64,000 nt of DNA from Rhizobium ecuadorense (GTDB lineage: Bacteria > Pseudomonadota > Alphaproteobacteria > Rhizobiales > Rhizobiaceae). Both the position numbers and the translations under genes were made by a program. The stretch is taken from positions 1-64,000 of the forward strand of contig NZ_LFIO01001579.1 of the NCBI RefSeq assembly GCF_001187535.1. The letters are read 5' to 3'. This document shows positions 1-64,000 of this stretch, in pieces (the first letter of the stretch is position 1; each line of letters opens with the position of its first letter). The notes beneath the pieces were generated by a model. It ran no database searches. It was given only the letters and a program-made list of their open reading frames with translations, and was not told where the DNA came from.

Positions 1-51
1 CCTGACGAAAACCTGCTCCGGCAGAATGCTTCAATCTAACCAGGAAAGGCT

Positions 52-540
52 CTAGTCCAAAAGGACGACGGCTTCGACCTCGAAGAGCATGGGGTCGATC
101 GCCAGCTTGGGAACGGGAATCAACGTCTGCGCCGGCAGGGCTGCGCCGAACATCTCCTTGACGTTCTCCGTCAACACCTGAAGCTTGGACATATCGTGAT
201 CGACCACGAACACCGTCAGCTTGGCGACCTGATCGGGCCTGGCGCCAAGCGCATCGAGGGCGCTGCGCAGATTGGCGTAGGCCTGCTTCACCTGGACGGC
301 GAAGTCGGGCGACAAGGCGCCGCTGCTGTCCTGGCCGCCCTGCCCGGATATATAGGCCAGCCGGCCTTCCCTCGGCACGATCACCGCCGTGCTGTAGCCG
401 TTCGGCGAGGGATCGTAGAGGTTTTTCGGATTGACGATGGTCAGCTTGAGATTGGTCTCGTTGGCTGCCGTTTTGGCGGGAATTCCAATGGTCATGATGA
501 TGAGCCCTCCGATGAGCAGATGCGTGATTGCGCGTGACAT
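52..540 (-). CDS. RidA/YjgF-family protein with N-terminal export signal
   Basis: 162 aa. Residues about 35-160 match the Rid (YjgF/YER057c/UK114) fold, with the family pattern of a YISGQGG strand, a central Q-x-x-A-x-x-N-L helix (QAYANLRSALDALG) and the end VEAVVLLD. Rid proteins are trimers; RidA deaminates reactive enamine/imine intermediates, but many subfamilies have unknown substrates. Unusually, the first 25 residues are a hydrophobic segment (HLLIGGLIIMTIGIP followed by AKTAA), so this copy is probably exported to the periplasm, where RidA chemistry is not established. The gene diverges from a TetR gene, and a double operator lies between them at 625-666, so the TetR protein probably controls it. 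Family is confident; function is open. Confidence 0.85.
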   Translation of the reverse strand: MSRAITHLLIGGLIIMTIGIPAKTAANETNLKLTIVNPKNLYDPSPNGYSTAVIVPREGRLAYISGQGGQDSSGALSPDFAVQVKQAYANLRSALDALGARPDQVAKLTVFVVDHDMSKLQVLTENVKEMFGAALPAQTLIPVPKLAIDPMLFEVEAVVLLD

Positions 541-624
541 GATTTTCTCTTGAGCGTTGAGGACTGCGGGCCACCTCCCCGCAGCCGGCAGGATTGAACG
601 TCGGTTTGTCGCCTATGTGATTGT

Positions 625-666
625 CTCGTACAATGTACGATTAACTTGCATCGTACATTGTACGAG
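625..666. promoter_or_regulatory. Double palindromic TetR operator between ridA-like and tetR genes
   Basis: Two 16-bp arms, 625-640 and 651-666, are exact reverse complements separated by 10 bp. Each arm contains a near-perfect 15-bp palindrome of half-sites TCGTACA and TGTACGA around one central base (centres 633 and 658, 25 bp apart). The site lies between two divergent genes, the usual place for a TetR operator controlling both itself and its target. Confidence 0.75.
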
Positions 667-736
667 TCAATCCGTCAGCATCGACATTCATCGCTTTGTC
701 GGATTAAATCGACAAACCGATCAGCAGGGAAAACGG

Positions 737-1429
737 ATGGCAGCCAAACGCAGCGGCGCGGCGGATAAGCCGCCTCAACGGAAAGCTCCTCCGTCCGGGC
801 CGGAGCCGCGCAGTGAACAGCCTCTCTCGCCGGAACGGATCGTGGCGACCGCCATCGAGCTGCTGGATGCCGAGGGGCTCGACGGATTGAAGATGCGCCG
901 GCTCGCCGATCGCCTCGGCGCCGGCGCGATGAGCCTTTACTGGCACGTCGGCAACAAGGAGGAAGTCTTCGACCTGGCGCTCGATTCGGTGCTCGCCTAT
1001 CGCGGCCCGGCGCCAGTCGATGCGTCGGAAGACTGGCGCGGCGACGTCGTTCATCTGCTCAAGGACTGGCGCGCCGCCATGCTGCGCCATCCCTGGTCGG
1101 CATCGCTCCTGCCGCGCCGGGCGCTCGGCCCGAACATCCTTGCGCGCCTGGAACTGCTGGGCAGCACCCTGTCGAGAGCCGGTGTGGCCGACGCCGATCT
1201 GAACGTCGCGATATGGTCGCTCTGGAACTATGTGATCGGCGCCACCACCACAAGGGCAAGCTTCGACCTCTCGGACGAGGACAGAGCCGCCGCGCAGCAG
1301 CGCCTGACAGCTCTCAGTCAACACTACCCCACCATCGAACGCTCCCGGCTGCTGCTCGACAATGACTGGGACGGCGCCTTCAGCAAAGGCCTCGACTTCC
1401 TGCTCGATGGCCTGGTTCCCAAGCAATGA
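737..1429 (+). CDS. TetR/AcrR-family transcriptional regulator
   Basis: 230 aa from the ATG at 737. That start is preferred because an AGGGA-type ribosome site lies just upstream and an earlier in-frame start would run through the operator. Residues about 30-75 are the TetR helix-turn-helix (SPERIVATAIELLDAEG, then MRRLADRLGAGAMSLYWHV); the SLYWHVGNKEE turn is typical of the branch with a TetR_C_1 ligand domain, such as tetracycline-type and related repressors. The C-terminal two thirds is helical and would bind an unknown ligand. It is transcribed away from the exported RidA gene with a double palindrome between them, so autoregulation and control of that gene are likely. Ligand unknown. Confidence 0.88.
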   Translation: MAAKRSGAADKPPQRKAPPSGPEPRSEQPLSPERIVATAIELLDAEGLDGLKMRRLADRLGAGAMSLYWHVGNKEEVFDLALDSVLAYRGPAPVDASEDWRGDVVHLLKDWRAAMLRHPWSASLLPRRALGPNILARLELLGSTLSRAGVADADLNVAIWSLWNYVIGATTTRASFDLSDEDRAAAQQRLTALSQHYPTIERSRLLLDNDWDGAFSKGLDFLLDGLVPKQ

Positions 1430-1464
1430 AATTCGTCGCCCATGCGCGCCGCTGGTGGAGACGG

Positions 1465-1513
1465 CGCGGATCCTCGGGTCAAGCCCGAGGAGGACGGAGG
1501 GTGGGGTGAGCGC
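1465..1513. repeat. Palindromic intergenic repeat, family A
   Basis: Hairpin of GATCCTCGGG and CCCGAGGA-type arms around TCAAG, followed by GGACGGAGGGTGGGGTGAG. The same block recurs at about 3735-3833, 13570-13606, 15357-15395, 15508-15606, 35391-35430, 35699-35744 and 54500-54582, always between genes and in both orientations. Confidence 0.7.
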
Positions 1514-1712
1514 CGTGGCAAATCCAGCGCTGTGTGGCGGAAAAAAGGCCATTGCCCCTTCGGCCCTCGGGGGTGAGCTCCGTGGCAAACGCAGCGATCA
1601 CCAGCTTGTGCAAGCCTTCAAAAAGCAGTTAGCTGGCATCGTTGGGTAGCGCATGCCAGACAGACCTTGCGCTATCCGTGCTGAGACGTGTCCGCATTTC
1701 GGGGGAAATCGC

Positions 1713-3638
1713 GTGCGCTGGTCCAAACCGCTCAGACTGCACCTCGGCGTCCTGGTCGTCGCGTCATTGCTGTGCACGTCGGCGCCGATCATCTGGATGG
1801 CGTTCAGCCGCGGAAGCGATGCTGCGGTCAGTGCCGGCGCGCAGCAGATGCGGGCGATGAGTTTGCGGCTGATCGAGGGATACCGCAATACGCTGCAGGG
1901 CGTCACCGAGGCGGTGGCGCTGGCATCCACCCTGCCGCAGCTGGTTTCCCTGCCGCCTCAGGACATCAAGGAAAAACAGCAGTTCTTTCAGGAGGTTCTG
2001 CGAAACGTCCCCAACGCCACCAGCGTTTACGCCGGCTACCCCGACGGCTCCTACCTGCAGGTGATCAATACCGCCCGGCGCGACGCTCGCCAGACGCTTG
2101 CCGCACCCGATGGCACGGCTTTCGCGATCAGAATGATCGCACGGAGGCAGGGCCCCGACATCATCTCGACGCTGCGTTTTCTCAACAGCGATGCTGAGGT
2201 GATCGGGGAGCGCAATGTCGAGGATACATCCTTCGATCCGCGGCAACGCCCATGGTATCGATCGGTCGTTCAGGACGGCGTGCCGGTTTCCGTCGGCCCC
2301 TATGTCACCGGCACCCTCAATGTTCCGACGCTGACGATCGCAGCCCCGATGCGGGACGATGGAAAAGTAGTGCTCGGCATCAACATTCACCTGCAGACCG
2401 TCAGCCGCCTGCTCGACGCCGAGGAGATTTCGCCAAGGGCGCGGGCCTATATCATCGATGCCAACGGCAATCTCGTCGCCCATTCCGACCCTGATATCAT
2501 GAGCAGGATCATCGGCTTGTGGTCGAGAACATCAGGCGCCTTTGGTGCGACCGCAAACCGATTCGACCCGAGCCTCGAAACCGTGACGCGACTGCGGCAG
2601 GATCCGGCCTTTGCCGGCGGCGGCCTGGCGCGGGTCGATTTCGATGGCGAAACCCATCTGGTGCAGATCGCTCCGGTCAGCGTCTCCGGCCTGTTCACGG
2701 GCAGCGTGGCTGCCATCATCGTGCCGCTGGCGGATCTGGTGGCCGAGGCCAATCGGCTGCTCCGGCGCAATCTGTTCATTGCCGCCGCGTTCCTGCTCGC
2801 CGGCGTCGGCGCCTCGGTGATGCTGTCGCGCATGGTCAGCCGCTCGCTCTATCGGCTGGCGGACGAGGCCCGCAGGATCGGCGATCTGGAGGTCGGCGAG
2901 AAACCGATGTCCCACTCCTGGATCAGCGAGATCAACACGCTGGCGAGCGCGCTGTCGGCCAGCCGTCATGCCATCGGTCAGTTTGCCCTTTATGTCCCGC
3001 GCGAAGTGGTCCGGCAGATCGTCAATCCCGAGACGAGAACGATCGTCAGGGCGAAGCGGCAGGAGGTGACCGTGCTGTTCACCGACATCAAAGACTTCAC
3101 GACCATCTCCGAACAACATTCGCCCGAGGAGGTGGTGGACACGCTTTCTGCCTATTTCGAACAGCTGAACACCATCGCCGAGCGCAACGGCGGCACCGTC
3201 GTGCAATATCTCGGCGATTCCATTTTCGTCATGTGGAACGCCCCGGTCGACGATAGCAGACATGCCGAACACGGCTGTCGATGTGCACTCGCCATGAAAG
3301 CGGCGGTCGACGGCTTGAACGAAGCCAATCGCAGCAATGGCCGCCCGGAACTCCTGACGCGATTCGGGTTGCACACCGGCCCGGCCGTCGTCGGCAGCTT
3401 CGGCGCGATTTCGCGTCAGCAGTACACGGCCATGGGCGATACGATCAATGTCGCGTCACGGCTCGAAGGCATGAACAAGGAGCTGAACACATCGATCCTG
3501 GTCAGCGCCGCCACCCGCAACGCCGTCCCCGACCGCTTCACCTTCCGCCCCTTCGGCCTCGCCCCGGTCAAGGGACGCGCCGAGAAGGTCGACATATGGG
3601 AGCTTGTCGGGGAAATCGGCGCCGAGCCGCCAGGATGA
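1713..3638 (+). CDS. Membrane-bound class III adenylate/guanylate cyclase with extracytoplasmic sensor
   Basis: 641 aa from the GTG at 1713, chosen for the GGGGGAA ribosome site 5-6 nt upstream; an ATG at 1653 would add 20 residues. A first membrane helix (LGVLVVASLLC) is followed by about 300 extracytoplasmic residues of Cache type, with the tell-tale DPRQRPWYR motif. A second helix (FIAAAFLLAGVGASVML) leads to a HAMP-like linker and a class III cyclase domain. The metal-binding aspartates sit in LFTDIKDFT and YLGDSIFVMWNAP; the arginine-bearing FGLHTGPAVVG segment is also present. It should make cAMP (possibly cGMP) in response to an external small molecule. Nothing nearby suggests the ligand or effector. 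Confidence 0.88.
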   Translation: MRWSKPLRLHLGVLVVASLLCTSAPIIWMAFSRGSDAAVSAGAQQMRAMSLRLIEGYRNTLQGVTEAVALASTLPQLVSLPPQDIKEKQQFFQEVLRNVPNATSVYAGYPDGSYLQVINTARRDARQTLAAPDGTAFAIRMIARRQGPDIISTLRFLNSDAEVIGERNVEDTSFDPRQRPWYRSVVQDGVPVSVGPYVTGTLNVPTLTIAAPMRDDGKVVLGINIHLQTVSRLLDAEEISPRARAYIIDANGNLVAHSDPDIMSRIIGLWSRTSGAFGATANRFDPSLETVTRLRQDPAFAGGGLARVDFDGETHLVQIAPVSVSGLFTGSVAAIIVPLADLVAEANRLLRRNLFIAAAFLLAGVGASVMLSRMVSRSLYRLADEARRIGDLEVGEKPMSHSWISEINTLASALSASRHAIGQFALYVPREVVRQIVNPETRTIVRAKRQEVTVLFTDIKDFTTISEQHSPEEVVDTLSAYFEQLNTIAERNGGTVVQYLGDSIFVMWNAPVDDSRHAEHGCRCALAMKAAVDGLNEANRSNGRPELLTRFGLHTGPAVVGSFGAISRQQYTAMGDTINVASRLEGMNKELNTSILVSAATRNAVPDRFTFRPFGLAPVKGRAEKVDIWELVGEIGAEPPG

Positions 3639-3734
3639 GAAGTGCCGAGGAGATGATGCTGTGCCGTGTAATGGCAGCGCAGCAAGATAGACCAAGGCTG
3701 ACGGCTGAGTTTGGCGAAACCGTACCCTCAATCT

Positions 3735-3833
3735 CCGTCATCCCAGGCCTTGAGCCTGGGATCCATGGCCCCGCTGGTGGCAGCCGGCGTGGATCCTCGG
3801 GTCAAGCCCGAGGAGGACGGAGGGTGGGGTGAG
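3735..3833. repeat. Palindromic intergenic repeat, family A (two hairpins)
   Basis: Contains a CCAGGCCTTGAGCCTGGGATCC hairpin type followed, after a short spacer, by the CTCGGGTCAAGCCCGAG hairpin. The two-hairpin arrangement recurs at 15508-15606. It fills most of the space between the cyclase gene and the lipoprotein gene. Confidence 0.7.
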
Positions 3834-3873
3834 GTTCTGGGCAGGTACCGCGCGGTATTTTCCCAAAGAGAAT

Positions 3874-4170
3874 TTAATTCTGGCGGTTGGCGCGCCTTCT
3901 CGCAGCTACCGCGGCATTGCCTGTCAGCATCTTGCCCGTCGATGCATCAAAAATGGGGGCGTCTTCCGCTTGCTTCGTCGGCGCGGAGCAGCACATCTTG
4001 TCAAGCGTGCAGCGTATCAAACCGGTCTGGTCGCGGATACCTTCAGCCAAGCAGCGATCCATATGTCGTTTGACCATAGCCTCCCGCTGTTGAGGGCTGA
4101 GTTTCCCGGGGTGTCCGCAGGCTGTGAGAGCAAATGCGATCGGGATCAAAAGTGCTAATTTATATTTCAT
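3874..4170 (-). CDS. Small hypothetical lipoprotein
   Basis: 98 aa. A signal peptide (MKYKLALLIPIAFALTAC) ends in a lipobox LTAC, so the mature protein should be lipid-anchored at Cys18. The mature part is basic, carries paired cysteines (RCTLDKMCCS) and ends ARRRANRQN. I recognise no domain. It stands alone between a repeat-filled spacer and the DinB gene on the other strand. The lipoprotein call is solid; the function is unknown. Confidence 0.7.
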   Translation of the reverse strand: MKYKLALLIPIAFALTACGHPGKLSPQQREAMVKRHMDRCLAEGIRDQTGLIRCTLDKMCCSAPTKQAEDAPIFDASTGKMLTGNAAVAARRRANRQN

Positions 4171-4358
4171 GACCGCCCAATATCGAAACTATCAGCGCCC
4201 TTATAACCAGGGGCGACCCGCTTACAATCAGACGATGTAAATCAAGCTTGACGAACAGTGAAGGTGGCCTAGATCCATTCCATCGGCCTCAGCCCCTACG
4301 GGTTTTCTCTGCATCCGCCGATCTCCCCCAACACCGCTAACCATCGGAGTCCGAGACA

Positions 4359-4856
4359 ATGATCTCAGCCGGATACTGCCGACTCATGGCCCGTTACAAC
4401 AGCTGGCAGAACACCTCTCTCGTCACCGCCGCCGACGGGCTGACGCATGCCGATCGCTGGAAGGATCGGGGCGCGTTCTTCCAATCGATCGCCGCGACGC
4501 TGAACCATCTTTATTGGGCCGACGCCCTGATCCTCGCGCGGTTGAAGGGCAATGAGCGGCCCGAGGAAACCATCACGCACTCGCTGACAAGCCCATCCGA
4601 TTGGGATGCATTCAAGAGCCTGCGTCTGCAACGCAATGCCGAAATCGAAGCCTGGGCGAGAGAACTGCGCGACGCCGAGCTCGACGGCATGCTTGTCTGG
4701 TATCCCGGCGACGGTGCAACGCGGGTCCAGAAGCCGAAGGCGAACTGTGCGATCGAACTCTTCAACCACCAGACCCATCACCGCGGCCAGGTCCACGCGA
4801 TGCTGACGGCAGCCGGTGCAAAACCGGAGCCGACCGACCTTTCGCGCCTGCCATAA
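4359..4856 (+). CDS. DinB-family four-helix-bundle protein
   Basis: 165 aa, full length for the family. The DinB/YfiT metal triad is visible: one histidine in LNHLYWAD at about residue 49 and two in HQTHHRGQVHAML near residue 138. DinB-family proteins bind a divalent metal and include thiol-dependent S-transferases (bacillithiol, mycothiol); most alphaproteobacterial members have no known substrate, and despite the name they are unrelated to DNA polymerase IV. It stands alone with no operon partner. The next gene starts about 395 nt downstream, and I see no gene in that gap. Confidence 0.85.
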   Translation: MISAGYCRLMARYNSWQNTSLVTAADGLTHADRWKDRGAFFQSIAATLNHLYWADALILARLKGNERPEETITHSLTSPSDWDAFKSLRLQRNAEIEAWARELRDAELDGMLVWYPGDGATRVQKPKANCAIELFNHQTHHRGQVHAMLTAAGAKPEPTDLSRLP

Positions 4857-5251
4857 CGTGTCCGGCACCGGCTCGGCGAACCCGGCAAGAAACGGCGGTG
4901 CGTAAACCTGCACGTTATAGATTGTGTCGTTTTCGCATCACTTTCTGTCAGGTTGCAATTTCCCGGTTGGCAAGCGCCGTCACCTTCGCTACAAGAGGCT
5001 CACCGCGTCAGATCGAACAAAAGGGAGGCGTTGCATGACATCATCAGCAATCACCAAAATCCTCCCGTGCGGAATGTCCCGACACTAGGTCATTTCCATT
5101 CGCGGCCCGCCTCAAGCGCGCCCGACATGCGGTTTTCACTCCGTTCATAGCCCGATTGATCTGACGGGATTATTTCGTCTCCCGCTTGGGCTGTGCCAAT
5201 TAACGCTCGATTTTGAGGACCGGTTGCCGATATGCGGCCGGGTTGGTTCAA

Positions 5252-7042
5252 ATGACTCGCAAGAAGCTCGATTTCCGCGCCGATGCCTATCGCAACGTGC
5301 TCGGCTTTATCTTTCATCACTGGACCCACCGGCCTGGTTTGGTGGGGCTGATCATCGTGCTGGTGATTTCAAGCACGCTCGCCGAAGTCATGGTGCCGGT
5401 CTTTTCAGGCCAGATCGTCGATGCCATCGCCGGCGGCAATGCGGCCGACGGCGCACTCCGCGCCTTCGTCATCGTCGTGGCATTGGGCTTCACCAGCGTG
5501 GCGCTGCGCTATTTCATCTTCAACGGCATCATCCGGCTGACGCTGCGCACCATGGCGGATGTCACCAATGGCGGTTTCCACAAGGTGCAGCGTTTCTCCA
5601 CCGACTGGCACGCCAACAGCTTTGCCGGCTCGACCGTGCGCAAGATCACCCGCGGCATGTGGGCGCTGGATTCGCTCAACGACCTGCTGCTCGTCGCTCT
5701 CTTGCCGTCGATCGTCATGCTGGTCGGCGCCAGCATCGTGCTCGGCAGCTATTGGCCGGTGATGGGACTGATCGTCAGCCTGGGATCGCTGGTCTATATC
5801 GGCGTCACCGTGGCGCTTTCCATGGGCTTCGTGTCGCCGGCGGCAAGGCTGGCCAATGCCTGGGATACCAAGCTCGGCGGCGCGCTCGCCGATGCGATCA
5901 GCTGCAACTCGGTGGTCAAGGCATTCGGCGCCGAAAGCCGCGAGGAGACCCGGCTCGGCCGGGTGCTCGGCACCTGGGACAGCCGCACGCGGCGGACATG
6001 GAAACGCGGCACGTTGAGCGGCACGATCCAGGGCTTCATGATGGTCTCGATGCAGGCCGGCATTCTGGGAACCGGCCTCATTATGTGGCAGCAGGGGCTG
6101 GCGACGCCTGGAGACGTCACCTTCGTGCTGGCGATGTTCTTCGTCCTGCAGGGCTATCTGCGCAATGTCGGCCAGGACATCCGCAACCTGCAGCGTGCCG
6201 TCAACGACATGGAAGAGCTGGTGCTGCTCGACAAGATGCCGCTGGGGATCGAGGACAGGCCGGACGCCACAGCGATCAATATCGGCAGCGGCGAGATCGT
6301 CTTCGACCGCATCACCTTCCAATACGGCGCGCATCCGACCCCGCTCTATGAGGACTTTTCGGTCACCATCAAGCCGGGCGAGCGTGTCGGCCTTGTGGGG
6401 CATTCGGGTTCGGGCAAGACGACCTTCGTCAAGCTCATCCAGCGCCTCTACGACGTCAATGCGGGCGCGATCCGCATCGACGGGCAGGATATCGCCAGGG
6501 TCCGGCAATCGAGCCTGCGCAGCCAGATCGCCATCGTCCAGCAGGAGCCGATCCTGTTTCACCGCACGCTGGCGGAGAATATCGCCTATGCCAGGCCGAA
6601 CGCCTCGCGGCGCGAGATCGAGCAGGCGGCGAAACAGGCGAGCGCCCACGACTTCATCCTGAGCCTGCCGAAGGGCTATGAAACCATGGTGGGAGAACGC
6701 GGCGTCAAACTATCGGGCGGCGAGCGGCAGCGCGTCGCCATCGCCCGCGCGTTCCTGGCCGATGCGCCGGTGCTGATCCTCGACGAGGCGACCTCCAGCC
6801 TCGACAGCGAGAGCGAAATGCAGATCCAGCAGGCGATGGAACGCCTGATGGACGGCCGCACCACACTCGTCATCGCCCACCGGCTGTCGACGGTCAGGGC
6901 GCTCGACCGGCTGCTGGTCTTCGACAAGGGCCGGATCGTCGAAGAGGGCGACCACCAGGCGCTCATCCGCCGCCACGACGGCATCTATCGCCGACTGTTC
7001 GAGCAGCAGGCGCTGGAGCTGACCAAGGGTCTGGTGGCCTGA
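5252..7042 (+). CDS. ABC exporter half-transporter (fused membrane and ATPase domains)
   Basis: 596 aa from the ATG at 5252; an upstream TTG at 5213 is a weaker start. The N-terminal half is a six-helix exporter domain; the C-terminal half is the ATPase, with Walker A GHSGSGKTT, Q-loop IVQQEPILF, signature LSGGERQR, Walker B VLILDEATSS and H-loop IAHRLST. It probably works as a homodimer moving lipid, peptide or drug-like molecules outward, powered by ATP. No accessory protein or second half-transporter is adjacent. A good intrinsic terminator follows at 7047-7080, so this is a single-gene transcript. Substrate cannot be read from the sequence. Confidence 0.92.
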   Translation: MTRKKLDFRADAYRNVLGFIFHHWTHRPGLVGLIIVLVISSTLAEVMVPVFSGQIVDAIAGGNAADGALRAFVIVVALGFTSVALRYFIFNGIIRLTLRTMADVTNGGFHKVQRFSTDWHANSFAGSTVRKITRGMWALDSLNDLLLVALLPSIVMLVGASIVLGSYWPVMGLIVSLGSLVYIGVTVALSMGFVSPAARLANAWDTKLGGALADAISCNSVVKAFGAESREETRLGRVLGTWDSRTRRTWKRGTLSGTIQGFMMVSMQAGILGTGLIMWQQGLATPGDVTFVLAMFFVLQGYLRNVGQDIRNLQRAVNDMEELVLLDKMPLGIEDRPDATAINIGSGEIVFDRITFQYGAHPTPLYEDFSVTIKPGERVGLVGHSGSGKTTFVKLIQRLYDVNAGAIRIDGQDIARVRQSSLRSQIAIVQQEPILFHRTLAENIAYARPNASRREIEQAAKQASAHDFILSLPKGYETMVGERGVKLSGGERQRVAIARAFLADAPVLILDEATSSLDSESEMQIQQAMERLMDGRTTLVIAHRLSTVRALDRLLVFDKGRIVEEGDHQALIRRHDGIYRRLFEQQALELTKGLVA

Positions 7043-7046
7043 ACCG

Positions 7047-7080
7047 AAACGCCAGGGTTTTGCTCTGGCGTTTCCTTTTT
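7047..7080 (+). terminator. Rho-independent terminator after the ABC exporter
   Basis: Perfect 9-bp stem AAACGCCAG / CTGGCGTTT (7047-7055 with 7065-7073), 9-nt loop, then a CCTTTTT tract ending at 7080. It starts 4 nt after the exporter stop codon. Confidence 0.92.
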
Positions 7081-7233
7081 GTGGGTGAGACAAACTTGTC
7101 GTTGGCTTCGCGCCGTGTGACCCCCTCATCCGCCCCTCCGCTGCTTCCATCGCTATAGACCGCGACGAAAACTTCTGGTTGAAATAACTGGCATCTTGAG
7201 TTTGGGACCCATCAATCGCCAGGGAGCTTCGAC

Positions 7234-7995
7234 ATGCCTGAACTACGCTCGCCACGTCTTGCGGTTCTTATCGATGCCGACAATGCCTCGGCGAAAATCG
7301 CCGACGGTCTGTTCGAGGAAATAGCCAAGATTGGTGAAGCGATCGTGCGGCGCATCTACGGCGACTTCGCCAGTACTCGCTCGAAAGCATGGATCGATAT
7401 CCTCGCAAGACACGCGATAATCCCTCAGCAGCAGTTTGCCTACACCCCAGGCAAGAACGCGTCCGACATCACGCTCGTCATCGAAGCGATGGACCTGCTG
7501 CATAGCGGCCGCTTCGACGGTTTCTGCCTGGTGTCGTCCGATAGCGATTTCACGCGCCTCGCCTCACGCATCCGGGAACAAGGGATCGACGTCTTCGGCT
7601 TCGGCGAACAGAAGACACCGGAGAGCTTCCGCCAGGCATGCCGGCGGTTTATCTATACTGAAAATCTGGCTCCTTCGATCGCCTCGAACGGAGCTGACGC
7701 CGTACAGGCTGCATCGTCACCGAAGCCGCCGAGCGCCGCAACGCCGATCATCAAAAGGGTGATCGCGCAGATGGAGACCGAGGATGGATGGGTGCCGCTT
7801 GACGCCGTTGGAAAGCATCTTGCCAATCTGGCATCTGACTTCGATCGACGGACTTTCGGAATCAAGAAATTGATCGATCTGGTGAAGAAGACGAACGCCT
7901 TCGAGGTGGATCACGCCGAAGGCCGTCCGCTTCGCATCCGCCTGAAGCCTCCACCACCCCCCAAAAAAAGCGTGAAACCGAGCATCAGCAGATGA
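7234..7995 (+). CDS. NYN-domain putative RNase with C-terminal OST-HTH/LOTUS domain
   Basis: 253 aa; AGGGAG lies 8-10 nt before the ATG. Residues 9-145 form a NYN (PIN-like, LabA/DUF88) domain with the acidic metal-binding residues in LIDADNAS (Asp14, Asp16) and SSDSDF (Asp103, Asp105). Residues about 165-245 (IKRVIAQMETEDGWVPLD onward) fit an OST-HTH/LOTUS winged helix, a fold that binds RNA, including G-quadruplex RNA in studied cases. The pairing suggests a nuclease guided by the LOTUS domain to structured RNA; that is inference. The gene is solitary. The last residues are proline/lysine rich (PPPPPKKSVKPS). Confidence 0.88.
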   Translation: MPELRSPRLAVLIDADNASAKIADGLFEEIAKIGEAIVRRIYGDFASTRSKAWIDILARHAIIPQQQFAYTPGKNASDITLVIEAMDLLHSGRFDGFCLVSSDSDFTRLASRIREQGIDVFGFGEQKTPESFRQACRRFIYTENLAPSIASNGADAVQAASSPKPPSAATPIIKRVIAQMETEDGWVPLDAVGKHLANLASDFDRRTFGIKKLIDLVKKTNAFEVDHAEGRPLRIRLKPPPPPKKSVKPSISR

Positions 7996-8139
7996 CCGCG
8001 AAACTGGTCTGAGACGGGCGTCCATCAAAACGAAAAGTGCCATCAACCCTTCGCAGTGTTGATGCTTCCGGATAGAGGGATCATCATTGGCACGCCTTTC
8101 ATGATCGCTCTTCAGCCGCTTCCATCGCCGTGAACCCAA

Positions 8140-8670
8140 TCAACCAGGCACATATGTCAATCGCACCGCATCCCCGCCGATCCGATCGCTGGCGACAAGG
8201 CGGAGCGGCGGCCTCGGGCCGGTAAAGAAGGGCTTGCCGCGGCCGAGCACGACGGGGTGGAAGTAGAGCCGATACTCGTCGATCAGGCCAAGCTCGGTCA
8301 GACCACCCGCAAGCTCCGGCCCGGCGACTTGAATTTCCCCGGCAAGCCCGGCCTTCAGCCCGCGGATCACCGCCTCGACATCCTCCGAAACAAGCGTGGC
8401 ATTGGGGCCGACCGACGTCAACGAGCGCGACACGACCCATTTCGGCTGGCGCCGCCATGCCACAGCGAAGTCACGCTGCTCCGGGGTCCATTCAGGGTGG
8501 TCTTCGTCCCAGTAGCGCATGATCTCGTACATGCGGCGGCCATAGAGGCTCCCCGTCAGGCCGCGCACCTGCTCGATCCAGTGACGAAAGAGCACGGGAT
8601 CGGGCGCAAATTCCTGGTAGTCGACATAGCCATCCAGGGACAGGTTCATTCCGAAGACGAGCTTCGCCAT
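8140..8670 (-). CDS. Dihydrofolate-reductase-like (RibD C-terminal) oxidoreductase
   Basis: 176 aa from the ATG at 8670, chosen because GGAGGA lies 7 nt upstream; a GTG at 8685 gives five extra residues. The pattern MAKLVFGMNLSLDGYV at the N-terminus, VVSRSLTS in the middle and IQVAGPELAGGL at the nucleotide-binding turn is that of the RibD_C/DHFR-like family. These bind NAD(P)H and reduce pterin- or pyrimidine-like substrates, but stand-alone members such as the YyaP/YwjB type lack known substrates. No riboflavin or folate gene is nearby, so a role in either pathway is not supported. Confidence 0.85.
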   Translation of the reverse strand: MAKLVFGMNLSLDGYVDYQEFAPDPVLFRHWIEQVRGLTGSLYGRRMYEIMRYWDEDHPEWTPEQRDFAVAWRRQPKWVVSRSLTSVGPNATLVSEDVEAVIRGLKAGLAGEIQVAGPELAGGLTELGLIDEYRLYFHPVVLGRGKPFFTGPRPPLRLVASDRIGGDAVRLTYVPG

Positions 8671-8804
8671 GCCATCATCCTCCACCCGGTACTTCAGGAT
8701 AGCTCAAGCCGCCATCGATAGCCAAGGCTCCCCGCAAAGTTTGAGTTGACCGCTTTCGATGGTGAGGCGACAGTTGCACCTGCAGCAAGGCAGGAGGCAA
8801 AGCG

Positions 8805-9110
8805 ATGGACGAGGCAGACCGCTGGCGCAGCATGGCCAGCGCACCGAAAGACGGCAGTCGGATCCTGGTGACGATCCGCCCGTCCGAACAGGGGCCGGCA
8901 GAAGTTGACCTCGCCTATTGGTCGCATGGCGATCAGTTTGGCGCAGAGAGCTGGCGCGCCTCCGATTCCTCGCCCGGGCAGATCATCGAATATGCCGAGC
9001 CGGAATTGAAGTGCTGGATGCCGCTGCCCTCGGCCAATCTCACCCGCCTCTCGATGCCCTCCCCCTGGGAAGGCGACGACGCCGAGCAGCTCGACGGATC
9101 GGGGATTTAG
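8805..9110 (+). CDS. Hypothetical protein of 101 aa
   Basis: A strong GCAGGAGGCAAAGCG ribosome site precedes the ATG, which supports expression. The N-terminal WRSMASAPKDGSRILVTI pattern is seen in many small rhizobial and phage-type proteins, but I cannot name a family with certainty. It is acidic, has no membrane segment, and contains WSHG and CWMPLPS motifs of unknown meaning. It stands alone between the RibD-like gene and a stretch of lower-GC sequence. Confidence 0.6.
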   Translation: MDEADRWRSMASAPKDGSRILVTIRPSEQGPAEVDLAYWSHGDQFGAESWRASDSSPGQIIEYAEPELKCWMPLPSANLTRLSMPSPWEGDDAEQLDGSGI

Positions 9111-9152
9111 GAAAACGGGCCGAGGAACAAGCGTCGATAAGGCCAAGGTCGG

Positions 9153-9347
9153 TCAGGTTTCCCGAGAGGTCGGATTCGCGACAAGTGTCGAACCGGGACC
9201 GGCTGCCTTCGGCTTAGTCTTGGCTCTGATGGGGATTCTCAAGCCTTGTGTCGGCTGCGGCCCGTAGCGCTTGGCGAACCATTTCCTGTCAAGAACGGAC
9301 GATATCTGCGCCTCGCGCAACAGGCCACCGTCGATAGCAAAAATCAC
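9153..9347 (-). CDS. Possible small protein coupled to the upstream gene (tentative)
   Basis: 64 codons from a GTG that overlaps the stop of the preceding gene (GTGA at 9344-9347). The product is basic and rich in Pro/Lys near the C-terminus (IPIRAKTKPKAAGP). There is no ribosome site, so it would depend on translational coupling. The overlap is the only argument for it; it could be a chance reading frame. Confidence 0.25.
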   Translation of the reverse strand: MIFAIDGGLLREAQISSVLDRKWFAKRYGPQPTQGLRIPIRAKTKPKAAGPGSTLVANPTSRET

Positions 9348-9853
9348 GTTTGGAAAAAGCTTATCTGATAATCTTCGAATTCATCGGGCGATTCCGGCTG
9401 AACAAACTCCACGACGAATGTACGATCAGGAAATTGCCACCCAAGCTTTGCGATGTAGATTTCGCGCAGGCGTTCGCCCAGGATCGCCAGCTTGTCGCCG
9501 GCGACATCTATGCATGCCGAGTGCTGAATGTCAGCGATGTGAAAATGATTCATGACCCATTCGATAGACTGGCGCGTTGCCTCAGCATTTCGTTCAAAGG
9601 ATCGTAAGCCCTCCAAATTGAAACCATCAACGAGAATATATTTTTCAAACTCGACGAAGCGAGGCCAGAATATCTCTGCATAGCCTACGGCGAGCGAGAA
9701 GTTCCCGCTGTTGGCGGTCCAGTCTCCGAGGCTGATCCCTCGACCATCATTCCAGGCGGCGAGCTCTGATTTCATACTATCTGGAATGTTCGCCAATCGT
9801 CCCCTCCCCGTCATGTAAACGTACCGAGACGAGAAAAGCCTAACTCGTCGCAT
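9344..9853 (-). CDS. Hypothetical protein of about 169 aa
   Basis: The product is soluble and acidic (KYILVDGFNLEGLRSF, MNHFHIADIQHSACIDV). Codons are noticeably more AT-rich than in the neighbours (many ATA, TTT and GAA), which hints at transfer. ATG codons at residues 14 and 27 are alternative starts. I recognise no domain. The divergent two-component pair begins about 130 nt away. A small second reading frame overlaps its stop codon, so this may be one of a pair of accessory genes. Confidence 0.55.
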   Translation of the reverse strand: MRRVRLFSSRYVYMTGRGRLANIPDSMKSELAAWNDGRGISLGDWTANSGNFSLAVGYAEIFWPRFVEFEKYILVDGFNLEGLRSFERNAEATRQSIEWVMNHFHIADIQHSACIDVAGDKLAILGERLREIYIAKLGWQFPDRTFVVEFVQPESPDEFEDYQISFFQT

Positions 9854-9912
9854 CTTTCAAGGAACGGTGGGAAACTCTTGAAGTCCGGTTGCGACGTCGA
9901 CCACGCCCCCAC

Positions 9913-9928
9913 CTTACAAATCCGTAAG
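9913..9928. promoter_or_regulatory. Candidate operator upstream of the two-component pair
   Basis: Perfect inverted repeat CTTAC-N6-GTAAG, 60 nt before the response-regulator start. OmpR-type regulators often bind short repeats like this in their own promoters. Autoregulation is inferred from position only. Confidence 0.4.
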
Positions 9929-9987
9929 TTGTCGCCCAGCCGCCCGCTCCGCTAGATTGCCCCGCCATACCGGGAATGATCGGGCTG

Positions 9988-10665
9988 ATGCGGATCCTGC
10001 TTATCGAGGACGATCGGAAGACGTCGGATTATATCGCCAAGGGCCTTTCCGAGGCAGGCCATGTCTGCGACGTGGTCGGCGACGGGCGCGATGGGTTGTT
10101 TCAGGCGCAGCGCGAGGCCTATGACGTCATCGTCGTCGATCGCATGCTGCCGGGGCTCGATGGGCTGGCGATCGTTCGATCGCTCCGGGCTGCCAAGGTC
10201 GGCACATCGGCGCTGTTCCTGACCTCGATCGGCGGCGTCGACGACCGGGTCGAGGGGCTGGAGGCGGGCGGCGACGATTATCTCACCAAGCCCTTTGCCT
10301 TCTCCGAGCTTCTGGCCCGCGTCAACGCGCTCGGCCGGCGGCCGCCGGTGCAGGAGCAGAAGACGGTGCTGAAGGTTGCCGATCTCGAGCTCGATCTGAT
10401 CCGCCGCGAGGCGCGGCGCGCCGGCCAGGTGATCGAGCTGCAGCCGCGCGAATTCACCCTGCTCGAGGTGCTGATGCGCGGCGAAGGCCGGGTCCTCACC
10501 AAGACGATGCTGTTGGAGCGGGTTTGGGATTTCCACTTCGATCCGAAGACCAGCGTCGTCGAGACCCATATCAGCCGCTTGCGGGCGAAGGTCGACAGGC
10601 CGTTCCAGGCCCAGCTCCTGCACACGGTCCGCAACACCGGCTACAGCCTGCATGCGCCGCGTTAG
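9988..10665 (+). CDS. OmpR-family response regulator
   Basis: 225 aa from MRILLIEDD; an ATG 12 nt earlier is also possible. Receiver domain: acidic pocket EDD at residues 7-9, phospho-acceptor Asp51 in VIVVDRMLPG, Lys101 in DYLTKPF. Residues about 128-222 are an OmpR/PhoB winged helix (LQPREFTLLEVLMRGEG through VVETHISRLRAKVD, ending TVRNTGYSL). Its partner kinase starts 6 nt downstream, so the two are co-transcribed. A CTTAC-N6-GTAAG palindrome lies in the promoter region. The layout resembles envelope- or metal-stress systems, but no target gene is adjacent. Confidence 0.93.
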   Translation: MRILLIEDDRKTSDYIAKGLSEAGHVCDVVGDGRDGLFQAQREAYDVIVVDRMLPGLDGLAIVRSLRAAKVGTSALFLTSIGGVDDRVEGLEAGGDDYLTKPFAFSELLARVNALGRRPPVQEQKTVLKVADLELDLIRREARRAGQVIELQPREFTLLEVLMRGEGRVLTKTMLLERVWDFHFDPKTSVVETHISRLRAKVDRPFQAQLLHTVRNTGYSLHAPR

Positions 10666-10671
10666 AAAGGG

Positions 10672-12069
10672 ATGATTTTTCCCGACCGCACACGCTTTTC
10701 GGCATCCTTCTCCAGCCTGCGCCGGAGCACGCCGTTCCGGCTTGCCGTCACCTTCGGCGTGCTCTTCGTCGTCACCTTCTTTCTGAGCGGCGCGGTCATC
10801 TATCACATGCTGGACCTCGGCCTTTCCCGCGATCTCGAACAGTCGCTGACCGAGATGAATTCGCTCATCGTCTCCACCTACGAGCCCGGTGACACCCAGG
10901 ATCTGGTCAACACGCTGAACAATTATGCGAGCTTCCAGTCGACCTCGGACGGGCTTTATTCGCTGACCGACCATGCCGGCAAAAAACTCGCCGGCAATTT
11001 CGCCGCACCGCCCATCCCGAACGGCGTCTATACCGTCCGCTCGCGCGATGTCGGGCTGAAGGGTCACGAACGTTACCGCATGCAGGTGTCGACGATCGGC
11101 CCCTACAGCCTGGTGGTCGGCGAAAACTTCAACGATGTCGACGAGATGCTGCGGATCGTGCTCGAAAGTTTCGAATGGGCGGCAGCGATCGTCGTGGCGA
11201 CGGCGATCGGCGGCGGCGTGTTTCTCGCCGTTCGCGCCCAGGCGCGGCTGGACAGGGTGGCCCTCACCATGAACGATGTCTCCCACGGCGCGCTCGACGC
11301 CCGCATTCCGATCAGCGGCAATGGCGACGATCTCGATACGGTGGCGATCCAGATCAACGCGGCGCTGGTGCGGCTGCAGAGCCTGGTCGAGAGCATGCGG
11401 CAGGTGAGCAGCGATATCGCCCATGATCTGAAAACCCCGCTGAACCGGCTGCGGCTGACGCTCGATGCCGCGGTGGCGGGCAATGACCGGCAGGCGGATG
11501 TCTCAGCCCTTCTCGACGAGGCGAGAAACGAGAGCGACCGGATCAACGCCACCTTCGAAGCGCTGCTGCGCATCTCGCAGATCGAGGCCGGCGCCCGCAA
11601 GGAGCGTTTCCAGGCGACCGATCTCGACGCCGTGCTGGCGGTGATTTCGGAAGTCTATGTCGATGTCGCCGAAGATGCGCAGAAATCGCTGACGATAACG
11701 GCGCGCACTCCCGCCATCATCCGCGGCGACCGCGATCTGCTGACGCAGCTGATCGCCAACCTGGTGGAGAATGCGATCAACCACTGCCCGGCCGGAACGG
11801 TGATCACGGTTTCGCTGCGCAGCAAAGCCGATCGCGCCATCCTCTCCGTCGCCGATAGCGGCCCCGGCATTCCCGCCGGCGAAAGGGAAAAAGTCTTCCG
11901 GCGGCTCTACCGGCTGGACAAAAGCCGCACGACACCCGGAAGCGGGCTCGGGCTCAGCCTCGTCAAGGCGATCGCCGAGCTGCACGCGGCCGAGATCACC
12001 ATGGCCGACAATCACCCCGGCCTCATCGTCTCGATCGCCTTTCCGCTACTCCCGGCGGAGCGAACCTGA
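10672..12069 (+). CDS. Sensor histidine kinase, HAMP-HisKA-HATPase
   Basis: 465 aa, partner of the regulator 6 nt upstream. First membrane helix near residues 22-45 (FGVLFVVTFFLSGAVIY), a periplasmic segment of about 120 residues, second helix (AAAIVVATAIGGGVFLAV), then HAMP. The phospho-acceptor is His251 in DIAHDLKTPLNRLRL. N-box NLVENAINHC, G1-box DSGPGIP and G2-box GSGLGLSLVKAI are all present, so it should be active. The last 58 nt overlap, on the opposite strand, the end of the glycosyltransferase gene. The signal sensed is unknown. Confidence 0.93.
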   Translation: MIFPDRTRFSASFSSLRRSTPFRLAVTFGVLFVVTFFLSGAVIYHMLDLGLSRDLEQSLTEMNSLIVSTYEPGDTQDLVNTLNNYASFQSTSDGLYSLTDHAGKKLAGNFAAPPIPNGVYTVRSRDVGLKGHERYRMQVSTIGPYSLVVGENFNDVDEMLRIVLESFEWAAAIVVATAIGGGVFLAVRAQARLDRVALTMNDVSHGALDARIPISGNGDDLDTVAIQINAALVRLQSLVESMRQVSSDIAHDLKTPLNRLRLTLDAAVAGNDRQADVSALLDEARNESDRINATFEALLRISQIEAGARKERFQATDLDAVLAVISEVYVDVAEDAQKSLTITARTPAIIRGDRDLLTQLIANLVENAINHCPAGTVITVSLRSKADRAILSVADSGPGIPAGEREKVFRRLYRLDKSRTTPGSGLGLSLVKAIAELHAAEITMADNHPGLIVSIAFPLLPAERT

Positions 12070-12869
12070 CCCCCAATCCTCGACGCCGCGAGACGGCGGA
12101 AGCGGGCGGTAAAGCGGCGGATTTCGGCCGCCGCGCGATAGGGCAGAACGCTCCACGGCCGGCGGCGGCCGAGCCGATAGGCCGAAAGCCCTGCCTGGAT
12201 CTGCGAGCAGGCATCCGCTCTTTGGCTGACCGGCAACGGATCGACGAAGCAGGCGCTCAGGCCCTCGTCGAATTCCAGATCGAAGGCGAGATCATAGGGC
12301 AGCCGCATCGGCAGCAGGGCGCCTGCAATCCAGCCCGCCGCCTTGCGGTTGATCAGATAGGCGCCGGAGCCCTTCTCGCGGGTCAGCGCAATGGCAAGCG
12401 AGCGCGACGCCGTCAGCGGCGCCACGTGATGCTTGCGCCCGGTATTGACGGTGGAAAGACGCAGGATGTCCCAGCGCCTCTGATGCTGCAGCGCCGCCTC
12501 GAGCACCTCGGCGAGATCATCGTCGAAATCGAGGTCGTCTTCCAGAATGAGCGCGAATTCGGCATTGCCGGAGAGGAAGCGCCTGGCGCATTCGACATGG
12601 CTGAAAAAACAGCCGATCTCGAAAGGGTTCGGCCACCGGCCATGCCGGCTCAGATAGGCGGCTTCGTCAAAATCCGGATGCGGCAGGCTGAGCGCCGCAC
12701 CATCCACCGCCGCCACCCGCTCGAAGGCCAGGCCGATGCCGGAAAGCAGGCGCTCCATCCGAAACCGCCGCAACGGCGCCCGATCGAGATTGATCAGATA
12801 GGTATCGACCCGCAGGCTGACCGGATGGATCGCCGGCATCAGGGCGGCGGGTGTGGCGCGCATGTTCAT
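12012..12869 (-). CDS. Glycosyltransferase family 25 (LPS-type) protein
   Basis: 285 aa. The family hallmarks are present: VDTYLINLDRAPLRR near residue 21, EIGCFFSHVECAR near residue 85, and the acidic metal/nucleotide-sugar motif LILEDDLDF near 108. GT25 enzymes add sugars, often galactose, to lipopolysaccharide or lipooligosaccharide at the inner membrane. The C-terminal third (RLGRRRPWSVLPYRAAAEIRR) is basic, consistent with membrane association. The gene converges on the histidine kinase with a 58-nt overlap and has no partner from an LPS cluster, so its place in the surface pathway is unknown. Confidence 0.85.
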   Translation of the reverse strand: MNMRATPAALMPAIHPVSLRVDTYLINLDRAPLRRFRMERLLSGIGLAFERVAAVDGAALSLPHPDFDEAAYLSRHGRWPNPFEIGCFFSHVECARRFLSGNAEFALILEDDLDFDDDLAEVLEAALQHQRRWDILRLSTVNTGRKHHVAPLTASRSLAIALTREKGSGAYLINRKAAGWIAGALLPMRLPYDLAFDLEFDEGLSACFVDPLPVSQRADACSQIQAGLSAYRLGRRRPWSVLPYRAAAEIRRFTARFRRLAASRIGGQVRSAGSSGKAIETMRPG

Positions 12870-13068
12870 GAGTGAGCTGGCCTTCGACTTGGCAACGACT
12901 GCGCCAAACCTGCGCCGGAAAACTCACGGGCACCTCGCCGGGGCTATACATTTTCGTAAGGTGCGGGTGTCTGCACGCGATCGCCGATCCTCAACCCAAT
13001 TTGCAGCCCTTGGAAATCCCGCCGATTCAAGACAAAATCATCCCGCTTTAGCTTTTGGGGAGACTCTG

Positions 13069-13542
13069 ATGGAAGATCACGAGCCGTTTTTGCGCGAGGC
13101 GATTGCGCTCTCGAAATCCGCGATGGACCGGGGCGACGAACCATTCGGCTCGGTGCTGGTGAAGGACGGCGTGGTCATCCTGCGCGCCGAAAACAGCGTC
13201 TTCACCGGCCACGATATGACCAACCACGCCGAGATGAACCTGGTGAAATCTGCGGCGCAGCACTACGACACCGGTTTTCTCGCCGACTGCACGCTCTACA
13301 CCAGCACGGAGCCGTGCGCGATGTGCTCCGGGGCGATCTACTGGTCGGGCATCGGGCATATGGTGTTTGCGTGCTCCGAAACCCGGCTTGGCGAGATCGC
13401 CGGCATCGGGTTGAACGTGCCGAGCCGGGCAGTGCTGCAGACCGGCGCGCGCATCGTCACCGTGGTTGGCCCGACGAACCTCGAAGCCGAAGCCGCCGCG
13501 GTGCATCAGAAGTTCTGGCCGAAACATCTGGGCAAGGCTTAA
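13069..13542 (+). CDS. Zinc-dependent nucleoside/nucleobase deaminase
   Basis: 157 aa from the ATG at 13069, with GGGGAGA 6 nt upstream. This is the cytidine/deoxycytidylate deaminase fold: zinc ligand and proton donor in TNHAEMNLV, the two zinc cysteines in TEPCAMCSGAIYWSG. The arrangement is closer to the guanine deaminase / TadA branch than to cytidine deaminases. It hydrolyses an exocyclic amine of a purine or pyrimidine. TadA itself is essential and usually encoded elsewhere, so this is probably a base-salvage paralogue. Confidence 0.85.
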   Translation: MEDHEPFLREAIALSKSAMDRGDEPFGSVLVKDGVVILRAENSVFTGHDMTNHAEMNLVKSAAQHYDTGFLADCTLYTSTEPCAMCSGAIYWSGIGHMVFACSETRLGEIAGIGLNVPSRAVLQTGARIVTVVGPTNLEAEAAAVHQKFWPKHLGKA

Positions 13543-13569
13543 CCTCAGCCGGGAATTTGGCGCCCTGAT

Positions 13570-13606
13570 CTCCGTCCTCCCAGGCTTCGAGCCTGGGATC
13601 CATGCC
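13570..13606. repeat. Palindromic intergenic repeat, family A
   Basis: Hairpin CCCAGGCTTCGAGCCTGGGA with the usual CTCCGTC lead-in, next to a family B element. Confidence 0.6.
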
Positions 13607-13667
13607 CGCTGCTGAGAGGGTCGTTTGGGAAAGAAATGCTTTCCTCGAACTGGGAGATTGCCGCGCG

Positions 13668-13808
13668 CTCCTCATCCGGCTGCCGCCACCTTCTCCCCGC
13701 TCGCGGGGCGAAGGGGATATGCCGCAACCTCTCCGTCCCTCACCAACGTCTCGCAGGGCACGTCCCCTCTCCCCGTTTTACGGGGAGAGGGTTAGGGTGA
13801 GGGGCAGC
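13668..13808. repeat. Rhizobium mosaic intergenic element (RIME-like, family B)
   Basis: About 140 bp beginning CCTCATCCGGCTGCCGCC, with a CTTCTCCCCGC hairpin in the first half and a CTCTCCCCGTTTTACGGGGAGAG hairpin type in the second, ending TTAGGGTGAGGGGCA. Close copies lie at 26882-27023, 28579-28720, 35488-35626 and, reversed, 50554-50693. This matches the general description of RIME elements. Confidence 0.8.
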
Positions 13809-13926
13809 CATGCGCTCTGCGGCGGCTTGCATCTACCAGCGTTTCTCGCAAAAATGGTACGGCTGCCCCTTAGTCAAACACGCATGACCGAACGCAATCG
13901 TCCGACACCCCACGGAAAGGCAAACC

Positions 13927-14622
13927 ATGGCCGAGAATGACTATGATGCCTTCGCGGCGGCTTATGACGCGGATAATGAGGCCAATGCCTGGAATGCCTA
14001 TTACGAGCGGCCGGCCATTCTTGCCTTGGTCGGCGAGGTCGCCGGGCGTTCCGTGCTCGATGCCGGCTGCGGCGGCGGGGCGCATGCGACAGCGCTTGTC
14101 GAGCGCGGGGCCGTGGTGACCGGGATCGATGCCAGTGCCGGCATGCTGCAGATCGCGCAACGCCGCCTGGAAGGACGCGCGCGCCTGCTGCAGGCGGATC
14201 TCGGTGAAGCACTGCCCTTCGAGGATCAAGCGTTCGAGCTGATCCTCGCCTCGCTCGTCCTGCATTATCTGCCGGACTGGTCGGCGCCGCTCCGGGAATT
14301 CAGCCGGCTGCTGCCGAAAGGCGGCCGCCTGGTTTTCTCCACCCACCATCCCTTCATGGATCACCCGTCGAGCGGCCACGACAATTATTTCGAGACCTAC
14401 AGCTTCGACGAGACCTGGCAGCGCGGCGGACTGGAGATCGCCATGCGCTTCTGGCACCGGCCGCTGCACGCCATGTTCGACGCCCTCAAGGCGGCCGGAT
14501 TTCAGATCGATATCGTCAGCGAACCCCAGCCCGATCCTCGCGCCGCCGCGCTGTTTCCGCAGGCCTACCGGAGCCTGACGGCGACGCCGCGGTTCCTGTT
14601 CTTTTCGGTGGTGAAAGGATGA
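13927..14622 (+). CDS. Class I SAM-dependent methyltransferase
   Basis: 231 aa. The SAM-binding motif I is VLDAGCGGGAHATALVERG, followed by the acidic end of strand 2 (VTGIDASAGML) and the motif LILASLVLHYLPDW. Fold and order fit the UbiE/COQ5-like small-molecule methyltransferases. The AAGGCAAACC just before the ATG is a fair ribosome site. No biosynthetic cluster surrounds it, so the methyl acceptor cannot be assigned. Confidence 0.88.
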   Translation: MAENDYDAFAAAYDADNEANAWNAYYERPAILALVGEVAGRSVLDAGCGGGAHATALVERGAVVTGIDASAGMLQIAQRRLEGRARLLQADLGEALPFEDQAFELILASLVLHYLPDWSAPLREFSRLLPKGGRLVFSTHHPFMDHPSSGHDNYFETYSFDETWQRGGLEIAMRFWHRPLHAMFDALKAAGFQIDIVSEPQPDPRAAALFPQAYRSLTATPRFLFFSVVKG

Positions 14623-14665
14623 TGATGTGGGTGACGACGGGTTTTCAAGCGGCTTGCGCCCGCTG

Positions 14666-15064
14666 CTACGAGCTTTCGGGCTCGACGACGTCCTCATCAA
14701 AGCGACCGCGCCTGAGAAAAATATCGGCCGCCTGCTTGGCGATCGGCAGAATGCGCTTCGGCCATCCGGTTGAAATCAGGTCATCGTCGGTCATGAAGCG
14801 TGGAGTGGCATCGCAGGCGTCCCGCATTGCCGCAAGAACTCTTTCAGCTGCCTCGGTTTCCTGATCGGTCATCGTAGAGAGGAGCTGAATCGGACCTTCA
14901 TCGGGGAACCAGTCGAAGAAGTAATTGAAATATTCCGCCCATCCAAGGTCTCTGACGGCTTCGTCGCCCTTTGACAAAACGTCGAAGAGCTCGATGAAGC
15001 GATTTCGGATGCGCTGATCCAGGAGACGGGGAGCGATAGCATCGGTCATCCGCTTTTGAAACAT
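14666..15064 (-). CDS. Hypothetical protein of about 132 aa
   Basis: Product begins MFQKRMTDAIAPRLLD (start at 15064, or at 15049 from the next Met); the frame stays open further upstream, but that part reads as low-quality, arginine-rich sequence. It is acidic and helical, with WAEYFNYFFDWFPDEG and TMTDQETEAAERVLAAM segments. The overall pattern faintly recalls the SCO4402-type family, but I would not assign it. It converges on the methyltransferase gene, 43 nt away. Confidence 0.55.
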   Translation of the reverse strand: MFQKRMTDAIAPRLLDQRIRNRFIELFDVLSKGDEAVRDLGWAEYFNYFFDWFPDEGPIQLLSTMTDQETEAAERVLAAMRDACDATPRFMTDDDLISTGWPKRILPIAKQAADIFLRRGRFDEDVVEPESS

Positions 15065-15356
15065 ATCGGTAGTCGAAGTACAACTGACGCCAATCGTGAG
15101 CCGTTGAGACAAGGCGCGGATACCTTTGAGGCCGTCATCACCGGCCGCTGAAAATATCTGGCGACGCGGCGAAGATGGCACGCGACAAATCAAAATTTTC
15201 CGGCGGCGCGGGAACAAGAAGCGCCTGAAATCGTAAGTATGATGGGCCGTGTGGAGGTGCGTCATAACACAGCCATGCACTTCGATACTCTGCGCGGCCC
15301 ACTCCTGTTACACGCCACAATAGAAGCGTGTCACATTCTTTCAACGGCGCTCCCGC

Positions 15357-15606
15357 TCCCCTCCGTCATCCCCAGGCCTTGAACCCCGGCTGTTCGGTTG
15401 GCGCCGGTGGCTGGCCAAGCCCCCTCCCCAACTGCGAGGAAGATTGACCTCGCTCGCAAATGTTGCGCTCGATCGGCAAGGCGTTTGTCGAAAGTGCCCC
15501 CAACCTCCGTCATCCCAGGCCTTGAGCCTGGGATCCACGCCGCAGCTGATGGAGGCCGGCGTGGATCCTCGGGTCAAGCCCGAGGAGGACGGAGAGTGGG
15601 GTGAGC
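15357..15606. repeat. Cluster of family A palindromic repeats
   Basis: A degenerate copy at 15357-15395 and a complete two-hairpin copy at 15508-15606 (CCAGGCCTTGAGCCTGG and CTCGGGTCAAGCCCGAG). Together they fill most of the gene-free stretch between 15065 and 15727; I see no gene there. Confidence 0.7.
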
Positions 15607-15727
15607 GCCGGGCAAACACAGCATTGGCGGATGGAGAAGGGGCCAGTTTCGCTACGGTCTTGCAAAGGCAGTCATCCGCATTCATGCCGCCAAATCGACG
15701 ACTGACACGCGCCCCACCGCCCCCTCA

Positions 15728-16321
15728 TCACCCACCCTTCGCCCCGCGCAGCGCGATCAACCCCCGCCGCAGCCACAGCAATTGCTGCGGCGGCATCTGG
15801 CGCAGATGTTCGTAGTCCATCACCGTGACGTTGTAGACGGTGCTGCGCACCTGCGGGCCGTCCTGGCAGCGCAGCAGGATGGCCTGCAGGGCCATCATGC
15901 GGTTGCTGGCTTTGCGGGCGCGGTCGGCGAGGCTTTCGGTGACTTCGCCTTCGTGGCCCTTGACGGAAAAGAGCGATTGCGCCCTGGGGCTCGGGGCCGG
16001 GATGCCGGTGGTCTTGTGGTAGCGGGCCATGGCTTCGGCATAATCGTCGCCGGCCTGACGCTGCTCTGCGGAAATCAGGCCGTCGAGGAACATGCGCCCC
16101 AGCGTATAACCGGCAAACGGGCTCTTGACCGTCTCGTCGTCGACCGTTCGGCCGAAGCCGTGGATGCGGCGGCGGGCTGCTATCGCGACGCTGATATTGT
16201 CCTTCTCGGTCTCGAACGGCTTGATCTTGCCGCAGGGAAAACGCTCGACATTTGCCTTGCGCGGCCGGCCGGCGCCCTTGTTTGCCCGTGCCGTCTTTAT
16301 CTTGGCTGCTTTGCCACCCAT
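15728..16321 (-). CDS. Hypothetical protein, last gene of the phage-like leftward operon
   Basis: 197 aa from the ATG at 16321, with AGGAAGGA upstream and 14 nt after the LuxR-type gene. The N-terminus is basic (KIKTARANKGAGRPRK), as in DNA-binding tails. The middle contains GYTLGRMFLDGLISAEQRQAG and a region SNRMMALQAILLRC. I recognise no family. Tight spacing puts it in the same operon as the six HTH, zinc-ribbon and unknown genes upstream, so a phage-derived regulatory or packaging role is possible but unproven. Confidence 0.7.
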   Translation of the reverse strand: MGGKAAKIKTARANKGAGRPRKANVERFPCGKIKPFETEKDNISVAIAARRRIHGFGRTVDDETVKSPFAGYTLGRMFLDGLISAEQRQAGDDYAEAMARYHKTTGIPAPSPRAQSLFSVKGHEGEVTESLADRARKASNRMMALQAILLRCQDGPQVRSTVYNVTVMDYEHLRQMPPQQLLWLRRGLIALRGAKGG

Positions 16322-16335
16322 GCTGATTGTCCTTC

Positions 16336-16548
16336 CTATCGAATGATGCCGTTGCGCAGTGCGGCGGCGACCAGTGCGGTGTCTTTGAAGACGCCGAGTC
16401 TCGCCTTGGCGTTGGCGATGTGCGTGTTCACGGTGATGGGGGAGATGCCGAGAATGGTGCCGATCTCGGCGGCGGTCTTTCCGGCCGCCATCCAGCCGAT
16501 GATTTCGGTTTCGCGCGGGGTGATGTTGCTCTTGATGGCCGGGCTCAT
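16336..16548 (-). CDS. Stand-alone LuxR/GerE-type helix-turn-helix protein
   Basis: 70 aa, only the DNA-binding domain: ITPRETEIIGWMAAGKTAAE then IGTILGISPITVNTHIANAKARLG, a classic GerE helix-turn-helix without a receiver or autoinducer domain. Its ATG overlaps the stop codon of the GcrA-like gene (ATGA), indicating translational coupling. Such minimal LuxR proteins can act as small repressors or activators. It belongs to the leftward operon opposite the S24 repressor gene. Confidence 0.85.
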   Translation of the reverse strand: MSPAIKSNITPRETEIIGWMAAGKTAAEIGTILGISPITVNTHIANAKARLGVFKDTALVAAALRNGIIR

Positions 16549-16838
16549 GATGCCGGCCCATCGATGCAGGGCACCCGCGGCATCGTCACCTCAGCCCCCG
16601 ACAAGGTCACCCGCGTGACGCGGTCGGGGTGGCGGATCGGCGCCGGCGCCTCGCAGGTCTCGGGCGGCGGCCGGGTGACTTGCCGTGCGGGAAACCTGTC
16701 GCGGTTGCGGTGCGTCATGTTGATGACGGTGTTCTTCTTCGAGCCGAACAGATTGGCGATCTCTCTTGCCGAGAGCCCCTGCTGCCAGAGCTTCTGCGCC
16801 TTGACGATCTTGTCTTCCGTCCAGAACAGGCTTCTCAC
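16545..16838 (-). CDS. GcrA-like cell-cycle-type DNA-binding protein
   Basis: 97 aa from a GTG at 16838, chosen for the perfect GAGGAGG ribosome site 7 nt upstream. Residues 5-50 (WTEDKIVKAQKLWQQGLSAR then EIANLFG) match the N-terminal HTH of GcrA, the Caulobacter and Rhizobium regulator that recognises methylated GANTC promoters with sigma-70. The C-terminal region differs from canonical GcrA and is short, so this is a second, phage-type GcrA homologue; alphaproteobacterial phages commonly carry such copies. It overlaps both neighbours (GTGA upstream, ATGA downstream). Confidence 0.8.
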   Translation of the reverse strand: MRSLFWTEDKIVKAQKLWQQGLSAREIANLFGSKKNTVINMTHRNRDRFPARQVTRPPPETCEAPAPIRHPDRVTRVTLSGAEVTMPRVPCIDGPAS

Positions 16839-17272
16839 CTCAATGCCTCCTCGTGTCGTGTGGCTCGTGCAATGATCGGGTTGTCGGGAAACATTTTCGC
16901 CAGCTCCCGCTTGGCGCTGCGGCTGCCGTTCGCCGCGTCGCGCAGCAGCTGCATCTTGTAGGCCGCGACTTTCGGCTGCGGCGGCTCGGGCACCCGCTCG
17001 ACGCGCGGGCGGCTTTGCGCCGCGATGGCCGCCTGCTGCCGGCGGCATTGCTCGGCGAAACTGGCCGAGCTCGGTGCGAAGGCGCGGTTATGATTCCTGA
17101 CCTTTCCTGAAATGAAGAGTTTGGCCGCCTGCCAGACGGCCTCCAGCGGGATGCCGTCGATGGCCAGCAGATAGGCGCGGATCTGCATGTCGGGATCAAT
17201 GCCTGCGGATGCCGGGAAACCCGAAAGCATCCCCGCTATGATCTTCACCGGAGAGGAAATCTCTTGCGGCAT
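16835..17272 (-). CDS. Hypothetical protein, possibly phage replication-related
   Basis: 145 aa from the ATG at 17272, with GAAGGAC upstream. The pattern MQIRAYLLAIDGIPLEAVWQ, then AAKLFISG and FAPSSASFAEQC, is reminiscent of the N-terminal domain of phage helicase-loader or replisome-organiser proteins, which share a Y-x-x-x-L-x-x-(I/L)P pattern and an aPs motif. That is a resemblance by eye only. It overlaps the gene upstream by 77 nt and the GcrA-like gene downstream by 4 nt. Confidence 0.65.
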   Translation of the reverse strand: MPQEISSPVKIIAGMLSGFPASAGIDPDMQIRAYLLAIDGIPLEAVWQAAKLFISGKVRNHNRAFAPSSASFAEQCRRQQAAIAAQSRPRVERVPEPPQPKVAAYKMQLLRDAANGSRSAKRELAKMFPDNPIIARATRHEEALR

Positions 17273-17561
17273 CGACTGTCGTCCTTCTCGTGCTGCTGTT
17301 GATCGACCCGGCTTCCCTCGCCTTCTCCTTGAGGTACCAGTCACATTTGATCGCCTGCCAGCCGCGGAAGATCTGCATTTCGGCAGCACCGGCCGGATCG
17401 CCGGTCAGCAGATATTCTCTGGCCTGGATGCGGGCGGCGTAAGCGGTCAGCGGTTTCCTCAGCGTGCGCTTGCGATGCTCGATGACGGCTGCCGCCAGTT
17501 CCTCCCCCAGCACCGGGCTGAGGATGTCCATGATCTCCTTGCTCATTGTTTCCTTCGCCAT
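17196..17561 (-). CDS. Hypothetical protein of the phage-like operon
   Basis: 121 aa from MAKETMSKEIMD, with AAGGA 9 nt before the ATG. The middle part (VIEHRKRTLRKPLTAYAARI and EMQIFRGWQAIKCDWY) is basic and helical and looks like a DNA-binding or replication-accessory segment of phage type. I cannot name a family. The long overlap with the next gene (77 nt) and the 22-nt gap to the gene before are typical of compact phage operons. Confidence 0.65.
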   Translation of the reverse strand: MAKETMSKEIMDILSPVLGEELAAAVIEHRKRTLRKPLTAYAARIQAREYLLTGDPAGAAEMQIFRGWQAIKCDWYLKEKAREAGSINSSTRRTTVDAARDFLSGEDHSGDAFGFPGIRRH

Positions 17562-17583
17562 GCCGTTTTCCTTTTTCGGTCGC

Positions 17584-17898
17584 TCAAACGCACCGCCGTT
17601 GCCCGCCGGCAAAACTGACCGGCGTGCCGGGCCTGATGCGGTGGGGAAACCGGCGGATCTCCGCGCCGGCATGATCCTGCTGGACCGTGTCGCCCTTCTC
17701 GGCGCTTCGAAGCCGGTGGATCTCGATTTCCACCGAAGGCACCGACAGGCCGAGAATGGCTGCGATTTCGATATAGTCCCTGCCGGTGCGGAAGAGTTCG
17801 AGCGCGTTCATGCCGATGTGATCCTTCTTGTCCATTTCGCGCGCAGAACGCCGTTGCCGCCGAAGCGGGCGCTGCCTAGGTGCTTCATGTGAATTCAT
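17584..17898 (-). CDS. Small helix-turn-helix protein
   Basis: 104 aa from the ATG at 17898 (GGAG 8 nt upstream); a later start at 17835 (MDKKDHIG) is possible. The segment LFRTGRDYIEIAAILGLSVP followed by SVEIEIHRLR is a sigma-70-region-4/LuxR-like helix-turn-helix. The rest is arginine-rich and probably disordered. It is the third HTH gene of this leftward operon. Confidence 0.6.
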   Translation of the reverse strand: MNSHEAPRQRPLRRQRRSAREMDKKDHIGMNALELFRTGRDYIEIAAILGLSVPSVEIEIHRLRSAEKGDTVQQDHAGAEIRRFPHRIRPGTPVSFAGGQRRCV

Positions 17899-17988
17899 CG
17901 GCGGCGCTCCAGTCGTCTGCCGGGGCCGCCCGGGGGATAGCTGCCGGCGTCGCCGAGGGAGGGCGACGACGCCGGCCACCGAGAGCCG

Positions 17989-18222
17989 TCAGGGAGGGGT
18001 GAGGCTGTCGGGATTGGCGAGCGGCGACGCGCCGGGATCAGCGATCGGCCGCATCTCTTTCGGGCTGGTCTGCCGGCCGCAATTTTCGCAATGGCGCTCG
18101 ATCACCTCGGCGATCGACAGTGCCTTGCCGCAGTTCGGGCAGCCGGTGTAGCGGCAGCTTTCGCGCTGGAATGGGCCGACTGCTGCCTCTGTGGAGGCGC
18201 TGATGTTTTGGCTGTTTGTCAT
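17989..18222 (-). CDS. Zinc-ribbon protein, first gene of the leftward phage-like operon
   Basis: 77 aa. Two CxxC pairs, CPNCGK and CENCGR, about 16 residues apart, form a zinc ribbon; an extra Cys pair (CRYTGC) precedes them. The ATG at 18222 lies 8 nt from the operator at 18230-18246, so repressor bound there would block transcription of this gene and the six that follow. An ATG at 18237 inside the operator is a possible alternative start. In phages, zinc-ribbon proteins in this position are often Ogr- or DksA-like regulators, but this one is not clearly either. Confidence 0.65.
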   Translation of the reverse strand: MTNSQNISASTEAAVGPFQRESCRYTGCPNCGKALSIAEVIERHCENCGRQTSPKEMRPIADPGASPLANPDSLTPP

Positions 18223-18229
18223 GCGTATA

Positions 18230-18304
18230 GGGTACATTTAATACCCCGTACGTCAAGCAGAAAAAAGCATGACATATACCCTGAAATGGGGTATTTTTTA
18301 TATC
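18230..18304. promoter_or_regulatory. Divergent operator region of the S24 repressor
   Basis: Between the zinc-ribbon and repressor genes. One palindrome GGTA-N7-TACC lies at 18231-18245 (GGTACATTTAATACC). A degenerate copy GGTATTTTTTATATC at 18290-18304 directly abuts the repressor ATG. Between them is an inverse-order palindrome TACCC-N7-GGGTA at 18277-18293. This is the expected plan of a phage-type switch where the repressor controls itself and the opposing early operon. Confidence 0.75.
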
Positions 18305-18952
18305 ATGTTGAAAGATCAGGAACAATTTGAGCGCGAAGAACGCGCAAAGCGGCTGGTCATGGCCAGAAAGAACGCCGGCTTTGCCGGGCCGAAAGCGATC
18401 GTCGATCGGTTCGGCTGGAATGCGAATGTCTACAAGGCGCATGAGTCCGGCCGCAACGGCTTCGGCATCGCCGATGCGAAGAAGTACGCCCGCGCCTTCA
18501 AGGTCAATCTCAACTGGCTGCAGTTCGGAACCGGCAACGCGCTCGATCCGGATGAGCTGCCGGCTTCCGTCGCCGACGTGCCGAAGATCTCCTGGGTCAG
18601 CGCCGGCCAACTGAGCGAGCAGGCGCCGATCACCGACTTTTCCGAATTCCCGACCGTGGCCGCCCTCGATCTGCCCGATGGCGAATGGATTGCGCTGGAG
18701 GTCGAAGGCAATTCGATGAACAAGATCTCGCCGCCGGGCTCGATCATCTTCGTCAACCTGCGCGACAAGCGCCTGGCGCCGAACGCACTTTATGTCGTCG
18801 CCGACGAGACGGGGGCCGCCACCTACAAGCGCTATCGCCCGAACGACAACCCGCCCTTCCAGCCCGCCTCCTACGAGGATGTGCCGCCGCCGGAATTCCA
18901 GGGCGCCGTCACCATCGTCGGCCGCGTCCGCCGATCGATCATCGAGATGTAG
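18305..18952 (+). CDS. S24/LexA-like phage-type repressor with XRE helix-turn-helix
   Basis: 215 aa from the ATG at 18305. N-terminal residues 10-75 form an XRE-type helix-turn-helix (MARKNAGFAGPKAIVDRFGW, then YKAHESGRNGFG). The C-terminal half is a peptidase S24 (LexA/UmuD/CI) domain with catalytic Ser in EVEGNSMNKI and the candidate Lys in ATYKRYRPN. The cleavage site expected upstream (Ala/Cys-Gly) is not obvious, so inactivation may be by another route or the serine-lysine pair may be vestigial. It diverges from the seven-gene leftward operon across the 18230-18304 operators. Confidence 0.88.
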   Translation: MLKDQEQFEREERAKRLVMARKNAGFAGPKAIVDRFGWNANVYKAHESGRNGFGIADAKKYARAFKVNLNWLQFGTGNALDPDELPASVADVPKISWVSAGQLSEQAPITDFSEFPTVAALDLPDGEWIALEVEGNSMNKISPPGSIIFVNLRDKRLAPNALYVVADETGAATYKRYRPNDNPPFQPASYEDVPPPEFQGAVTIVGRVRRSIIEM

Positions 18953-19131
18953 GGATGAGATGCTTGTTGCGGATAATCCATATTTATCAAGGAAACCAAG
19001 ACGATCCGCCCTTCCTCTCGCGCCGGTAGAATCTGGTTTTACATCGCCACATCAACGATGCTTCTCCTGGCCTTCAGCGCCGCGCGCGAGATATACGGCC
19101 TGTAGGATCTCGCTCCGACCTCCCCATCCGT

Positions 19132-19215
19132 CGATCGGGATCACCGAGAGCGATCGGGATCACCGAGGGCGATCGGGATCACCGAGGGCGATCGGGATCA
19201 CCGAGGGCGATCGGG
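19132..19215. repeat. 19-bp tandem direct repeat, about 4.4 copies
   Basis: The unit CGATCGGGATCACCGAGGG starts at 19132, 19151, 19170, 19189 and, partly, 19208. The copies are nearly identical (one A/G change). The period is not a multiple of three, so the array is not coding. It lies in the gene-free stretch 18953-19817. Confidence 0.85.
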
Positions 19216-19724
19216 ACGCCCCTCCTCTGAAACGAGACATTGCGAAACTCCGGACACCACCCGCACGCCATTACCGAGGGGAATATCCTTCGGCAGCCCT
19301 CACACACGAATCGAAAATTCGGCGACCCCAAGGTCCGGGCTCGATCACCGCGGCGGCGATTCCGATCTCGTTACGCCCTCCCGTTTTTTCTCGCAGCATC
19401 AGACTCCAAGAGAACCTTGTTTTCTATCTCTCTGTCTTCGCTCCTGAAGGCTGGTGAGGGAGGGTTCCGGCCAAAGCTTCCCCCTACCCCATGAGCAAAG
19501 CCCATGAAGCCGGGAGAGCATTGGCCAGGTCCTGAAGGCCGGAGCCGGGATGGGACACGTGCCAGAGGGGCCATTCGCTTCGCCCTCGTCCTGATTTTCT
19601 GACAGCGCACTTAAGGACTTTCGCTTCCCGCGCCGCTGGGCTTCGTCAGCTCGGGAGTTGCACCCGGTCGCCCAATCACTGGCGACAGACATACGCCTAT
19701 GATTCGTACCTCGTCAATCTGTAA

Positions 19725-19774
19725 GGTATTTTTAATACCCTAGATGGTTGACGCAATGAGGTATTATATATACC
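19725..19774. promoter_or_regulatory. Two GGTA-N7-TACC operators before the second phage-like unit
   Basis: Palindromes GGTATTTTTAATACC (19725-19739) and GGTATTATATATACC (19760-19774), centres 35 bp apart, share half-sites and spacing with the operator at 18231-18245. They lie 44-93 nt before the gene at 19818. The surrounding DNA is AT-rich, as in a promoter. Confidence 0.7.
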
Positions 19775-19817
19775 TTAGTCTCGCAAGCCGATCAGCGGCG
19801 CGTGAGAGGACGGGGTG

Positions 19818-20081
19818 ATGCAGCACATCCGCAATATCGAAACCGTGGAAAGCAGGCGCGACGCCCGCTGGAATGGCGCGCTGGGGATGGGAGACTGCAG
19901 CGCCTATATGGCGATCGAGGCCCAGCGCATGGGCGCCCTCGGCTTTGCCTTCCTCCACCGTCCCGAACATTCGGTGCGCGGCCCCTCCTGGCTGCGCGGC
20001 GCCCGCGCCTCCGTCGAGGAACATTACCGCTATGCCCGGCAGATTATGGGCATGACCGATCATGATCAGCTTTACGCCTGA
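19818..20081 (+). CDS. Hypothetical protein under candidate S24-repressor control
   Basis: 87 aa from the ATG at 19818, with GACGGGG upstream. Soluble and rich in Arg, His and Met (RNIETVESRRDARWNGALG, EAQRMGALGFAFLHR). No recognised domain. Two GGTA-N7-TACC operators precede it and the next gene follows after 11 nt, so the two form a short transcription unit probably repressed by the S24 protein. Confidence 0.65.
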   Translation: MQHIRNIETVESRRDARWNGALGMGDCSAYMAIEAQRMGALGFAFLHRPEHSVRGPSWLRGARASVEEHYRYARQIMGMTDHDQLYA

Positions 20082-20092
20082 GGGGAGCGGAA

Positions 20093-20320
20093 ATGTCTGC
20101 CGATTGCATCGTCAAGGCCTTTTCCGGCTGCGCCTGCCGGCCGGGTGATTGCGCGGAAAAGCCCCTCACCCCGGCGCCGGTAAGCTTCATCTCCTGGCGC
20201 AAGCAGGCCATCACCTGCCTCGCCTTCGGCTTCCTCGCGGCGATCGTCACGGCCGCCTGGATGGAGACGCGGTTCAAGAGCGAGGACCTCGCCAATCAGG
20301 AGCAGGTGTCATGGAAGTAA
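20093..20320 (+). CDS. Small cysteine-containing membrane protein
   Basis: 75 aa, preceded by GAGGGGAGCGGAA, an excellent ribosome site. The N-terminus carries a cysteine cluster (CIVKAFSGCACRPGDC), followed by one membrane helix (ITCLAFGFLAAIVTAAW) and a charged tail. Second gene of the unit starting at 19818. No family recognised. Confidence 0.65.
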   Translation: MSADCIVKAFSGCACRPGDCAEKPLTPAPVSFISWRKQAITCLAFGFLAAIVTAAWMETRFKSEDLANQEQVSWK

Positions 20321-20346
20321 GCCCAGGCTTTGCCCAGCACCGCCGA

Positions 20347-20586
20347 TCAGGAACTATATTTGATATCGCTCGCCTTGGCCGCGGTAATGAAGGCCCGGCG
20401 CACCTGCTCGGGCTCGGCGGCATCGTTGAACACATCAAGCACAAGCCGCTCGGCAACCTTGGCCGCCGGCGTCTGGTCGGGCCAGTCATTCAGCAAAGCG
20501 TTGCCGGCCTGGACGACATTATAGACCGTCCTCACCTTGCCATTGATGGTGATCTTCACCGGTTTGAAGCTTCGTCGCTTGCTCAT
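20347..20586 (-). CDS. DUF982-family protein
   Basis: 79 aa from MSKRRSFKPVKI. The pattern FKPV at the start, VVQAGNALLNDWPDQTPAAK in the middle and EQVRRAFITAAKASDI at the end is that of DUF982, a small-protein family expanded in Rhizobium and relatives, with no known function. It converges on the membrane-protein gene, 26 nt away, and probably lies outside the phage-like module. Confidence 0.8.
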   Translation of the reverse strand: MSKRRSFKPVKITINGKVRTVYNVVQAGNALLNDWPDQTPAAKVAERLVLDVFNDAAEPEQVRRAFITAAKASDIKYSS

Positions 20587-20862
20587 GGCGCAGTATCTCA
20601 CACGGAACGCGACTCAACGAATCACTTTGGGACTCGTTCCGGTTGATTCGAAAGCACGGCGCATAAAGCTGATTCGGGCGCGCCGATGCAGCGCGCTGGT
20701 GTTCAACCGCGTCGTTATAACTTTCCTGCAGAAAAATTATAACGGAAGAGAAGAGCGAGCTGGCGAGCCCTTCTCCGCAAGGGACCGATCTGAAGCTGAT
20801 CTAAACCCTACATCCCAAATGAGATCGTGATATGGTTGGAGTCTGAAGCGGGAGAAAGAACT

Positions 20863-22446
20863 ATGCTGAAAAATCATATAGTTCTGGCGGTTGGCGCGCT
20901 TAGTGTTTTCGTGCCTCACGCAGTAGCCATTGCCGATCCGCTTCCCAAAGGTTTTGAACGCCACAAATTCAACGGATCGGTCAGACCGGAGGTCAAGGAC
21001 GGCGTGACCCGCTTTCAGATATTCGACCGTCAATGTTCCAATGTCGACTATGGAGATGGACGCGGTGAAAATGATTGCCGCAATGGCAACGTCCGCTCAA
21101 CGATCCGCTATACGCGAGACATGAAGGTTGGCGAAAGCGTCGAATACAAGTTTGATTTCCGGCTCGATCCGACTTTTGCCTACAAAGGCTGGCACAACAA
21201 CTCCGCCAACGGCTTTTATCCCGATGGCTGGGACAGCCATTTGCGTTTCGCCTCCTGGGAAGGACCGGCAGTCCACAATTTCATCTACATGCTGAAAGCC
21301 GACACGCGCAACGGCGTGAACTTTCTCGCCCGCCAATGCCAAAAACCGGAGGATTTCGGCAAATGGGCGACATTCTCGCTGAAAATCCGATGGGCAAACG
21401 ATGAGGGCGGATGGGTTACGGCCAGCTGCGACAACAAGGTGATCTACGCCGCCGAAGGCGAAGCGACCAACCAGGCCCCGCATTGCTGGGAATCGAACGA
21501 GTGCGAGCCGCAATCGAACCGCGACCCGAAATCATTCAACTTCATTCTCGGCCCGGTGATGATGGGTTGGGGGCATGACTGGAAGACCTATGACAATCAT
21601 ACGTCTCAGTTTGACGTGGTGCAGCCGGAGGGTATCCACATCGATGTCCGCAATGTCAGCGTGACCCGCGGTGTCAGCGACTATTCGGCCGAACAAGCAG
21701 GTTTGCTCAAGAGGCTGCAGCAGCAACTGGCTCATTTGGGCTGCAAGCCGGGAAATGTCGAGGGCAAGCCTGACAAGACAACACGGCAAGCCGCGCTTTC
21801 CTGCCGCAAGTTCGACAGCGGTTCGCTTCCCGAGGCGCTCAACCTCACGACGCTGCAGGCCTTCGCTGACGCCTATGCCAAGCCGGAGACCGCAAGTCTG
21901 CCTTCAGGCAACGCCGCGGCTGGCGTCGAAAACGTTTCGTCAAAACCGAGGACCTATATCAAGCTGGGCGAAATGCTTGCCATGAAGACTGGCAAGGACA
22001 CCAAGGTGAATTCCAACTTCTTCGGCAAGATCAAAGGTGCCAAGAAGGGGCAGAACGAGCTGGACTTCATTATTCTGGGTCAGTTCGACTACACGGACAA
22101 CAGTTTCAGCCAGCTGTCATTTCTCCTGCAGGACAATCTCTCCAAGGCCGAAGTGAATGCAGCCGCCAAATGCGGCTATGGGACGATCAGATTTCCAGAC
22201 GGCACAGATCATTTGGAGATCGGCATGCAACGTTCAGGAAACACCTTCTCGTCCCCGCCAAGAACTGACTGCTTGATTCAAGCGCTCGGCAAACGACCGG
22301 CATCGCAGGTTCCCTACCTCACCACAGGGTTTGCCAATCTGGCGAAATCAATGGTGTCCGACGGCGGCTGGAAGAAACTGAGGCATGAAGGTTTGAAGAT
22401 TTTTGTGAAACGTGTTGCGGATGGCGAGATCACAGTCGGCGGCTGA
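20863..22446 (+). CDS. Exported polysaccharide-lyase-like protein with C-terminal modules
   Basis: 527 aa from the ATG at 20863 (GGGAGAAAG upstream). A signal peptide (LAVGALSVFVPHAVAIA) is followed by about 250 residues with the pattern of heparin-lyase-I/PL20-type jelly rolls (RYTRDMKVGESVEYKFDFRL, YKGWHNNSANGFYPDGWD). Then comes a peptidoglycan-binding-like segment (LLKRLQQQLAHLGCKPGNVE) with CKPG/SC cysteines, and a C-terminal region of about 170 residues with no recognised fold. It should act in the periplasm or outside on a uronic-acid polysaccharide. Several Cys pairs suggest disulfides. The stretch 20587-20862 before it holds no gene that I can see. Confidence 0.7.
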   Translation: MLKNHIVLAVGALSVFVPHAVAIADPLPKGFERHKFNGSVRPEVKDGVTRFQIFDRQCSNVDYGDGRGENDCRNGNVRSTIRYTRDMKVGESVEYKFDFRLDPTFAYKGWHNNSANGFYPDGWDSHLRFASWEGPAVHNFIYMLKADTRNGVNFLARQCQKPEDFGKWATFSLKIRWANDEGGWVTASCDNKVIYAAEGEATNQAPHCWESNECEPQSNRDPKSFNFILGPVMMGWGHDWKTYDNHTSQFDVVQPEGIHIDVRNVSVTRGVSDYSAEQAGLLKRLQQQLAHLGCKPGNVEGKPDKTTRQAALSCRKFDSGSLPEALNLTTLQAFADAYAKPETASLPSGNAAAGVENVSSKPRTYIKLGEMLAMKTGKDTKVNSNFFGKIKGAKKGQNELDFIILGQFDYTDNSFSQLSFLLQDNLSKAEVNAAAKCGYGTIRFPDGTDHLEIGMQRSGNTFSSPPRTDCLIQALGKRPASQVPYLTTGFANLAKSMVSDGGWKKLRHEGLKIFVKRVADGEITVGG

Positions 22447-22527
22447 GATCGAAGCACAGTGCCGCACGTTCCTCCCTCACGGGTTGGGGAACATGCTGGG
22501 GATTTTTTGCTGATATCAGCGGAAACG

Positions 22528-22551
22528 AAAAACCCCGCCGGAGCGGGGTTT
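22528..22551 (-). terminator. Rho-independent terminator after tRNA-Pro
   Basis: Stem AACCCCG/CGGGGTT (22544-22550 with 22531-22537) and, on the minus strand, a run of five T at 22532-22528. It starts 6 nt after the tRNA 3' end. The plus-strand reading (TTTCT) might also stop transcripts of the lyase-like gene. Confidence 0.85.
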
Positions 22552-22556
22552 CTAGC

Positions 22557-22633
22557 TGGTCGGAGTGGAGTGATTCGAACACTCGACCCCCACGTCCCGA
22601 ACGTGGTGCGCTACCAGACTGCGCTACACTCCG
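22557..22633 (-). tRNA. tRNA-Pro (anticodon CGG), CCA encoded
   Basis: 77 nt on the minus strand. Acceptor arms CGGAGTG and CACTCCG, anticodon stem CCACG/CGTGG enclosing TTCGGGA (anticodon CGG), T-arm with TTCGAAT, discriminator A and encoded CCA. A terminator follows directly. Confidence 0.95.
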
Positions 22634-22898
22634 TGACCAGCGGCGCTTCTATAGAACAGCCTATCTGGTTGCACAAGCACCAAATTCCAAAAATCCGGTG
22701 GAATTTTTGACGGGTTGATGACAGGGCGTGGCGAGCGGGTGCTGCTGCAAAAAGACACACCCGGAGCAAATCGTCTGGAAGTGCCACAGGGGCAATTTTC
22801 TTTTGCCGGGTTCCGCGCTAAAGGGCTCGACGGGACAGGCGAAACCGCGCGTAAACAGCCGATTCGCAGCCACTGCGCTTGAGATCAGGGACGACACG

Positions 22899-23306
22899 AT
22901 GAAACTCCGCACCATCACCGCGGCCGGGCTTGCAATTGGGCTTGCCGGATGCACCACCATACCTTCCGCCGGCAATCCGATCGAGGCCCGCTGGGTCGGC
23001 AAATCGGCCGGCATCTTCTTTGCCGCCTACGGGCCGCCGATCAGCGACAGCGAGCAAGGCGCCACCACCGTCTATACCTGGCGCGGCGGCTATAAGACCG
23101 TGCGCATTCCGGCAAAATATGCCGAAGGCGCCGACGGCAAGCGCGGCAAGCAGATCGCGTCGGCCCGCACCGCCTATCTGCGCTGCCAGGCCGAAATCAC
23201 CACCAGTTCGGATTACACGATCCGCGACATCCGCACGGTCGCCGACATTCCCGGCGTCAACGGCCCGTCTTATTGCGCCGAGTTCCTGGCGCCGGAAGAC
23301 AAGTAA
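22899..23306 (+). CDS. Hypothetical outer-membrane-type lipoprotein
   Basis: 135 aa from the ATG at 22899 (CAGGGA upstream). Signal peptide with lipobox LAGC (Cys20). The mature part, including AAYGPPISDSEQGATTVYTW and RAGYLRCQAE-like elements near a C-terminal cysteine pair, has the look of SmpA/BamE-like small lipoproteins that test a GxP-type turn, but the match is weak. It is a single gene ending about 145 nt before a very long hairpin. Confidence 0.7.
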   Translation: MKLRTITAAGLAIGLAGCTTIPSAGNPIEARWVGKSAGIFFAAYGPPISDSEQGATTVYTWRGGYKTVRIPAKYAEGADGKRGKQIASARTAYLRCQAEITTSSDYTIRDIRTVADIPGVNGPSYCAEFLAPEDK

Positions 23307-23452
23307 CGGGCGACCCGAACACACCGAAACAGGCGGCCGATGTGCAGCCTGTTTTGTTTTGGGCTCCACAAGTTCAGCCTCAAAGCATCCGCACGGATGC
23401 AGGCGAACGGCCTCGGGCACGGAGTCACGGAACGAATGATGATGTTAGGTTG

Positions 23453-23560
23453 TGCCGTGTGGCCCCCTCATCCGACCCTTCGGGCCACCGCCCGGGGGCG
23501 AGCCACAGGTTTCGCCCCCGGGCGGTGGCCCGAAGGGTCGGATGAGGGGGCTGCACGGCA
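23453..23560. repeat. Very long perfect hairpin (40-bp stem, 49 bp with wobble)
   Basis: Arms 23462-23501 and 23512-23551 are perfect reverse complements with a 10-nt loop. Nine further pairs (two of them G-T) extend the stem to 23453 and 23560, where the ends read TGCCGTGTG and TGCACGGCA. It lies between the lipoprotein gene and the convergent 23610-26585 gene. Its TGCCGTGTG end and CCCCCTCATCC start are shared with other repeats in the window. Confidence 0.9.
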
Positions 23561-23609
23561 GGGCGTCAGCGACTAGAAACCATCGCCACTCGCCGTGCCG
23601 TCGATAGCC

Positions 23610-26585
23610 TCACCCTTCCGCCGGGCCGTAAAGGCCGAGCTGGTCGAGCAGCGCGCGCTGCCGACCGGCGCTTTCGACCAACAGACCGGTGTAACGCTCG
23701 ACAATCCGCTGGCGATGCTCCTCGTCGGAAACGGCCGCCAGTGCGCCGGTGATGGCGGCGATCTTTTCCGAGGCCTGGCGCAGTTCTTCCAGAATCTCTG
23801 CCTTGCGGCCGGCCTCGGCGACGACCTGCTTCGTCACCTTGCCGATGCCGGCCGGCGTGCGGCTGCCGCCGGAGAGGTAACCTTCCGGCAGGTCGCCCTT
23901 GAGATTGACGACCGACTTGAAGCGGATGACGTCGAAGATCTGGTCGACCGCCTGCCTGGCGCCGGTCACCCGCGAGGGGTGGTCGGTGTCGGCGGCAGCG
24001 TGCGGCAGCAGTTCCAGCTTGCCCTTGTGGCGCGCTTCGAGCGGCAGGTAGGGCAGCATCGGACCGCTGAGCGTGCCGGTTGCGGCATCCCTGAAGAGGT
24101 CGGCGTCGATCGCCGCATGGGCGATCTTGCCGGAGGCAAGCGCTGCATCGAGGGCATAGGGATCGACGACTTCGCCGCGGTCGTAATTGACCAGCACCGC
24201 GCCGTCCTTCATGGCGCCGAGCACCTTGGCATCGACGGTGCCGGCATTGGAATAGGTGGCGGTCGTGGCATCCAGCCGGCCGAGGCCGATATGGACGGAG
24301 AGCACGTCGGCGCCGCTTGCCGCTTCCACAGGGCTTGCGGCATAGTCGAAGCCTTCAGCCTCGATCCAGCGCTTGTGATGCTCGCGGGCATAGATCGCCA
24401 CCTTCATGCCGAAGGCCTTGGCGAGCTTGGCGACTTCGCGGCCGATATTGCCGTAGCCGAGAACGGCAAGCTTGCGGCCCTCGAGTTTCGCCGTCGGAAA
24501 ATCCTTCAGCTGGCGGCCGGTATCGAAATCGCCGCCGGCGACCATCCGGTGCAATCTATCGACCGGCAGGTCGGGCACGACCTTCAGGATCGCCTTCACA
24601 GCCATCTGGGCGGTCGCCCGGCTGTTGATGCCCGGCGTATTCATCAGCGCCGCTTCGCCGCCCTCGCCGTTGCCGCCGCCCCAGGAGGCCGAGCCCATAT
24701 TGCCGGTGCCGGCGCCGATGCGCACGCCGCCGAGCGGGAAGACCGAGGCCTTCGGGATGAAGGTCGCCGCCGCGATCAGCGCGTCATACTGGCCCTTGTC
24801 GGTCTGCGGCAGGATCTCCGCCTCGGTGCTGAGGTTCGGCTGATAGAAGAAATGAATGCGGCCCTTTTCGAGGCCGGCGCGATCACCGGCCGGGCCAAGA
24901 TGGAAGCTGCCGCCCTTTTCCTCGATATAGGCCTTGACCTCGCTGTAATCTGGCTCGCCGCCGGCGCCGAAGCGCAAGCCGACGAGATCGGCGATCAGCA
25001 CCGTATAGGCGCGGTTCGGATCGTCCTTGCGCACGGCGCCATCGGCCTTGGCGGGCGCCTCGAAGGTCACGCCGTGCTTCGCCAGCTCCTCTTCGAGAAC
25101 GACGATCTTGGCTCTGAGATAGGCATATTGCAGATTTTCCAGCAGCGCCACGACATCGTCCGGTTCGCGGATGCCGCCGACCCAGGCGCGGTAATCGCCG
25201 GGGGTGCCGGGGAAGGCATTGACGTAGCGGGCGGCATCGAGGCCGGGCTCGTAGTCGCCGTTCGGATGGGTGATGCCCTCATAGCCGAGCAGTTGCTTGG
25301 AACGGGCGATGATGCGGGCGTGGATGCCGGCATCGGTGATGCCGTCGTCCTCGACCTTCAGCAGCGTCACGGCCGCGCCGCGGCGCTCGGCATCGGTGAC
25401 GGTCAGCGACAGCAGCGGATGCGACTTGACCCATTCGTCGATCACGGCGCGATTGGCGGCGGAGCGGCGGTTGAGCTCGACGATGGTGCCGACCCGGGCT
25501 TCCGACTGCAGCAGGCCGAAGGTGGTCTCGGCAAAGGCGAGCGCGCTGTAGGTGTTGATGACGCCGCCGAGCATGCGGTCTTCGGCCGGATCGAAGAACG
25601 GGCCGGCATCGACGGAGCGCTTGGCCGAAAACGGCTGCCGCGGATCGATCGGCGGGGCGATCTTCAGCTGGCGCGGGATCGCCCAGGCCGGATCCTGCTG
25701 ATTCTTTTCGATCAGCGCCAGCGCATGCGGCGTGAAGGAGGCAACGAAATAGCCGGAGATGCCGCCGATCGCCTTCTGGAACGGCATGAACAGGCAGCAT
25801 TTCGCCATCACGGCGCTGACGAGCTCGGGCTCCCACGGCATGGCGCCGAGCATCGAGGTGGCGTCGAACACCGCATGGCGGTTGGCCGGGTCGCCGTCGA
25901 GCCAGCTCAACAGTTCGCGGATCTCGGCGCTGGTATAGGCATTGGCGCCGGTTGTCTCGTGGCCGACGCCGACGAAGATCGAAACGCCGAGGCTGGACAG
26001 TTCGGCCGCCGTCGGGATCACGCCCTCGGAGGCGGCGAAATGGATGCGGCTCTCGCAGCCCTTTTCGGCGAAGCGCTGCATCTCGATCAGCTGCGTCGCC
26101 CAGGACTGGCGGAAGAAGCCGGCGGCCTTCGACGGATCGCTCTCCGGCCGCGGCGTATCGACATAGACGCGCTGGGCGGCATCGTTGGCATTCATCAGGT
26201 GCTGGATGCAGACGGTGAAACCGCTATGGCCGCCGCCGAGCCCGACCGCCATGCGGTTCGTCTTGGGAAAACCGAAATAGCGATGGATCGCCCGCATCAT
26301 GTCGGTCAGGATCTTGTCGGCCGGATAGCCGCGATGCATACTGCGGGAGATCTCGGCCGTGGTGAAGCCGCCGATATCGTTGCCGCGGTCGTCGAACTTG
26401 CGATAGGTCTTTTCGATCCAGGCGTCGAAGGCGATGCGCCGCAGGCGGCTATCCACCTCATCGGTCGTCGCATCGGTGATCGGCCCGACGCCGAAAAACG
26501 GGTTGGACGGCAGTTTCGGCGCGCCCGACGCGGTCTGTCGAAGGGCGTTCAATCGCTGTTCCTGCATCTGCGCGATATCTGTCAT
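23610..26585 (-). CDS. Fused class V aminotransferase (SerC-like) and D-2-hydroxyacid dehydrogenase (SerA-like)
   Basis: 991 aa from the ATG at 26585 (AGGCAGG upstream). Residues 1 to about 495 are a class V aminotransferase of phosphoserine-aminotransferase type; the likely PLP lysine is Lys271 in MPFQKAIGGISGY. A charged linker follows (AKIVVLEEELAKHG). Residues about 525-900 are a 2-hydroxyacid dehydrogenase with the NAD motif VLGYGNIGREVA (Gly710, Gly712, Gly715), Arg803 in NYDRGEVVD and the catalytic-type His862 in LLPHAAADT. A helical tail ends it. Together the domains could catalyse the first two steps of the phosphorylated serine pathway, but the dehydrogenase part is divergent and substrates are not proven. 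Cytoplasmic, single-gene unit. Confidence 0.85.
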   Translation of the reverse strand: MTDIAQMQEQRLNALRQTASGAPKLPSNPFFGVGPITDATTDEVDSRLRRIAFDAWIEKTYRKFDDRGNDIGGFTTAEISRSMHRGYPADKILTDMMRAIHRYFGFPKTNRMAVGLGGGHSGFTVCIQHLMNANDAAQRVYVDTPRPESDPSKAAGFFRQSWATQLIEMQRFAEKGCESRIHFAASEGVIPTAAELSSLGVSIFVGVGHETTGANAYTSAEIRELLSWLDGDPANRHAVFDATSMLGAMPWEPELVSAVMAKCCLFMPFQKAIGGISGYFVASFTPHALALIEKNQQDPAWAIPRQLKIAPPIDPRQPFSAKRSVDAGPFFDPAEDRMLGGVINTYSALAFAETTFGLLQSEARVGTIVELNRRSAANRAVIDEWVKSHPLLSLTVTDAERRGAAVTLLKVEDDGITDAGIHARIIARSKQLLGYEGITHPNGDYEPGLDAARYVNAFPGTPGDYRAWVGGIREPDDVVALLENLQYAYLRAKIVVLEEELAKHGVTFEAPAKADGAVRKDDPNRAYTVLIADLVGLRFGAGGEPDYSEVKAYIEEKGGSFHLGPAGDRAGLEKGRIHFFYQPNLSTEAEILPQTDKGQYDALIAAATFIPKASVFPLGGVRIGAGTGNMGSASWGGGNGEGGEAALMNTPGINSRATAQMAVKAILKVVPDLPVDRLHRMVAGGDFDTGRQLKDFPTAKLEGRKLAVLGYGNIGREVAKLAKAFGMKVAIYAREHHKRWIEAEGFDYAASPVEAASGADVLSVHIGLGRLDATTATYSNAGTVDAKVLGAMKDGAVLVNYDRGEVVDPYALDAALASGKIAHAAIDADLFRDAATGTLSGPMLPYLPLEARHKGKLELLPHAAADTDHPSRVTGARQAVDQIFDVIRFKSVVNLKGDLPEGYLSGGSRTPAGIGKVTKQVVAEAGRKAEILEELRQASEKIAAITGALAAVSDEEHRQRIVERYTGLLVESAGRQRALLDQLGLYGPAEG

Positions 26586-26743
26586 AGCCTGCCTGTCTCT
26601 GTCCGGAGCTGAAGTTCCCTTCATGGTGAAGCGACTGTTCCGGCGAGACAACCTCATATGCGCCGAACGGCAGGCGAAACGCGCCATTGGGGGTGCTGCG
26701 GTCTTGTTGGCGCGATCCCCAAGCGACACGCACAACGATTAGC

Positions 26744-26855
26744 CCTCATCCTGAGGCGCCCCGCGAGGGGCCTCGAAGGACGAGGGCGGGTGGCTGCGGT
26801 GGCCAGCCCCGTCCTTCGAGGCTTCGCCCTCTGGGCTACGCACCTCAGGATGAGG
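26744..26855. repeat. Inverted repeat, another mosaic intergenic element
   Basis: Starts CCTCATCCTGAGG and ends CCTCAGGATGAGG, with inner arms CTCGAAGGACG and CGTCCTTCGAG. It is followed by a family B element at 26882-27023. The remaining 27024-27331 shows no gene that I can support. Confidence 0.75.
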
Positions 26856-26881
26856 CTGGAGAGAGGGTGTGCCGGGCCGCC

Positions 26882-27023
26882 CGCCCCTCATCCGGCTGCC
26901 GCCACCTTCTCCCCGTTTTACGGGGAGAAGGGGTTATCCCGCGACCTTTCCGTCCCTCTCCAGTGTCTCGCATGGCACGTTCCCTCTCCCCGTTTTTACG
27001 GGGAGAGGGTTAGGGTGAGGGGC
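26882..27023. repeat. RIME-like element, family B
   Basis: Same plan as 13668-13808: CCCCTCATCCGGCTGCC start, two CTCCCCGTTTT hairpins, GGGTTAGGGTGAGGGGC end. Confidence 0.8.
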
Positions 27024-27331
27024 AACTTCGGGTTTCATTTCCTGACATCAGTCTGCCCCCCCCGCACAAAAACAGACTTGCCGCACGCAACCATTCGGCG
27101 TATGTCTTTTCAGTCGCGAAAAGCGATTGCCTCCCTTGATCCGCTCAGTGGCGGAGTAAACAGGTGGACGAATGGGTCGTCCAGGCGGTCGAGCACACGC
27201 CAGCCATGCGCATCAGCCATGGTTCGGCCAGCACCTCCCAGAAACCAGTGCCTGACTGAGATCAGGCCTCATCGTGAGCCTTCGGCGCACTCTGTCGGCG
27301 CTGCGCGCTCGCGTCGACCCGGAACGCACCC

Positions 27332-28525
27332 ATGACCAGATCCCTTATCGTCATCTTCACCGCCATTGTCCTCGATGCCGTCGGCATCGGGCTGATTTTC
27401 CCAATCCTGCCGTCGCTGCTTGAGGATATCACCCATGCCGCAGACGTCGCGCCCTATATCGGCACGATGACGGCGCTCTATGCGGCCATGCAGTTCATCT
27501 TCGCGCCGATGCTCGGCGCTCTCAGCGATCGGCTCGGCCGCCGGCCCGTGCTGCTGATTTCGCTTGGCGGCGCCGCCGTCAACTATCTCTTCCTCGCCTT
27601 CGCGCCCAATCTTGCGCTGCTCTTCATCGGCCGAGCGATTGCCGGCCTGACCAGCGCCAATATGTCCGTCGCCACCGCCTATATCACCGACATTTCGCCG
27701 GAAGAGAAACGCGCCCGCCGCTTCGGCCTGTTCAACGCCATGTTCGGCCTCGGCTTCATCATCGGCCCGGTTCTCGGCGGCGTGCTCGGCGATTACTGGC
27801 TGCGGCTGCCGTTCATCGCCGCCGCCGCCCTCAATGGCGCCAACCTGCTGCTCGCCGTCTTCGTCCTGCCGGAATCGCGCCCGGGCAGCCGCGAGACGAT
27901 CGATCTCGCAGCGCTCAATCCGCTGAAACCGCTGCGCTCCGTGCTGGAGGTCAAAAGCCTGCTGCCGATCGTCACCCTGTTCTTCATCTTCAGCGCCACC
28001 GGCGAGGCCTACGGCACCTGCTGGGCGCTGTGGGGCAGCGACGCCTTCCACTGGAACGGGCTATCGATCGGCCTTTCGCTGGGCGCCTTCGGCATCTGCC
28101 AGACGTTTGCCCAGGCCTTGCTGCCGGGGCCGGCCGTCCGGCGCCTCGGCGAACGCGCGGCGATCCTCTTGGGTGTTGCCGGCGTCTCACTCGCGCTCAC
28201 CGTCATGGCCTTTGCCACCCAGGGCTGGATGATCTTCGCGATCATGCCGGTCTTCACCCTCGGCGGCATCGGCGTGCCGGCGCTGCAGTCGCTGGCGACC
28301 CGGCAGGTCGACGAAAACAGCCAGGGCCAGTTCCAGGGCGTGCTGGCCTCGGCGGTCAGCCTCGCCTCGATCATCGCGCCGCTTGGCTTTTCCAGCCTCT
28401 ATTTCCTCTTCCGGCAGCAATGGCCGGGCGCCATCTGGCTATCGGTCGTCGCCGTCTATGCGCTCACCGTGCCGCTGGTTGTCGGTCTCAGGCTGAAGGT
28501 GCTGAAGCCGGCGTCGGCGGGATGA
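27332..28525 (+). CDS. MFS exporter of the TetA-like drug/proton antiporter type
   Basis: 397 aa with twelve predicted membrane helices. Motif A is LSDRLGRRPVLL between helices 2 and 3, and the DAVGIGLIFPILPSL start and GFIIGPVLGGVLGD helix-5 motif C are those of the DHA1 drug:H+ antiporters related to class A/B TetA. It could export tetracycline or another compound, but the substrate of such chromosomal homologues is usually unknown, and no tetR-type gene is adjacent. An IS481 element sits about 230 nt downstream. Confidence 0.88.
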   Translation: MTRSLIVIFTAIVLDAVGIGLIFPILPSLLEDITHAADVAPYIGTMTALYAAMQFIFAPMLGALSDRLGRRPVLLISLGGAAVNYLFLAFAPNLALLFIGRAIAGLTSANMSVATAYITDISPEEKRARRFGLFNAMFGLGFIIGPVLGGVLGDYWLRLPFIAAAALNGANLLLAVFVLPESRPGSRETIDLAALNPLKPLRSVLEVKSLLPIVTLFFIFSATGEAYGTCWALWGSDAFHWNGLSIGLSLGAFGICQTFAQALLPGPAVRRLGERAAILLGVAGVSLALTVMAFATQGWMIFAIMPVFTLGGIGVPALQSLATRQVDENSQGQFQGVLASAVSLASIIAPLGFSSLYFLFRQQWPGAIWLSVVAVYALTVPLVVGLRLKVLKPASAG

Positions 28526-28578
28526 AATTGTTGCGCTGGTTGAGGCCGCGGCTTCGCCCAGGAGATCGGCGAAGCCTG

Positions 28579-28720
28579 CCCCTCATCCGCCTGCCGGCAC
28601 CTTCTCCCCGCACGCGGGGCGAAGGGGGCAAGCCGCAACCTCTCGGTCTCTCACCAACGTCGCGTAGGGCACGTCCCCTCTCCCCGTCAGAACGGGGAGA
28701 GGGTTAGGGTGAGGGGCAGC
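28579..28720. repeat. RIME-like element, family B
   Basis: CCCTCATCCGCCTGCCGGC start and GGGTTAGGGTGAGGGGC end. It lies 36 nt to the left of the IS481-family element, between it and the MFS gene. Confidence 0.8.
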
Positions 28721-28756
28721 CATTGGTACAGCCCGGGCAGATCCCTGACAGAATGA

Positions 28757-30056
28757 ACCGGGTTGATGGTTGACAAGTCATAGTGCATCGGAGGGAGGGC
28801 TTCCGATGCCATTTGTGGAGACTTGTCGCATGGAAGAACGTGTTCGGATGCTGTCGGACTATGTTTCGGGGCATTGGAGTGTGAGTGATCTTTGCCGTCG
28901 TTACGGTGTGAGCCGGGAGACATTTTACGCTTGGCGCAAGCGGCAGATGAGCGGTGCGGAAGACTGGTTTGTCGACCGCTCGCACGGTACGGTTTCGTGC
29001 CCACATCGCACGCCGGCAGCCCTTGTCGATCAGGTGATTGCGCTGCGTCAGCGGTTTCCGCATATGGGGCCGCGCAAGCTTTTGGCATTGTTGCGGCGCC
29101 AGTCGGCGCAGACATCTTGGCCGGCGGCCTCGACGATCGGCGACATCCTCAAACGGGCAGGTCTTGTGGAGACTTCCAGGCGGCGGCGCAGGGCCCTGGA
29201 TCAGGGTCGCCCGTTCAGCGAGGCAAGACAAGCCAATGATGAATGGAGCGTGGACTTCAAGGGCTGGTTCCGCACGCGCGACCAGCAGCGCATCGATCCG
29301 CTGACGATCAGCGACAGCTACAGCCGGTTTCTGATCGATGTGCGCATTGCTCCGCAGACCATCGAGGGCGTGCGGCCGGTGTTCGAAGAGGCCTTCCGCA
29401 CCCATGGCCTGCCGTTTGCGATCCGCTGTGACAATGGTTCGCCCTTCGGCAGCCATGGAGCCGGCGGCCTGACCCGATTGTCGACCTGGTGGATCAAGCT
29501 CGGCATCGAGGCGCACTTCATCACGCCGGCATCGCCCCAGGAGAACGGCAGGCACGAACGCATGCATCGCACTCTGAAGGCCCAGACATCCAAACCGCCG
29601 GCCGACAATGCCGGCCAGCAGCAGGTCCGTTTCGATGCCTTCCGCCAGCACTACAACGAGGAGCGCCCGCATGAAGCGCTGGGCCAACGCCCGCCCGCCG
29701 ACCTCTATCGGCCCTGCCAGCCGCGCGCGATGCCTGAGCGTCTCGACGATCCCTGGTATGATGCCGACCACCAGGTGCGCCGTGTACGTGACAGCGGCGA
29801 GATCAAATGGAAGGGAGGCCGGCTGTTCGTCAGCGAAGCCCTTGCCGGCGAACTCGTCGGACTGAGCGAGCTGGAAAACGGCGATCACGTCGTGCGCTTC
29901 TGCAACCGCGACATCGGCCTCATCGGCCTGGACGGCCGCTTCCGTCGCTTCGCTCCGCCGCGCCCGCCCAGGCCGATGAGGCCCGAAGCAGCACACACGA
30001 CAGAATGAAAACTGTCAGGTATCATCCCGGTCCAAAGTGTCGACCATCAACCCGGT
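28757..30056 (+). mobile_element. IS481-family insertion sequence, about 1.3 kb, intact
   Basis: Terminal inverted repeats ACCGGGTTGATGGTTGACA (28757-28775) and its reverse complement TGTCGACCATCAACCCGGT (30038-30056), 18 of 19 identical. A diverged second copy of the motif lies inside the right end at 30013-30031, giving a 25-bp period. One complete transposase gene lies within. I could not see a convincing target duplication at the flanks. Confidence 0.8.
28806..30008 (+). CDS. IS481-family DDE transposase
   Basis: 400 aa from the ATG at 28806, with GGAGGGAGGG upstream. An N-terminal helix-turn-helix (SDLCRRYGVSRETFYAWRKR) is followed by the integrase core. The DDE triad is visible: Asp in WSVDFKGWF, Asp in IRCDNGSPFG, Glu in SPQENGRHERMH. 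The C-terminal part (YNEERPHEALGQRPPADLY) is typical of IS481 and IS3 relatives. The frame is intact, so the element may still be active. It inserted between the MFS and aas genes without breaking either. Confidence 0.93.
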   Translation: MPFVETCRMEERVRMLSDYVSGHWSVSDLCRRYGVSRETFYAWRKRQMSGAEDWFVDRSHGTVSCPHRTPAALVDQVIALRQRFPHMGPRKLLALLRRQSAQTSWPAASTIGDILKRAGLVETSRRRRRALDQGRPFSEARQANDEWSVDFKGWFRTRDQQRIDPLTISDSYSRFLIDVRIAPQTIEGVRPVFEEAFRTHGLPFAIRCDNGSPFGSHGAGGLTRLSTWWIKLGIEAHFITPASPQENGRHERMHRTLKAQTSKPPADNAGQQQVRFDAFRQHYNEERPHEALGQRPPADLYRPCQPRAMPERLDDPWYDADHQVRRVRDSGEIKWKGGRLFVSEALAGELVGLSELENGDHVVRFCNRDIGLIGLDGRFRRFAPPRPPRPMRPEAAHTTE

Positions 30057-30099
30057 CGTTCAATTGGCGCCAACTGGACGGCGAGAGTTCCGCGCCCGC

Positions 30100-33000
30100 C
30101 TACGCCGCCTCCCCTGTCTGCATCGCACCCTCCGCCAGCTTGCGCGCCGCGACGAAATCGACCTTGCCGGAGCCGAGCACCGGCACCTTGCCGATGGTGA
30201 CCTCGGCCGGCACCATCATGTCCATGGCGCCCTTCGACTTGGCGAAGGCAAGGAATTCGGCGCGGGTGGCGGTTTCGGCTTCGGTCAAGAGCACCAGGCG
30301 TTCGCCCTTCTTGGCGTCGGGGAGCGACGAGACGACGGAGAGCGCGCCCGGCCAGAGCTCGGCGGCGAGTGTTTCGACGGCGGCGAGCGAGATCATTTCG
30401 CCGCCGATCTTGGCGAAGCGCTTGGCGCGGCCGCGGATCTTGACGAAGCCGTCCTCGTCGATGGTGACGATGTCGCCGGTGTCGTGCCAGCCATCGGCGA
30501 GCGGCTCGAGCACGCCGGGCTTTTCGGCACGGAGATAACCGGCCATGACATTGGCGCCGCGCACATGCAGCCGGCCGCCCTCGTCGATGCCGGGCACCGG
30601 TTCGAGCTTCCACTCCATACCAGGCAGGATTTTGCCGACCGTGCCGGAGCGGTTGTACATCGGCGTGTTGATGGAAATGACCGGCGCCGTCTCGGTGACG
30701 CCGTAGCCTTCCAGGATGCGCAGGCCGAATTTTTCCATATAGGTGTGGCGGGTCGAGGCCTTCACCGGCTCGGCGCCGGAGAAGATATAGCGGATCGAGC
30801 GGAAGTCATAGGGATGCGCGGTCCTGGCATAACCGTTGAGGAAGGTATCGGTGCCGAAGATGATCGTGGCGTTGGAGACATAGATCAGCTCCGGCACGAT
30901 GCGATAATGCAGCGGCGACGGATAGAAATAGACCGGCACGCCTGAAATTAGCGGCAGCACGGTGCCCGCGGTCAGCCCGAAGGAATGGAAAACGGGTAAG
31001 ATGTTGAACACCTTGTCGCCGCTGTGGAAATCGATGCGGGCGGCGGCCTGGGCGGCGTTCGACAGGATGTTGCGGTGGGAGAGCACCACGCCCTTCGGCG
31101 TGCCCTCCGACCCCGAGGTGAAGAGGATGACGGCCGGATCATCGGGCTGGCGTTTGACCAGCGGCCGGCCCTTGCGCAGCAGTCCGCGGATCTTGTCCAG
31201 CGCGCCGATCTCGGCTCTCAGATCATCGAGCCAGACGATCGTCACCTGCTTTTCCAGTTCCTCGACGACGGGGCCGAGCTTGGCCTGGGCGACGAAGGCG
31301 CGCGAGGTCAGCACGTGCTTGATCTCGGCGGCCTTGCAGGCGGAGAGGATATTGGCGGCCCCTGCGGTGAAATTCAGCATGGCCGGCACCTTGCCGGCGC
31401 TCATCACGCCGAGAATGGTGGCGGCGGCGCCATTGGCATTCGGCAGCATGACGCCGATGTTTGCCTCCGGGAAGCGCGCGCGGAATTTTGCGCCGAGCAC
31501 GGCCGCGCCGGTCAACAGCTTGCCATAGGTGAGGCTGCCGGTGACCGGATCCTCGACGGCGAGTTTCTTCATGCCGAATTCCTGGGCTGCCTGAATGACG
31601 CGTCCGAGAACGGTCGACGAGGTATCGGCGGTCTCAAACAGCAGGTTCGACATCACCTGATAGAGGGCGGCACCGGCCGCCGTGCGGCGCTTGCGGCCCT
31701 TCAGCTCGGCCGGCACTTCCAGCTTCACCGGCTCGAGAATGGTGACCTTGACCTTGGGGAACAGCCGGCGGCGGATCTTGCCGTTATCGAGATAGGAGAG
31801 ATAGCTCTTCTCCAGCCCGTCGATCTTGACCGGCACGACCATCGAGCCGGTCTTGTCGGCGACCATGGCCGCACCGTCATAGACCTTCATCAGCGTTCCC
31901 GTCACCGTCAGCCGGCCTTCGGGAAAGATGCCGATCGGGCTGCCGTCCTGCACCACCTTGATCAGCGAGCGCGTCGCCATCGGCTTTGTGGGGTCAAGAG
32001 GCAGGAACTTGCACATTTTCAGGAAGGGCCGCACCCACCAGGCCTGGGCGATCTTGTAATCGACGGCGAAGGTCGGCTCCTCCTCGGTGATGGCGAGCGC
32101 GAGCGCGCCATCGAGCAGGCTGACATGGTTCAGCGCAATGATCGGCGCCCGGCCGGCCTTCTTGATATTTTCCAGCCCCTCGACCTCGAGGCGCATGAAG
32201 GCGCGGAACAGGATCGAGATGAAATCGCGGAAGGCATTGGTCGGCAGCGTCTTCAGCATCAACCAGGCGACCGCGAAATTGAGGATGCCGAGGCCGATCA
32301 GGATCTGAGGGATGGAGGCGCCGAGCGCCTGGATGACGGCGACGAGGCCGAGGCCGACGGTGATGAACAGCGCCGAGAGCACATTGGCGGCGCCGATGAC
32401 GCGGGCGCGCCGATCCTCATGGGCCCAGGTCTGCAGGGCGGCGAAAGTGGGAACGGCGATGAAGGCGCCCGCGATCGCCATGCCGGCGAGATCGATGGCG
32501 ACGCGGATGGTATTTTCACCGGCGAAGAAAGCGAGGATCGTCGTCGCATGGGCGGTCGAGGCCAGGCCCCAGAGGTTCCAGGCGAGATCAAGGCTGAAGA
32601 GGCCGAGCAGCGCCGTTCCCACCGGGGCCGGCAGCAGCACGATGCGGCCCGACGACATCCAGGCGGCAATGCCCGAACCGACGGCGACGGCAATGGCGAA
32701 GACGGTGAGATAGGCCGGCACGACGAGCTCGGAGCCGCCGAGCAGCTCGGTCACCATGGTCGGCAGGATCGACAGCACGAAGGCGCCGACCAGCCAGAAC
32801 CAGCAGTTCATCAGCGCCGAACGCCACAGCCGCTTGTCGGCGCGGATTTCCATGACGAGCGTGTAGCTGGAGCGGATGACATTGCGGTCGATCTGCAGAT
32901 CCGGCGCCTTCGAGCCGGTCGCCGGGATCATCCGGCTCGCCAGCCAGCAGAGCAGCGACAGCCCCATCATCATCGAGCCGAAGAGCAGCACATTGTCGCC

Positions 33001-33495
33001 GCTTGAGAAAGCCAGCGCGGCGATGATCGTGCCGGCAAGGATGGCGATGAAGGTGCCGCCCTCGATCCAGGCATTGGCCTTCGGCAGGTCGCGGCGTTCG
33101 AGGTGATCGGGCAGGATGCCGTATTTGATCGGCCCGAACAGCGCCGAGATGACGCCGAAGCCGAAGAGGGCCGCCATCAGCACGAAGATGGAGGAGAAGC
33201 CGAGGCCGACGACGGCAAGGGCGGCAATGCCGATCTCGCATCGTTTCAGCAGTTCGGCCACCTTCGCCTTGTCATGCTTGTCGGCCAGCTCGCCGCCGAG
33301 CGCCGAGAGCAGCAGAAAGGGCACGATGAGGATGACGCCGGCGAGCGTCACCAGAGCGGCGCCCTCGTTCGCCGACATCTTGAAGAGAATGAGGAACACC
33401 AGCGTGTTCTTCAGAAAATTGTCGTTGAAGGCCGTGAGGAACTGAGTCCAGAACAGCGGCGCGAATTTCCTAGACGTCATCAGATTGTGTTGCAC
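30100..33495 (-). CDS. aas: LplT-Aas fusion: lysophospholipid transporter, acyltransferase and acyl-ACP synthetase
   Basis: 1131 aa from a GTG at 33495 (GAGGGA upstream; ATG at 33480 is an alternative). Residues 1 to about 410 are a 12-helix MFS domain (FWTQFLTAFNDNFLKNTLVF) like the lysophospholipid flippase LplT. Residues about 435-620 form a PlsC acyltransferase with HxxxxD in ALNHVSLLDGALAL (His about 454). Residues about 650-1131 form an AMP-binding acyl-ACP synthetase with ATP loop LFTSGSEGTPKGVVL. Such proteins import and re-acylate lysophosphatidylethanolamine for membrane repair. It lies downstream of the PspA and YiaA genes on the same strand. Confidence 0.9.
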   Translation of the reverse strand: MQHNLMTSRKFAPLFWTQFLTAFNDNFLKNTLVFLILFKMSANEGAALVTLAGVILIVPFLLLSALGGELADKHDKAKVAELLKRCEIGIAALAVVGLGFSSIFVLMAALFGFGVISALFGPIKYGILPDHLERRDLPKANAWIEGGTFIAILAGTIIAALAFSSGDNVLLFGSMMMGLSLLCWLASRMIPATGSKAPDLQIDRNVIRSSYTLVMEIRADKRLWRSALMNCWFWLVGAFVLSILPTMVTELLGGSELVVPAYLTVFAIAVAVGSGIAAWMSSGRIVLLPAPVGTALLGLFSLDLAWNLWGLASTAHATTILAFFAGENTIRVAIDLAGMAIAGAFIAVPTFAALQTWAHEDRRARVIGAANVLSALFITVGLGLVAVIQALGASIPQILIGLGILNFAVAWLMLKTLPTNAFRDFISILFRAFMRLEVEGLENIKKAGRAPIIALNHVSLLDGALALAITEEEPTFAVDYKIAQAWWVRPFLKMCKFLPLDPTKPMATRSLIKVVQDGSPIGIFPEGRLTVTGTLMKVYDGAAMVADKTGSMVVPVKIDGLEKSYLSYLDNGKIRRRLFPKVKVTILEPVKLEVPAELKGRKRRTAAGAALYQVMSNLLFETADTSSTVLGRVIQAAQEFGMKKLAVEDPVTGSLTYGKLLTGAAVLGAKFRARFPEANIGVMLPNANGAAATILGVMSAGKVPAMLNFTAGAANILSACKAAEIKHVLTSRAFVAQAKLGPVVEELEKQVTIVWLDDLRAEIGALDKIRGLLRKGRPLVKRQPDDPAVILFTSGSEGTPKGVVLSHRNILSNAAQAAARIDFHSGDKVFNILPVFHSFGLTAGTVLPLISGVPVYFYPSPLHYRIVPELIYVSNATIIFGTDTFLNGYARTAHPYDFRSIRYIFSGAEPVKASTRHTYMEKFGLRILEGYGVTETAPVISINTPMYNRSGTVGKILPGMEWKLEPVPGIDEGGRLHVRGANVMAGYLRAEKPGVLEPLADGWHDTGDIVTIDEDGFVKIRGRAKRFAKIGGEMISLAAVETLAAELWPGALSVVSSLPDAKKGERLVLLTEAETATRAEFLAFAKSKGAMDMMVPAEVTIGKVPVLGSGKVDFVAARKLAEGAMQTGEAA

Positions 33496-33531
33496 GGCGT
33501 GGGTCCCTCTTTCGGCAGGCTGAGAAGGCCA

Positions 33532-33571
33532 CAGAGTTGTTACCCATTGGTTGAATGCGGCAACAACTCTG
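33532..33571. repeat. Hairpin between the yiaA-like and aas genes
   Basis: Arms CAGAGTTGTT and AACAACTCTG around a 20-nt loop. No T-run follows on either strand, so it is not a standard terminator; it may protect or partly attenuate the transcript between the genes. Confidence 0.45.
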
Positions 33572-33589
33572 CGCTGTGGTTAAGGAAGA

Positions 33590-33871
33590 TCAATCTTCAT
33601 CGCTACGATTGAACTTGACGAGCAGTTTTTCCGTGCGGGCATCCTCGACCTTGCGGATCAGTTTCTCGGATTCGGCGTTGTCGCGCAGCGTCTTGGTGAT
33701 GTTCACCGTGGTCTGCACCAGCATCAGGATGCCCATGGCGAGATAGCCTTTGCCCCAGAGATCGAGCGGCATCATGTAAAGGCCGAGCGCCAGCATGAAG
33801 GCGGCGGAGCCGAAGGAGATGTAGGAGAAGCTGACCCAGCTGGCGGAGTGTTTCTGGAAACTGTCGTTCAT
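33590..33871 (-). CDS. YiaA/YiaB-family two-helix inner-membrane protein
   Basis: 93 aa with AAGGATC before the ATG. Two membrane helices (SYISFGSAAFMLALGLYMMP and GYLAMGILMLVQTTVNIT) joined by a WGKG turn are diagnostic of the YiaA/B family; a charged cytoplasmic tail follows. Function is unknown, but these proteins often accompany PspA in envelope-stress loci. It lies 43 nt after the PspA gene and about 95 nt before aas, so it is the middle gene of a probable three-gene unit. Confidence 0.85.
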   Translation of the reverse strand: MNDSFQKHSASWVSFSYISFGSAAFMLALGLYMMPLDLWGKGYLAMGILMLVQTTVNITKTLRDNAESEKLIRKVEDARTEKLLVKFNRSDED

Positions 33872-33914
33872 TGCAGTGATCCTTCAATTTTGAGGGGTGA
33901 ATGGTTGGATGAGA

Positions 33915-34601
33915 TCAGGCGCCCGGCGTGATGCGGCTCTTCAGCCGGGCCAGCACGTCATCGGCAGACGAGGTAAGCGGCGCGCCGCAGCCGGCATTGG
34001 CAAGCTTCTCGATGATGCCGGCAGGCCGGGTCGTGCTCTCCATGTCCTTCAGCGCCGCCGCCGTCAGCTCGTTCTGGCTTTGGCGCAGACGCAGCCGCGC
34101 CAAGGTCTCCTCGGCCTCATCGAGGGTGGCGAGACCAGGGCCGGCGACGACGACATCGAGCTTCTGCGCTTGCTCGGTGGCGCGGGCCAGCCGCTCGCCG
34201 CGCTGCAGCTCCTGCAGCCGCGCCTCGGCGGCCCGGACAATGCCCTTCAGCTTGGCAATCGCAGTGGTGAACTGCGCTTGCGCCTTTTCCGATGCATCGC
34301 GCTCGGCTTCGAGAAAGGCGATCGCCTCGGCCGCTTCCCGCGCCAGCCCGTCATTGCCCTTGCTGAGCGCCGCGATGGCGCGGCTCTCCAGATCGGCAAT
34401 GCGGCCGACGATCGTCTGATGCTGCGCCCGCTCCTGCTCGTTCTGGGCGATGGCGACGGCGACGCTGCGGCGCGCCGACTGGATCGCCTGGGCGGCATCG
34501 CGGATCTGCTGGGAAAGCAGTGGCACGGCGTGGCGATCGGCAAAGGCCTGCTCGGCATCATGCGCCCTGCCCCGCAGCAATGTGGAAATCAATTTGAACA
34601 T
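33915..34601 (-). CDS. PspA/IM30-family membrane-stress protein
   Basis: 228 aa, preceded by CCGGAGGAAAGAA. The protein begins with the amphipathic MFKLISTLLRGRAHDAEQAF helix and continues as a coiled coil from residue 30 to about 190 (QQIRDAAQAIQSARRSVAVA, EAAEAIAFLEAERDASEKAQ), the PspA/IM30 pattern. Members assemble on the inner face of a damaged cytoplasmic membrane and preserve the proton gradient. The C-terminal tail resembles the alphaproteobacterial branch rather than E. coli PspA. First gene of the unit, divergent from the TetR gene across three operators. Confidence 0.88.
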   Translation of the reverse strand: MFKLISTLLRGRAHDAEQAFADRHAVPLLSQQIRDAAQAIQSARRSVAVAIAQNEQERAQHQTIVGRIADLESRAIAALSKGNDGLAREAAEAIAFLEAERDASEKAQAQFTTAIAKLKGIVRAAEARLQELQRGERLARATEQAQKLDVVVAGPGLATLDEAEETLARLRLRQSQNELTAAALKDMESTTRPAGIIEKLANAGCGAPLTSSADDVLARLKSRITPGA

Positions 34602-34618
34602 TTCTTTCCTCCGGTTTA

Positions 34619-34690
34619 TGAACGTTGTTCACGAGTGCTGTTATGGCAGAATCATGAACGACGTTCAAGATAAATTTTGAACGTCGTTCA
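34619..34690. promoter_or_regulatory. Three TGAACG-N-CGTTCA operators between pspA-like and tetR genes
   Basis: 13-bp palindromes at 34619-34631 (one mismatch), 34655-34667 (perfect) and 34678-34690 (perfect). They fill the space between the divergent genes. The third ends 22 nt before the TetR start. Multiple identical palindromes here indicate the TetR protein's own binding sites. Confidence 0.85.
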
Positions 34691-34712
34691 AAAAATCGAA
34701 GTGGAATGGTGA

Positions 34713-35327
34713 ATGGCCGGCAGACGAGAAGAAAAACGCGAGGATTTGAAAGCCCGGCTGATCGAGGCAGCGCGCGAGCGCATCGCCCGCGACGGGCTGA
34801 CCAATCTGCGCGCTCGCGACATCACCCAGGACGCCGGCTGCGCGCTCGGCGGCCTCTACACCGTCTTCACCGACCTCGCCGAACTGGTCATCCACGTCAA
34901 CTCGTCGACGCTGAAGGCGTTGGAAGCCAGGCTGACGCTGCCCGAAGCCCGCGACAAAAGCCCGACCGACCGCCTGCGCAACCTCGCCCAGGGCTACCTC
35001 GCCTTCGCCGTCGAGCACCGCAACCTCTGGAAGGCACTGTTCGACCACTTCCCCCCCGAAACCAGCCCGACGCCGCAATGGCACCTCGACGAACACCTCT
35101 TCCTGATGGACGTGATCGCCGAACCGCTCGCCGAACTGCAGCCCGACATGCCCTCCGAAGACCGCGCCATCCGCGCCCGCACCCTCTTCGGCGCCGTGCA
35201 CGGGGTCGTCAGCATCAGCCTCGAAGGCCGGTTCGTGGGATTGCCGCTGGAGCGGCTGGCAAGGGAGGTGGACGAGCTGGTGCAGACGATTGCGGCCGGA
35301 GCGGAGCGGCGGCGGGAGGGAGAATGA
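34713..35327 (+). CDS. TetR-family regulator of the PspA-YiaA-Aas unit
   Basis: 204 aa. N-terminal HTH at residues 12-60 (LIEAARERIARDGLTNLRAR, DITQDAGCALGGLYTVF). The C-terminal domain (FAVEHRNLWKALFDHF, VHGVVSISLEGRFVG) has the WHG-type (TetR_C_33) pattern. It is divergent from pspA with three TGAACG-N-CGTTCA sites between them. It probably represses both itself and the membrane unit until a ligand, perhaps a fatty-acid or lipid derivative, releases it; that ligand guess is inference. Confidence 0.88.
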   Translation: MAGRREEKREDLKARLIEAARERIARDGLTNLRARDITQDAGCALGGLYTVFTDLAELVIHVNSSTLKALEARLTLPEARDKSPTDRLRNLAQGYLAFAVEHRNLWKALFDHFPPETSPTPQWHLDEHLFLMDVIAEPLAELQPDMPSEDRAIRARTLFGAVHGVVSISLEGRFVGLPLERLAREVDELVQTIAAGAERRREGE

Positions 35328-35390
35328 GGATCGCGTTGAGGGGGAGTAGCGCAGGCTGACGACGCTGCCGTTTTCGCTGAGCCCACCCCA

Positions 35391-35430
35391 CTCTCCGTCA
35401 TCCTCGGGCTTGACCCGAGGATCCACGCCC
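35391..35430. repeat. Palindromic intergenic repeat, family A (reverse orientation)
   Basis: CTCCGTCATCCTCGGGCTTG with the arm ACCCGAGGATCC; a reverse copy of the element at 1465-1513. Confidence 0.65.
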
Positions 35431-35487
35431 CTCGCCGATGACGACGACGGGAACCGGCGTCAAGCCGCTGAAATCACCGCGAAAATG

Positions 35488-35626
35488 CCCCTCATCCGGC
35501 TGCCGCCACCTTCTCCCCGCACGCGGGGAGAAGGGGATATGCCGCAACCTCTCGGTCCCTCGCCAACGTCTCGCATGGCACGTCCCCTCGCCCCGTTTTT
35601 ACGGGGAGAGGGTTAGGGTGAGGGGC
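35488..35626. repeat. RIME-like element, family B
   Basis: CCCCTCATCCGGCTGCCGCC start, ACGGGGAGAGGGTTAGGGTG near the end; same plan as 13668-13808. Confidence 0.8.
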
Positions 35627-35698
35627 AAAACCACAGGCAAAACCGCCCCCACATACTAATAGAGTCACACTACCCTCCGCCTCCAGCCAATCCCCTCT

Positions 35699-35744
35699 CC
35701 CCACTCTCCGTCGTCCTCGGGCTTGACCCGAGGACCCACAGCCA
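35699..35744. repeat. Palindromic intergenic repeat, family A (reverse orientation)
   Basis: CTCCGTCGTCCTCGGGCTTG with ACCCGAGGACCC, 40 nt before the SDR start codon. Confidence 0.65.
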
Positions 35745-35786
35745 AGCACTCTAGGCTCATCCACGCCGCACGCGAAAGGAACCCCC

Positions 35787-36566
35787 ATGAGCCGCATCTT
35801 CATCACCGGTTCCACCGATGGCCTCGGCCTAGCAGCCGCCCGCACCCTCATCAGCCAAGGCCACGACGTCGTCCTCCACGCCCGCTCCCGCGAGCGCGCC
35901 GCCGCCATCGCAGACACGTCAACCGCCGCCCTCGGCCTCGTCATCGGCGATCTCGCCAGCGCCGCCGAGACGCGCTCCATCGCCGACCAGGTCAACGCCA
36001 TCGGCCGCATGGACGCCGTCATCCACAATGCCGGCATCTACCTCGAACGCAGCCGCGGCGAAACGCCGGATGGTCACGCCAAGACGCTGGCGGTCAACCT
36101 GCTCGCCCCCTACCTCCTCACCGCCTGGATCACGCGGCCCCACCGCCTGATCTATCTCACGAGCGGCATGCACCGTAGCGGCGCCAGCAGCCTCGACGAT
36201 ATCGACTGGCAGCGGCGGCCATGGAACGCCAGCCAGGCCTATTCGGAAAGCAAGCTCTACATCGCCACCCTCGCCGCCGCCCTCGCCCGCCACTGGCCAG
36301 ATGTTCTGAGCAACGCGGTGGATCCCGGCTGGGTGCCGACCAAGATGGGCGGTGCCGGGGCGCCGGATGATCTGGAGATGGGGCATCTCACGCAGACGTG
36401 GCTGGCGACGAGCGATGATGCTGCGGCCAGGGTCAGCGGCGGGTATTGGTATCATCGGCAGCGGCGGGAGGCGGCGGCGGAGGTTGGTGATGTTGGGTTT
36501 CAGGATGCGATGGTGGAGAAGTTGGTTGACCTCACAGGTGTTCGTCTCTTTGAACGGCACGGCTGA
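35787..36566 (+). CDS. Short-chain dehydrogenase/reductase (SDR)
   Basis: 259 aa, preceded by AAAGGAACCCCC. NAD(P)-binding motif TGSTDGLG (residues 7-14), NAG motif in VIHNAGIY, catalytic Ser in LTSGMH and Tyr/Lys in AYSESKLYIA. It reduces or oxidises a carbonyl/alcohol; substrate unknown. Oddly, codon choice changes around 36310: the first two thirds uses almost only C-ending codons, the last third mostly G- and T-ending codons. A second copy of the last 32 codons lies at 38002-38097 beyond the PLD gene, which suggests recombination in this gene's 3' end. Confidence 0.88.
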   Translation: MSRIFITGSTDGLGLAAARTLISQGHDVVLHARSRERAAAIADTSTAALGLVIGDLASAAETRSIADQVNAIGRMDAVIHNAGIYLERSRGETPDGHAKTLAVNLLAPYLLTAWITRPHRLIYLTSGMHRSGASSLDDIDWQRRPWNASQAYSESKLYIATLAAALARHWPDVLSNAVDPGWVPTKMGGAGAPDDLEMGHLTQTWLATSDDAAARVSGGYWYHRQRREAAAEVGDVGFQDAMVEKLVDLTGVRLFERHG

Positions 36567-36644
36567 GGCGGAGGAGCGACGCCGGCGCTTGAGCAACCGG
36601 CCCGCCCTCACAGAGTTATTTGAGCAGTCGCACAACCCGGTAGA

Positions 36645-37874
36645 CTATGCCGACGTAGCGATCAAGTTTTTATGGATCTTCGGCCATCCAAGCTTGTTCA
36701 GATCCTCCTGTGGGACCATGCCGTGCACCTCCAAAGCCCTCTGTAGCCGCTCGCTCAGCCAAAGCTGCCCTTGGGGCGAGAGTTCAACTGCTGCCTGTTG
36801 TCGATAGGCGTTGTACGGGTTCGTATTCCCCTCACCCCGAGCTTGATTTCGCTGTGTCGAGGTAAATGCATCGGGGCCGAGGGCGCCCATCAATTCATTG
36901 AGGGAGATTCCATTCTCCATCGTTCCCGCGACGAATTCAGCATGATGGACTCGAATGTATCGTGACCATGTCTTCTTCCATGGCCGTTGCGCGATTTCAT
37001 CTGCCGAGGCATCGTCACGTCCAGGCAGGTGTCGCATCCCCGTGGCGCGGCCAAATATCCTGATGTCTGTTGGATCATAGGTCAGCCGGCCTATGAACAT
37101 CACCGCGCCTTCCTTGACTGCTTGGGGTCTCTTAGTGGCCGGATATGCAAGCGCCCAATGACAAAGAGCACTGTCGATTTCATCTCGCGTCGAAAAGGAC
37201 AGAGGAACCCTATTGCTGCCCTCGCCGAGAAACTTCACGAACGCTTGCTCAGCCTGGGGTACCGGAACTGGAACTGGCGGTGCGCCGGAGTAAAGAACCC
37301 CTGTAGCATCGGTGCCGTAATCCGGTAACGTCTCGAGGCGAAAGCGCGGTCCTCCGCTGGCGAGGTGCATCGTGACCGTTTGCTCCCATTCATCCAGCTG
37401 CCTTGCCGTTAAATCTGTTCCGGCGCGCGCCCAGAGTGCATCGAAATAACGAGTAGATGCGGAAATTACTTCTGCATCGTCGGAAACGAGACCGAACTCA
37501 TGGTTTCTGGTCAGCGCGGCCTCCGTCAAGTTGGCAGATGTCACGATTGTGCGCCTAGAACCGAAGACATACACCTTGGCGTGAAGATTCCGAATCCCGC
37601 GCACCTTTGCACCACCGATTAGCAAGCTTCTAATCGCTGCGGTGTCGCTTACTCCTTCCGCGAAGTCTGCAAGATTGAAGCGTGTTATTACCCGCACCGA
37701 CTGAGCGGCATGCGACAAGACGCGCCTGATGGCCTTCTGCTTGAGAAACGGAGATATGACTCTGAGGTTACGAGCTTCGAGCTGGAGTGCCGTGTTTAGC
37801 TCTTCCGCCCATCCTGTATCAACCAGACGCGAAGTCATTGCAGACCGCCGGGCCTGTTCTTCTGAGATATCCAT
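36645..37874 (-). CDS. Phospholipase-D-superfamily protein with a single HKD motif
   Basis: 409 aa from the ATG at 37874 (GGGAGGGG upstream). The HKD motif is NLHAKVYVFGSRRTIVTSAN (His98, Lys100, Asn115), with the downstream Glu126 in TRNHEFGL. Only one motif is present, so two subunits would have to dimerise, as in Nuc and the restriction enzyme BfiI. Residues about 180-409 match no fold I know. Single-HKD proteins of this kind are often nucleases, and this one lies next to a type I restriction system; a defence role is inference. The codons are less GC-biased than neighbours. Confidence 0.78.
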   Translation of the reverse strand: MDISEEQARRSAMTSRLVDTGWAEELNTALQLEARNLRVISPFLKQKAIRRVLSHAAQSVRVITRFNLADFAEGVSDTAAIRSLLIGGAKVRGIRNLHAKVYVFGSRRTIVTSANLTEAALTRNHEFGLVSDDAEVISASTRYFDALWARAGTDLTARQLDEWEQTVTMHLASGGPRFRLETLPDYGTDATGVLYSGAPPVPVPVPQAEQAFVKFLGEGSNRVPLSFSTRDEIDSALCHWALAYPATKRPQAVKEGAVMFIGRLTYDPTDIRIFGRATGMRHLPGRDDASADEIAQRPWKKTWSRYIRVHHAEFVAGTMENGISLNELMGALGPDAFTSTQRNQARGEGNTNPYNAYRQQAAVELSPQGQLWLSERLQRALEVHGMVPQEDLNKLGWPKIHKNLIATSA

Positions 37875-37980
37875 TGCCCCTCCCATTTCTTAGATATGCG
37901 TTCGCCTCATCCTAGATCCCCCGCAGGAAATTTAACAAGCGCATCAATCCTTCCTGGTCATATCACGCCCTTATGATTTC

Positions 37981-38097
37981 GATGTAGGGCATGACCATTC
38001 GATGGCTGCGGAGGTGGGTGAGGTCGGGTTTCGGGCTGCGCTGGCGGAGAAGCTTGCGGGATCGACTGCGGTTCTGCCGTTTGTGGAGCCTCCCTAA
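37981..38097 (+). pseudogene. Displaced copy of an SDR 3' end
   Basis: From 38002 the frame reads MAAEVGEVGFRAALAEKLAG and ends at TAA 38095-38097. Against the end of the SDR at 36566 (AAAEVGDVGFQDAMVEKLVD), 12 of the first 17 residues agree. The upstream part (37981-38001) shows only faint similarity. No start or catalytic part is present, so it is a remnant left when DNA with the PLD gene entered or recombined next to an SDR gene. Confidence 0.7.
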
Positions 38098-38255
38098 GGC
38101 GCAAGACTGGTACGTTCCGCGTAGATCATCCGCCGGGCCAACGCCGTCAGCGGCCATGCAACTGTGAATATACCGACCATCAGACCGACCTCGGTGCTTG
38201 CGCCTCATAATCTCCCGGGTAATGTCTCCCTCACTGATTTGGTGAAGGAATACGC

Positions 38256-39806
38256 ATGCTCACAGGTGAAATTCGCGCGAAGATCGATCAGGTCTGGAAT
38301 GCCTTCTGGGCGGGCGGCATTGCCAATCCGCTCGAAGTAATCGAGCAGATTACTTATCTGCTCTTCATGCGCGGTCTGGACGACATCCAGACGCGCGAGG
38401 AGAACAAGGCCAACATGCTTGGCCGGCCAATCGAGCGGGTGATCTTTCCCGAAGGCGTCTATCGGCAGGATCGGGACGGCAAGGATGTCAACTATCAGGA
38501 GCTGCGCTGGTCGCTGCTTAAAAATGAAGATCCGGCGCGCATGTTCCTGCTGGTGTCGGAATTCGTCTTCCCCTTCTTGCGAGAGATGGCTGAGGCCGGC
38601 ACCGCGCATTCCGAACATATGAAGGGCGCGCGCTTCACCATCCCGACGCCCGGTCTGCTCGCCAAGGTGGTCGACATGCTGGCGGAAATTCCGCTGGAAG
38701 ACCGCGATACCAAGGGCGATCTCTACGAATATATGCTCGGCAAAATCGCCTCGGCCGGCCAGAACGGCCAGTTCCGCACGCCGCGCCATATCATCAAGCT
38801 GATGGTCGAACTCACGAAACCGACGCCGCAGGACGTGATCTGCGATCCGGCGAGCGGCACCTGCGGCTTCCTGGTCGCGGCCGGCGAATATCTGCGCGAG
38901 CACCACAGCAAGCTGTTCATGGATACGTCGATGAATAAGCATTTCCACAACACGATGTTCCACGGCTACGATTTCGACCAGACCATGCTGCGCATCGGCT
39001 CGATGAACATGCAGTTGCATGGCGTCGAGGGCGCCGATATCCGCTACCGGGATTCGCTCTCCTCCAATCATGGCGACGATGCCGACAAATATTCGCTGAT
39101 CCTTGCCAACCCGCCCTTTGCCGGCTCGCTGGATTACGAGACGACCGCCAACGACCTGCTTGCCATCGTCAAGACGAAGAAGACCGAGCTTCTGTTCATG
39201 GCACTGTTCCTGAAGCTTCTGAAGCCCGGTGGCCGCGCGGCGGTGATCGTGCCGGATGGCGTACTGTTCGGCTCGTCGACGGCCCACAAGGCGATCCGCA
39301 AGATGCTGGTCGACGACCACAAGCTCGATGCCATCGTCAAGCTGCCGTCGGGCGTGTTTAGGCCCTATGCCGGCGTCTCCACGGCGATCGTCTTCTTCAC
39401 CAAGACCAATTCCGGCGGCACGGATCACGTCTGGTTCTACGACGTGCAGGCCGACGGCATGAGCCTCGACGACAAGCGCCAGTTGCTGGTGCCGGAGGAA
39501 AAGTTCGGCCCGGTTCCGAAGGAAAAGCTCGGCGACGGCGAGAACGCGAAGAACAACCTGCCGGATGTCGTCGCCCGCTGGGCTGAGCGGAATGGGCGCG
39601 AGCACGATAACCCGCGCACCGGCCAAAGCTTTACGGTGAACCGGGACGAGATCGCCAGGGCCGATTACGACCTGTCGCTCAATCGCTATAAGGAAGTGGT
39701 GCATGAGGCGACGGAACACCGCCCGCCGAAGGAGATCATTGCGGAATTGCTGATGCTGGAGGACGACATTGCCGAGAGCCTGAAAGAGCTGGAGGCGATG
39801 CTGTGA
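38256..39806 (+). CDS. hsdM: Type I restriction-modification methyltransferase subunit
   Basis: 516 aa. N-terminal HsdM helical domain (IRAKIDQVWNAFWAGG, VIEQITYLLFMRGLDDIQTR), then the N6-adenine methylase core with SAM motif CDPASGTCGFLVAA and catalytic NPPF motif (ILANPPFAGSLD, about residue 285). Together with HsdS it makes an M2S methylase that protects the bipartite recognition site, and with HsdR the full restriction complex. Length and motifs are complete. Its stop codon overlaps the GTG of hsdS by 4 nt. The spacer 38098-38255 shows no gene. Confidence 0.95.
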   Translation: MLTGEIRAKIDQVWNAFWAGGIANPLEVIEQITYLLFMRGLDDIQTREENKANMLGRPIERVIFPEGVYRQDRDGKDVNYQELRWSLLKNEDPARMFLLVSEFVFPFLREMAEAGTAHSEHMKGARFTIPTPGLLAKVVDMLAEIPLEDRDTKGDLYEYMLGKIASAGQNGQFRTPRHIIKLMVELTKPTPQDVICDPASGTCGFLVAAGEYLREHHSKLFMDTSMNKHFHNTMFHGYDFDQTMLRIGSMNMQLHGVEGADIRYRDSLSSNHGDDADKYSLILANPPFAGSLDYETTANDLLAIVKTKKTELLFMALFLKLLKPGGRAAVIVPDGVLFGSSTAHKAIRKMLVDDHKLDAIVKLPSGVFRPYAGVSTAIVFFTKTNSGGTDHVWFYDVQADGMSLDDKRQLLVPEEKFGPVPKEKLGDGENAKNNLPDVVARWAERNGREHDNPRTGQSFTVNRDEIARADYDLSLNRYKEVVHEATEHRPPKEIIAELLMLEDDIAESLKELEAML

Positions 39807-40963
39807 GCTGGCAATCTGTAGCTCTGGACGAAGTTGCGACGATTGAGCGGACGGCTATTGATCCAACGTCGTTGGACGGAGAAACGCCATACGTTGGGCT
39901 GGAGCATATCGAGTCTGGCGGTAGGTTGCTCGATATCAAGCCTGTTTCAAATGGCGAGTTAAAAAGCACGAAGTTCGCCTTCGGAACAAAACATATTCTT
40001 TACGGAAAGCTTCGGCCCTATTTGGCAAAAATAGCGCTACCGGAATTTGAAGGCATCTGCAGCACCGACATTCTCCCGATTTTACCGGGGCCTAATCTTG
40101 ATCGTAATTATCTCGGCCACTTTCTCCGCCAACCTTCGATGATCGACTTCGCAGCATCTCGGTCCGAAGGCGCGAATCTTCCTCGGCTTAGCCCTAAAGC
40201 GCTTGCCAAATTCGAAATCCCGCTCCCACCCCTCACCGAGCAGAGGCGGATTGCTGCGATCCTGGATAAGGCCGATCAGCTGCGCCAGAAGCGCCGCCAG
40301 GCCATCGCGCTGCTCGACAGCCTCACCCAGTCGATCTTTCTGGATATGTTCGGCGATGTGGTGAGTAATCCGATGGGCTGGGAAACGCAAACGGTAGAAA
40401 ACTTTTGCGAACTTATCGTTGATTGTGTCAATCGCACTGCGCCTCTGGCGGAGCGCTCCACCGATTTCAAAATGATTCGAACGACGAACGTCAAGAATGG
40501 ACGTCTTTTACTCTCAGAGGTTCGCTACGTTGATGAAGAAACATTTACCAAATGGAACAGGAGAGCCACGCCGCAAATCGGCGACGTGATTTTGACTCGC
40601 GAGGCCCCAGTAGGTGAAGTCGGCATACTAGACGTTCCCGGTAATTTTTTCCTTGGTCAGAGACTAATGCTTTATCGACCCGACCGAAAAAAAATGACTT
40701 CTGAATACATGCTTCGTTCATTTCAATCAAAATTCTTGTCGGAGCAGTTTAGACAAGGCTCATCGGGCTCGACCGTGAAACATCTGCCACTCCCAGCCTG
40801 CCGATCGTTTGCATTCAGAGTCCCGCCAATCGAAATTCAACAACAGTTCTCCAAACGGGTAGCATCAATAAAACGCAGCCTAGGCGCGATCGAGGTCATG
40901 ACTTTGAGAATGGATGAGGTATTCTCCTCCTTCCAGCACCGCGCCTTCTCCGGTCAGCTCTGA
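39803..40963 (+). CDS. hsdS: Type I restriction-modification specificity subunit
   Basis: 386 aa from a GTG overlapping the hsdM stop (GTGA). Two target-recognition domains flank the conserved spacer: TRD1 residues 1-140; central coiled region with PLPPLTEQRRIAAILDKADQ and LDSLTQSIFLDMF; TRD2 residues about 195-340; second spacer at the end (VPPIEIQQQFSKRVASIKRS). The TRDs are clearly more AT-rich than hsdM and hsdR, which is usual for recombining specificity domains. The recognised DNA sequence cannot be read from the protein. Confidence 0.93.
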   Translation: MSWQSVALDEVATIERTAIDPTSLDGETPYVGLEHIESGGRLLDIKPVSNGELKSTKFAFGTKHILYGKLRPYLAKIALPEFEGICSTDILPILPGPNLDRNYLGHFLRQPSMIDFAASRSEGANLPRLSPKALAKFEIPLPPLTEQRRIAAILDKADQLRQKRRQAIALLDSLTQSIFLDMFGDVVSNPMGWETQTVENFCELIVDCVNRTAPLAERSTDFKMIRTTNVKNGRLLLSEVRYVDEETFTKWNRRATPQIGDVILTREAPVGEVGILDVPGNFFLGQRLMLYRPDRKKMTSEYMLRSFQSKFLSEQFRQGSSGSTVKHLPLPACRSFAFRVPPIEIQQQFSKRVASIKRSLGAIEVMTLRMDEVFSSFQHRAFSGQL

Positions 40964-40969
40964 GGCTCC

Positions 40970-43900
40970 ATGTCCAACTTCGCCTTCCTAGCCGCCGAAT
41001 TTCCAGAAATCTTCGACAGCGCGAAGCGGGCGGAAGCTCTGGCCGAGGGCGATCCGCGGGCGGCGGCGTTTTATGCACGGCGAACGGTGGAACTGGCGGT
41101 GCAATGGGCTTACAAACATGACCCGGCCTTGAACTTCCCCTATCAGAGCAATATCTCGGCGCTGATCCACGAGCCGAGTTTTCAGAAGCTCACCGGCCAG
41201 GCGGTGTTTTCCAAAGCCCGCGTCATCATCAAGATCGGCAACCAGGCCGTCCATGAAAGCCGAGAGACGAAGCCCGCCGAAGCGGCGAATGCCGTGCGTG
41301 AGCTGTTCCATCTCTGCTTCTGGCTGGCCCGCACCTATGCACGCAAGGATCGCCCGGCCGACGGGCTCGCCTTCGATCCCGTGCATCTCACCCGCAAGGC
41401 CGACGTCGTGAAGCGCGCCTTCGCCGAACTCACCCGCATGAAGAGCGAGATGGAAGCGAAGGACGCCGCCTTCGAAGCCATGCTGCGTGACAAGGCCGAT
41501 CTCGACGCCGAGTTGACGCGGCTGCGCGCTGAAGTGGCCGCTGCCCGCCATGAAAACGAGGCGCAGCCCGACCATCACGATTATTCGGAAGCGCAGACAC
41601 GCGATCTTTATATCGACCTGTTGCTGAAGGAAGCCGGCTGGAAGCTCAACCAGCCGCGTGATCGGGAGTTTCCTGTCGAGGGCATGCCGAACAGCGAGGG
41701 CAAGGGTTTCGTCGATTACGTGCTTTGGGGTGACGACGGCAAACCCCTAGCGCTGATCGAGGCCAAGCGCACCAAGCGTGATCCGCGCGCCGGCCAGCAG
41801 CAGGCCAAGCTCTATGCCGATTGCCTGGAAAAGCAGTTCGGTCAGCGGCCGGTGATCTTCACCTCCAATGGCTACGAGCATTGGATCTGGGACGATACCG
41901 CCTATCCGCAGCGCGCCGTTTCCGGTTTCTACAAGAAGGACGAGCTGGCCCTGATGATCCAGCGGCGGGCGAGCCGCAAGCCGATTGCCGGACTGCCCGT
42001 CAACAGACAAATCGCCGGCCGTTATTACCAGACCCGGGCCATCTCGCGTGTCGCCGAGAGCTTTGAGGCCCACAAGCAGCGCAAGAGCCTGCTGGTCATG
42101 GCGACCGGCTCCGGCAAGACCCGCACGGTAATCGCGCTGGTCGACCTTTTGATGCGCGCCGGCTGGGTGAAGCGCGTGCTTTTTCTGGCAGACCGCGTGG
42201 CGCTGGTGAACCAGGCGGTGCGGGAGTTCAAGCGGCAACTGCCGGAGACCTCGCCGGTCAACCTGGTAACGGAGAAAAACGCCGAAGGCCGCGTCTTCCT
42301 CTCCACCTATCCGACGATGATGAACCTGATCGACGAGCGGCAAGCGGGACAAGCCCGCTTCGGCCCCGGCCATTTCGATCTCGTCATCATCGATGAGGCG
42401 CACCGCTCTGTCTATCAGCGCTACGGCGCGATCTTCGATTATTTCGACAGTCTGCTGGTTGGCCTCACCGCCACGCCGAAGGACGAGATCGACCACAACA
42501 CCTTTGGTCTGTTCGACCTCGAGGATGGCGTTCCCACAGACGCCTATTCCCTCGACAAGGCTGTGGAAGACGAATATCTCGTGCCGCCACATTCGGTCTC
42601 CGTACCGCTCAAATTCCAGCGCGAAGGCATCCGCTACGACGATCTTTCCGAGGAGGAAAAAGAGCAGTGGGACATGCTGGAATGGGACGAGGAGGATGGC
42701 GATCCGCCTGATACGGTCAACGCCGAAGCCGTCAACAAATGGCTGTTCAACGCCGACACCGTCGACAAGGTGCTGGCGCATGTGATGACCGAGGGCCTGA
42801 AAGTCGCTGGCGGTGACCGGCTCGGCAAGACCATCATCTTCGCCAAGAACCAGCAGCATGCTGAGTTCATCGAGGAGCGCTTCAACCGCGCCTATCCGCA
42901 TCTTGCCGGCCATTTTGCCCGCGTCATCACCTTCAAGACCGAATATGCCCAGAGCCTGATCGACGACTTTTCCAAGAAGGACGGCAATCCGCATATCGCC
43001 ATCTCCGTCGATATGCTCGACACCGGCATCGACGTGCCTGAGGTGGTCAACCTCGTGCTGTTCAAGCTGATCCGCTCGAAGACGAAATTCTGGCAGATCA
43101 TCGGGCGCGGCACGCGACTTTGCCCCGATCTCTTCGGCCCCGGTGAGGACAAGGAATTCTTCCGCGTCTTCGACTATTGCCAGAACCTGGAATTCTTCCG
43201 CCAGAACCCGCAGCCCGACGACGGCCGTAATGCGAAAAGCCTGAACGAAAGCCTGTTCGCCGCCCGCTTCAATCTCGTCCGCGCTCTGGACAACAAGCAC
43301 AGGTTAGACGCTTCTGGCATGGCCGAGGCCCGCCAGGAAGGTTACGACGCCGGCGCTGGCAAGCCGCTCAATGAGCAGGCGATCCGCGACGAAGCGCTGG
43401 ATGCATTGCAGACCTACGTTGCCGGCATGAATTTCGATAACTTCATCGTACGGGCGAAGCGGCGGACGGTGGAGAAATATAAATCCGCTGAGGCCTGGAA
43501 CCAGCTGACAGACGCGGTGCGTGACGAGTTGCTCGACGAGGTTGCGCCGCTGCCAACCGAAGTGAAGGGCGAGCCGGAGGAAGCCAAACGCTTCGATCTT
43601 CTGATTTTCGGGCTGGAGCTGGCGCTGCTCAAGGGTTCGAAAAGCTTCGACCGGCTGAAGAAGCAGTTGATCGAGATTGCCTCGGCGCTGGACGAACAGA
43701 CTGCGATCCCGATCATCGCCGCCCAGCATCCGCTAATCCTCGACATCCTCTCGGACCCCTGGTGGGAAGGCATTACCGTGCCGCTGCTCGAACTGGTGCG
43801 GCTGAGGCTTCGTGGGCTGGTGCAACACATCGAGAAGGGCAAGCGCAAGATCGTCTATACCGATTTCGAGGACGAGTTGGGCCTGGGCGCTGAGATCGAT

Positions 43901-44392
43901 CTGCCGGAGGTCGGCGAAGTGGATTTCGCCCGCTTCAAGCGGAAGGCCCGGCATTTCCTGCGCGAGCACGAGGACCACATCGCCATCGCCAAGCTGCGCC
44001 ACGGCAGGCCGCTGACGCCGACCGATATCGAAGAGTTGCAGGCCATGCTGCTTTCGGCCGGCATCGGCGATGTCAAGCATCTGGAGAAGGCGACGGAAGT
44101 CGCGCACGGCTTCGGCGCGTTCGTCCGCTCGCTGGTTGGGCTCGACCGGGCGGCCGTCGCCGAAGCCTTCTCCGGCTTCGTCTCCGACAGCGGCGCCACG
44201 GCCGACCAGATCGAATTCATCGAAATGGTCATTGAGCACTTGACGGAGAGAGGCGTCATGGATCCCGCCCTGCTCTACGAAAGCCCATTCATCGATGTTG
44301 CACCAGAAGGTCCGCAGCAGGTCTTCGACTTCGAGAAGACGAAGAAGCTCGTCGAGGTGATCAGAGGATTGAACGAGAGCGCAGCGGGGTGA
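40970..44392 (+). CDS. hsdR: Type I restriction endonuclease/translocase subunit
   Basis: 1140 aa, 6 nt after hsdS. An N-terminal DUF4145-like helical region (AAAFYARRTVELAVQWAYKH) and coiled coil (residues 150-200) precede the PD-(D/E)xK nuclease (FVDYVLWGD and ALIEAKR, residues about 247-267). The SF2 helicase motor follows with Walker A MATGSGKTRT (about 378-387), DEAH-type VIIDEAHRSV, TATPKD and IGRGTRLCPDLF. The C-terminal helical domain would contact the M2S core. All motifs are intact, so the system is probably active. The stop codon is 4 nt from the 3' end of tRNA-Gln. Confidence 0.95.
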   Translation: MSNFAFLAAEFPEIFDSAKRAEALAEGDPRAAAFYARRTVELAVQWAYKHDPALNFPYQSNISALIHEPSFQKLTGQAVFSKARVIIKIGNQAVHESRETKPAEAANAVRELFHLCFWLARTYARKDRPADGLAFDPVHLTRKADVVKRAFAELTRMKSEMEAKDAAFEAMLRDKADLDAELTRLRAEVAAARHENEAQPDHHDYSEAQTRDLYIDLLLKEAGWKLNQPRDREFPVEGMPNSEGKGFVDYVLWGDDGKPLALIEAKRTKRDPRAGQQQAKLYADCLEKQFGQRPVIFTSNGYEHWIWDDTAYPQRAVSGFYKKDELALMIQRRASRKPIAGLPVNRQIAGRYYQTRAISRVAESFEAHKQRKSLLVMATGSGKTRTVIALVDLLMRAGWVKRVLFLADRVALVNQAVREFKRQLPETSPVNLVTEKNAEGRVFLSTYPTMMNLIDERQAGQARFGPGHFDLVIIDEAHRSVYQRYGAIFDYFDSLLVGLTATPKDEIDHNTFGLFDLEDGVPTDAYSLDKAVEDEYLVPPHSVSVPLKFQREGIRYDDLSEEEKEQWDMLEWDEEDGDPPDTVNAEAVNKWLFNADTVDKVLAHVMTEGLKVAGGDRLGKTIIFAKNQQHAEFIEERFNRAYPHLAGHFARVITFKTEYAQSLIDDFSKKDGNPHIAISVDMLDTGIDVPEVVNLVLFKLIRSKTKFWQIIGRGTRLCPDLFGPGEDKEFFRVFDYCQNLEFFRQNPQPDDGRNAKSLNESLFAARFNLVRALDNKHRLDASGMAEARQEGYDAGAGKPLNEQAIRDEALDALQTYVAGMNFDNFIVRAKRRTVEKYKSAEAWNQLTDAVRDELLDEVAPLPTEVKGEPEEAKRFDLLIFGLELALLKGSKSFDRLKKQLIEIASALDEQTAIPIIAAQHPLILDILSDPWWEGITVPLLELVRLRLRGLVQHIEKGKRKIVYTDFEDELGLGAEIDLPEVGEVDFARFKRKARHFLREHEDHIAIAKLRHGRPLTPTDIEELQAMLLSAGIGDVKHLEKATEVAHGFGAFVRSLVGLDRAAVAEAFSGFVSDSGATADQIEFIEMVIEHLTERGVMDPALLYESPFIDVAPEGPQQVFDFEKTKKLVEVIRGLNESAAG

Positions 44393-44395
44393 AGA

Positions 44396-44469
44396 TGGCT
44401 GGGGCGCCTGGATTCGAACCAGGGATGACGGTACCAAAAACCGTTGCCTTACCGCTTGGCGACGCCCCA
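44396..44469 (-). tRNA. tRNA-Gln (anticodon TTG), CCA encoded
   Basis: 74 nt on the minus strand. Acceptor TGGGGCG/CGCCCCA, anticodon stem ACGGT/ACCGT enclosing TTTTGGT (anticodon TTG), T-arm CCTGGTTCGAATCCAGG, discriminator G and encoded CCA. Its 3' end faces the hsdR stop codon, the side at which integrating elements usually insert. Confidence 0.95.
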
Positions 44470-44635
44470 CCAGAGCTTTCGGCGCGAAGCGCCGGCTCAA
44501 TTCGACGCCTGATTAGCAAAGCTCTCCGTCTGTCACAATGACTAAGTTGCCCCTCGCGCAGATTTATGCGCTGCAGAGCGCAAAGGGCCGTGCTAGGAAT
44601 GGGCGGTGTCATCGGCCTCGAGAGCATCGTCCCTC

Positions 44636-45544
44636 ATGGAAAGCCCCGCATTCGACCTTGCTTTCGAGCCGGCCTATGGGCGCGCCGTGCCGGTGGCGCC
44701 AGGGGTCGAGCGGGTCACGGCGGAGAATCCCGGGCCTTTCACCTTTTTCGGCACCAACAGCTATATCGTCGGCGCCGCCTCGGTCGCGGTCATCGATCCC
44801 GGGCCGGAGGATGAGGCGCATTTTCAGGCGTTGATGGCAGCGCTTGGCGGGCGGGAGGTGACGCATATCTTCGTCAGCCATACGCATCGCGACCACTCGC
44901 CGCTGGCCCGCCGGCTGCAGGCGGAAACGGGGGCGGTGACGGTGGGGCAAGGGCCGCACCGGCCGGCACGGCGGCTCAGAGATGGCGAGATCAATCCGTT
45001 TGCCGAAAGCTCGGATCTGGACTTCGCGCCCGATATCGCGATCGGCGACGGTGAGACCATTGCGGGCGATGGCTGGGCGCTGACGTCGGTGCTGACGCCG
45101 GGGCATACGGCCAATCATGCCGCCTTCGCGCTCGAAGGCCGCGATATTCTCTTCTCCGGCGATCATGTCATGGCCTGGTCGACCTCGATCGTCGCGCCGC
45201 CGGATGGGTCGATGGCGGATTATATGGCCTCGCTCGAGCGGCTGATAGCGCGTGAGGATCGTCTGCTGCTGCCCGGCCATGGCGGGGCGGTGACGGCGCC
45301 GGCGAGTTTTCTGCCGGCGCTGAAGGCGCATCGGCTGAAGCGCGAGCGGGCGGTGCTGGCACGCATCCGGGCGGGCGACGCTAAGATTGCCGAGATGGTG
45401 AAGGCGATCTACAGCGATACCGACCCGAAGCTGCATGGGGCGGCGGCCCTTTCCGTGCTCGCCCATATCGAGGATCTCGTCGAGCGCGGCGAGATCGCCG
45501 CGGATGGGCCGCCTTCTCTTGCCGCCACCTACCGGCTGTTGTAA
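44636..45544 (+). CDS. Metallo-beta-lactamase-fold hydrolase (LACTB2-like)
   Basis: 302 aa from the ATG at 44636; a GTG at 44606 would add ten residues. The metal motif is VSHTHRDHSPLARRL, with further histidines in LTPGHTANHAAF, the aspartate in LFSGDHVM and the terminal LLPGHGG. The C-terminal winged-helix region (KRERAVLARIRAGDAKIAEM) places it with LACTB2/endoribonuclease-like members of the glyoxalase-II/MBL group. It probably cleaves a phosphodiester or thioester; substrate unknown. The DCC gene starts 21 nt downstream, so they may be co-transcribed. Confidence 0.87.
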   Translation: MESPAFDLAFEPAYGRAVPVAPGVERVTAENPGPFTFFGTNSYIVGAASVAVIDPGPEDEAHFQALMAALGGREVTHIFVSHTHRDHSPLARRLQAETGAVTVGQGPHRPARRLRDGEINPFAESSDLDFAPDIAIGDGETIAGDGWALTSVLTPGHTANHAAFALEGRDILFSGDHVMAWSTSIVAPPDGSMADYMASLERLIAREDRLLLPGHGGAVTAPASFLPALKAHRLKRERAVLARIRAGDAKIAEMVKAIYSDTDPKLHGAAALSVLAHIEDLVERGEIAADGPPSLAATYRLL

Positions 45545-45565
45545 GCGGGAGATGGGGAGATTACC

Positions 45566-46015
45566 ATGACGCGCACCGCTTACAGCTATCGCGATGATGC
45601 CGATGTGCCGGATTTTGCCGATGACCAGCCGCTGATCATTTTCGATGGCGAATGCGTCTTCTGCTCCGGCTGGGTGAAATTCGCGCTGAAGCATGACAGG
45701 CAACGGCGATACCGCTTCCTCGCCGCCCAGTCGCCGCTCGGCGCAGCCCTCTACCGGCATTATGGGCTGAATGAGCGCGATTACGAGACCAATATCTTCA
45801 TCGAGAATGGCCGCGCCTTCTTCAAGTCCGACGGCTCGATCCGCATGGTGGCCGGCCTCGGCTTTCCCTATTCGCTGGTCAAGCTCTTCCGGCTGCTGCC
45901 GCGCCGCCTTGCCGATACGCTCTATGAATTCATCGCCCGCAACCGGCTGAAGATCGCCGGCCGGCAGAGCTGCATGGTGCCGACGGCGGAGCAGCGCAGC
46001 CGCTTCATCGCATGA
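45566..46015 (+). CDS. DCC-family thiol-disulfide oxidoreductase-like protein (DUF393)
   Basis: 149 aa, GGGGAG upstream. The DxxCxxC signature is FDGECVFCSGWVKF at residues 26-39, followed by the usual RFLAAQSPLGAAL and SDGSIRMVAGLGF segments of the family, which has a thioredoxin-like fold and a proposed redox role. The stop codon overlaps the ATG of the next gene (ATGA at 46012-46015), so the two proteins are coupled and perhaps partners. Confidence 0.88.
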   Translation: MTRTAYSYRDDADVPDFADDQPLIIFDGECVFCSGWVKFALKHDRQRRYRFLAAQSPLGAALYRHYGLNERDYETNIFIENGRAFFKSDGSIRMVAGLGFPYSLVKLFRLLPRRLADTLYEFIARNRLKIAGRQSCMVPTAEQRSRFIA

Positions 46016-47733
46016 GCGGCGAGCGGCTTTCGCTGCTGATCATCGGCGGCTACGGCACGTTCGGCGGCCGGCTGGCGCGGCTGCTTGGCGATGAACCGCG
46101 GCTCAGGCTGTTGATCGGGGGGCGGTCGCTTGAGAAGGCCGACGATTTCGTTGCCGATCTCAGATCGCCGAAAGATGGATCCGAGGGCCTGGGCAGCAGC
46201 AATCTGGGGGCGAGCCTGCAGGCCGTGCGCTTCGATCGTGACGGCGATCTCAGCGAACAGTTGATGCGGCTGCAGCCCGATCTCGTCGTCGATGCCTCCG
46301 GGCCGTTCCAGAGTTTTGGGGAAGACCCCTATAAGGTCGTGCGCGCCTGCATCGGGCTCGACATCGATTATGCCGATCTCGCCGACAGCACCGGCTTCGT
46401 CGCTGGGATCGGCGGGCTCGATACGCAAGCGAAAGCGAAGGGCGTTTTTGCGCTTTCCGGCCTCAGCAGCCTGCCGGCGCTGTCCTTCGCAGCGCTCGAT
46501 GTGATGGTGCCGCGGTTTTCCCGGATCGATGCGGTGGCTGCGGGCATTGCCCCGTCGGCGCATGTGAAGATCGGCCTCAATGTCGTGAGAGCAATTGCGA
46601 GTTATGCCGGCAAGCCGGTCTCGGTGCTGCGCCAGGGGCGGCCGGCGCAGGGACGCGGGCTGATCGAGGCGATGCGGGTGACGGTGGCGCCACCCGGCGT
46701 GGCGCCGCTCCGCAGCCGGAATTTCCTGCTGGTGGATGCGCCGGATCTGGCGCTGCTGCCGAGGCGTTTTGCCGGCCTGCAATCGAGCTTCACCGGGGTC
46801 GGAACGGAGCCGCAGGCGCTGCAGCGGCTGCTCGGGTTTGCGGCGGGGCTCACGCGGCTGAAGCTGCTGCCGTCGCTGACGCCCTTTGCGCGGCTGATGC
46901 AGCGGGCGAGCCACGGCCTGGCGATCGGCGAGCATCGCGGCGGCATGTTCGTGCGCCTGAGCGGCCTCGATGCCGCCGGCAAACCGCTTGCCTGCGGCTG
47001 GCATCTGATTGCCGAGGGGGATGACGGGCCGTTCATTCCGGTCACCGGCGTGGCGGCGCTGGTGCGCCGGCTGCTCAAGGGTGTCCGGCCGGAAAATGGC
47101 GCCCGGCCGGCGGCGGGGGAATTGCAGCTCGCGGATTTCGAAGCGGAATTCCAGCGCTTCTCGATTGCAACAGGGATCAGGGCGGAAAGCGAGGGCGCCG
47201 GCCTGCCGCTTTACCACAGGGTTCTCGGCAGCGCCTTCGAGCGGCTGCCGCCGGCCATATCAGCCATGCATGCGGGCGGCGCGCGTGTCGCCTCCGGCCG
47301 GGCGCGGATCGAGCGCGGCAGCGGGTGGCTGGCGAGGATCGTCGCCCGGCTGATCGGCTTTCCTCCGGCGAGTGAGGATGTGCCGGTCACGGTGCGCTTC
47401 GCCGCCGATGGCGACAACGAGATCTGGACGCGGGATTTCGGGGGCAAGAGCTTCCACAGCCTGCAGCTCGAGGACAAGGGCCGCGACCGGCACCTGCTGG
47501 CGGAAGTCTTCGGGCCGTTCCGGGTGCTGGTGGCGCTGGTGCCTGAAGGAAACAAGCTGCGGCTGGTGGTGCGCGGCTGGCGCTTTTGCGGGATCCCGCT
47601 GCCGCTGTTCCTGGCGCCGGGCGGGGAGACGTTCGAGGAGGAGCGTGAGGGGCGGTTCCATTTTCACGTCGAGATCGGCGGGCGGCTGACAGGGCTGGTG
47701 GTGCGGTATACGGGGTGGTTGGTGGTGGAGTGA
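46012..47733 (+). CDS. Saccharopine-dehydrogenase-like NAD(P)-binding protein with DUF4166 domain
   Basis: 573 aa. N-terminal Rossmann domain (LLIIGGYGTFGGRLARLLGD) of the saccharopine dehydrogenase NADP-binding type, with VDASGPFQSF and IDYADLADSTGFV. The C-terminal 190 residues (GSAFERLPPAISAMHAGG, RVLVALVPEGNKLRLVV-like strands) are a DUF4166 domain. The combination occurs in a known but uncharacterised family of proteobacterial proteins. It is not lysine-pathway saccharopine dehydrogenase. It starts inside the DCC stop codon. Confidence 0.85.
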   Translation: MSGERLSLLIIGGYGTFGGRLARLLGDEPRLRLLIGGRSLEKADDFVADLRSPKDGSEGLGSSNLGASLQAVRFDRDGDLSEQLMRLQPDLVVDASGPFQSFGEDPYKVVRACIGLDIDYADLADSTGFVAGIGGLDTQAKAKGVFALSGLSSLPALSFAALDVMVPRFSRIDAVAAGIAPSAHVKIGLNVVRAIASYAGKPVSVLRQGRPAQGRGLIEAMRVTVAPPGVAPLRSRNFLLVDAPDLALLPRRFAGLQSSFTGVGTEPQALQRLLGFAAGLTRLKLLPSLTPFARLMQRASHGLAIGEHRGGMFVRLSGLDAAGKPLACGWHLIAEGDDGPFIPVTGVAALVRRLLKGVRPENGARPAAGELQLADFEAEFQRFSIATGIRAESEGAGLPLYHRVLGSAFERLPPAISAMHAGGARVASGRARIERGSGWLARIVARLIGFPPASEDVPVTVRFAADGDNEIWTRDFGGKSFHSLQLEDKGRDRHLLAEVFGPFRVLVALVPEGNKLRLVVRGWRFCGIPLPLFLAPGGETFEEEREGRFHFHVEIGGRLTGLVVRYTGWLVVE

Positions 47734-47760
47734 GGTCGTTCTTCCTCACCTCAGCCGGCC

Positions 47761-47957
47761 TGCCGTGTGAGCCCCCCTCTGCCCTGCCGGGCATCTCCCC
47801 CACAGGTGGGGAGATCGGCTGGGAGCGCTGGCTTCCCCAAACAACTGACGTTGCAGCCCGTCGGAACGGTAGAGGGGGCGCGAAGTTTGGGCCACTTGTG
47901 TTCTCCCCACCTGTGGGGGAGATGCCCGGTAGGGCAGAGGGGGGCCAGCACGGCACA
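47761..47957. repeat. Long inverted-repeat intergenic element, family C
   Basis: Outer ends TGCCGTG (47761) and CACGGCA (47950-47956). Inside them, arms of about 45 bp begin CCCCCCTCTGCCCTGCCGGG and enclose an 85-nt centre. The outer TGCCGTG module recurs at 23453 and near 50540. Confidence 0.8.
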
Positions 47958-47963
47958 CCCTTT

Positions 47964-48106
47964 CCTCCCTCATTCCTGTGCTCGTCACAGGAATCCAGCC
48001 ACCGCGCGTCTGCGCGGTGATTGACTCTCACCAAGCGTGAAATGTCTTCCGCGCCCAAAGACTTGGGCGCACTGGATTCCTGTGACGAGCACAGGAATGA
48101 GGGAGG
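47964..48106. repeat. 35-bp perfect inverted repeat containing smaller hairpins
   Basis: Arms 47964-47998 and 48072-48106 are perfect reverse complements, 73 nt apart. Each arm itself contains a small CCTGTG-CTCGT-CACAGG hairpin, so alternative structures are possible. Confidence 0.85.
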
Positions 48107-48260
48107 TTGGGGTAGCATTCGCGCTAAAATTTTCGCTGGTGTGCGGTGATAGGAGGCCGGAGCCTGCCGCACCCTCTCCCGGCCCTTCGCTTTGGCTCAG
48201 GGCGTTCGCCGCTGCAATCGATTCACTGGATCGATTGCTGGCGCTTTGCGCCACCGCGGC

Positions 48261-49166
48261 TCACCCACCCGCAATCCCTAATAGTTCGGAATCCAGCGCC
48301 TTCAGATAATCGCCGGCGATGGCGGCGCTGAAGCCGAGGTCGTGTTGGCCGTAGCGGGAGGCGACGCGGATGTCGACGAAGGTGGTTTCGGCCTCTTCGC
48401 GCAGGCGGATGAGGATATCGAAGCGCAGGCCGAGGATCAGCGTGCGGTTGCTCGCCTGCAGCGTCACGCCGTTGGCACCGCGGATCAGCTTGGCGACATC
48501 GTCGTCATAGGGGCGCGGCGTCGGCACCGGGATGATGCCGGGCGCATCGGCGACGGCCTCGTCGCCGGGGGCGGGTTTGGCCGGTCCGTCCTCCGGGTCG
48601 CGATCCGGCTCGCTGGTGCCGCTGCTCCTGACGATCGTGAAGCCACTCTGCTTGGCGACCTTGCGCACCGCTTCCAGCACCCGGTCGAGCGCCCCCTCAT
48701 AACGCCGGCCGGTCAGCTCGGGATAGGCAGTCATCTGCTTTTCGCGATCCTCCGGCGTCACCGGATTGCGCTTCAGCCAGATCTGATCGGCGTGCGGCGG
48801 CGACAGCCAGTCCGGCACCGAGACCGGATCGGTGGAGACGTCGTAGATATCCGGCAGGCTGAGATATTGCTCGGCGGCAAAGGCGCCGATCGTAAGCGGA
48901 AAGGCGGCATAGATCAGGGCGGCGAGTGCGGCGAGCCCGCCTTCGGCGCCTGAGACCCAGAGGCTGCGCAGGCCGACGGCGGCCAGCAGCGCGGCCAGCA
49001 GCCCGCAGCCGGCGGCGGCGATCAAGAGCAGCACGAGATAGGGGGTGGCCAGCCCGCCGAAGCGATGGGCGATCAGCACCGCCAGCGCCAGCACCAGCGA
49101 AAACGCCCCGAGCAGCCGCGCAAAGCGGGCGGCGCTGGAAACGGGACGGTCGTAACGGATGGCCAT
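48261..49166 (-). CDS. DUF1499-family membrane protein
   Basis: 301 aa from MAIRYDRPVS; an upstream in-frame start would add 15 residues. Three membrane helices in the first 110 residues (LLGAFSLVLALAVLIAHRF, YLVLLLIAAAGCGLLAALL, LAALIYAAFPLTIGAFAA) are followed by a soluble DUF1499 domain (YPELTGRRYEGALDRVLEAV, LRFDILIRLREEAETTFVDI, SRYGQHDLGFSAAIAGDYL). The family is widespread and uncharacterised. An inserted stretch of about 50 residues rich in Pro, Asp and Glu lies inside the domain. Solitary. Confidence 0.82.
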   Translation of the reverse strand: MAIRYDRPVSSAARFARLLGAFSLVLALAVLIAHRFGGLATPYLVLLLIAAAGCGLLAALLAAVGLRSLWVSGAEGGLAALAALIYAAFPLTIGAFAAEQYLSLPDIYDVSTDPVSVPDWLSPPHADQIWLKRNPVTPEDREKQMTAYPELTGRRYEGALDRVLEAVRKVAKQSGFTIVRSSGTSEPDRDPEDGPAKPAPGDEAVADAPGIIPVPTPRPYDDDVAKLIRGANGVTLQASNRTLILGLRFDILIRLREEAETTFVDIRVASRYGQHDLGFSAAIAGDYLKALDSELLGIAGG

Positions 49167-49229
49167 CAAACTTACCGGTTGCTCGTCAGCGCCGCGTCCT
49201 CGACCACGCAAATCGCCATATCCTTGTTT

Positions 49230-49280
49230 AGAGCATGATGCCGAAAAGTGTGAAGCGGTTTTCGGACGACATCATGCTCT
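49230..49280. repeat. 51-bp palindromic repeat, family D
   Basis: Near-perfect palindrome: AGAGCATGATG...CATCATGCTCT outer arms and CCGAAAA/TTTTCGG inner arms. I recognise it from memory as a repeat common in Rhizobiaceae genomes. Confidence 0.8.
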
Positions 49281-49292
49281 ATTTCTTTGATT

Positions 49293-49344
49293 CAGATCCG
49301 GATTCAGATTTTAGGCCGGCCCGGCCTAAAATCATCCGGATCTG
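49293..49344. repeat. 52-bp palindrome with one 3-nt bulge
   Basis: Outer arms CAGATCCGGAT and ATCCGGATCTG, inner arms ATTTTAGGCCGG and CCGGCCTAAAAT. Together with the family D palindrome it fills the stretch 49167-49510, where I see no gene. Confidence 0.8.
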
Positions 49345-49510
49345 GGCAAGATTCGGCTGAATTGAAACTGTTGTCTTGGAATATCAGCTGGAATTCCCCT
49401 GACATGATCGAGGCGATGGCCGGGCCGATTCATGAGCCCTTGCTGATATGGCAAAAAAAGGTCATTCTGCCGCGGTTTCATCTCCTGATTTAAAGGCAAG
49501 GAGAGGCGGG

Positions 49511-49900
49511 ATGATTTCACCCGAGATAGCAGCCAGGCCGCAGGCGTCTGCGCTTGGCGGGATCGACCACAGCGAGCCGATGCTGCCGCTGGAGCTCGTC
49601 GAGCTCGAACTTTCGCTCGAAGGTTATGCCGGCGGCGATGCCGGCTTCTGCGAGGCGGTGCGCCAGGCGGCGAACCGGGCGGGCGGCGAATTGCTGTTCG
49701 ACCTGCCGGCCGGCGGCCTCATCGCCGATTGCCGGCGCATCGCGGTGCTGCGCATTCCCGATGAGGGCAACGAGATGCGCGTCGTGCTGGCGCTGCTCGA
49801 TTATGCCGGCACCGAGATCCGCATGCAGGCGCCCGATGAGGAGACCGCGCATCTGGTGCGCTTCGCCGATGCTTTTGTCGAGCTGCTGGAGCGGATTTAA
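49511..49900 (+). CDS. Hypothetical protein of 129 aa
   Basis: Start at 49511, chosen for AAGGAGAGGCGGG just upstream. The protein is acidic and predicted mixed alpha/beta (ELSLEGYAGGDAGFCEAVRQ, ELLFDLPAGGLIADCRRIAV, MRVVLALLDYAGTEIRMQAP). No membrane segment and no family that I recognise. Solitary, followed by a family E repeat. Confidence 0.65.
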   Translation: MISPEIAARPQASALGGIDHSEPMLPLELVELELSLEGYAGGDAGFCEAVRQAANRAGGELLFDLPAGGLIADCRRIAVLRIPDEGNEMRVVLALLDYAGTEIRMQAPDEETAHLVRFADAFVELLERI

Positions 49901-49916
49901 GTTTGATTTTTTTGCG

Positions 49917-49982
49917 CAATTCCCGGCAAAAGCGCTTCGCGCTTTGCCTGGGAAAACCGCTGCACACTTTTCCTGGAATTGC
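49917..49982. repeat. Palindromic repeat, family E
   Basis: GCGCAATTCCCGGCAAAAGC through TTTTCCTGGAATTGC, outer arms GCAATTCC/GGAATTGC. A second copy is at 54100-54148. Confidence 0.7.
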
Positions 49983-49983
49983 T

Positions 49984-50229
49984 TTAGCGCCGCTCGGCCG
50001 CCGCTTCCGCCAGGCTGCGGAAGGGAAACTTGCGGCCGCATTCGCATTTGAGCATGAAGCTCTCCTGGTGGTTGGACGGGCGCTGCACGCCAAAACCGCG
50101 CGGCAGCTGATCGACCTTGAAATCCGGGTGCTTGCGCTTGGGATCATCGATCTCCGAGGCCTCGGCAAAGCCCTCATTGCCGCATTGCGGGCAGTTCAGT
50201 TTTTTCGAAAATCGATCGCGGATGGCCAT
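49984..50229 (-). CDS. Small zinc-ribbon protein
   Basis: 81 aa. Four zinc ligands as CPQCG near residue 13 and CECGR near residue 62 make a split zinc ribbon. The segment between them is polar and basic (SEIDDPKRKHPDF). The protein is conserved-looking but I recognise no named family. It converges on the 49511 gene. Confidence 0.7.
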   Translation of the reverse strand: MAIRDRFSKKLNCPQCGNEGFAEASEIDDPKRKHPDFKVDQLPRGFGVQRPSNHQESFMLKCECGRKFPFRSLAEAAAERR

Positions 50230-50334
50230 GCTGGTTTCCAGTGTTTGCAGGTGTCCTCATACAGAGGAATGCCGACTCGTGAAAGTGGAACCATATGCCA
50301 GGGATGCCGTTCCTTTTTTGAAAAGGAGGCGATC

Positions 50335-50532
50335 ATGCCGAACAGAGATCCCATCCCAACACCGACAACCGACACCCCGCGCGGCCCGACGCCGACGCCT
50401 GGCATTCCCGACCCCATCCAGCAAAAACCGCCGCTGACACCGGTGCAGGACCCTGGAGATACGAAGAACCCGCAGGATCCGCCGCTCGATCCGGCACTGT
50501 TGCCGATCGGCGATCCGGCTGGGGCGGCTTGA
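50335..50532 (+). CDS. Proline-rich small protein
   Basis: 65 aa, perfect AAAGGAGGCGATC ribosome site. Nearly one third proline, with Thr, Asp and Gly making most of the rest (MPNRDPIPTPTTDTPRGPTP). It is surely disordered. No signal peptide, no cysteine. The strong ribosome site argues it is really translated. Function unknown. Confidence 0.65.
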   Translation: MPNRDPIPTPTTDTPRGPTPTPGIPDPIQQKPPLTPVQDPGDTKNPQDPPLDPALLPIGDPAGAA

Positions 50533-50553
50533 TTTTGGTTGTGCCGTGTGGTT

Positions 50554-50693
50554 GCCCCTCACCCTAACCCTCTCCCCGTTCTGACGGGGAGAGGGGACAT
50601 GCCCCGCGAGAGGTTGGCGAGGGACGGAGAGGTTGCGGCATATCCCCTTCGCCCCGCGCGCGGGGAGAAGGTGCCGGCAGGCGGATGAGGGGC
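50554..50693. repeat. RIME-like element, family B (reverse orientation)
   Basis: CCCCTCACCCTAACCCTC start and CCGGCAGGCGGATGAGGGGC end: the reverse of the copies at 13668 and 28579. TGTGCCGTGTGG, the same edge module as at 23451 and 47761, lies just to its left. Confidence 0.8.
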
Positions 50694-50761
50694 ATCTCGG
50701 CCTCCCCGCTTGACGCCCGCACCCGAATGGCATTTCCTCAGGGAAAAGCAAGGAATACCCG

Positions 50762-51037
50762 ATGCGCATCCGCCTTCTCATCACCATGGCCACCCTCGCC
50801 GCCGTCCTGTCCGCCTGCCAGACGATGACGCCGGAGGAGCGGCGGGCGGCGGATGAGCAGAAGTGCCTGAGCTATGGTTTCCGCCGCGGCACCGATGGTT
50901 TTGCCACCTGCCTGCAGCGCATCGAGCTCGACCGGCGGGCCGAATCGCGGGCGCAGAGTGCGGAGATGATGCAGAGCATGGCCTGGGATCTCAACGGGCC
51001 TTATGTCTACCGCAATCACTGGCACCATCATCATTGA
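50762..51037 (+). CDS. Small hypothetical lipoprotein with C-terminal histidine run
   Basis: 91 aa. Signal peptide with lipobox LSAC (Cys19). The mature part (TMTPEERRAADEQKCLSYGF, GFATCLQRIELDRRAESRAQ) is helical with two further cysteines and matches a common small rhizobial lipoprotein type. It ends in HWHHHH, which could bind metal. Function unknown. Confidence 0.7.
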   Translation: MRIRLLITMATLAAVLSACQTMTPEERRAADEQKCLSYGFRRGTDGFATCLQRIELDRRAESRAQSAEMMQSMAWDLNGPYVYRNHWHHHH

Positions 51038-51135
51038 CCCCAGGCGCCCAAAGGGCTGCCCGGGCGCCCCAAAGGGCTGACCCCGCGCCGAAAGGGCTGC
51101 CGCGAGCGCAGATGCCGGCGCATGCAGCGCTTCGG

Positions 51136-53820
<2,685 letters not shown>

Positions 53821-53970
53821 CTTCCCCCCAACACCAAACCGGGATTAGCTTAATCCGTTGGTGTTGAAATGAAAATCGACAAATGCGGCGGAATGTTGCG
53901 TTGCACAATAAATCTTCGGCCCGGCCGCGTTCGAAACGATTGAAACTTCGCCGGATGCAGAGGAAGGCAT

Positions 53971-54009
53971 AAAAAAAGCTTTGCGGGACTGCAACAGGTC
54001 CCGCAAAGC
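53971..54009 (-). terminator. Rho-independent terminator upstream of ppdK, minus strand
   Basis: Perfect 12-bp stem GCTTTGCGGGAC/GTCCCGCAAAGC (53978-53989, 53998-54009), then on the minus strand seven T at 53977-53971. No protein gene ends just before it on that strand. Confidence 0.85.
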
Positions 54010-54080
54010 CTTGTTTCCGTCCGGCCAGGAAAACCGGACGGGGGGTCCCTCAACCCAGGGCACTTTCCTCAAATAATGGA
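53971..54080 (-). ncRNA. Candidate small RNA ending at the terminator before ppdK
   Basis: The terminator at 53971-54009 has no upstream coding sequence on its strand. Reading toward it, a second hairpin (GTCCGG/CCGGAC, near 54018-54038) precedes it. Two stable hairpins, a strong terminator and no frame together suggest a short non-coding transcript. The 5' end and promoter are guesses; a leader attenuating ppdK from 150 nt upstream is an alternative. Confidence 0.35.
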
Positions 54081-54099
54081 ATGCCCTATCGCTTCATCT

Positions 54100-54148
54100 T
54101 CACGCAATTCCTGCGAAAGCCGCTTGGCGCGTTTCCTGGAATTGCCCC
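54100..54148. repeat. Palindromic repeat, family E
   Basis: CACGCAATTCCTGCGAAAGC through TTTCCTGGAATTGCCCC; second copy of 49917-49982. Confidence 0.7.
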
Positions 54149-54499
54149 AGATTTTCCGGTCCTTGCCCTCTGCCCGGAAAACCGCATGCAAATTCGACAA
54201 TAAGCAACCTTGACCGCCCACGCTTGCGCTGAAGCAGCAGGTTGCGTTGAAACAACTTCTAATGCAAGTCATCGCAAAGAGCATCACCCAAATGGGGTAC
54301 AGGCCGCAAAGAAGCCGACCTTTTTTGGTGGTTACGACAATTCTGGTGAAAGTGCAGGCGTTTTCGGCTTGTTTCGGCCTTCAGCCTGACCATTTTGGCC
54401 TATCACCCGCAGTTCCGTCAGCCGCAAATTATCACGGCTTATGGCGAGGTGTTACGCAATATGACCGTGCACCTCCCGCCAATCGCTCTCGCGCCTGGA

Positions 54500-54582
54500 A
54501 TCCACGCCCTGCTGCGATGGAGACGAAGGTGGATCCTCGGGTCAAGCCCGAGGAGGACGGCGGGTGGGGTGACCTCCGCGGC
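54500..54582. repeat. Palindromic intergenic repeat, family A
   Basis: GTGGATCCTCGGGTCAAGCC plus GGACGGCGGGTGGGGTGACC, with a degenerate first hairpin. The rest of 54149-54499 shows no gene that I can support. Confidence 0.65.
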
Positions 54583-54663
54583 AAAACAGCGATGGCCGGA
54601 TAGGAATGCGCTGGCGCCTCCTTCAGTCTGCGCCTCCTGCCGGCACGCCCCCAACGCAGTCCC

Positions 54664-57600
54664 TCAAGCAATCTCACGCAGGCGTTCAGCCGTCTGCAGG
54701 TCGACTGAGACGAGGGTGGAGACGCCCTGCTCGGCCATGGTGACGCCGAAAAGGCGGTTCATGCGGGCCATGGTGATCGGATTGTGGGTGATGATGACGA
54801 AGCGGGTTTCGGTGGAGGCCGCCATTTCGTCCATCAGGTTGCAGTAGCGCTCGACATTGTGGTCGTCGAGCGGCGCGTCCACCTCGTCGAGCACGCAGAT
54901 CGGCGCCGGATTGGTGAGGAAGACGGCGAAGATCAGCGCCATCGCCGTCAGCGCCTGCTCGCCGCCGGAGAGCAGCGTCATGGTCTGCGGCTTCTTGCCG
55001 GGCGGCCGGGCCAGGATTTCGAGGCCGGCTTCCAAGGGATCGTCGGATTCGATCAGCTGCAGCTCGGCGGTGCCGCCGCCGAACAGATGGGTGAACAGCC
55101 GCTGGAACTGGGCATTGACGACGTCGAAGGCGGCGATCAGCCGCTCGCGGCCCTCGCGGTTGAGGCTCTGGATGGCGCCGCGCAGCTTGCGGATCGCATC
55201 GATGACGTCGTCACGCTCCTTGATCAGCGCTTCGAGCTTCTCGCTCAGTTCCTTCTGTTCCTCGTCGGCGCGCAGGTTGACGGCGCCGAGCCGCTCGCGC
55301 TCGATCCGCAGACGCTCCAACTCGCGCTCGACCTCGCGCGGGTCGGGAAGCGCCTGCATGGCCGGGCGCCCGGTCAGCTGCAGCGCCTCGTGCGGGGCGA
55401 CGTTCAAAACTTCGCGGATGCGGCTTTCGCTTTCCTGCCGCTTCTCGCGGGCGGAGACCAGGCGCTCCTCGGCGCGGCCGCGGCGTTCGCGGCATTCGGC
55501 AAGTTCCGACAGCGCGGTTGCCGCCTGGTGGTCGGCCTCGCGCTGGATGCGTTCGGCCTCGGCCAGGAGATCGCCGGCATTGCGGCGCGCCTCTTCGGCC
55601 TTCTGCAATTCGCTGAGCAAAGCCCGGCGCTTGTCGTCGAATTCATCCGGCGCCATTTCGAGTTCGGCTGCCTCTTCGCGCGCCTCTTCCTCGCGCTCGC
55701 GCAGCGTCGCAACCTGATCCTCGCCGCTGGCCGCCCGCTGGCGCCAGGTCTCGCGCTCCTGGCCGATCGCCATGATGCGGCGCTGACGGGCCTCATTTTC
55801 CCGCGCCAGGCTCTCATGGCGGGAGCGGGCCTCGGCGAGCGCGCCGCGATCGGTCGCGACCTCCGCCTGCTGGAAGCGCAGCCGCTCGTCGATCGCGGTG
55901 AGATCGGGCGCATCCTCCAGCTCGATGCGGGCATTCTCCTCCTGGATGCCGATCTCCTCCAGCTGCGCGCCGAGTTGGCTGACGGCCTCGCTGACGACAT
56001 CGCGGCGGCGGATCAGGTCGCCGGAGGCGCGCTCGGCAGTAACAAGCGCTTCGCGCGCTTCAGTGAGATGACGGGCCGAAAGACGGCTCATGTCGCGGGC
56101 CTCGGCAAGCCGGCGCTCCTCGCCGCGGATCGCATCAGTGGCGGCCGCCTGCCGCTCCTCGGCTTCGGCAAGCACGTCACGGGCAAGGGCCGCCTCGCCT
56201 TCGAGTTCGGCGAGCCGGTTCTTCTGGGCAAGGCGCAGGGCTGCGGCGCTCGGCGCGTCGGCGCCGGTCACGTGGCCATCCCAGCGATAGACGGCGCCCG
56301 CTTTCGTCACCAGCCGCTGGCCGGGCTGCAGCGCCGCCATCAGGCGCTTGGCGTCCCCATCGGCGACCAAGCCGATCTGGCGCAGGCGGCGGGTGAGTGC
56401 GGCAGGCGCGCTAATATGGGCGAGGAGCGGCGTGACACCTGCGGGCAGCGCAGAGTCGCCGGCGCCATCGCCATTCTCCGACCAATGGGCCGGCGCCTCG
56501 GCATCGAGCGGTGATTCCAGATCGTCGCCGAGAGCGGCACCGAGCGCGGTTTCGAAGCCGCGATCGACCTTCAATTCTTCGGCAACGGGAGAGAATTTCC
56601 CGGCCGCAGCGCCGGCGGCGAGCATGCGGGAAATGGTGCGGGCCTCGGTTTCCAGCGCATTCAGGCTCGAGCGAGCCTGATCGACCGGCGCGCGCGACAG
56701 CGCCTCGGTCTGGCGGGCAGCGGCCAGCGCCTGCTCCACCACCTGAACGGCGGCTTCGGCATCGGCGAGCGCGATTTCGCCGGCCTCGACGATCGCGCGC
56801 TTTTCCTCGGGATCGGGCAGGCCGGCGATCTTGTCGCCGATGGCTGCAAGCTCCTGGTTCGCCTCATTCATCTGCCGTTCGAGGCGCATCCGGCGGTCGG
56901 CGAGATCGCGGATGGCGCGCTCCAGCTGGTTGCGGCCGGCAGCGGCTTCGGCGCGCTCGGCCGTCAGCTGGGTAAAAATGCGCTCGCTGTCGGCAAGTTT
57001 TGCCGCCGCCTCCTCGAAGGCCTCGCGGGTTTCCTCGGCATAACGGCCGGAATCGGCGAGCACTTCTGATATCTCGGCCTCTTCGGCATCGAGCCTTGCC
57101 AGGATGACGGCATTGTCGGCCACCAGCCGCTCCTCGCGGCGGATATCCTCGCCAAGCTGGGCGAGACGGCGGGTCAGCTCGTCGCGGCGGCGCAGGATGC
57201 GGCCGGCATCCTCCTCCAGCTGGCTTCTGGCGATCTGCAGGCGCTGCAGGGCGGCGGCAGCGCGCGCCTCGCCTTCGCGCAGTTCCGGCAGCTTCAGGCT
57301 GGCGATGCCCTGATTCTTCGCCGCCTCCATCTGCATCTGCGCCTTTTCGGCAACGACTGATGTCGCCTGGTTCAGCGCGCTATCGGCCTCGGCCTCGGCC
57401 TCCTTGGCCTGCACCCAGCGGATATGCAAGAGCATCGCCTCGCGGCCGCGGATATCGGCCGACAGCGTCTTGAAGCGGTTGGCCTGGCGGGCCTGGCGCT
57501 TCAGGCTCTCGATCTGGCTTTCGAGCTGCGAGGTGACGTCGTCGAGACGCTCGAGATTGGTTTCGGCGGCGCGCAGGCGCAGTTCGGCTTCGTGGCGGCG

Positions 57601-58125
57601 CGAATGCAGACCCGAAATGCCGGCCGCCTCTTCCAAGAGCTGGCGGCGGGCCTGCGGTTTTGCCTGGATCAGCTCGCCGATCCGCCCCTGGCCGACCATC
57701 GAGGGCGAACGGGCACCGGTGGAGGCGTCGGCAAACAGCAGCTGCACGTCCTTGGCGCGGCTTTCCTTGCCGTTGATGCGGTAGAGCGAACCCTGCTCGC
57801 GCTCGATGCGGCGGGTGACCTGGATCTCGTCGGCATCGTTAAAGGCGGCGGGTGCGGTGCGCGTCGCATTGTCGAGATAGAGCGCCACTTCGGCGGTGTT
57901 GCGGGCCGGCCGGTTTCCTGAGCCGGAAAAGATCACGTCGTCCATGCCGGAGGCGCGCATGTTCTTGTAGGAATTCTCGCCCATCACCCAGCGCAGCGCC
58001 TCGACGAGGTTCGACTTGCCGCAGCCGTTCGGGCCGACGACGCCGGTCAGCCCCCGCTCGATGATGAATTCCGTCGGCTCGACGAAGGATTTGAAGCCGA
58101 CCAGGCGCAGCTTGTTGAACTTCAT
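54664..58125 (-). CDS. smc: Chromosome segregation SMC ATPase
   Basis: 1153 aa from MKFNKLRLVGFKSFVEPTEF. Walker A GPNGCGKSN (residues 31-39), then coiled coil to about 500, a hinge (VTPLLAHISAPAALTRRLRQ), returning coiled coil, and the C-terminal head with signature LLSGGEQALTAMAL, Walker B VLDEVDAPLDD and the H-loop in FVIITHNP. It forms a DNA-entrapping dimer that compacts and segregates the chromosome with ScpA/ScpB (not in this window). The frame is open further upstream only through a repeat element, so the start at 58125 is clear. Transcription probably begins at the dsbA-like gene or in the spacer. Confidence 0.97.
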   Translation of the reverse strand: MKFNKLRLVGFKSFVEPTEFIIERGLTGVVGPNGCGKSNLVEALRWVMGENSYKNMRASGMDDVIFSGSGNRPARNTAEVALYLDNATRTAPAAFNDADEIQVTRRIEREQGSLYRINGKESRAKDVQLLFADASTGARSPSMVGQGRIGELIQAKPQARRQLLEEAAGISGLHSRRHEAELRLRAAETNLERLDDVTSQLESQIESLKRQARQANRFKTLSADIRGREAMLLHIRWVQAKEAEAEADSALNQATSVVAEKAQMQMEAAKNQGIASLKLPELREGEARAAAALQRLQIARSQLEEDAGRILRRRDELTRRLAQLGEDIRREERLVADNAVILARLDAEEAEISEVLADSGRYAEETREAFEEAAAKLADSERIFTQLTAERAEAAAGRNQLERAIRDLADRRMRLERQMNEANQELAAIGDKIAGLPDPEEKRAIVEAGEIALADAEAAVQVVEQALAAARQTEALSRAPVDQARSSLNALETEARTISRMLAAGAAAGKFSPVAEELKVDRGFETALGAALGDDLESPLDAEAPAHWSENGDGAGDSALPAGVTPLLAHISAPAALTRRLRQIGLVADGDAKRLMAALQPGQRLVTKAGAVYRWDGHVTGADAPSAAALRLAQKNRLAELEGEAALARDVLAEAEERQAAATDAIRGEERRLAEARDMSRLSARHLTEAREALVTAERASGDLIRRRDVVSEAVSQLGAQLEEIGIQEENARIELEDAPDLTAIDERLRFQQAEVATDRGALAEARSRHESLARENEARQRRIMAIGQERETWRQRAASGEDQVATLREREEEAREEAAELEMAPDEFDDKRRALLSELQKAEEARRNAGDLLAEAERIQREADHQAATALSELAECRERRGRAEERLVSAREKRQESESRIREVLNVAPHEALQLTGRPAMQALPDPREVERELERLRIERERLGAVNLRADEEQKELSEKLEALIKERDDVIDAIRKLRGAIQSLNREGRERLIAAFDVVNAQFQRLFTHLFGGGTAELQLIESDDPLEAGLEILARPPGKKPQTMTLLSGGEQALTAMALIFAVFLTNPAPICVLDEVDAPLDDHNVERYCNLMDEMAASTETRFVIITHNPITMARMNRLFGVTMAEQGVSTLVSVDLQTAERLREIA

Positions 58126-58149
58126 GCGGAGACATCCACGGCAGGAAGC

Positions 58150-58340
58150 CCCCTCATCCGCCTGCCGGCACCTTCTCCCCACTGGGGAGAAGAGACTCCG
58201 GGTCGATGCCGTGCCCACATCATCCCTCGAATGATGGGAAAGAAAGGCAGGCGGCATACCCCTTCTCCCCTCGGGGGTCCGAAGGACGGGTCGAGACCCG
58301 CGGCTCGAACCCGGTCGGTGCCGGCAGGCGGATGAGGGGG
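58150..58340. repeat. Mosaic inverted-repeat element between the dsbA-like and smc genes
   Basis: Outer arms CCCCTCATCCGCCTGCCGGC at 58152 and its reverse complement ending near 58340; inside lie CTTCTCCCCAC and CTTCTCCCCTC hairpins. Related to family B but rearranged. Confidence 0.75.
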
Positions 58341-58366
58341 CCACACCAGCAAGCTGCGCTGAATAC

Positions 58367-58400
58367 GAAAAACGGGCGCACGGCTTTCGCCGTCGCCCGT
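58367..58400 (-). terminator. Rho-independent terminator after the dsbA-like gene
   Basis: Stem of about 12 bp (ACGGGCG and CGCCCGT plus ACGGC/GCCGT, one mismatch) and a T run at 58372-58367 on the minus strand. With it, smc is separately transcribed. Confidence 0.85.
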
Positions 58401-58419
58401 CTTCGTCAAACGGTCCGGT

Positions 58420-59196
58420 TCAGATGAGGCTGTCGATGAGCTTCGACAAGGTTTCAACCGGCATGTCTCCAGAATAGCGCTTGCCATTGATGAGGAAAGT
58501 CGGCGTGGCATTGACGCCGAAATCCTTGGATCCCCTTTCCCGCGTGGCGTTCACTTCATCCAGAAGCTTCTGGTTCGTCAAGCATTTCGTGAAGCTATCC
58601 TCAGTAAATCCGGCCAGCTTCGACATCTGCAGCAGCGCGGCGCGGCCGTCATCGGCGGCGGCCCAGACCTGTTGCTGCTTGAAGAGCATGGAGACCATCG
58701 GGAAATACTGTTCCGGCGTGCTCAGCTGCTCCGGATTGGAAGCGCTGCAGCGGGCGAGCATGAATGCTGCGGCGGCGCGCGGATCGAAGGGGAATTCGCG
58801 GATGATGAACTGCACCTTGCCGGCGTCGACATATTTCTGCTTGATGGCGTCGAAGGTGGTGTTGTGGAAATGGGCGCAATGCGGGCAGGTCATCGACATG
58901 TATTCGACGATCTTGACGGGGGCATCGGCCTTCCCAAGCGCCATCTCCGGCAGCGTGCCGGGCTTCAGCACTTCGGCCATGTCGACATCACCGTCGGACT
59001 GCGGCATTTCGGTCGCCGAAGTGGCCGCCGTCTGGATGGTATCGACATTGCTGCCATCGGCCATGGTCTTGCCGGAGGACGAAGCATCGGCAGCGTCCTT
59101 ACTGTCGTTGCAGGCGGCAAGCGCTGCGGCAGCTGCGGCGATGGCGATCCCACCCAGGAGGCGGCGTTTCGTCAGTTGCATTTCGGACATCGGCAT
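58420..59196 (-). CDS. DsbA-like thiol-disulfide oxidoreductase, lipoprotein type
   Basis: 258 aa, GGGGAACCC before the ATG. N-terminal region with possible twin-arginine-like start (TKRRLLGGIAIAAAA) and lipobox LAAC (Cys29). After a Ser/Thr-rich spacer, a thioredoxin fold with active site CPHC (Cys104-Cys107) in YMSMTCPHCAHFH and cis-proline loop NATPTFLINGKRY. The DsbA/Com1 (DUF type) helical insert carries two more cysteines. It should introduce or exchange disulfides in periplasmic proteins. A terminator follows at 58367-58400. Confidence 0.9.
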   Translation of the reverse strand: MPMSEMQLTKRRLLGGIAIAAAAAALAACNDSKDAADASSSGKTMADGSNVDTIQTAATSATEMPQSDGDVDMAEVLKPGTLPEMALGKADAPVKIVEYMSMTCPHCAHFHNTTFDAIKQKYVDAGKVQFIIREFPFDPRAAAAFMLARCSASNPEQLSTPEQYFPMVSMLFKQQQVWAAADDGRAALLQMSKLAGFTEDSFTKCLTNQKLLDEVNATRERGSKDFGVNATPTFLINGKRYSGDMPVETLSKLIDSLI

Positions 59197-59343
59197 GGGT
59201 TCCCCATAGGTATGAGAGTGACGGCGTGACTGTGCGATATAACGGCTGACGGCCGCTCACAAGCCACGCTTCGCCAACTTCCTTCAAAGAATTGTGACCG
59301 TGATGGGACCGCTAGGCAAAATTGCGATCGGTCGGCCTGCGCA

Positions 59344-59925
59344 TCAAGGTTCGGTGATGATGTCAAGGATCAGCCTTGCCAGCGGTTGCTCTGAGCCCGC
59401 AAAGCTCTCGATCATGGCGTCGATGACACGGTCGCGATCAAGCAATTCTGCATTGAACGGCAGACCAGCACGCTCGGCCATAAGAGCGAGAAAAGTCAAT
59501 TGGGTACGGCCGTTGCCCTCACGGAACGGGTGTATGGCGTTGATTTCGGCGAGCAAGTGAGCGGCTTGAATTGCAAAATCTGCTTGTGTCAGTCCTTGGA
59601 AATAGTTCGCCTGGGCAAGCTCCCGAAAGATCCGATTCAGCTCGTTTGCGATGAACTCGGGATAACAGAACCAGTTGCCACCCTTGCCGATACGGATGGT
59701 GCGGATCTCGCCGGCCCAATCGTAGACATCCTGGAACAGATGCTGGTGTAGGGCGAGATAGTGCATGACATTCAGATTGCCCTCCGGCCAAGGCTCATCC
59801 GAGCGGAGCACGAACATCGCTGTTTCGAACTCATCGAGTTCCTTCTGGTCCGTAAGGTCCAGTTTGTTGCGGAGCACGGGCGTGCCCGGATAACAGAGCG
59901 GGTCGTATTCGGCAGTGTAAACCAA
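59344..59925 (-). CDS. Fic-family AMP-transferase toxin
   Basis: 193 aa, starting from a TTG 3 nt after the stop of the preceding small gene; a downstream ATG would cut into the fold. The Fic core is complete: AIHPFREGNGRTQ at residues 131-142 with catalytic His132, the flap segment TIRIGKGGNWFC, and the GLTQADFAIQAAHL helix. Fic enzymes transfer AMP from ATP to a hydroxyl of target proteins such as topoisomerases or GTPases. No N- or C-terminal inhibitory helix is seen in the protein itself, so inhibition would come from the neighbour (class I). Confidence 0.9.
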   Translation of the reverse strand: MVYTAEYDPLCYPGTPVLRNKLDLTDQKELDEFETAMFVLRSDEPWPEGNLNVMHYLALHQHLFQDVYDWAGEIRTIRIGKGGNWFCYPEFIANELNRIFRELAQANYFQGLTQADFAIQAAHLLAEINAIHPFREGNGRTQLTFLALMAERAGLPFNAELLDRDRVIDAMIESFAGSEQPLARLILDIITEP

Positions 59926-59928
59926 CGT

Positions 59929-60123
59929 TTAGGCAGACTTGCGGACAAACTGCGCGCGGATCGCTTCACGGCGCGCTTCTGTCGGCTGGTCTACAGTCTC
60001 CGCGAGGATCTTACGCATGCGCGGGCTGAGTACCAAGCCTTCGACCGCACTGATCTTTTCGGCACGCGCCTGGGTCAGGCGACCGGTATTTGCATTGCGG
60101 GTCAAGTTGGGCTTTTTACTCAT
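59929..60123 (-). CDS. Candidate Fic antitoxin (FicA/VbhA-like)
   Basis: 64 aa, ends 3 nt before the fic start. The segment EKISAVEGLVLSPRMRKILA contains S-x-x-E-G, one residue shorter than the canonical (S/T)-x-x-x-E-(G/N) inhibitory motif of VbhA/FicA; the Glu would fill the active-site position that blocks ATP gamma-phosphate binding. The rest is basic (MSKKPNLTRNANTGRLTQAR). The gene order antitoxin-toxin and tight coupling fit a toxin-antitoxin pair. Confidence 0.7.
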   Translation of the reverse strand: MSKKPNLTRNANTGRLTQARAEKISAVEGLVLSPRMRKILAETVDQPTEARREAIRAQFVRKSA

Positions 60124-60235
60124 CGTGAGTCAGAACCTAGCACGACCTCACGTGGACTCGCAAAAGGAATTCGTTTGATTTGAACGCCGGGATCACCGCG
60201 AGCACGATACGGATAGGCAAGCGGCAAACAAAGGA

Positions 60236-60727
60236 TTACCGTCCTCGTTTCCCCATCACCGCGGTGCCTAAGCGCTGGATCGCCTGGCGCAGTTTGTCGC
60301 CCTCTATGCCTTCCATCATGCCTTCGAGCTTGCGGGCGGCTTCGCCCTTCAGCGACGGCGGGGTGCGGGAGCGGCGGGCGGGGTTTGAGACCGGCTTCTG
60401 GACGATGCGGATCTGGTGGACGGCGGCAAAACCGAAGAAGCTGTTGATGCGCTGGATGAGTTCGCCCTGGGCATGGGTGAGGAAAAGCGCGCGCGCGCCT
60501 TCGCAGGCGATGGTCAGCACGCCAGGGCGGAAGCCGCCGGCCTCGTCACCGCCGCGCGCCCAGGCGATCTTTTCCGGGCGGGTGCAATCGGCGAAATCCT
60601 CGCCGGCGATTTCGCTCCATGAGCCGAGCAGGGCCGTGTTGATGCCGGCGCGGCGCGCCAGGACGGGATCGATCAGCCCGTTCGCCAGCTCGGAAATCTG
60701 CTTTGCACCTTTGCGTGGAGAACTCAT
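60236..60727 (-). CDS. dciA: DciA-like DUF721 protein
   Basis: 163 aa from MSSPRKGAKQISELANGLID (AAGGGT before the ATG). The N-terminal DUF721 fold (LGSWSEIAGEDFADCTRPEK, GVLTIACEGARALFLTHAQG, LIQRINSFFG) is that of DciA, which loads or regulates the replicative helicase DnaB where DnaC is absent. The C-terminal tail is variable and disordered (NPARRSRTPPSLKGEAARKL). It is divergent from mutY, 108 nt away. Assignment by family pattern and length. Confidence 0.85.
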   Translation of the reverse strand: MSSPRKGAKQISELANGLIDPVLARRAGINTALLGSWSEIAGEDFADCTRPEKIAWARGGDEAGGFRPGVLTIACEGARALFLTHAQGELIQRINSFFGFAAVHQIRIVQKPVSNPARRSRTPPSLKGEAARKLEGMMEGIEGDKLRQAIQRLGTAVMGKRGR

Positions 60728-60835
60728 CGAAACCCTTGGACGCCCCTGCCAATCGCACAGGCAATTCGCATCACCGGCTTGATCGCGCGGCATTGCTTCG
60801 CCAAGTATAGGCACTTCCCCCGATCCCGGCAAATC

Positions 60836-61945
60836 ATGACGATCACCACACCCGACACGCCCTCCGCAAAGCCCCTGCTCGACTGGTACGACCGGCATCA
60901 CCGCGACCTGCCCTGGCGCGTGTCGCCCGGCATGGCGGCGCGTGGCGTCAAGCCCGATCCCTATCACATCTGGCTTTCGGAGGTGATGTTGCAGCAGACG
61001 ACGGTGCAGGCGGTCAAACCCTATTTCGCCAAATTTCTGCAGCGCTGGCCCGAGGTGACTGATCTGGCCGTGGCCGAGAACGACGCCGTCATGGCCGCCT
61101 GGGCCGGGCTCGGCTATTACGCGCGGGCCCGCAACCTGAAGAAATGCGCAGAGGCGGTGGCGAAAGAGCATGGCGGCGTCTTTCCCGACACCGAAGAAGG
61201 GCTGAAGTCGCTCCCCGGCATCGGCGACTATACGGCCGCGGCCGTCGCCGCCATCGCCTTCAACCGGCAGGCGGCCGTCATGGACGGCAATGTCGAGCGG
61301 GTGATTTCCAGGCTCTATGCGATCGAAACACCGCTGCCGGCTGCAAAGCCTGCCATGAAGCAAAAGGTGGCGCTGCTGACGCCCGCGACACGGCCAGGCG
61401 ATTTTGCCCAGGCGATGATGGATCTCGGAGCGACGATCTGCACGCCGAAGCGGCCGGCCTGTTCGCTCTGTCCGTTCCGCGGCGCCTGCGAGGCGCTGAG
61501 GCTTTCCGATCCCGAACTCTTTCCGGTCAAGGCGGCGAAGAAGGAAAAGCCGGTGCGGCAGGGCGCGGCCTTCATCGCGGTGACTGAGGATGGCGAGATC
61601 CTGCTCAGGCGGCGCGCCGAAAGCGGCCTGCTCGGCGGCATGGCCGAGGTGCCGACGACAGGCTGGACGGCACGCATCGACGGCGAGACCTCTTCTGCGG
61701 CCGCACCCTTCGAGGCGGCCTGGCAGGCCTGCGGCACCGTCATCCACGTCTTCACCCATTTCGAGCTTCGGCTGTCGATCTGGCGGGCGGCGATCGCCGG
61801 CAAGCCAAAAACGAATGTCAGCCCGGATGACGAATGGTGGGAGCCGGTTACAAATCTTGAGGCGCAAGCCTTGCCGACCGTCATGAAAAAAGCGATCGCA
61901 GCGGCTATTCCTCGCGCGTTCGAATCATCCAAGGGACGACTATGA
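60836..61945 (+). CDS. mutY: A/G-specific adenine DNA glycosylase
   Basis: 369 aa from the ATG at 60836. Catalytic Glu49 in HIWLSEVMLQQT, helix-hairpin-helix LPGIGDYTAAA, catalytic Asp150 in AVMDGNVERV, and the 4Fe-4S cysteines Cys202, Cys209, Cys212 and Cys218 (CTPKRPACSLCPFRGAC). The C-terminal NUDIX-like domain (GAAFIAVTEDGEILLRRRAE) recognises 8-oxoguanine. It excises A opposite 8-oxoG or G, preventing G:C to T:A changes. Its stop overlaps the HAD gene by 4 nt (ATGA). Confidence 0.96.
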   Translation: MTITTPDTPSAKPLLDWYDRHHRDLPWRVSPGMAARGVKPDPYHIWLSEVMLQQTTVQAVKPYFAKFLQRWPEVTDLAVAENDAVMAAWAGLGYYARARNLKKCAEAVAKEHGGVFPDTEEGLKSLPGIGDYTAAAVAAIAFNRQAAVMDGNVERVISRLYAIETPLPAAKPAMKQKVALLTPATRPGDFAQAMMDLGATICTPKRPACSLCPFRGACEALRLSDPELFPVKAAKKEKPVRQGAAFIAVTEDGEILLRRRAESGLLGGMAEVPTTGWTARIDGETSSAAAPFEAAWQACGTVIHVFTHFELRLSIWRAAIAGKPKTNVSPDDEWWEPVTNLEAQALPTVMKKAIAAAIPRAFESSKGRL

Positions 61946-62556
61946 CCACCGACATAAAGCATATTGTTTTCGATATCGGCAAAGTCCTCATTCATTACGA
62001 TCCGCATCTTCCCTTCAGCCGGCTCATTCCCGATGAGACCGAGCGCAACTGGTTCTTCGCCAATATCTGCACCCATGACTGGAATATCGAGCAGGACCGC
62101 GGCCGCACCTGGGCAGAAGCCGAAGCGCTGCTGATCGAAGCGCATCCGACCCGCGAGGAGCATATCCGCGCCTTCCGCAAATACTGGCACGAGATGGTGC
62201 CGCATGCCTATGAGGACAGCGTCGCCATCATGGAGGGGCTCATCGCCGAGGGTCGGGACGTGACCATGCTCACCAACTTCGCCTCCGACACGTTTCGCGA
62301 AGCGCAGCAACGTTTCCCGTTCCTGACGAAACCGCGCGGCGTCACCGTCTCCGGCGATGTCGGCCTGATCAAGCCGGATATCGCCATCTACGAAACCCAT
62401 ACGAAGAGCTTCGGGCTCGATCCGGCCGCGACGATCTTCATCGACGACGCGCCGGTCAATGTCGAAGGCGCGAGAGCCTTCGGCTGGAATGCAGTGCTGT
62501 TTTCCGGCGCCGAGAAGCTGCGCAGCGATCTCGCCGCTTACGGCGTGAAGGTGTGA
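61942..62556 (+). CDS. HAD-family phosphatase, subfamily IA
   Basis: 204 aa. Motif I is VFDIGKVLIHYDP (nucleophile Asp10; the second Asp of DxD is replaced by Gly, as in the YihX/epoxide-hydrolase-N branch), motif II TNFASDTF, motif III with Lys in LIKPDIAIYE, motif IV IFIDDAPVNVEGA. Such enzymes hydrolyse sugar phosphates or haloalkanoate-like esters; substrate unknown. Translation is coupled to mutY by overlap, and the NTF2-like gene begins 5 nt after its stop codon. Confidence 0.88.
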   Translation: MTTDIKHIVFDIGKVLIHYDPHLPFSRLIPDETERNWFFANICTHDWNIEQDRGRTWAEAEALLIEAHPTREEHIRAFRKYWHEMVPHAYEDSVAIMEGLIAEGRDVTMLTNFASDTFREAQQRFPFLTKPRGVTVSGDVGLIKPDIAIYETHTKSFGLDPAATIFIDDAPVNVEGARAFGWNAVLFSGAEKLRSDLAAYGVKV

Positions 62557-62560
62557 GGCC

Positions 62561-62926
62561 ATGGCCTTCGACCCGGCAGAGGAAATCGAACGCTTCCACG
62601 CCGCCATCAACGCCCTCGATTTCCCCACCATCGAGGCCTATTTCGCCGAGGACGCCACCTATGTCTCGAACGGCGTCGGCAGCCTTGCCGGGCGGGGCGA
62701 GATCATGGCCGCCTTCCGGCGCTATTTCGACGATTATCCCGATCAGACGGCGGAAAATTCGCTGGTGGAAACGCTGACGCCGCTATCCGGCCGGGCCGTC
62801 TGGTCGCTGCGTGCCACCCACAGCCAGACGGGAAAGCCGCTGATCCGCGAGGGCGAGGAGACGATTACCTTCAATTCGGAAGGCCGCATCATCCGCGTCG
62901 ACGTCACCGACTACCAGGCCTTCTGA
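62561..62926 (+). CDS. NTF2-like (SnoaL-type) protein
   Basis: 121 aa. Cone-shaped NTF2 fold expected from AEEIERFHAAINALDFPTIE, YFAEDATYVSNGVGSLAGRG and VWSLRATHSQTGKPLIREGE. Members are enzymes (isomerases, cyclases) or binding proteins; no catalytic residue can be assigned. It is the third gene of the mutY unit (5-nt spacing). Confidence 0.85.
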   Translation: MAFDPAEEIERFHAAINALDFPTIEAYFAEDATYVSNGVGSLAGRGEIMAAFRRYFDDYPDQTAENSLVETLTPLSGRAVWSLRATHSQTGKPLIREGEETITFNSEGRIIRVDVTDYQAF

Positions 62927-62950
62927 CGATTAGATCGCCAAAAATAGAAG

Positions 62951-62976
62951 ACGCCCGGGGTTCGAGCCCCGGGCGC
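62951..62976. terminator. Strong GC hairpin between convergent genes
   Basis: 9-bp perfect stem CGCCCGGGG/CCCCGGGCG with a 6-nt loop; on the minus strand a T run (TATTTTTGG) follows after 7 nt. It probably ends ccrM transcripts and may serve the mutY unit as well. Confidence 0.65.
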
Positions 62977-63040
62977 CTTGGCCTTCTTCCGCAACTGGAG
63001 GAAACCGGAAGAAGCTGTTTCGATCTTGCGAAAGTGCTGC

Positions 63041-64000
<960 letters not shown>

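What the first reader, a model, noticed from the sequence alone, without database searches (positions are those of the whole stretch)
15728..20320. Compact phage-type switch without structural genes, perhaps a domesticated regulatory island
A divergent S24 repressor, its palindromic operators and seven small overlapping leftward genes (zinc ribbon, three HTH proteins including a GcrA homologue, two possible replication-type proteins, one unknown) make a complete early-control region. No integrase, capsid, tail or lysis gene is visible on either side. With GcrA and LuxR-type factors it could have been kept to switch host genes. The switch layout is seen in the sequence; domestication is inference.
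Basis: partly seen in the sequence, partly recalled or inferred. Interest (0 to 1): 0.75.

Follow-up and report, generated by a model that had tools for sequence, protein, structure and literature searches.

The report
Control region of a domesticated Rhizobium prophage
This cluster is the preserved on/off switch of an ancient virus that bean- and clover-nodulating Rhizobium species have kept for most of their history; the matching virus-shell genes sit further along the chromosome, and next to the switch lies an almost unchanging structured RNA that matched no family in the RNA library searched.

Summary
The switch is real but is not free-standing. An S24 repressor (18305-18952), three operators and two divergent operons form the immunity region of an old prophage at tRNA-Pro(CGG). 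The cassette is collinear and intact in 44 of 50 genomes of the R. leguminosarum/etli clade and in none of 97 outside it. Its genes show purifying selection (repressor dN/dS 0.04). Its Cro gene is lost.

"No structural genes" holds only inside the window. In complete relatives a full virion module (TerS, TerL, portal, capsid, neck, endolysin) lies 20-33 kb beyond the leftmost gene; in this genome it is at the end of contig C2. It is almost entirely open in 53 public loci (capsid dN/dS 0.02). No integrase was detected. Best reading: a domesticated, DNA-damage-inducible, particle-coding element (GTA- or PBSX-like). Particle function is untested.

It is ~50-fold less diverged than adjacent intergenic DNA, matches no Rfam family, and recurs in many Rhizobiales phages beside an operator, mostly pointing at the repressor. 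Published transposon data suggest the repressor is essential in strain 3841, which has lost the virion block.

The parts
15728..16324 (-). g1: 198-aa protein; in Rhizobium phages it is the last early gene before the packaging genes
   Evidence: 64-69% aa identity to RHph phages, order; dN/dS 0.13, no stops in 37 genomes; AF2 model pLDDT 69, no PDB match at E<=0.001, two uncharacterised phage proteins
16336..16548 (-). g2: 70-aa LuxR/GerE HTH protein
   Evidence: PF00196 55.4 bits; dN/dS 0.18
16545..16838 (-). g3: 97-aa GcrA-like HTH protein (not the cell-cycle GcrA)
   Evidence: PF07750 28.7 vs cutoff 26.9; NF050816 30.8 vs 280
16835..17275 (-). g4: early phage protein of unknown function
   Evidence: 46-61% to RHph phages; dN/dS 0.26
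17196..17561 (-). g5: small protein overlapping g4
   Evidence: dN/dS 0.35; 0 stops in 37
17584..17898 (-). g6: small protein with weak HTH
   Evidence: sub-threshold Sigma70_r4_2; dN/dS 0.31
17989..18222 (-). g7: zinc-ribbon protein whose first residues are the relic of the phage Cro gene
   Evidence: N-terminus aligned to Cro of intact prophage G148, best in L071; dN/dS 0.6
18230..18246 (.). operator OR, GGGTACATTTAATACCC
   Evidence: same place in prophages L190/L100/L189
18305..18952 (+). S24 (CI/LexA-type) repressor, 215 aa, with Ala-Gly site and Ser/Lys dyad retained
   Evidence: PF00717; full length in 35 of 37, the other two differing only in the search string; dN/dS 0.04
19453..19677 (-). 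~225-nt structured RNA, near-invariant in the clade; same family in many Rhizobiales phages
   Evidence: mean pairwise distance 0.007 vs 0.40 in adjacent DNA; covariation; no Rfam match above threshold
19689..19717 (-). predicted promoter of the RNA (TTGACG -35 box at 19717-19712)
   Evidence: 97% conserved; operator centre 14-15 bp upstream in phages with unrelated operators
19724..19740 (.). operator OL1, placed symmetrically between two divergent TTGACG boxes
19759..19775 (.). operator OL2, overlapping the predicted -10 of the r1-r2 promoter
19818..20081 (+). r1: 87-aa protein, first gene of the second operon
   Evidence: dN/dS 0.26, 37/37 open
20093..20320 (+). r2: 75-aa protein; homologue in the integrase-side operon of phage RHph_Y25
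   Evidence: 54-58%; dN/dS 0.37
20347..20586 (-). r3: DUF982 protein, always adjacent; may be host cargo
   Evidence: PF06169; dN/dS 0.08
22557..22633 (-). tRNA-Pro(CGG), integration site; its 3' part equals the attP region of RHph_Y25
   Evidence: 56 nt at 96% beside the RHph_Y25 integrase

Best explanation
The region is the immunity and early-control cassette of a prophage that entered tRNA-Pro(CGG) in the ancestor of the R. leguminosarum/etli clade and was domesticated. Shown by sequence: no homologue of the two phage integrases tested was found in the island stretches read from the eight complete genomes; short integrase relics lie beside the tRNA in a few genomes. Cro is lost. Host cargo separates the early genes from the virion genes. 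Repressor, OR, OL1/OL2, both early operons, the RNA and the virion module (TerS-TerL-portal-scaffold-capsid-neck-S74-endolysin) are retained under purifying selection. Inferred working: the repressor holds OR and OL shut. DNA damage makes it cleave itself (site and catalytic residues retained). The leftward operon (GcrA-like, LuxR-like, g1) and r1-r2 then fire. g1-g3, which in phages lie directly upstream of the packaging genes, then switch on the remote virion module, giving phage-like particles and lysis in some cells. Without Cro there is no stable lytic state. The RNA is read towards the repressor gene from a promoter with OL1 fixed just upstream of its -35 box, so it is probably controlled, perhaps activated, by the bound repressor. 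Particle production, and whether the particles act as a gene transfer agent or as a killer particle, are not shown.
For: Phage origin: g4-g3-g2-g1 order and next-to-terminase position in RHph phages; RHph_Y25 attP equals tRNA-Pro; phage 16-3 is known to use tRNA-Pro(CGG) (Semsey 2002, cited in PMC8631192). Same immunity region in an intact prophage: G148 has the repressor at 89%, the same OR and OL pair, Cro, the RNA and structural genes. One acquisition and vertical descent: 44 of 50 in the clade vs 0 of 97 outside; Mantel p=0.001 for seven cassette genes. Selection. Cro relic. Virion module in the same island; 53 loci almost all open, capsid dN/dS 0.021. Essential repressor: the 3841 repressor ORF has 9 TA sites and its neighbour 6, as for RL1116 (9 TA, essential class in both media) and RL1117 (6 TA) in PMC5118466; by a rough ORF count it lies 31 ORFs after ppdK=RL1086, where 30 are expected.
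Against: Two of eight complete genomes (3841 = G001, and G078) have lost most of the virion block yet keep the cassette, so the cassette may be kept for another reason. Prophages with 90-99% identical capsids exist, so capsid conservation may partly reflect exchange or ordinary phage constraint. Cassette and virion block are separated by 20-33 kb of cargo, and in this genome lie on different contigs, so the functional link is inferred. No expression or particle data were available.
Confidence: 0.66

Rival explanations
1. Immunity-only module: the cassette is kept because its repressor (and perhaps the RNA) blocks superinfecting phages of the same immunity group; the other genes are passengers.
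For: Prophages with 86-89% identical repressor and near-identical operators exist; the cassette persists where the virion block is deleted.
Against: g1 and g2, expressed only on derepression in this model, are under strong purifying selection (0.13, 0.18); autocleavage residues are kept; the repressor seems essential in culture without phage; virion genes are selected in most genomes.
Confidence: 0.2
2. Addiction cassette: derepressed cassette products are toxic, so loss of the repressor kills and the genomic island is stabilised. This is compatible with the best explanation but would by itself account for conservation of the cassette.
For: The repressor appears essential in 3841, which lacks the virion and lysis block at this locus, so toxicity would come from the early genes or the RNA.
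Against: Six in-clade genomes lack the cassette; RL1116 identity is inferred; no toxin family was recognised.
Confidence: 0.25
3. Free-standing domesticated switch that directly controls host genes.
For: Strong conservation of repressor, operators and regulators.
Against: Operator-like sites with A/T-rich spacers occur only in the cassette in 12 genomes; virion module in the same island.
Confidence: 0.07
4. Ordinary decaying prophage remnant.
For: Integrase not found, Cro and DNA-metabolism genes missing; 4 of 53 portal genes with stops; g7 nearly neutral.
Against: Open reading frames in nearly all genomes at dS 0.3-0.4, dN/dS mostly 0.02-0.35, near-invariant RNA.
Confidence: 0.06

Closest known systems
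Immunity region of lambda-type phages (CI, OR, OL)
   Same: Autocleavable-type S24 repressor between OR and a distal OL pair; two divergent early operons
   Different: No Cro; an RNA transcribed from OL towards the repressor gene; integrase not found; fixed in the chromosome of many species
Temperate Rhizobium phages RHph_Y25, RHph_I3_18 and relatives
   Same: g4-g3-g2-g1 order before the packaging genes; attP at tRNA-Pro in RHph_Y25; distant virion homologues in RHph_I3_18
   Different: Repressor only ~28% identical or undetected; none of the island's operators found in them; they carry integrase and DNA-metabolism genes
Gene transfer agents (RcGTA/CcGTA, BaGTA)
   Same: Virion cluster kept under selection, no integrase detected, vertical inheritance, regulators away from the cluster
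   Different: Mx8/Sf6-type podoviral genes; controlled by a phage CI-type repressor (comparison with GTA proteins rests on general knowledge); packaging of host DNA untested
PBSX-type defective prophages
   Same: SOS-type repressor controlling conserved virion and lysis genes without a detected integrase
   Different: No evidence of particles or killing here
Phage regulatory RNAs (P4/P1 C4, HK022 put)
   Same: Phage RNA in the immunity/early region
   Different: ~225 nt with crossing helices; no Rfam match; mostly convergent with the repressor rather than leader of the early operon

Membership tests
Lambda-type immunity region | S24 repressor with cleavage site and Ser/Lys dyad | tested here: met
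   (sequence only)
Lambda-type immunity region | OR and OL operators of one specificity | tested here: met
Lambda-type immunity region | Cro opposite the repressor | tested here: not met
   Cro truncated to an N-terminal relic in g7
Gene transfer agent | Virion genes kept under purifying selection in host lineages | tested here: met
Gene transfer agent | No integrase or replication genes | tested here: inconclusive
   no homologue of the two RHph integrases in the stretches read from eight complete genomes; other integrase families not scanned; the larger islands only partly read
Gene transfer agent | Vertical inheritance at one locus | tested here: met
Gene transfer agent | Particles that package random host DNA | not testable with these tools
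   needs particle sequencing
PBSX-type defective prophage | Inducible non-infectious particles that kill | not testable with these tools
   needs induction assay
Cell-cycle GcrA | Full-length GcrA equivalog score | tested here: not met
   g3 30.8 bits vs 280
Any Rfam RNA family (for the RNA) | Score at or above the gathering threshold | tested here: not met

The most novel reading that the evidence does not exclude
An independent, podovirus-derived gene transfer agent of the R. leguminosarum/etli clade, governed by a Cro-less phage repressor circuit and accompanied by a previously unrecognised class of pseudoknotted phage RNA controlled from the repressor's OL operator.
Probability: 0.3. Interest if true: 0.92.

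Novelty: new variant of a known kind. Interest (0 to 1): 0.78.

Why it matters
If true, many nodulating Rhizobium species carry an inherited, switch-controlled particle system: a possible route of gene exchange, or warfare, in agriculturally important bacteria. It would make the passage from prophage to gene transfer agent testable, because some genomes keep the whole element, some only the switch, and some nothing. The RNA is a well-defined unknown: more constrained than the neighbouring protein genes, found in many unrelated immunity groups, and ready for genetic test.

Tried and rejected
Host-gene regulon of the repressor: exact operator search in 12 genomes gave only cassette sites with A/T-rich spacers; one recurring match outside the cassette (AGGTATAGAGCGTACCC or one variant, 6 genomes) has a GC-containing spacer and was set aside as a probable chance match.

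Reading the RNA as a protein (97-aa ORF 19399-19692): rejected, because the frame is broken or restarted in several species although the nucleotides are nearly invariant.

Rfam identity: only models far below their thresholds, mostly animal microRNAs. The single-sequence fold is not better than shuffles (z=-0.22), so structure rests on covariation, not energy.

Cobalamin riboswitch, RNase P and hammerhead resemblance noticed by eye: no Rfam support.

19-bp tandem repeat at 19132-19207 as iterons: not conserved.

g1 as a DUF6456 (GafA-type) activator: no Pfam hit; one weak structural neighbour only.

Literature searches for a known phage RNA or a known domesticated prophage of this kind in Rhizobium found nothing matching in the open-access library; subscription papers were not covered.

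Full report
WHAT IS THERE. The window lies at bases 1-64000 of contig C1071 (68.0 kb) of a 7.4-Mb genome in 1891 contigs. Leftward from the repressor run g7, g6, g5, g4, g3, g2, g1 (18222 to 15728). The repressor itself is 18305-18952 (+); the upstream ATG at 18269 is not a real start, because relatives have in-frame stops after it. Rightward beyond a 0.87-kb gap are r1 and r2, then a DUF982 gene (r3) and tRNA-Pro(CGG) at 22557-22633. Operators with the pattern RGGTAYNNNNNRTACCY lie at 18230-18246 (OR), 19724-19740 (OL1) and 19759-19775 (OL2), and are conserved across species.

CONSERVATION AND HISTORY. g1 searched in 148 same-genus genomes and a neighbouring core gene (g22.9) searched in the same set give a clean split. 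All 44 genomes with g1 at 87% or more are among the 50 with g22.9 at 90% or more; none of the 97 others has it, although four carry a distant g1 (61-69%) and one a weak match. In 36 fetched loci the cassette is complete and collinear. Named carriers include R. johnstonii 3841, R. leguminosarum, R. phaseoli, R. anhuiense, R. ruizarguesonis, R. laguerreae and R. esperanzae. The six in-clade genomes without g1 also lack the repressor. Pairwise distances of seven cassette genes follow those of g22.9 (r 0.44-0.69, Mantel p 0.001). Median dN/dS: repressor 0.04 (nine sequences), r3 0.08, g1 0.13, g2 0.18, g4 0.26, r1 0.26, g3 0.28, g6 0.31, g5 0.35, r2 0.37, g7 0.60; flanking genes 0.11-0.20. Overlapping frames (g4/g5) and simple pairwise counting make these approximate.

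PHAGE ORIGIN. Rhizobium phages RHph_I3_18, RHph_Y25 and relatives carry g4-g3-g2-g1 homologues in this order at the end of the early operon, just before the terminase. r2 has a homologue in the integrase-side operon of RHph_Y25. Beside its integrase RHph_Y25 has 56 nt, 96% identical to the 3' part of this tRNA-Pro. Phage 16-3 is known to integrate in tRNA-Pro(CGG) (Semsey et al. 2002, cited in PMC8631192). The closest repressors outside the clade's island are 86-89% identical and sit in prophages. G148 (IMG/VR 2738541293_000002, 41.9 kb) has the repressor, OR, the OL pair 34 bp apart, Cro and structural genes. At the place of Cro the island has g7, whose first residues are a relic of Cro; in L071 FANDLGI aligns with FADDLGV of Cro. 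So the immunity region is that of a G148-type phage, the g4-g1 block that of an RHph-type phage, and Cro is gone.

THE MISSING STRUCTURAL GENES. In island-free genomes and outgroups tRNA-Pro is followed within a few kilobases by a core block. In complete carriers this block is 44-113 kb from the cassette, so the cassette is the tRNA-proximal end of a large genomic island. That island contains, in phage order and on one strand, TerS (Sf6-like), TerL, portal, scaffold, major capsid (Mx8-like), SU10-type adaptor, a neck/amidase protein, an S74 protein, endolysin and further genes. TerS is 20.3 kb (G009), 24.5 kb (G112), 29.8 kb (G007) and 33.4 kb (G076) from g1, with host cargo in between. In this genome the module is at the end of contig C2. 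Six of eight complete genomes keep the module. 3841 (G001) and G078 have lost nearly all of it between TerS and a terminal small gene. Among 53 loci of this type in IMG/VR, TerL is full-length open in 52, portal in 49 (4 with stops) and neck in 48 of 50; capsid dN/dS is 0.021 at dS 0.24. That collection favours loci recognised as viral, so the open fraction may be overstated. Twenty related prophage loci (capsid 90-99%, TerL 87-89%) without g1, repressor or RNA nearby form a separate group. No homologue of the two RHph integrases was found in the island stretches searched; integrase fragments sit beside the tRNA in a few genomes.

HOW IT PROBABLY WORKS. The repressor keeps an Ala-Gly site (VSAGQL), the serine (GNSMN) and the lysine (TYKRY) in all aligned island copies, so RecA-stimulated self-cleavage is likely (established for S24 repressors; inferred here). 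OL2 overlaps the predicted -10 of the r1-r2 promoter, OR faces g7, and OL1 sits symmetrically between two divergent TTGACG boxes. Loss of Cro should leave an inducible but not bistable switch. g1-g3 are the natural candidates to activate the virion module because of their place in phages; this is inference. Exact operator matches with A/T-rich spacers occur only in the cassette in 12 genomes, so direct control of other host promoters by the repressor is unlikely. In the transposon study of 3841 (PMC5118466) RL1116 has 9 TA sites, insertion density 0.11 and the essential class in both media, and RL1117 has 6 TA sites. The 3841 repressor ORF has 9 TA sites and the next ORF 6, and by a rough ORF count the repressor lies 31 ORFs after ppdK=RL1086, where 30 are expected. 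The tag identity is therefore likely but inferred. As 3841 lacks the virion block at this locus, the harm of derepression there would come from the cassette itself.

THE RNA. Window 19677-19453 (minus strand) has 17 variable columns in 226 across 37 genomes and mean pairwise distance 0.007, against 0.40 in the adjacent intergenic DNA. It is present in all 44 carriers. Homologues occur in 14 IMG/VR contigs, in G148, in genomes of other families of the order, in two phages recorded from Synechococcus cultures, and in a Pseudochrobactrum plasmid prophage beside an S24 repressor and a carph-isopro (Cro-type) gene. In most phage loci read, it points towards the repressor and away from the early operon; two genome loci (L272, L273) differ. 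An operator-like palindrome centres 14-15 bp upstream of TTGAC in most copies with that box, although the palindromes differ in sequence. A structure with crossing helices gives 97.2% paired cells (shuffled 91.6, 0/500; slid versions 45-57%) and 54 double changes (shuffled 18) over 18 homologues; a wider set gives 94.2%. The structure was derived partly from these alignments, so slid-version contrasts lean towards it; the double changes are the stronger evidence. Its energy alone is not unusual. Two UUCAG-like repeats flank the long hairpin and change together in some phages. No Rfam family reaches its threshold. Transcription was not tested.

VERDICT.

Noticed in passing
L391-L397, for example L391:6118-7148: In seven loci the capsid gene of the virion module is interrupted exactly at codon 67 by 1031 nt with a group I intron match (RF00028, 40.8 bits, E 1.3e-8, below the gathering score 50), while the exons stay 97-100% identical: likely a self-splicing intron in a domesticated capsid gene.
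   Followed up: partly
window 19132-19207: Four tandem 19-bp repeats CGATCGGGATCACCGAGGG between repressor and RNA; not conserved in relatives, similar sequence elsewhere in the genome.
   Followed up: partly
L170:7459-7503: A 45-nt exact copy of the tRNA-Pro 3' end 3.8 kb from the tRNA, with integrase fragments: another, independent integration remnant at the same tRNA in an island-free genome.
   Followed up: partly
window 20869-22443: Polysaccharide-lyase-like protein with a sub-threshold peptidoglycan-binding domain between cassette and tRNA-Pro, present in only some carriers.
   Followed up: no
L121, L123, L127-L131: Bartonella loci carry a 52-54% identical repressor and, in some, weak g4 and g1 homologues; whether these touch the Bartonella GTA/run-off replication loci was not examined.
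   Followed up: no
L133: A contig labelled Bacillus subtilis SK6B4 carries a 48% identical alphaproteobacterial-type repressor; probably contamination or mislabelling.
   Followed up: no
G000:C1127:41454-41470 and five other genomes: AGGTATAGAGCGTACCC (or one variant) recurs at one site per genome, outside the largest contig, in several species; matches the relaxed operator pattern but has a GC-containing spacer.
   Followed up: no
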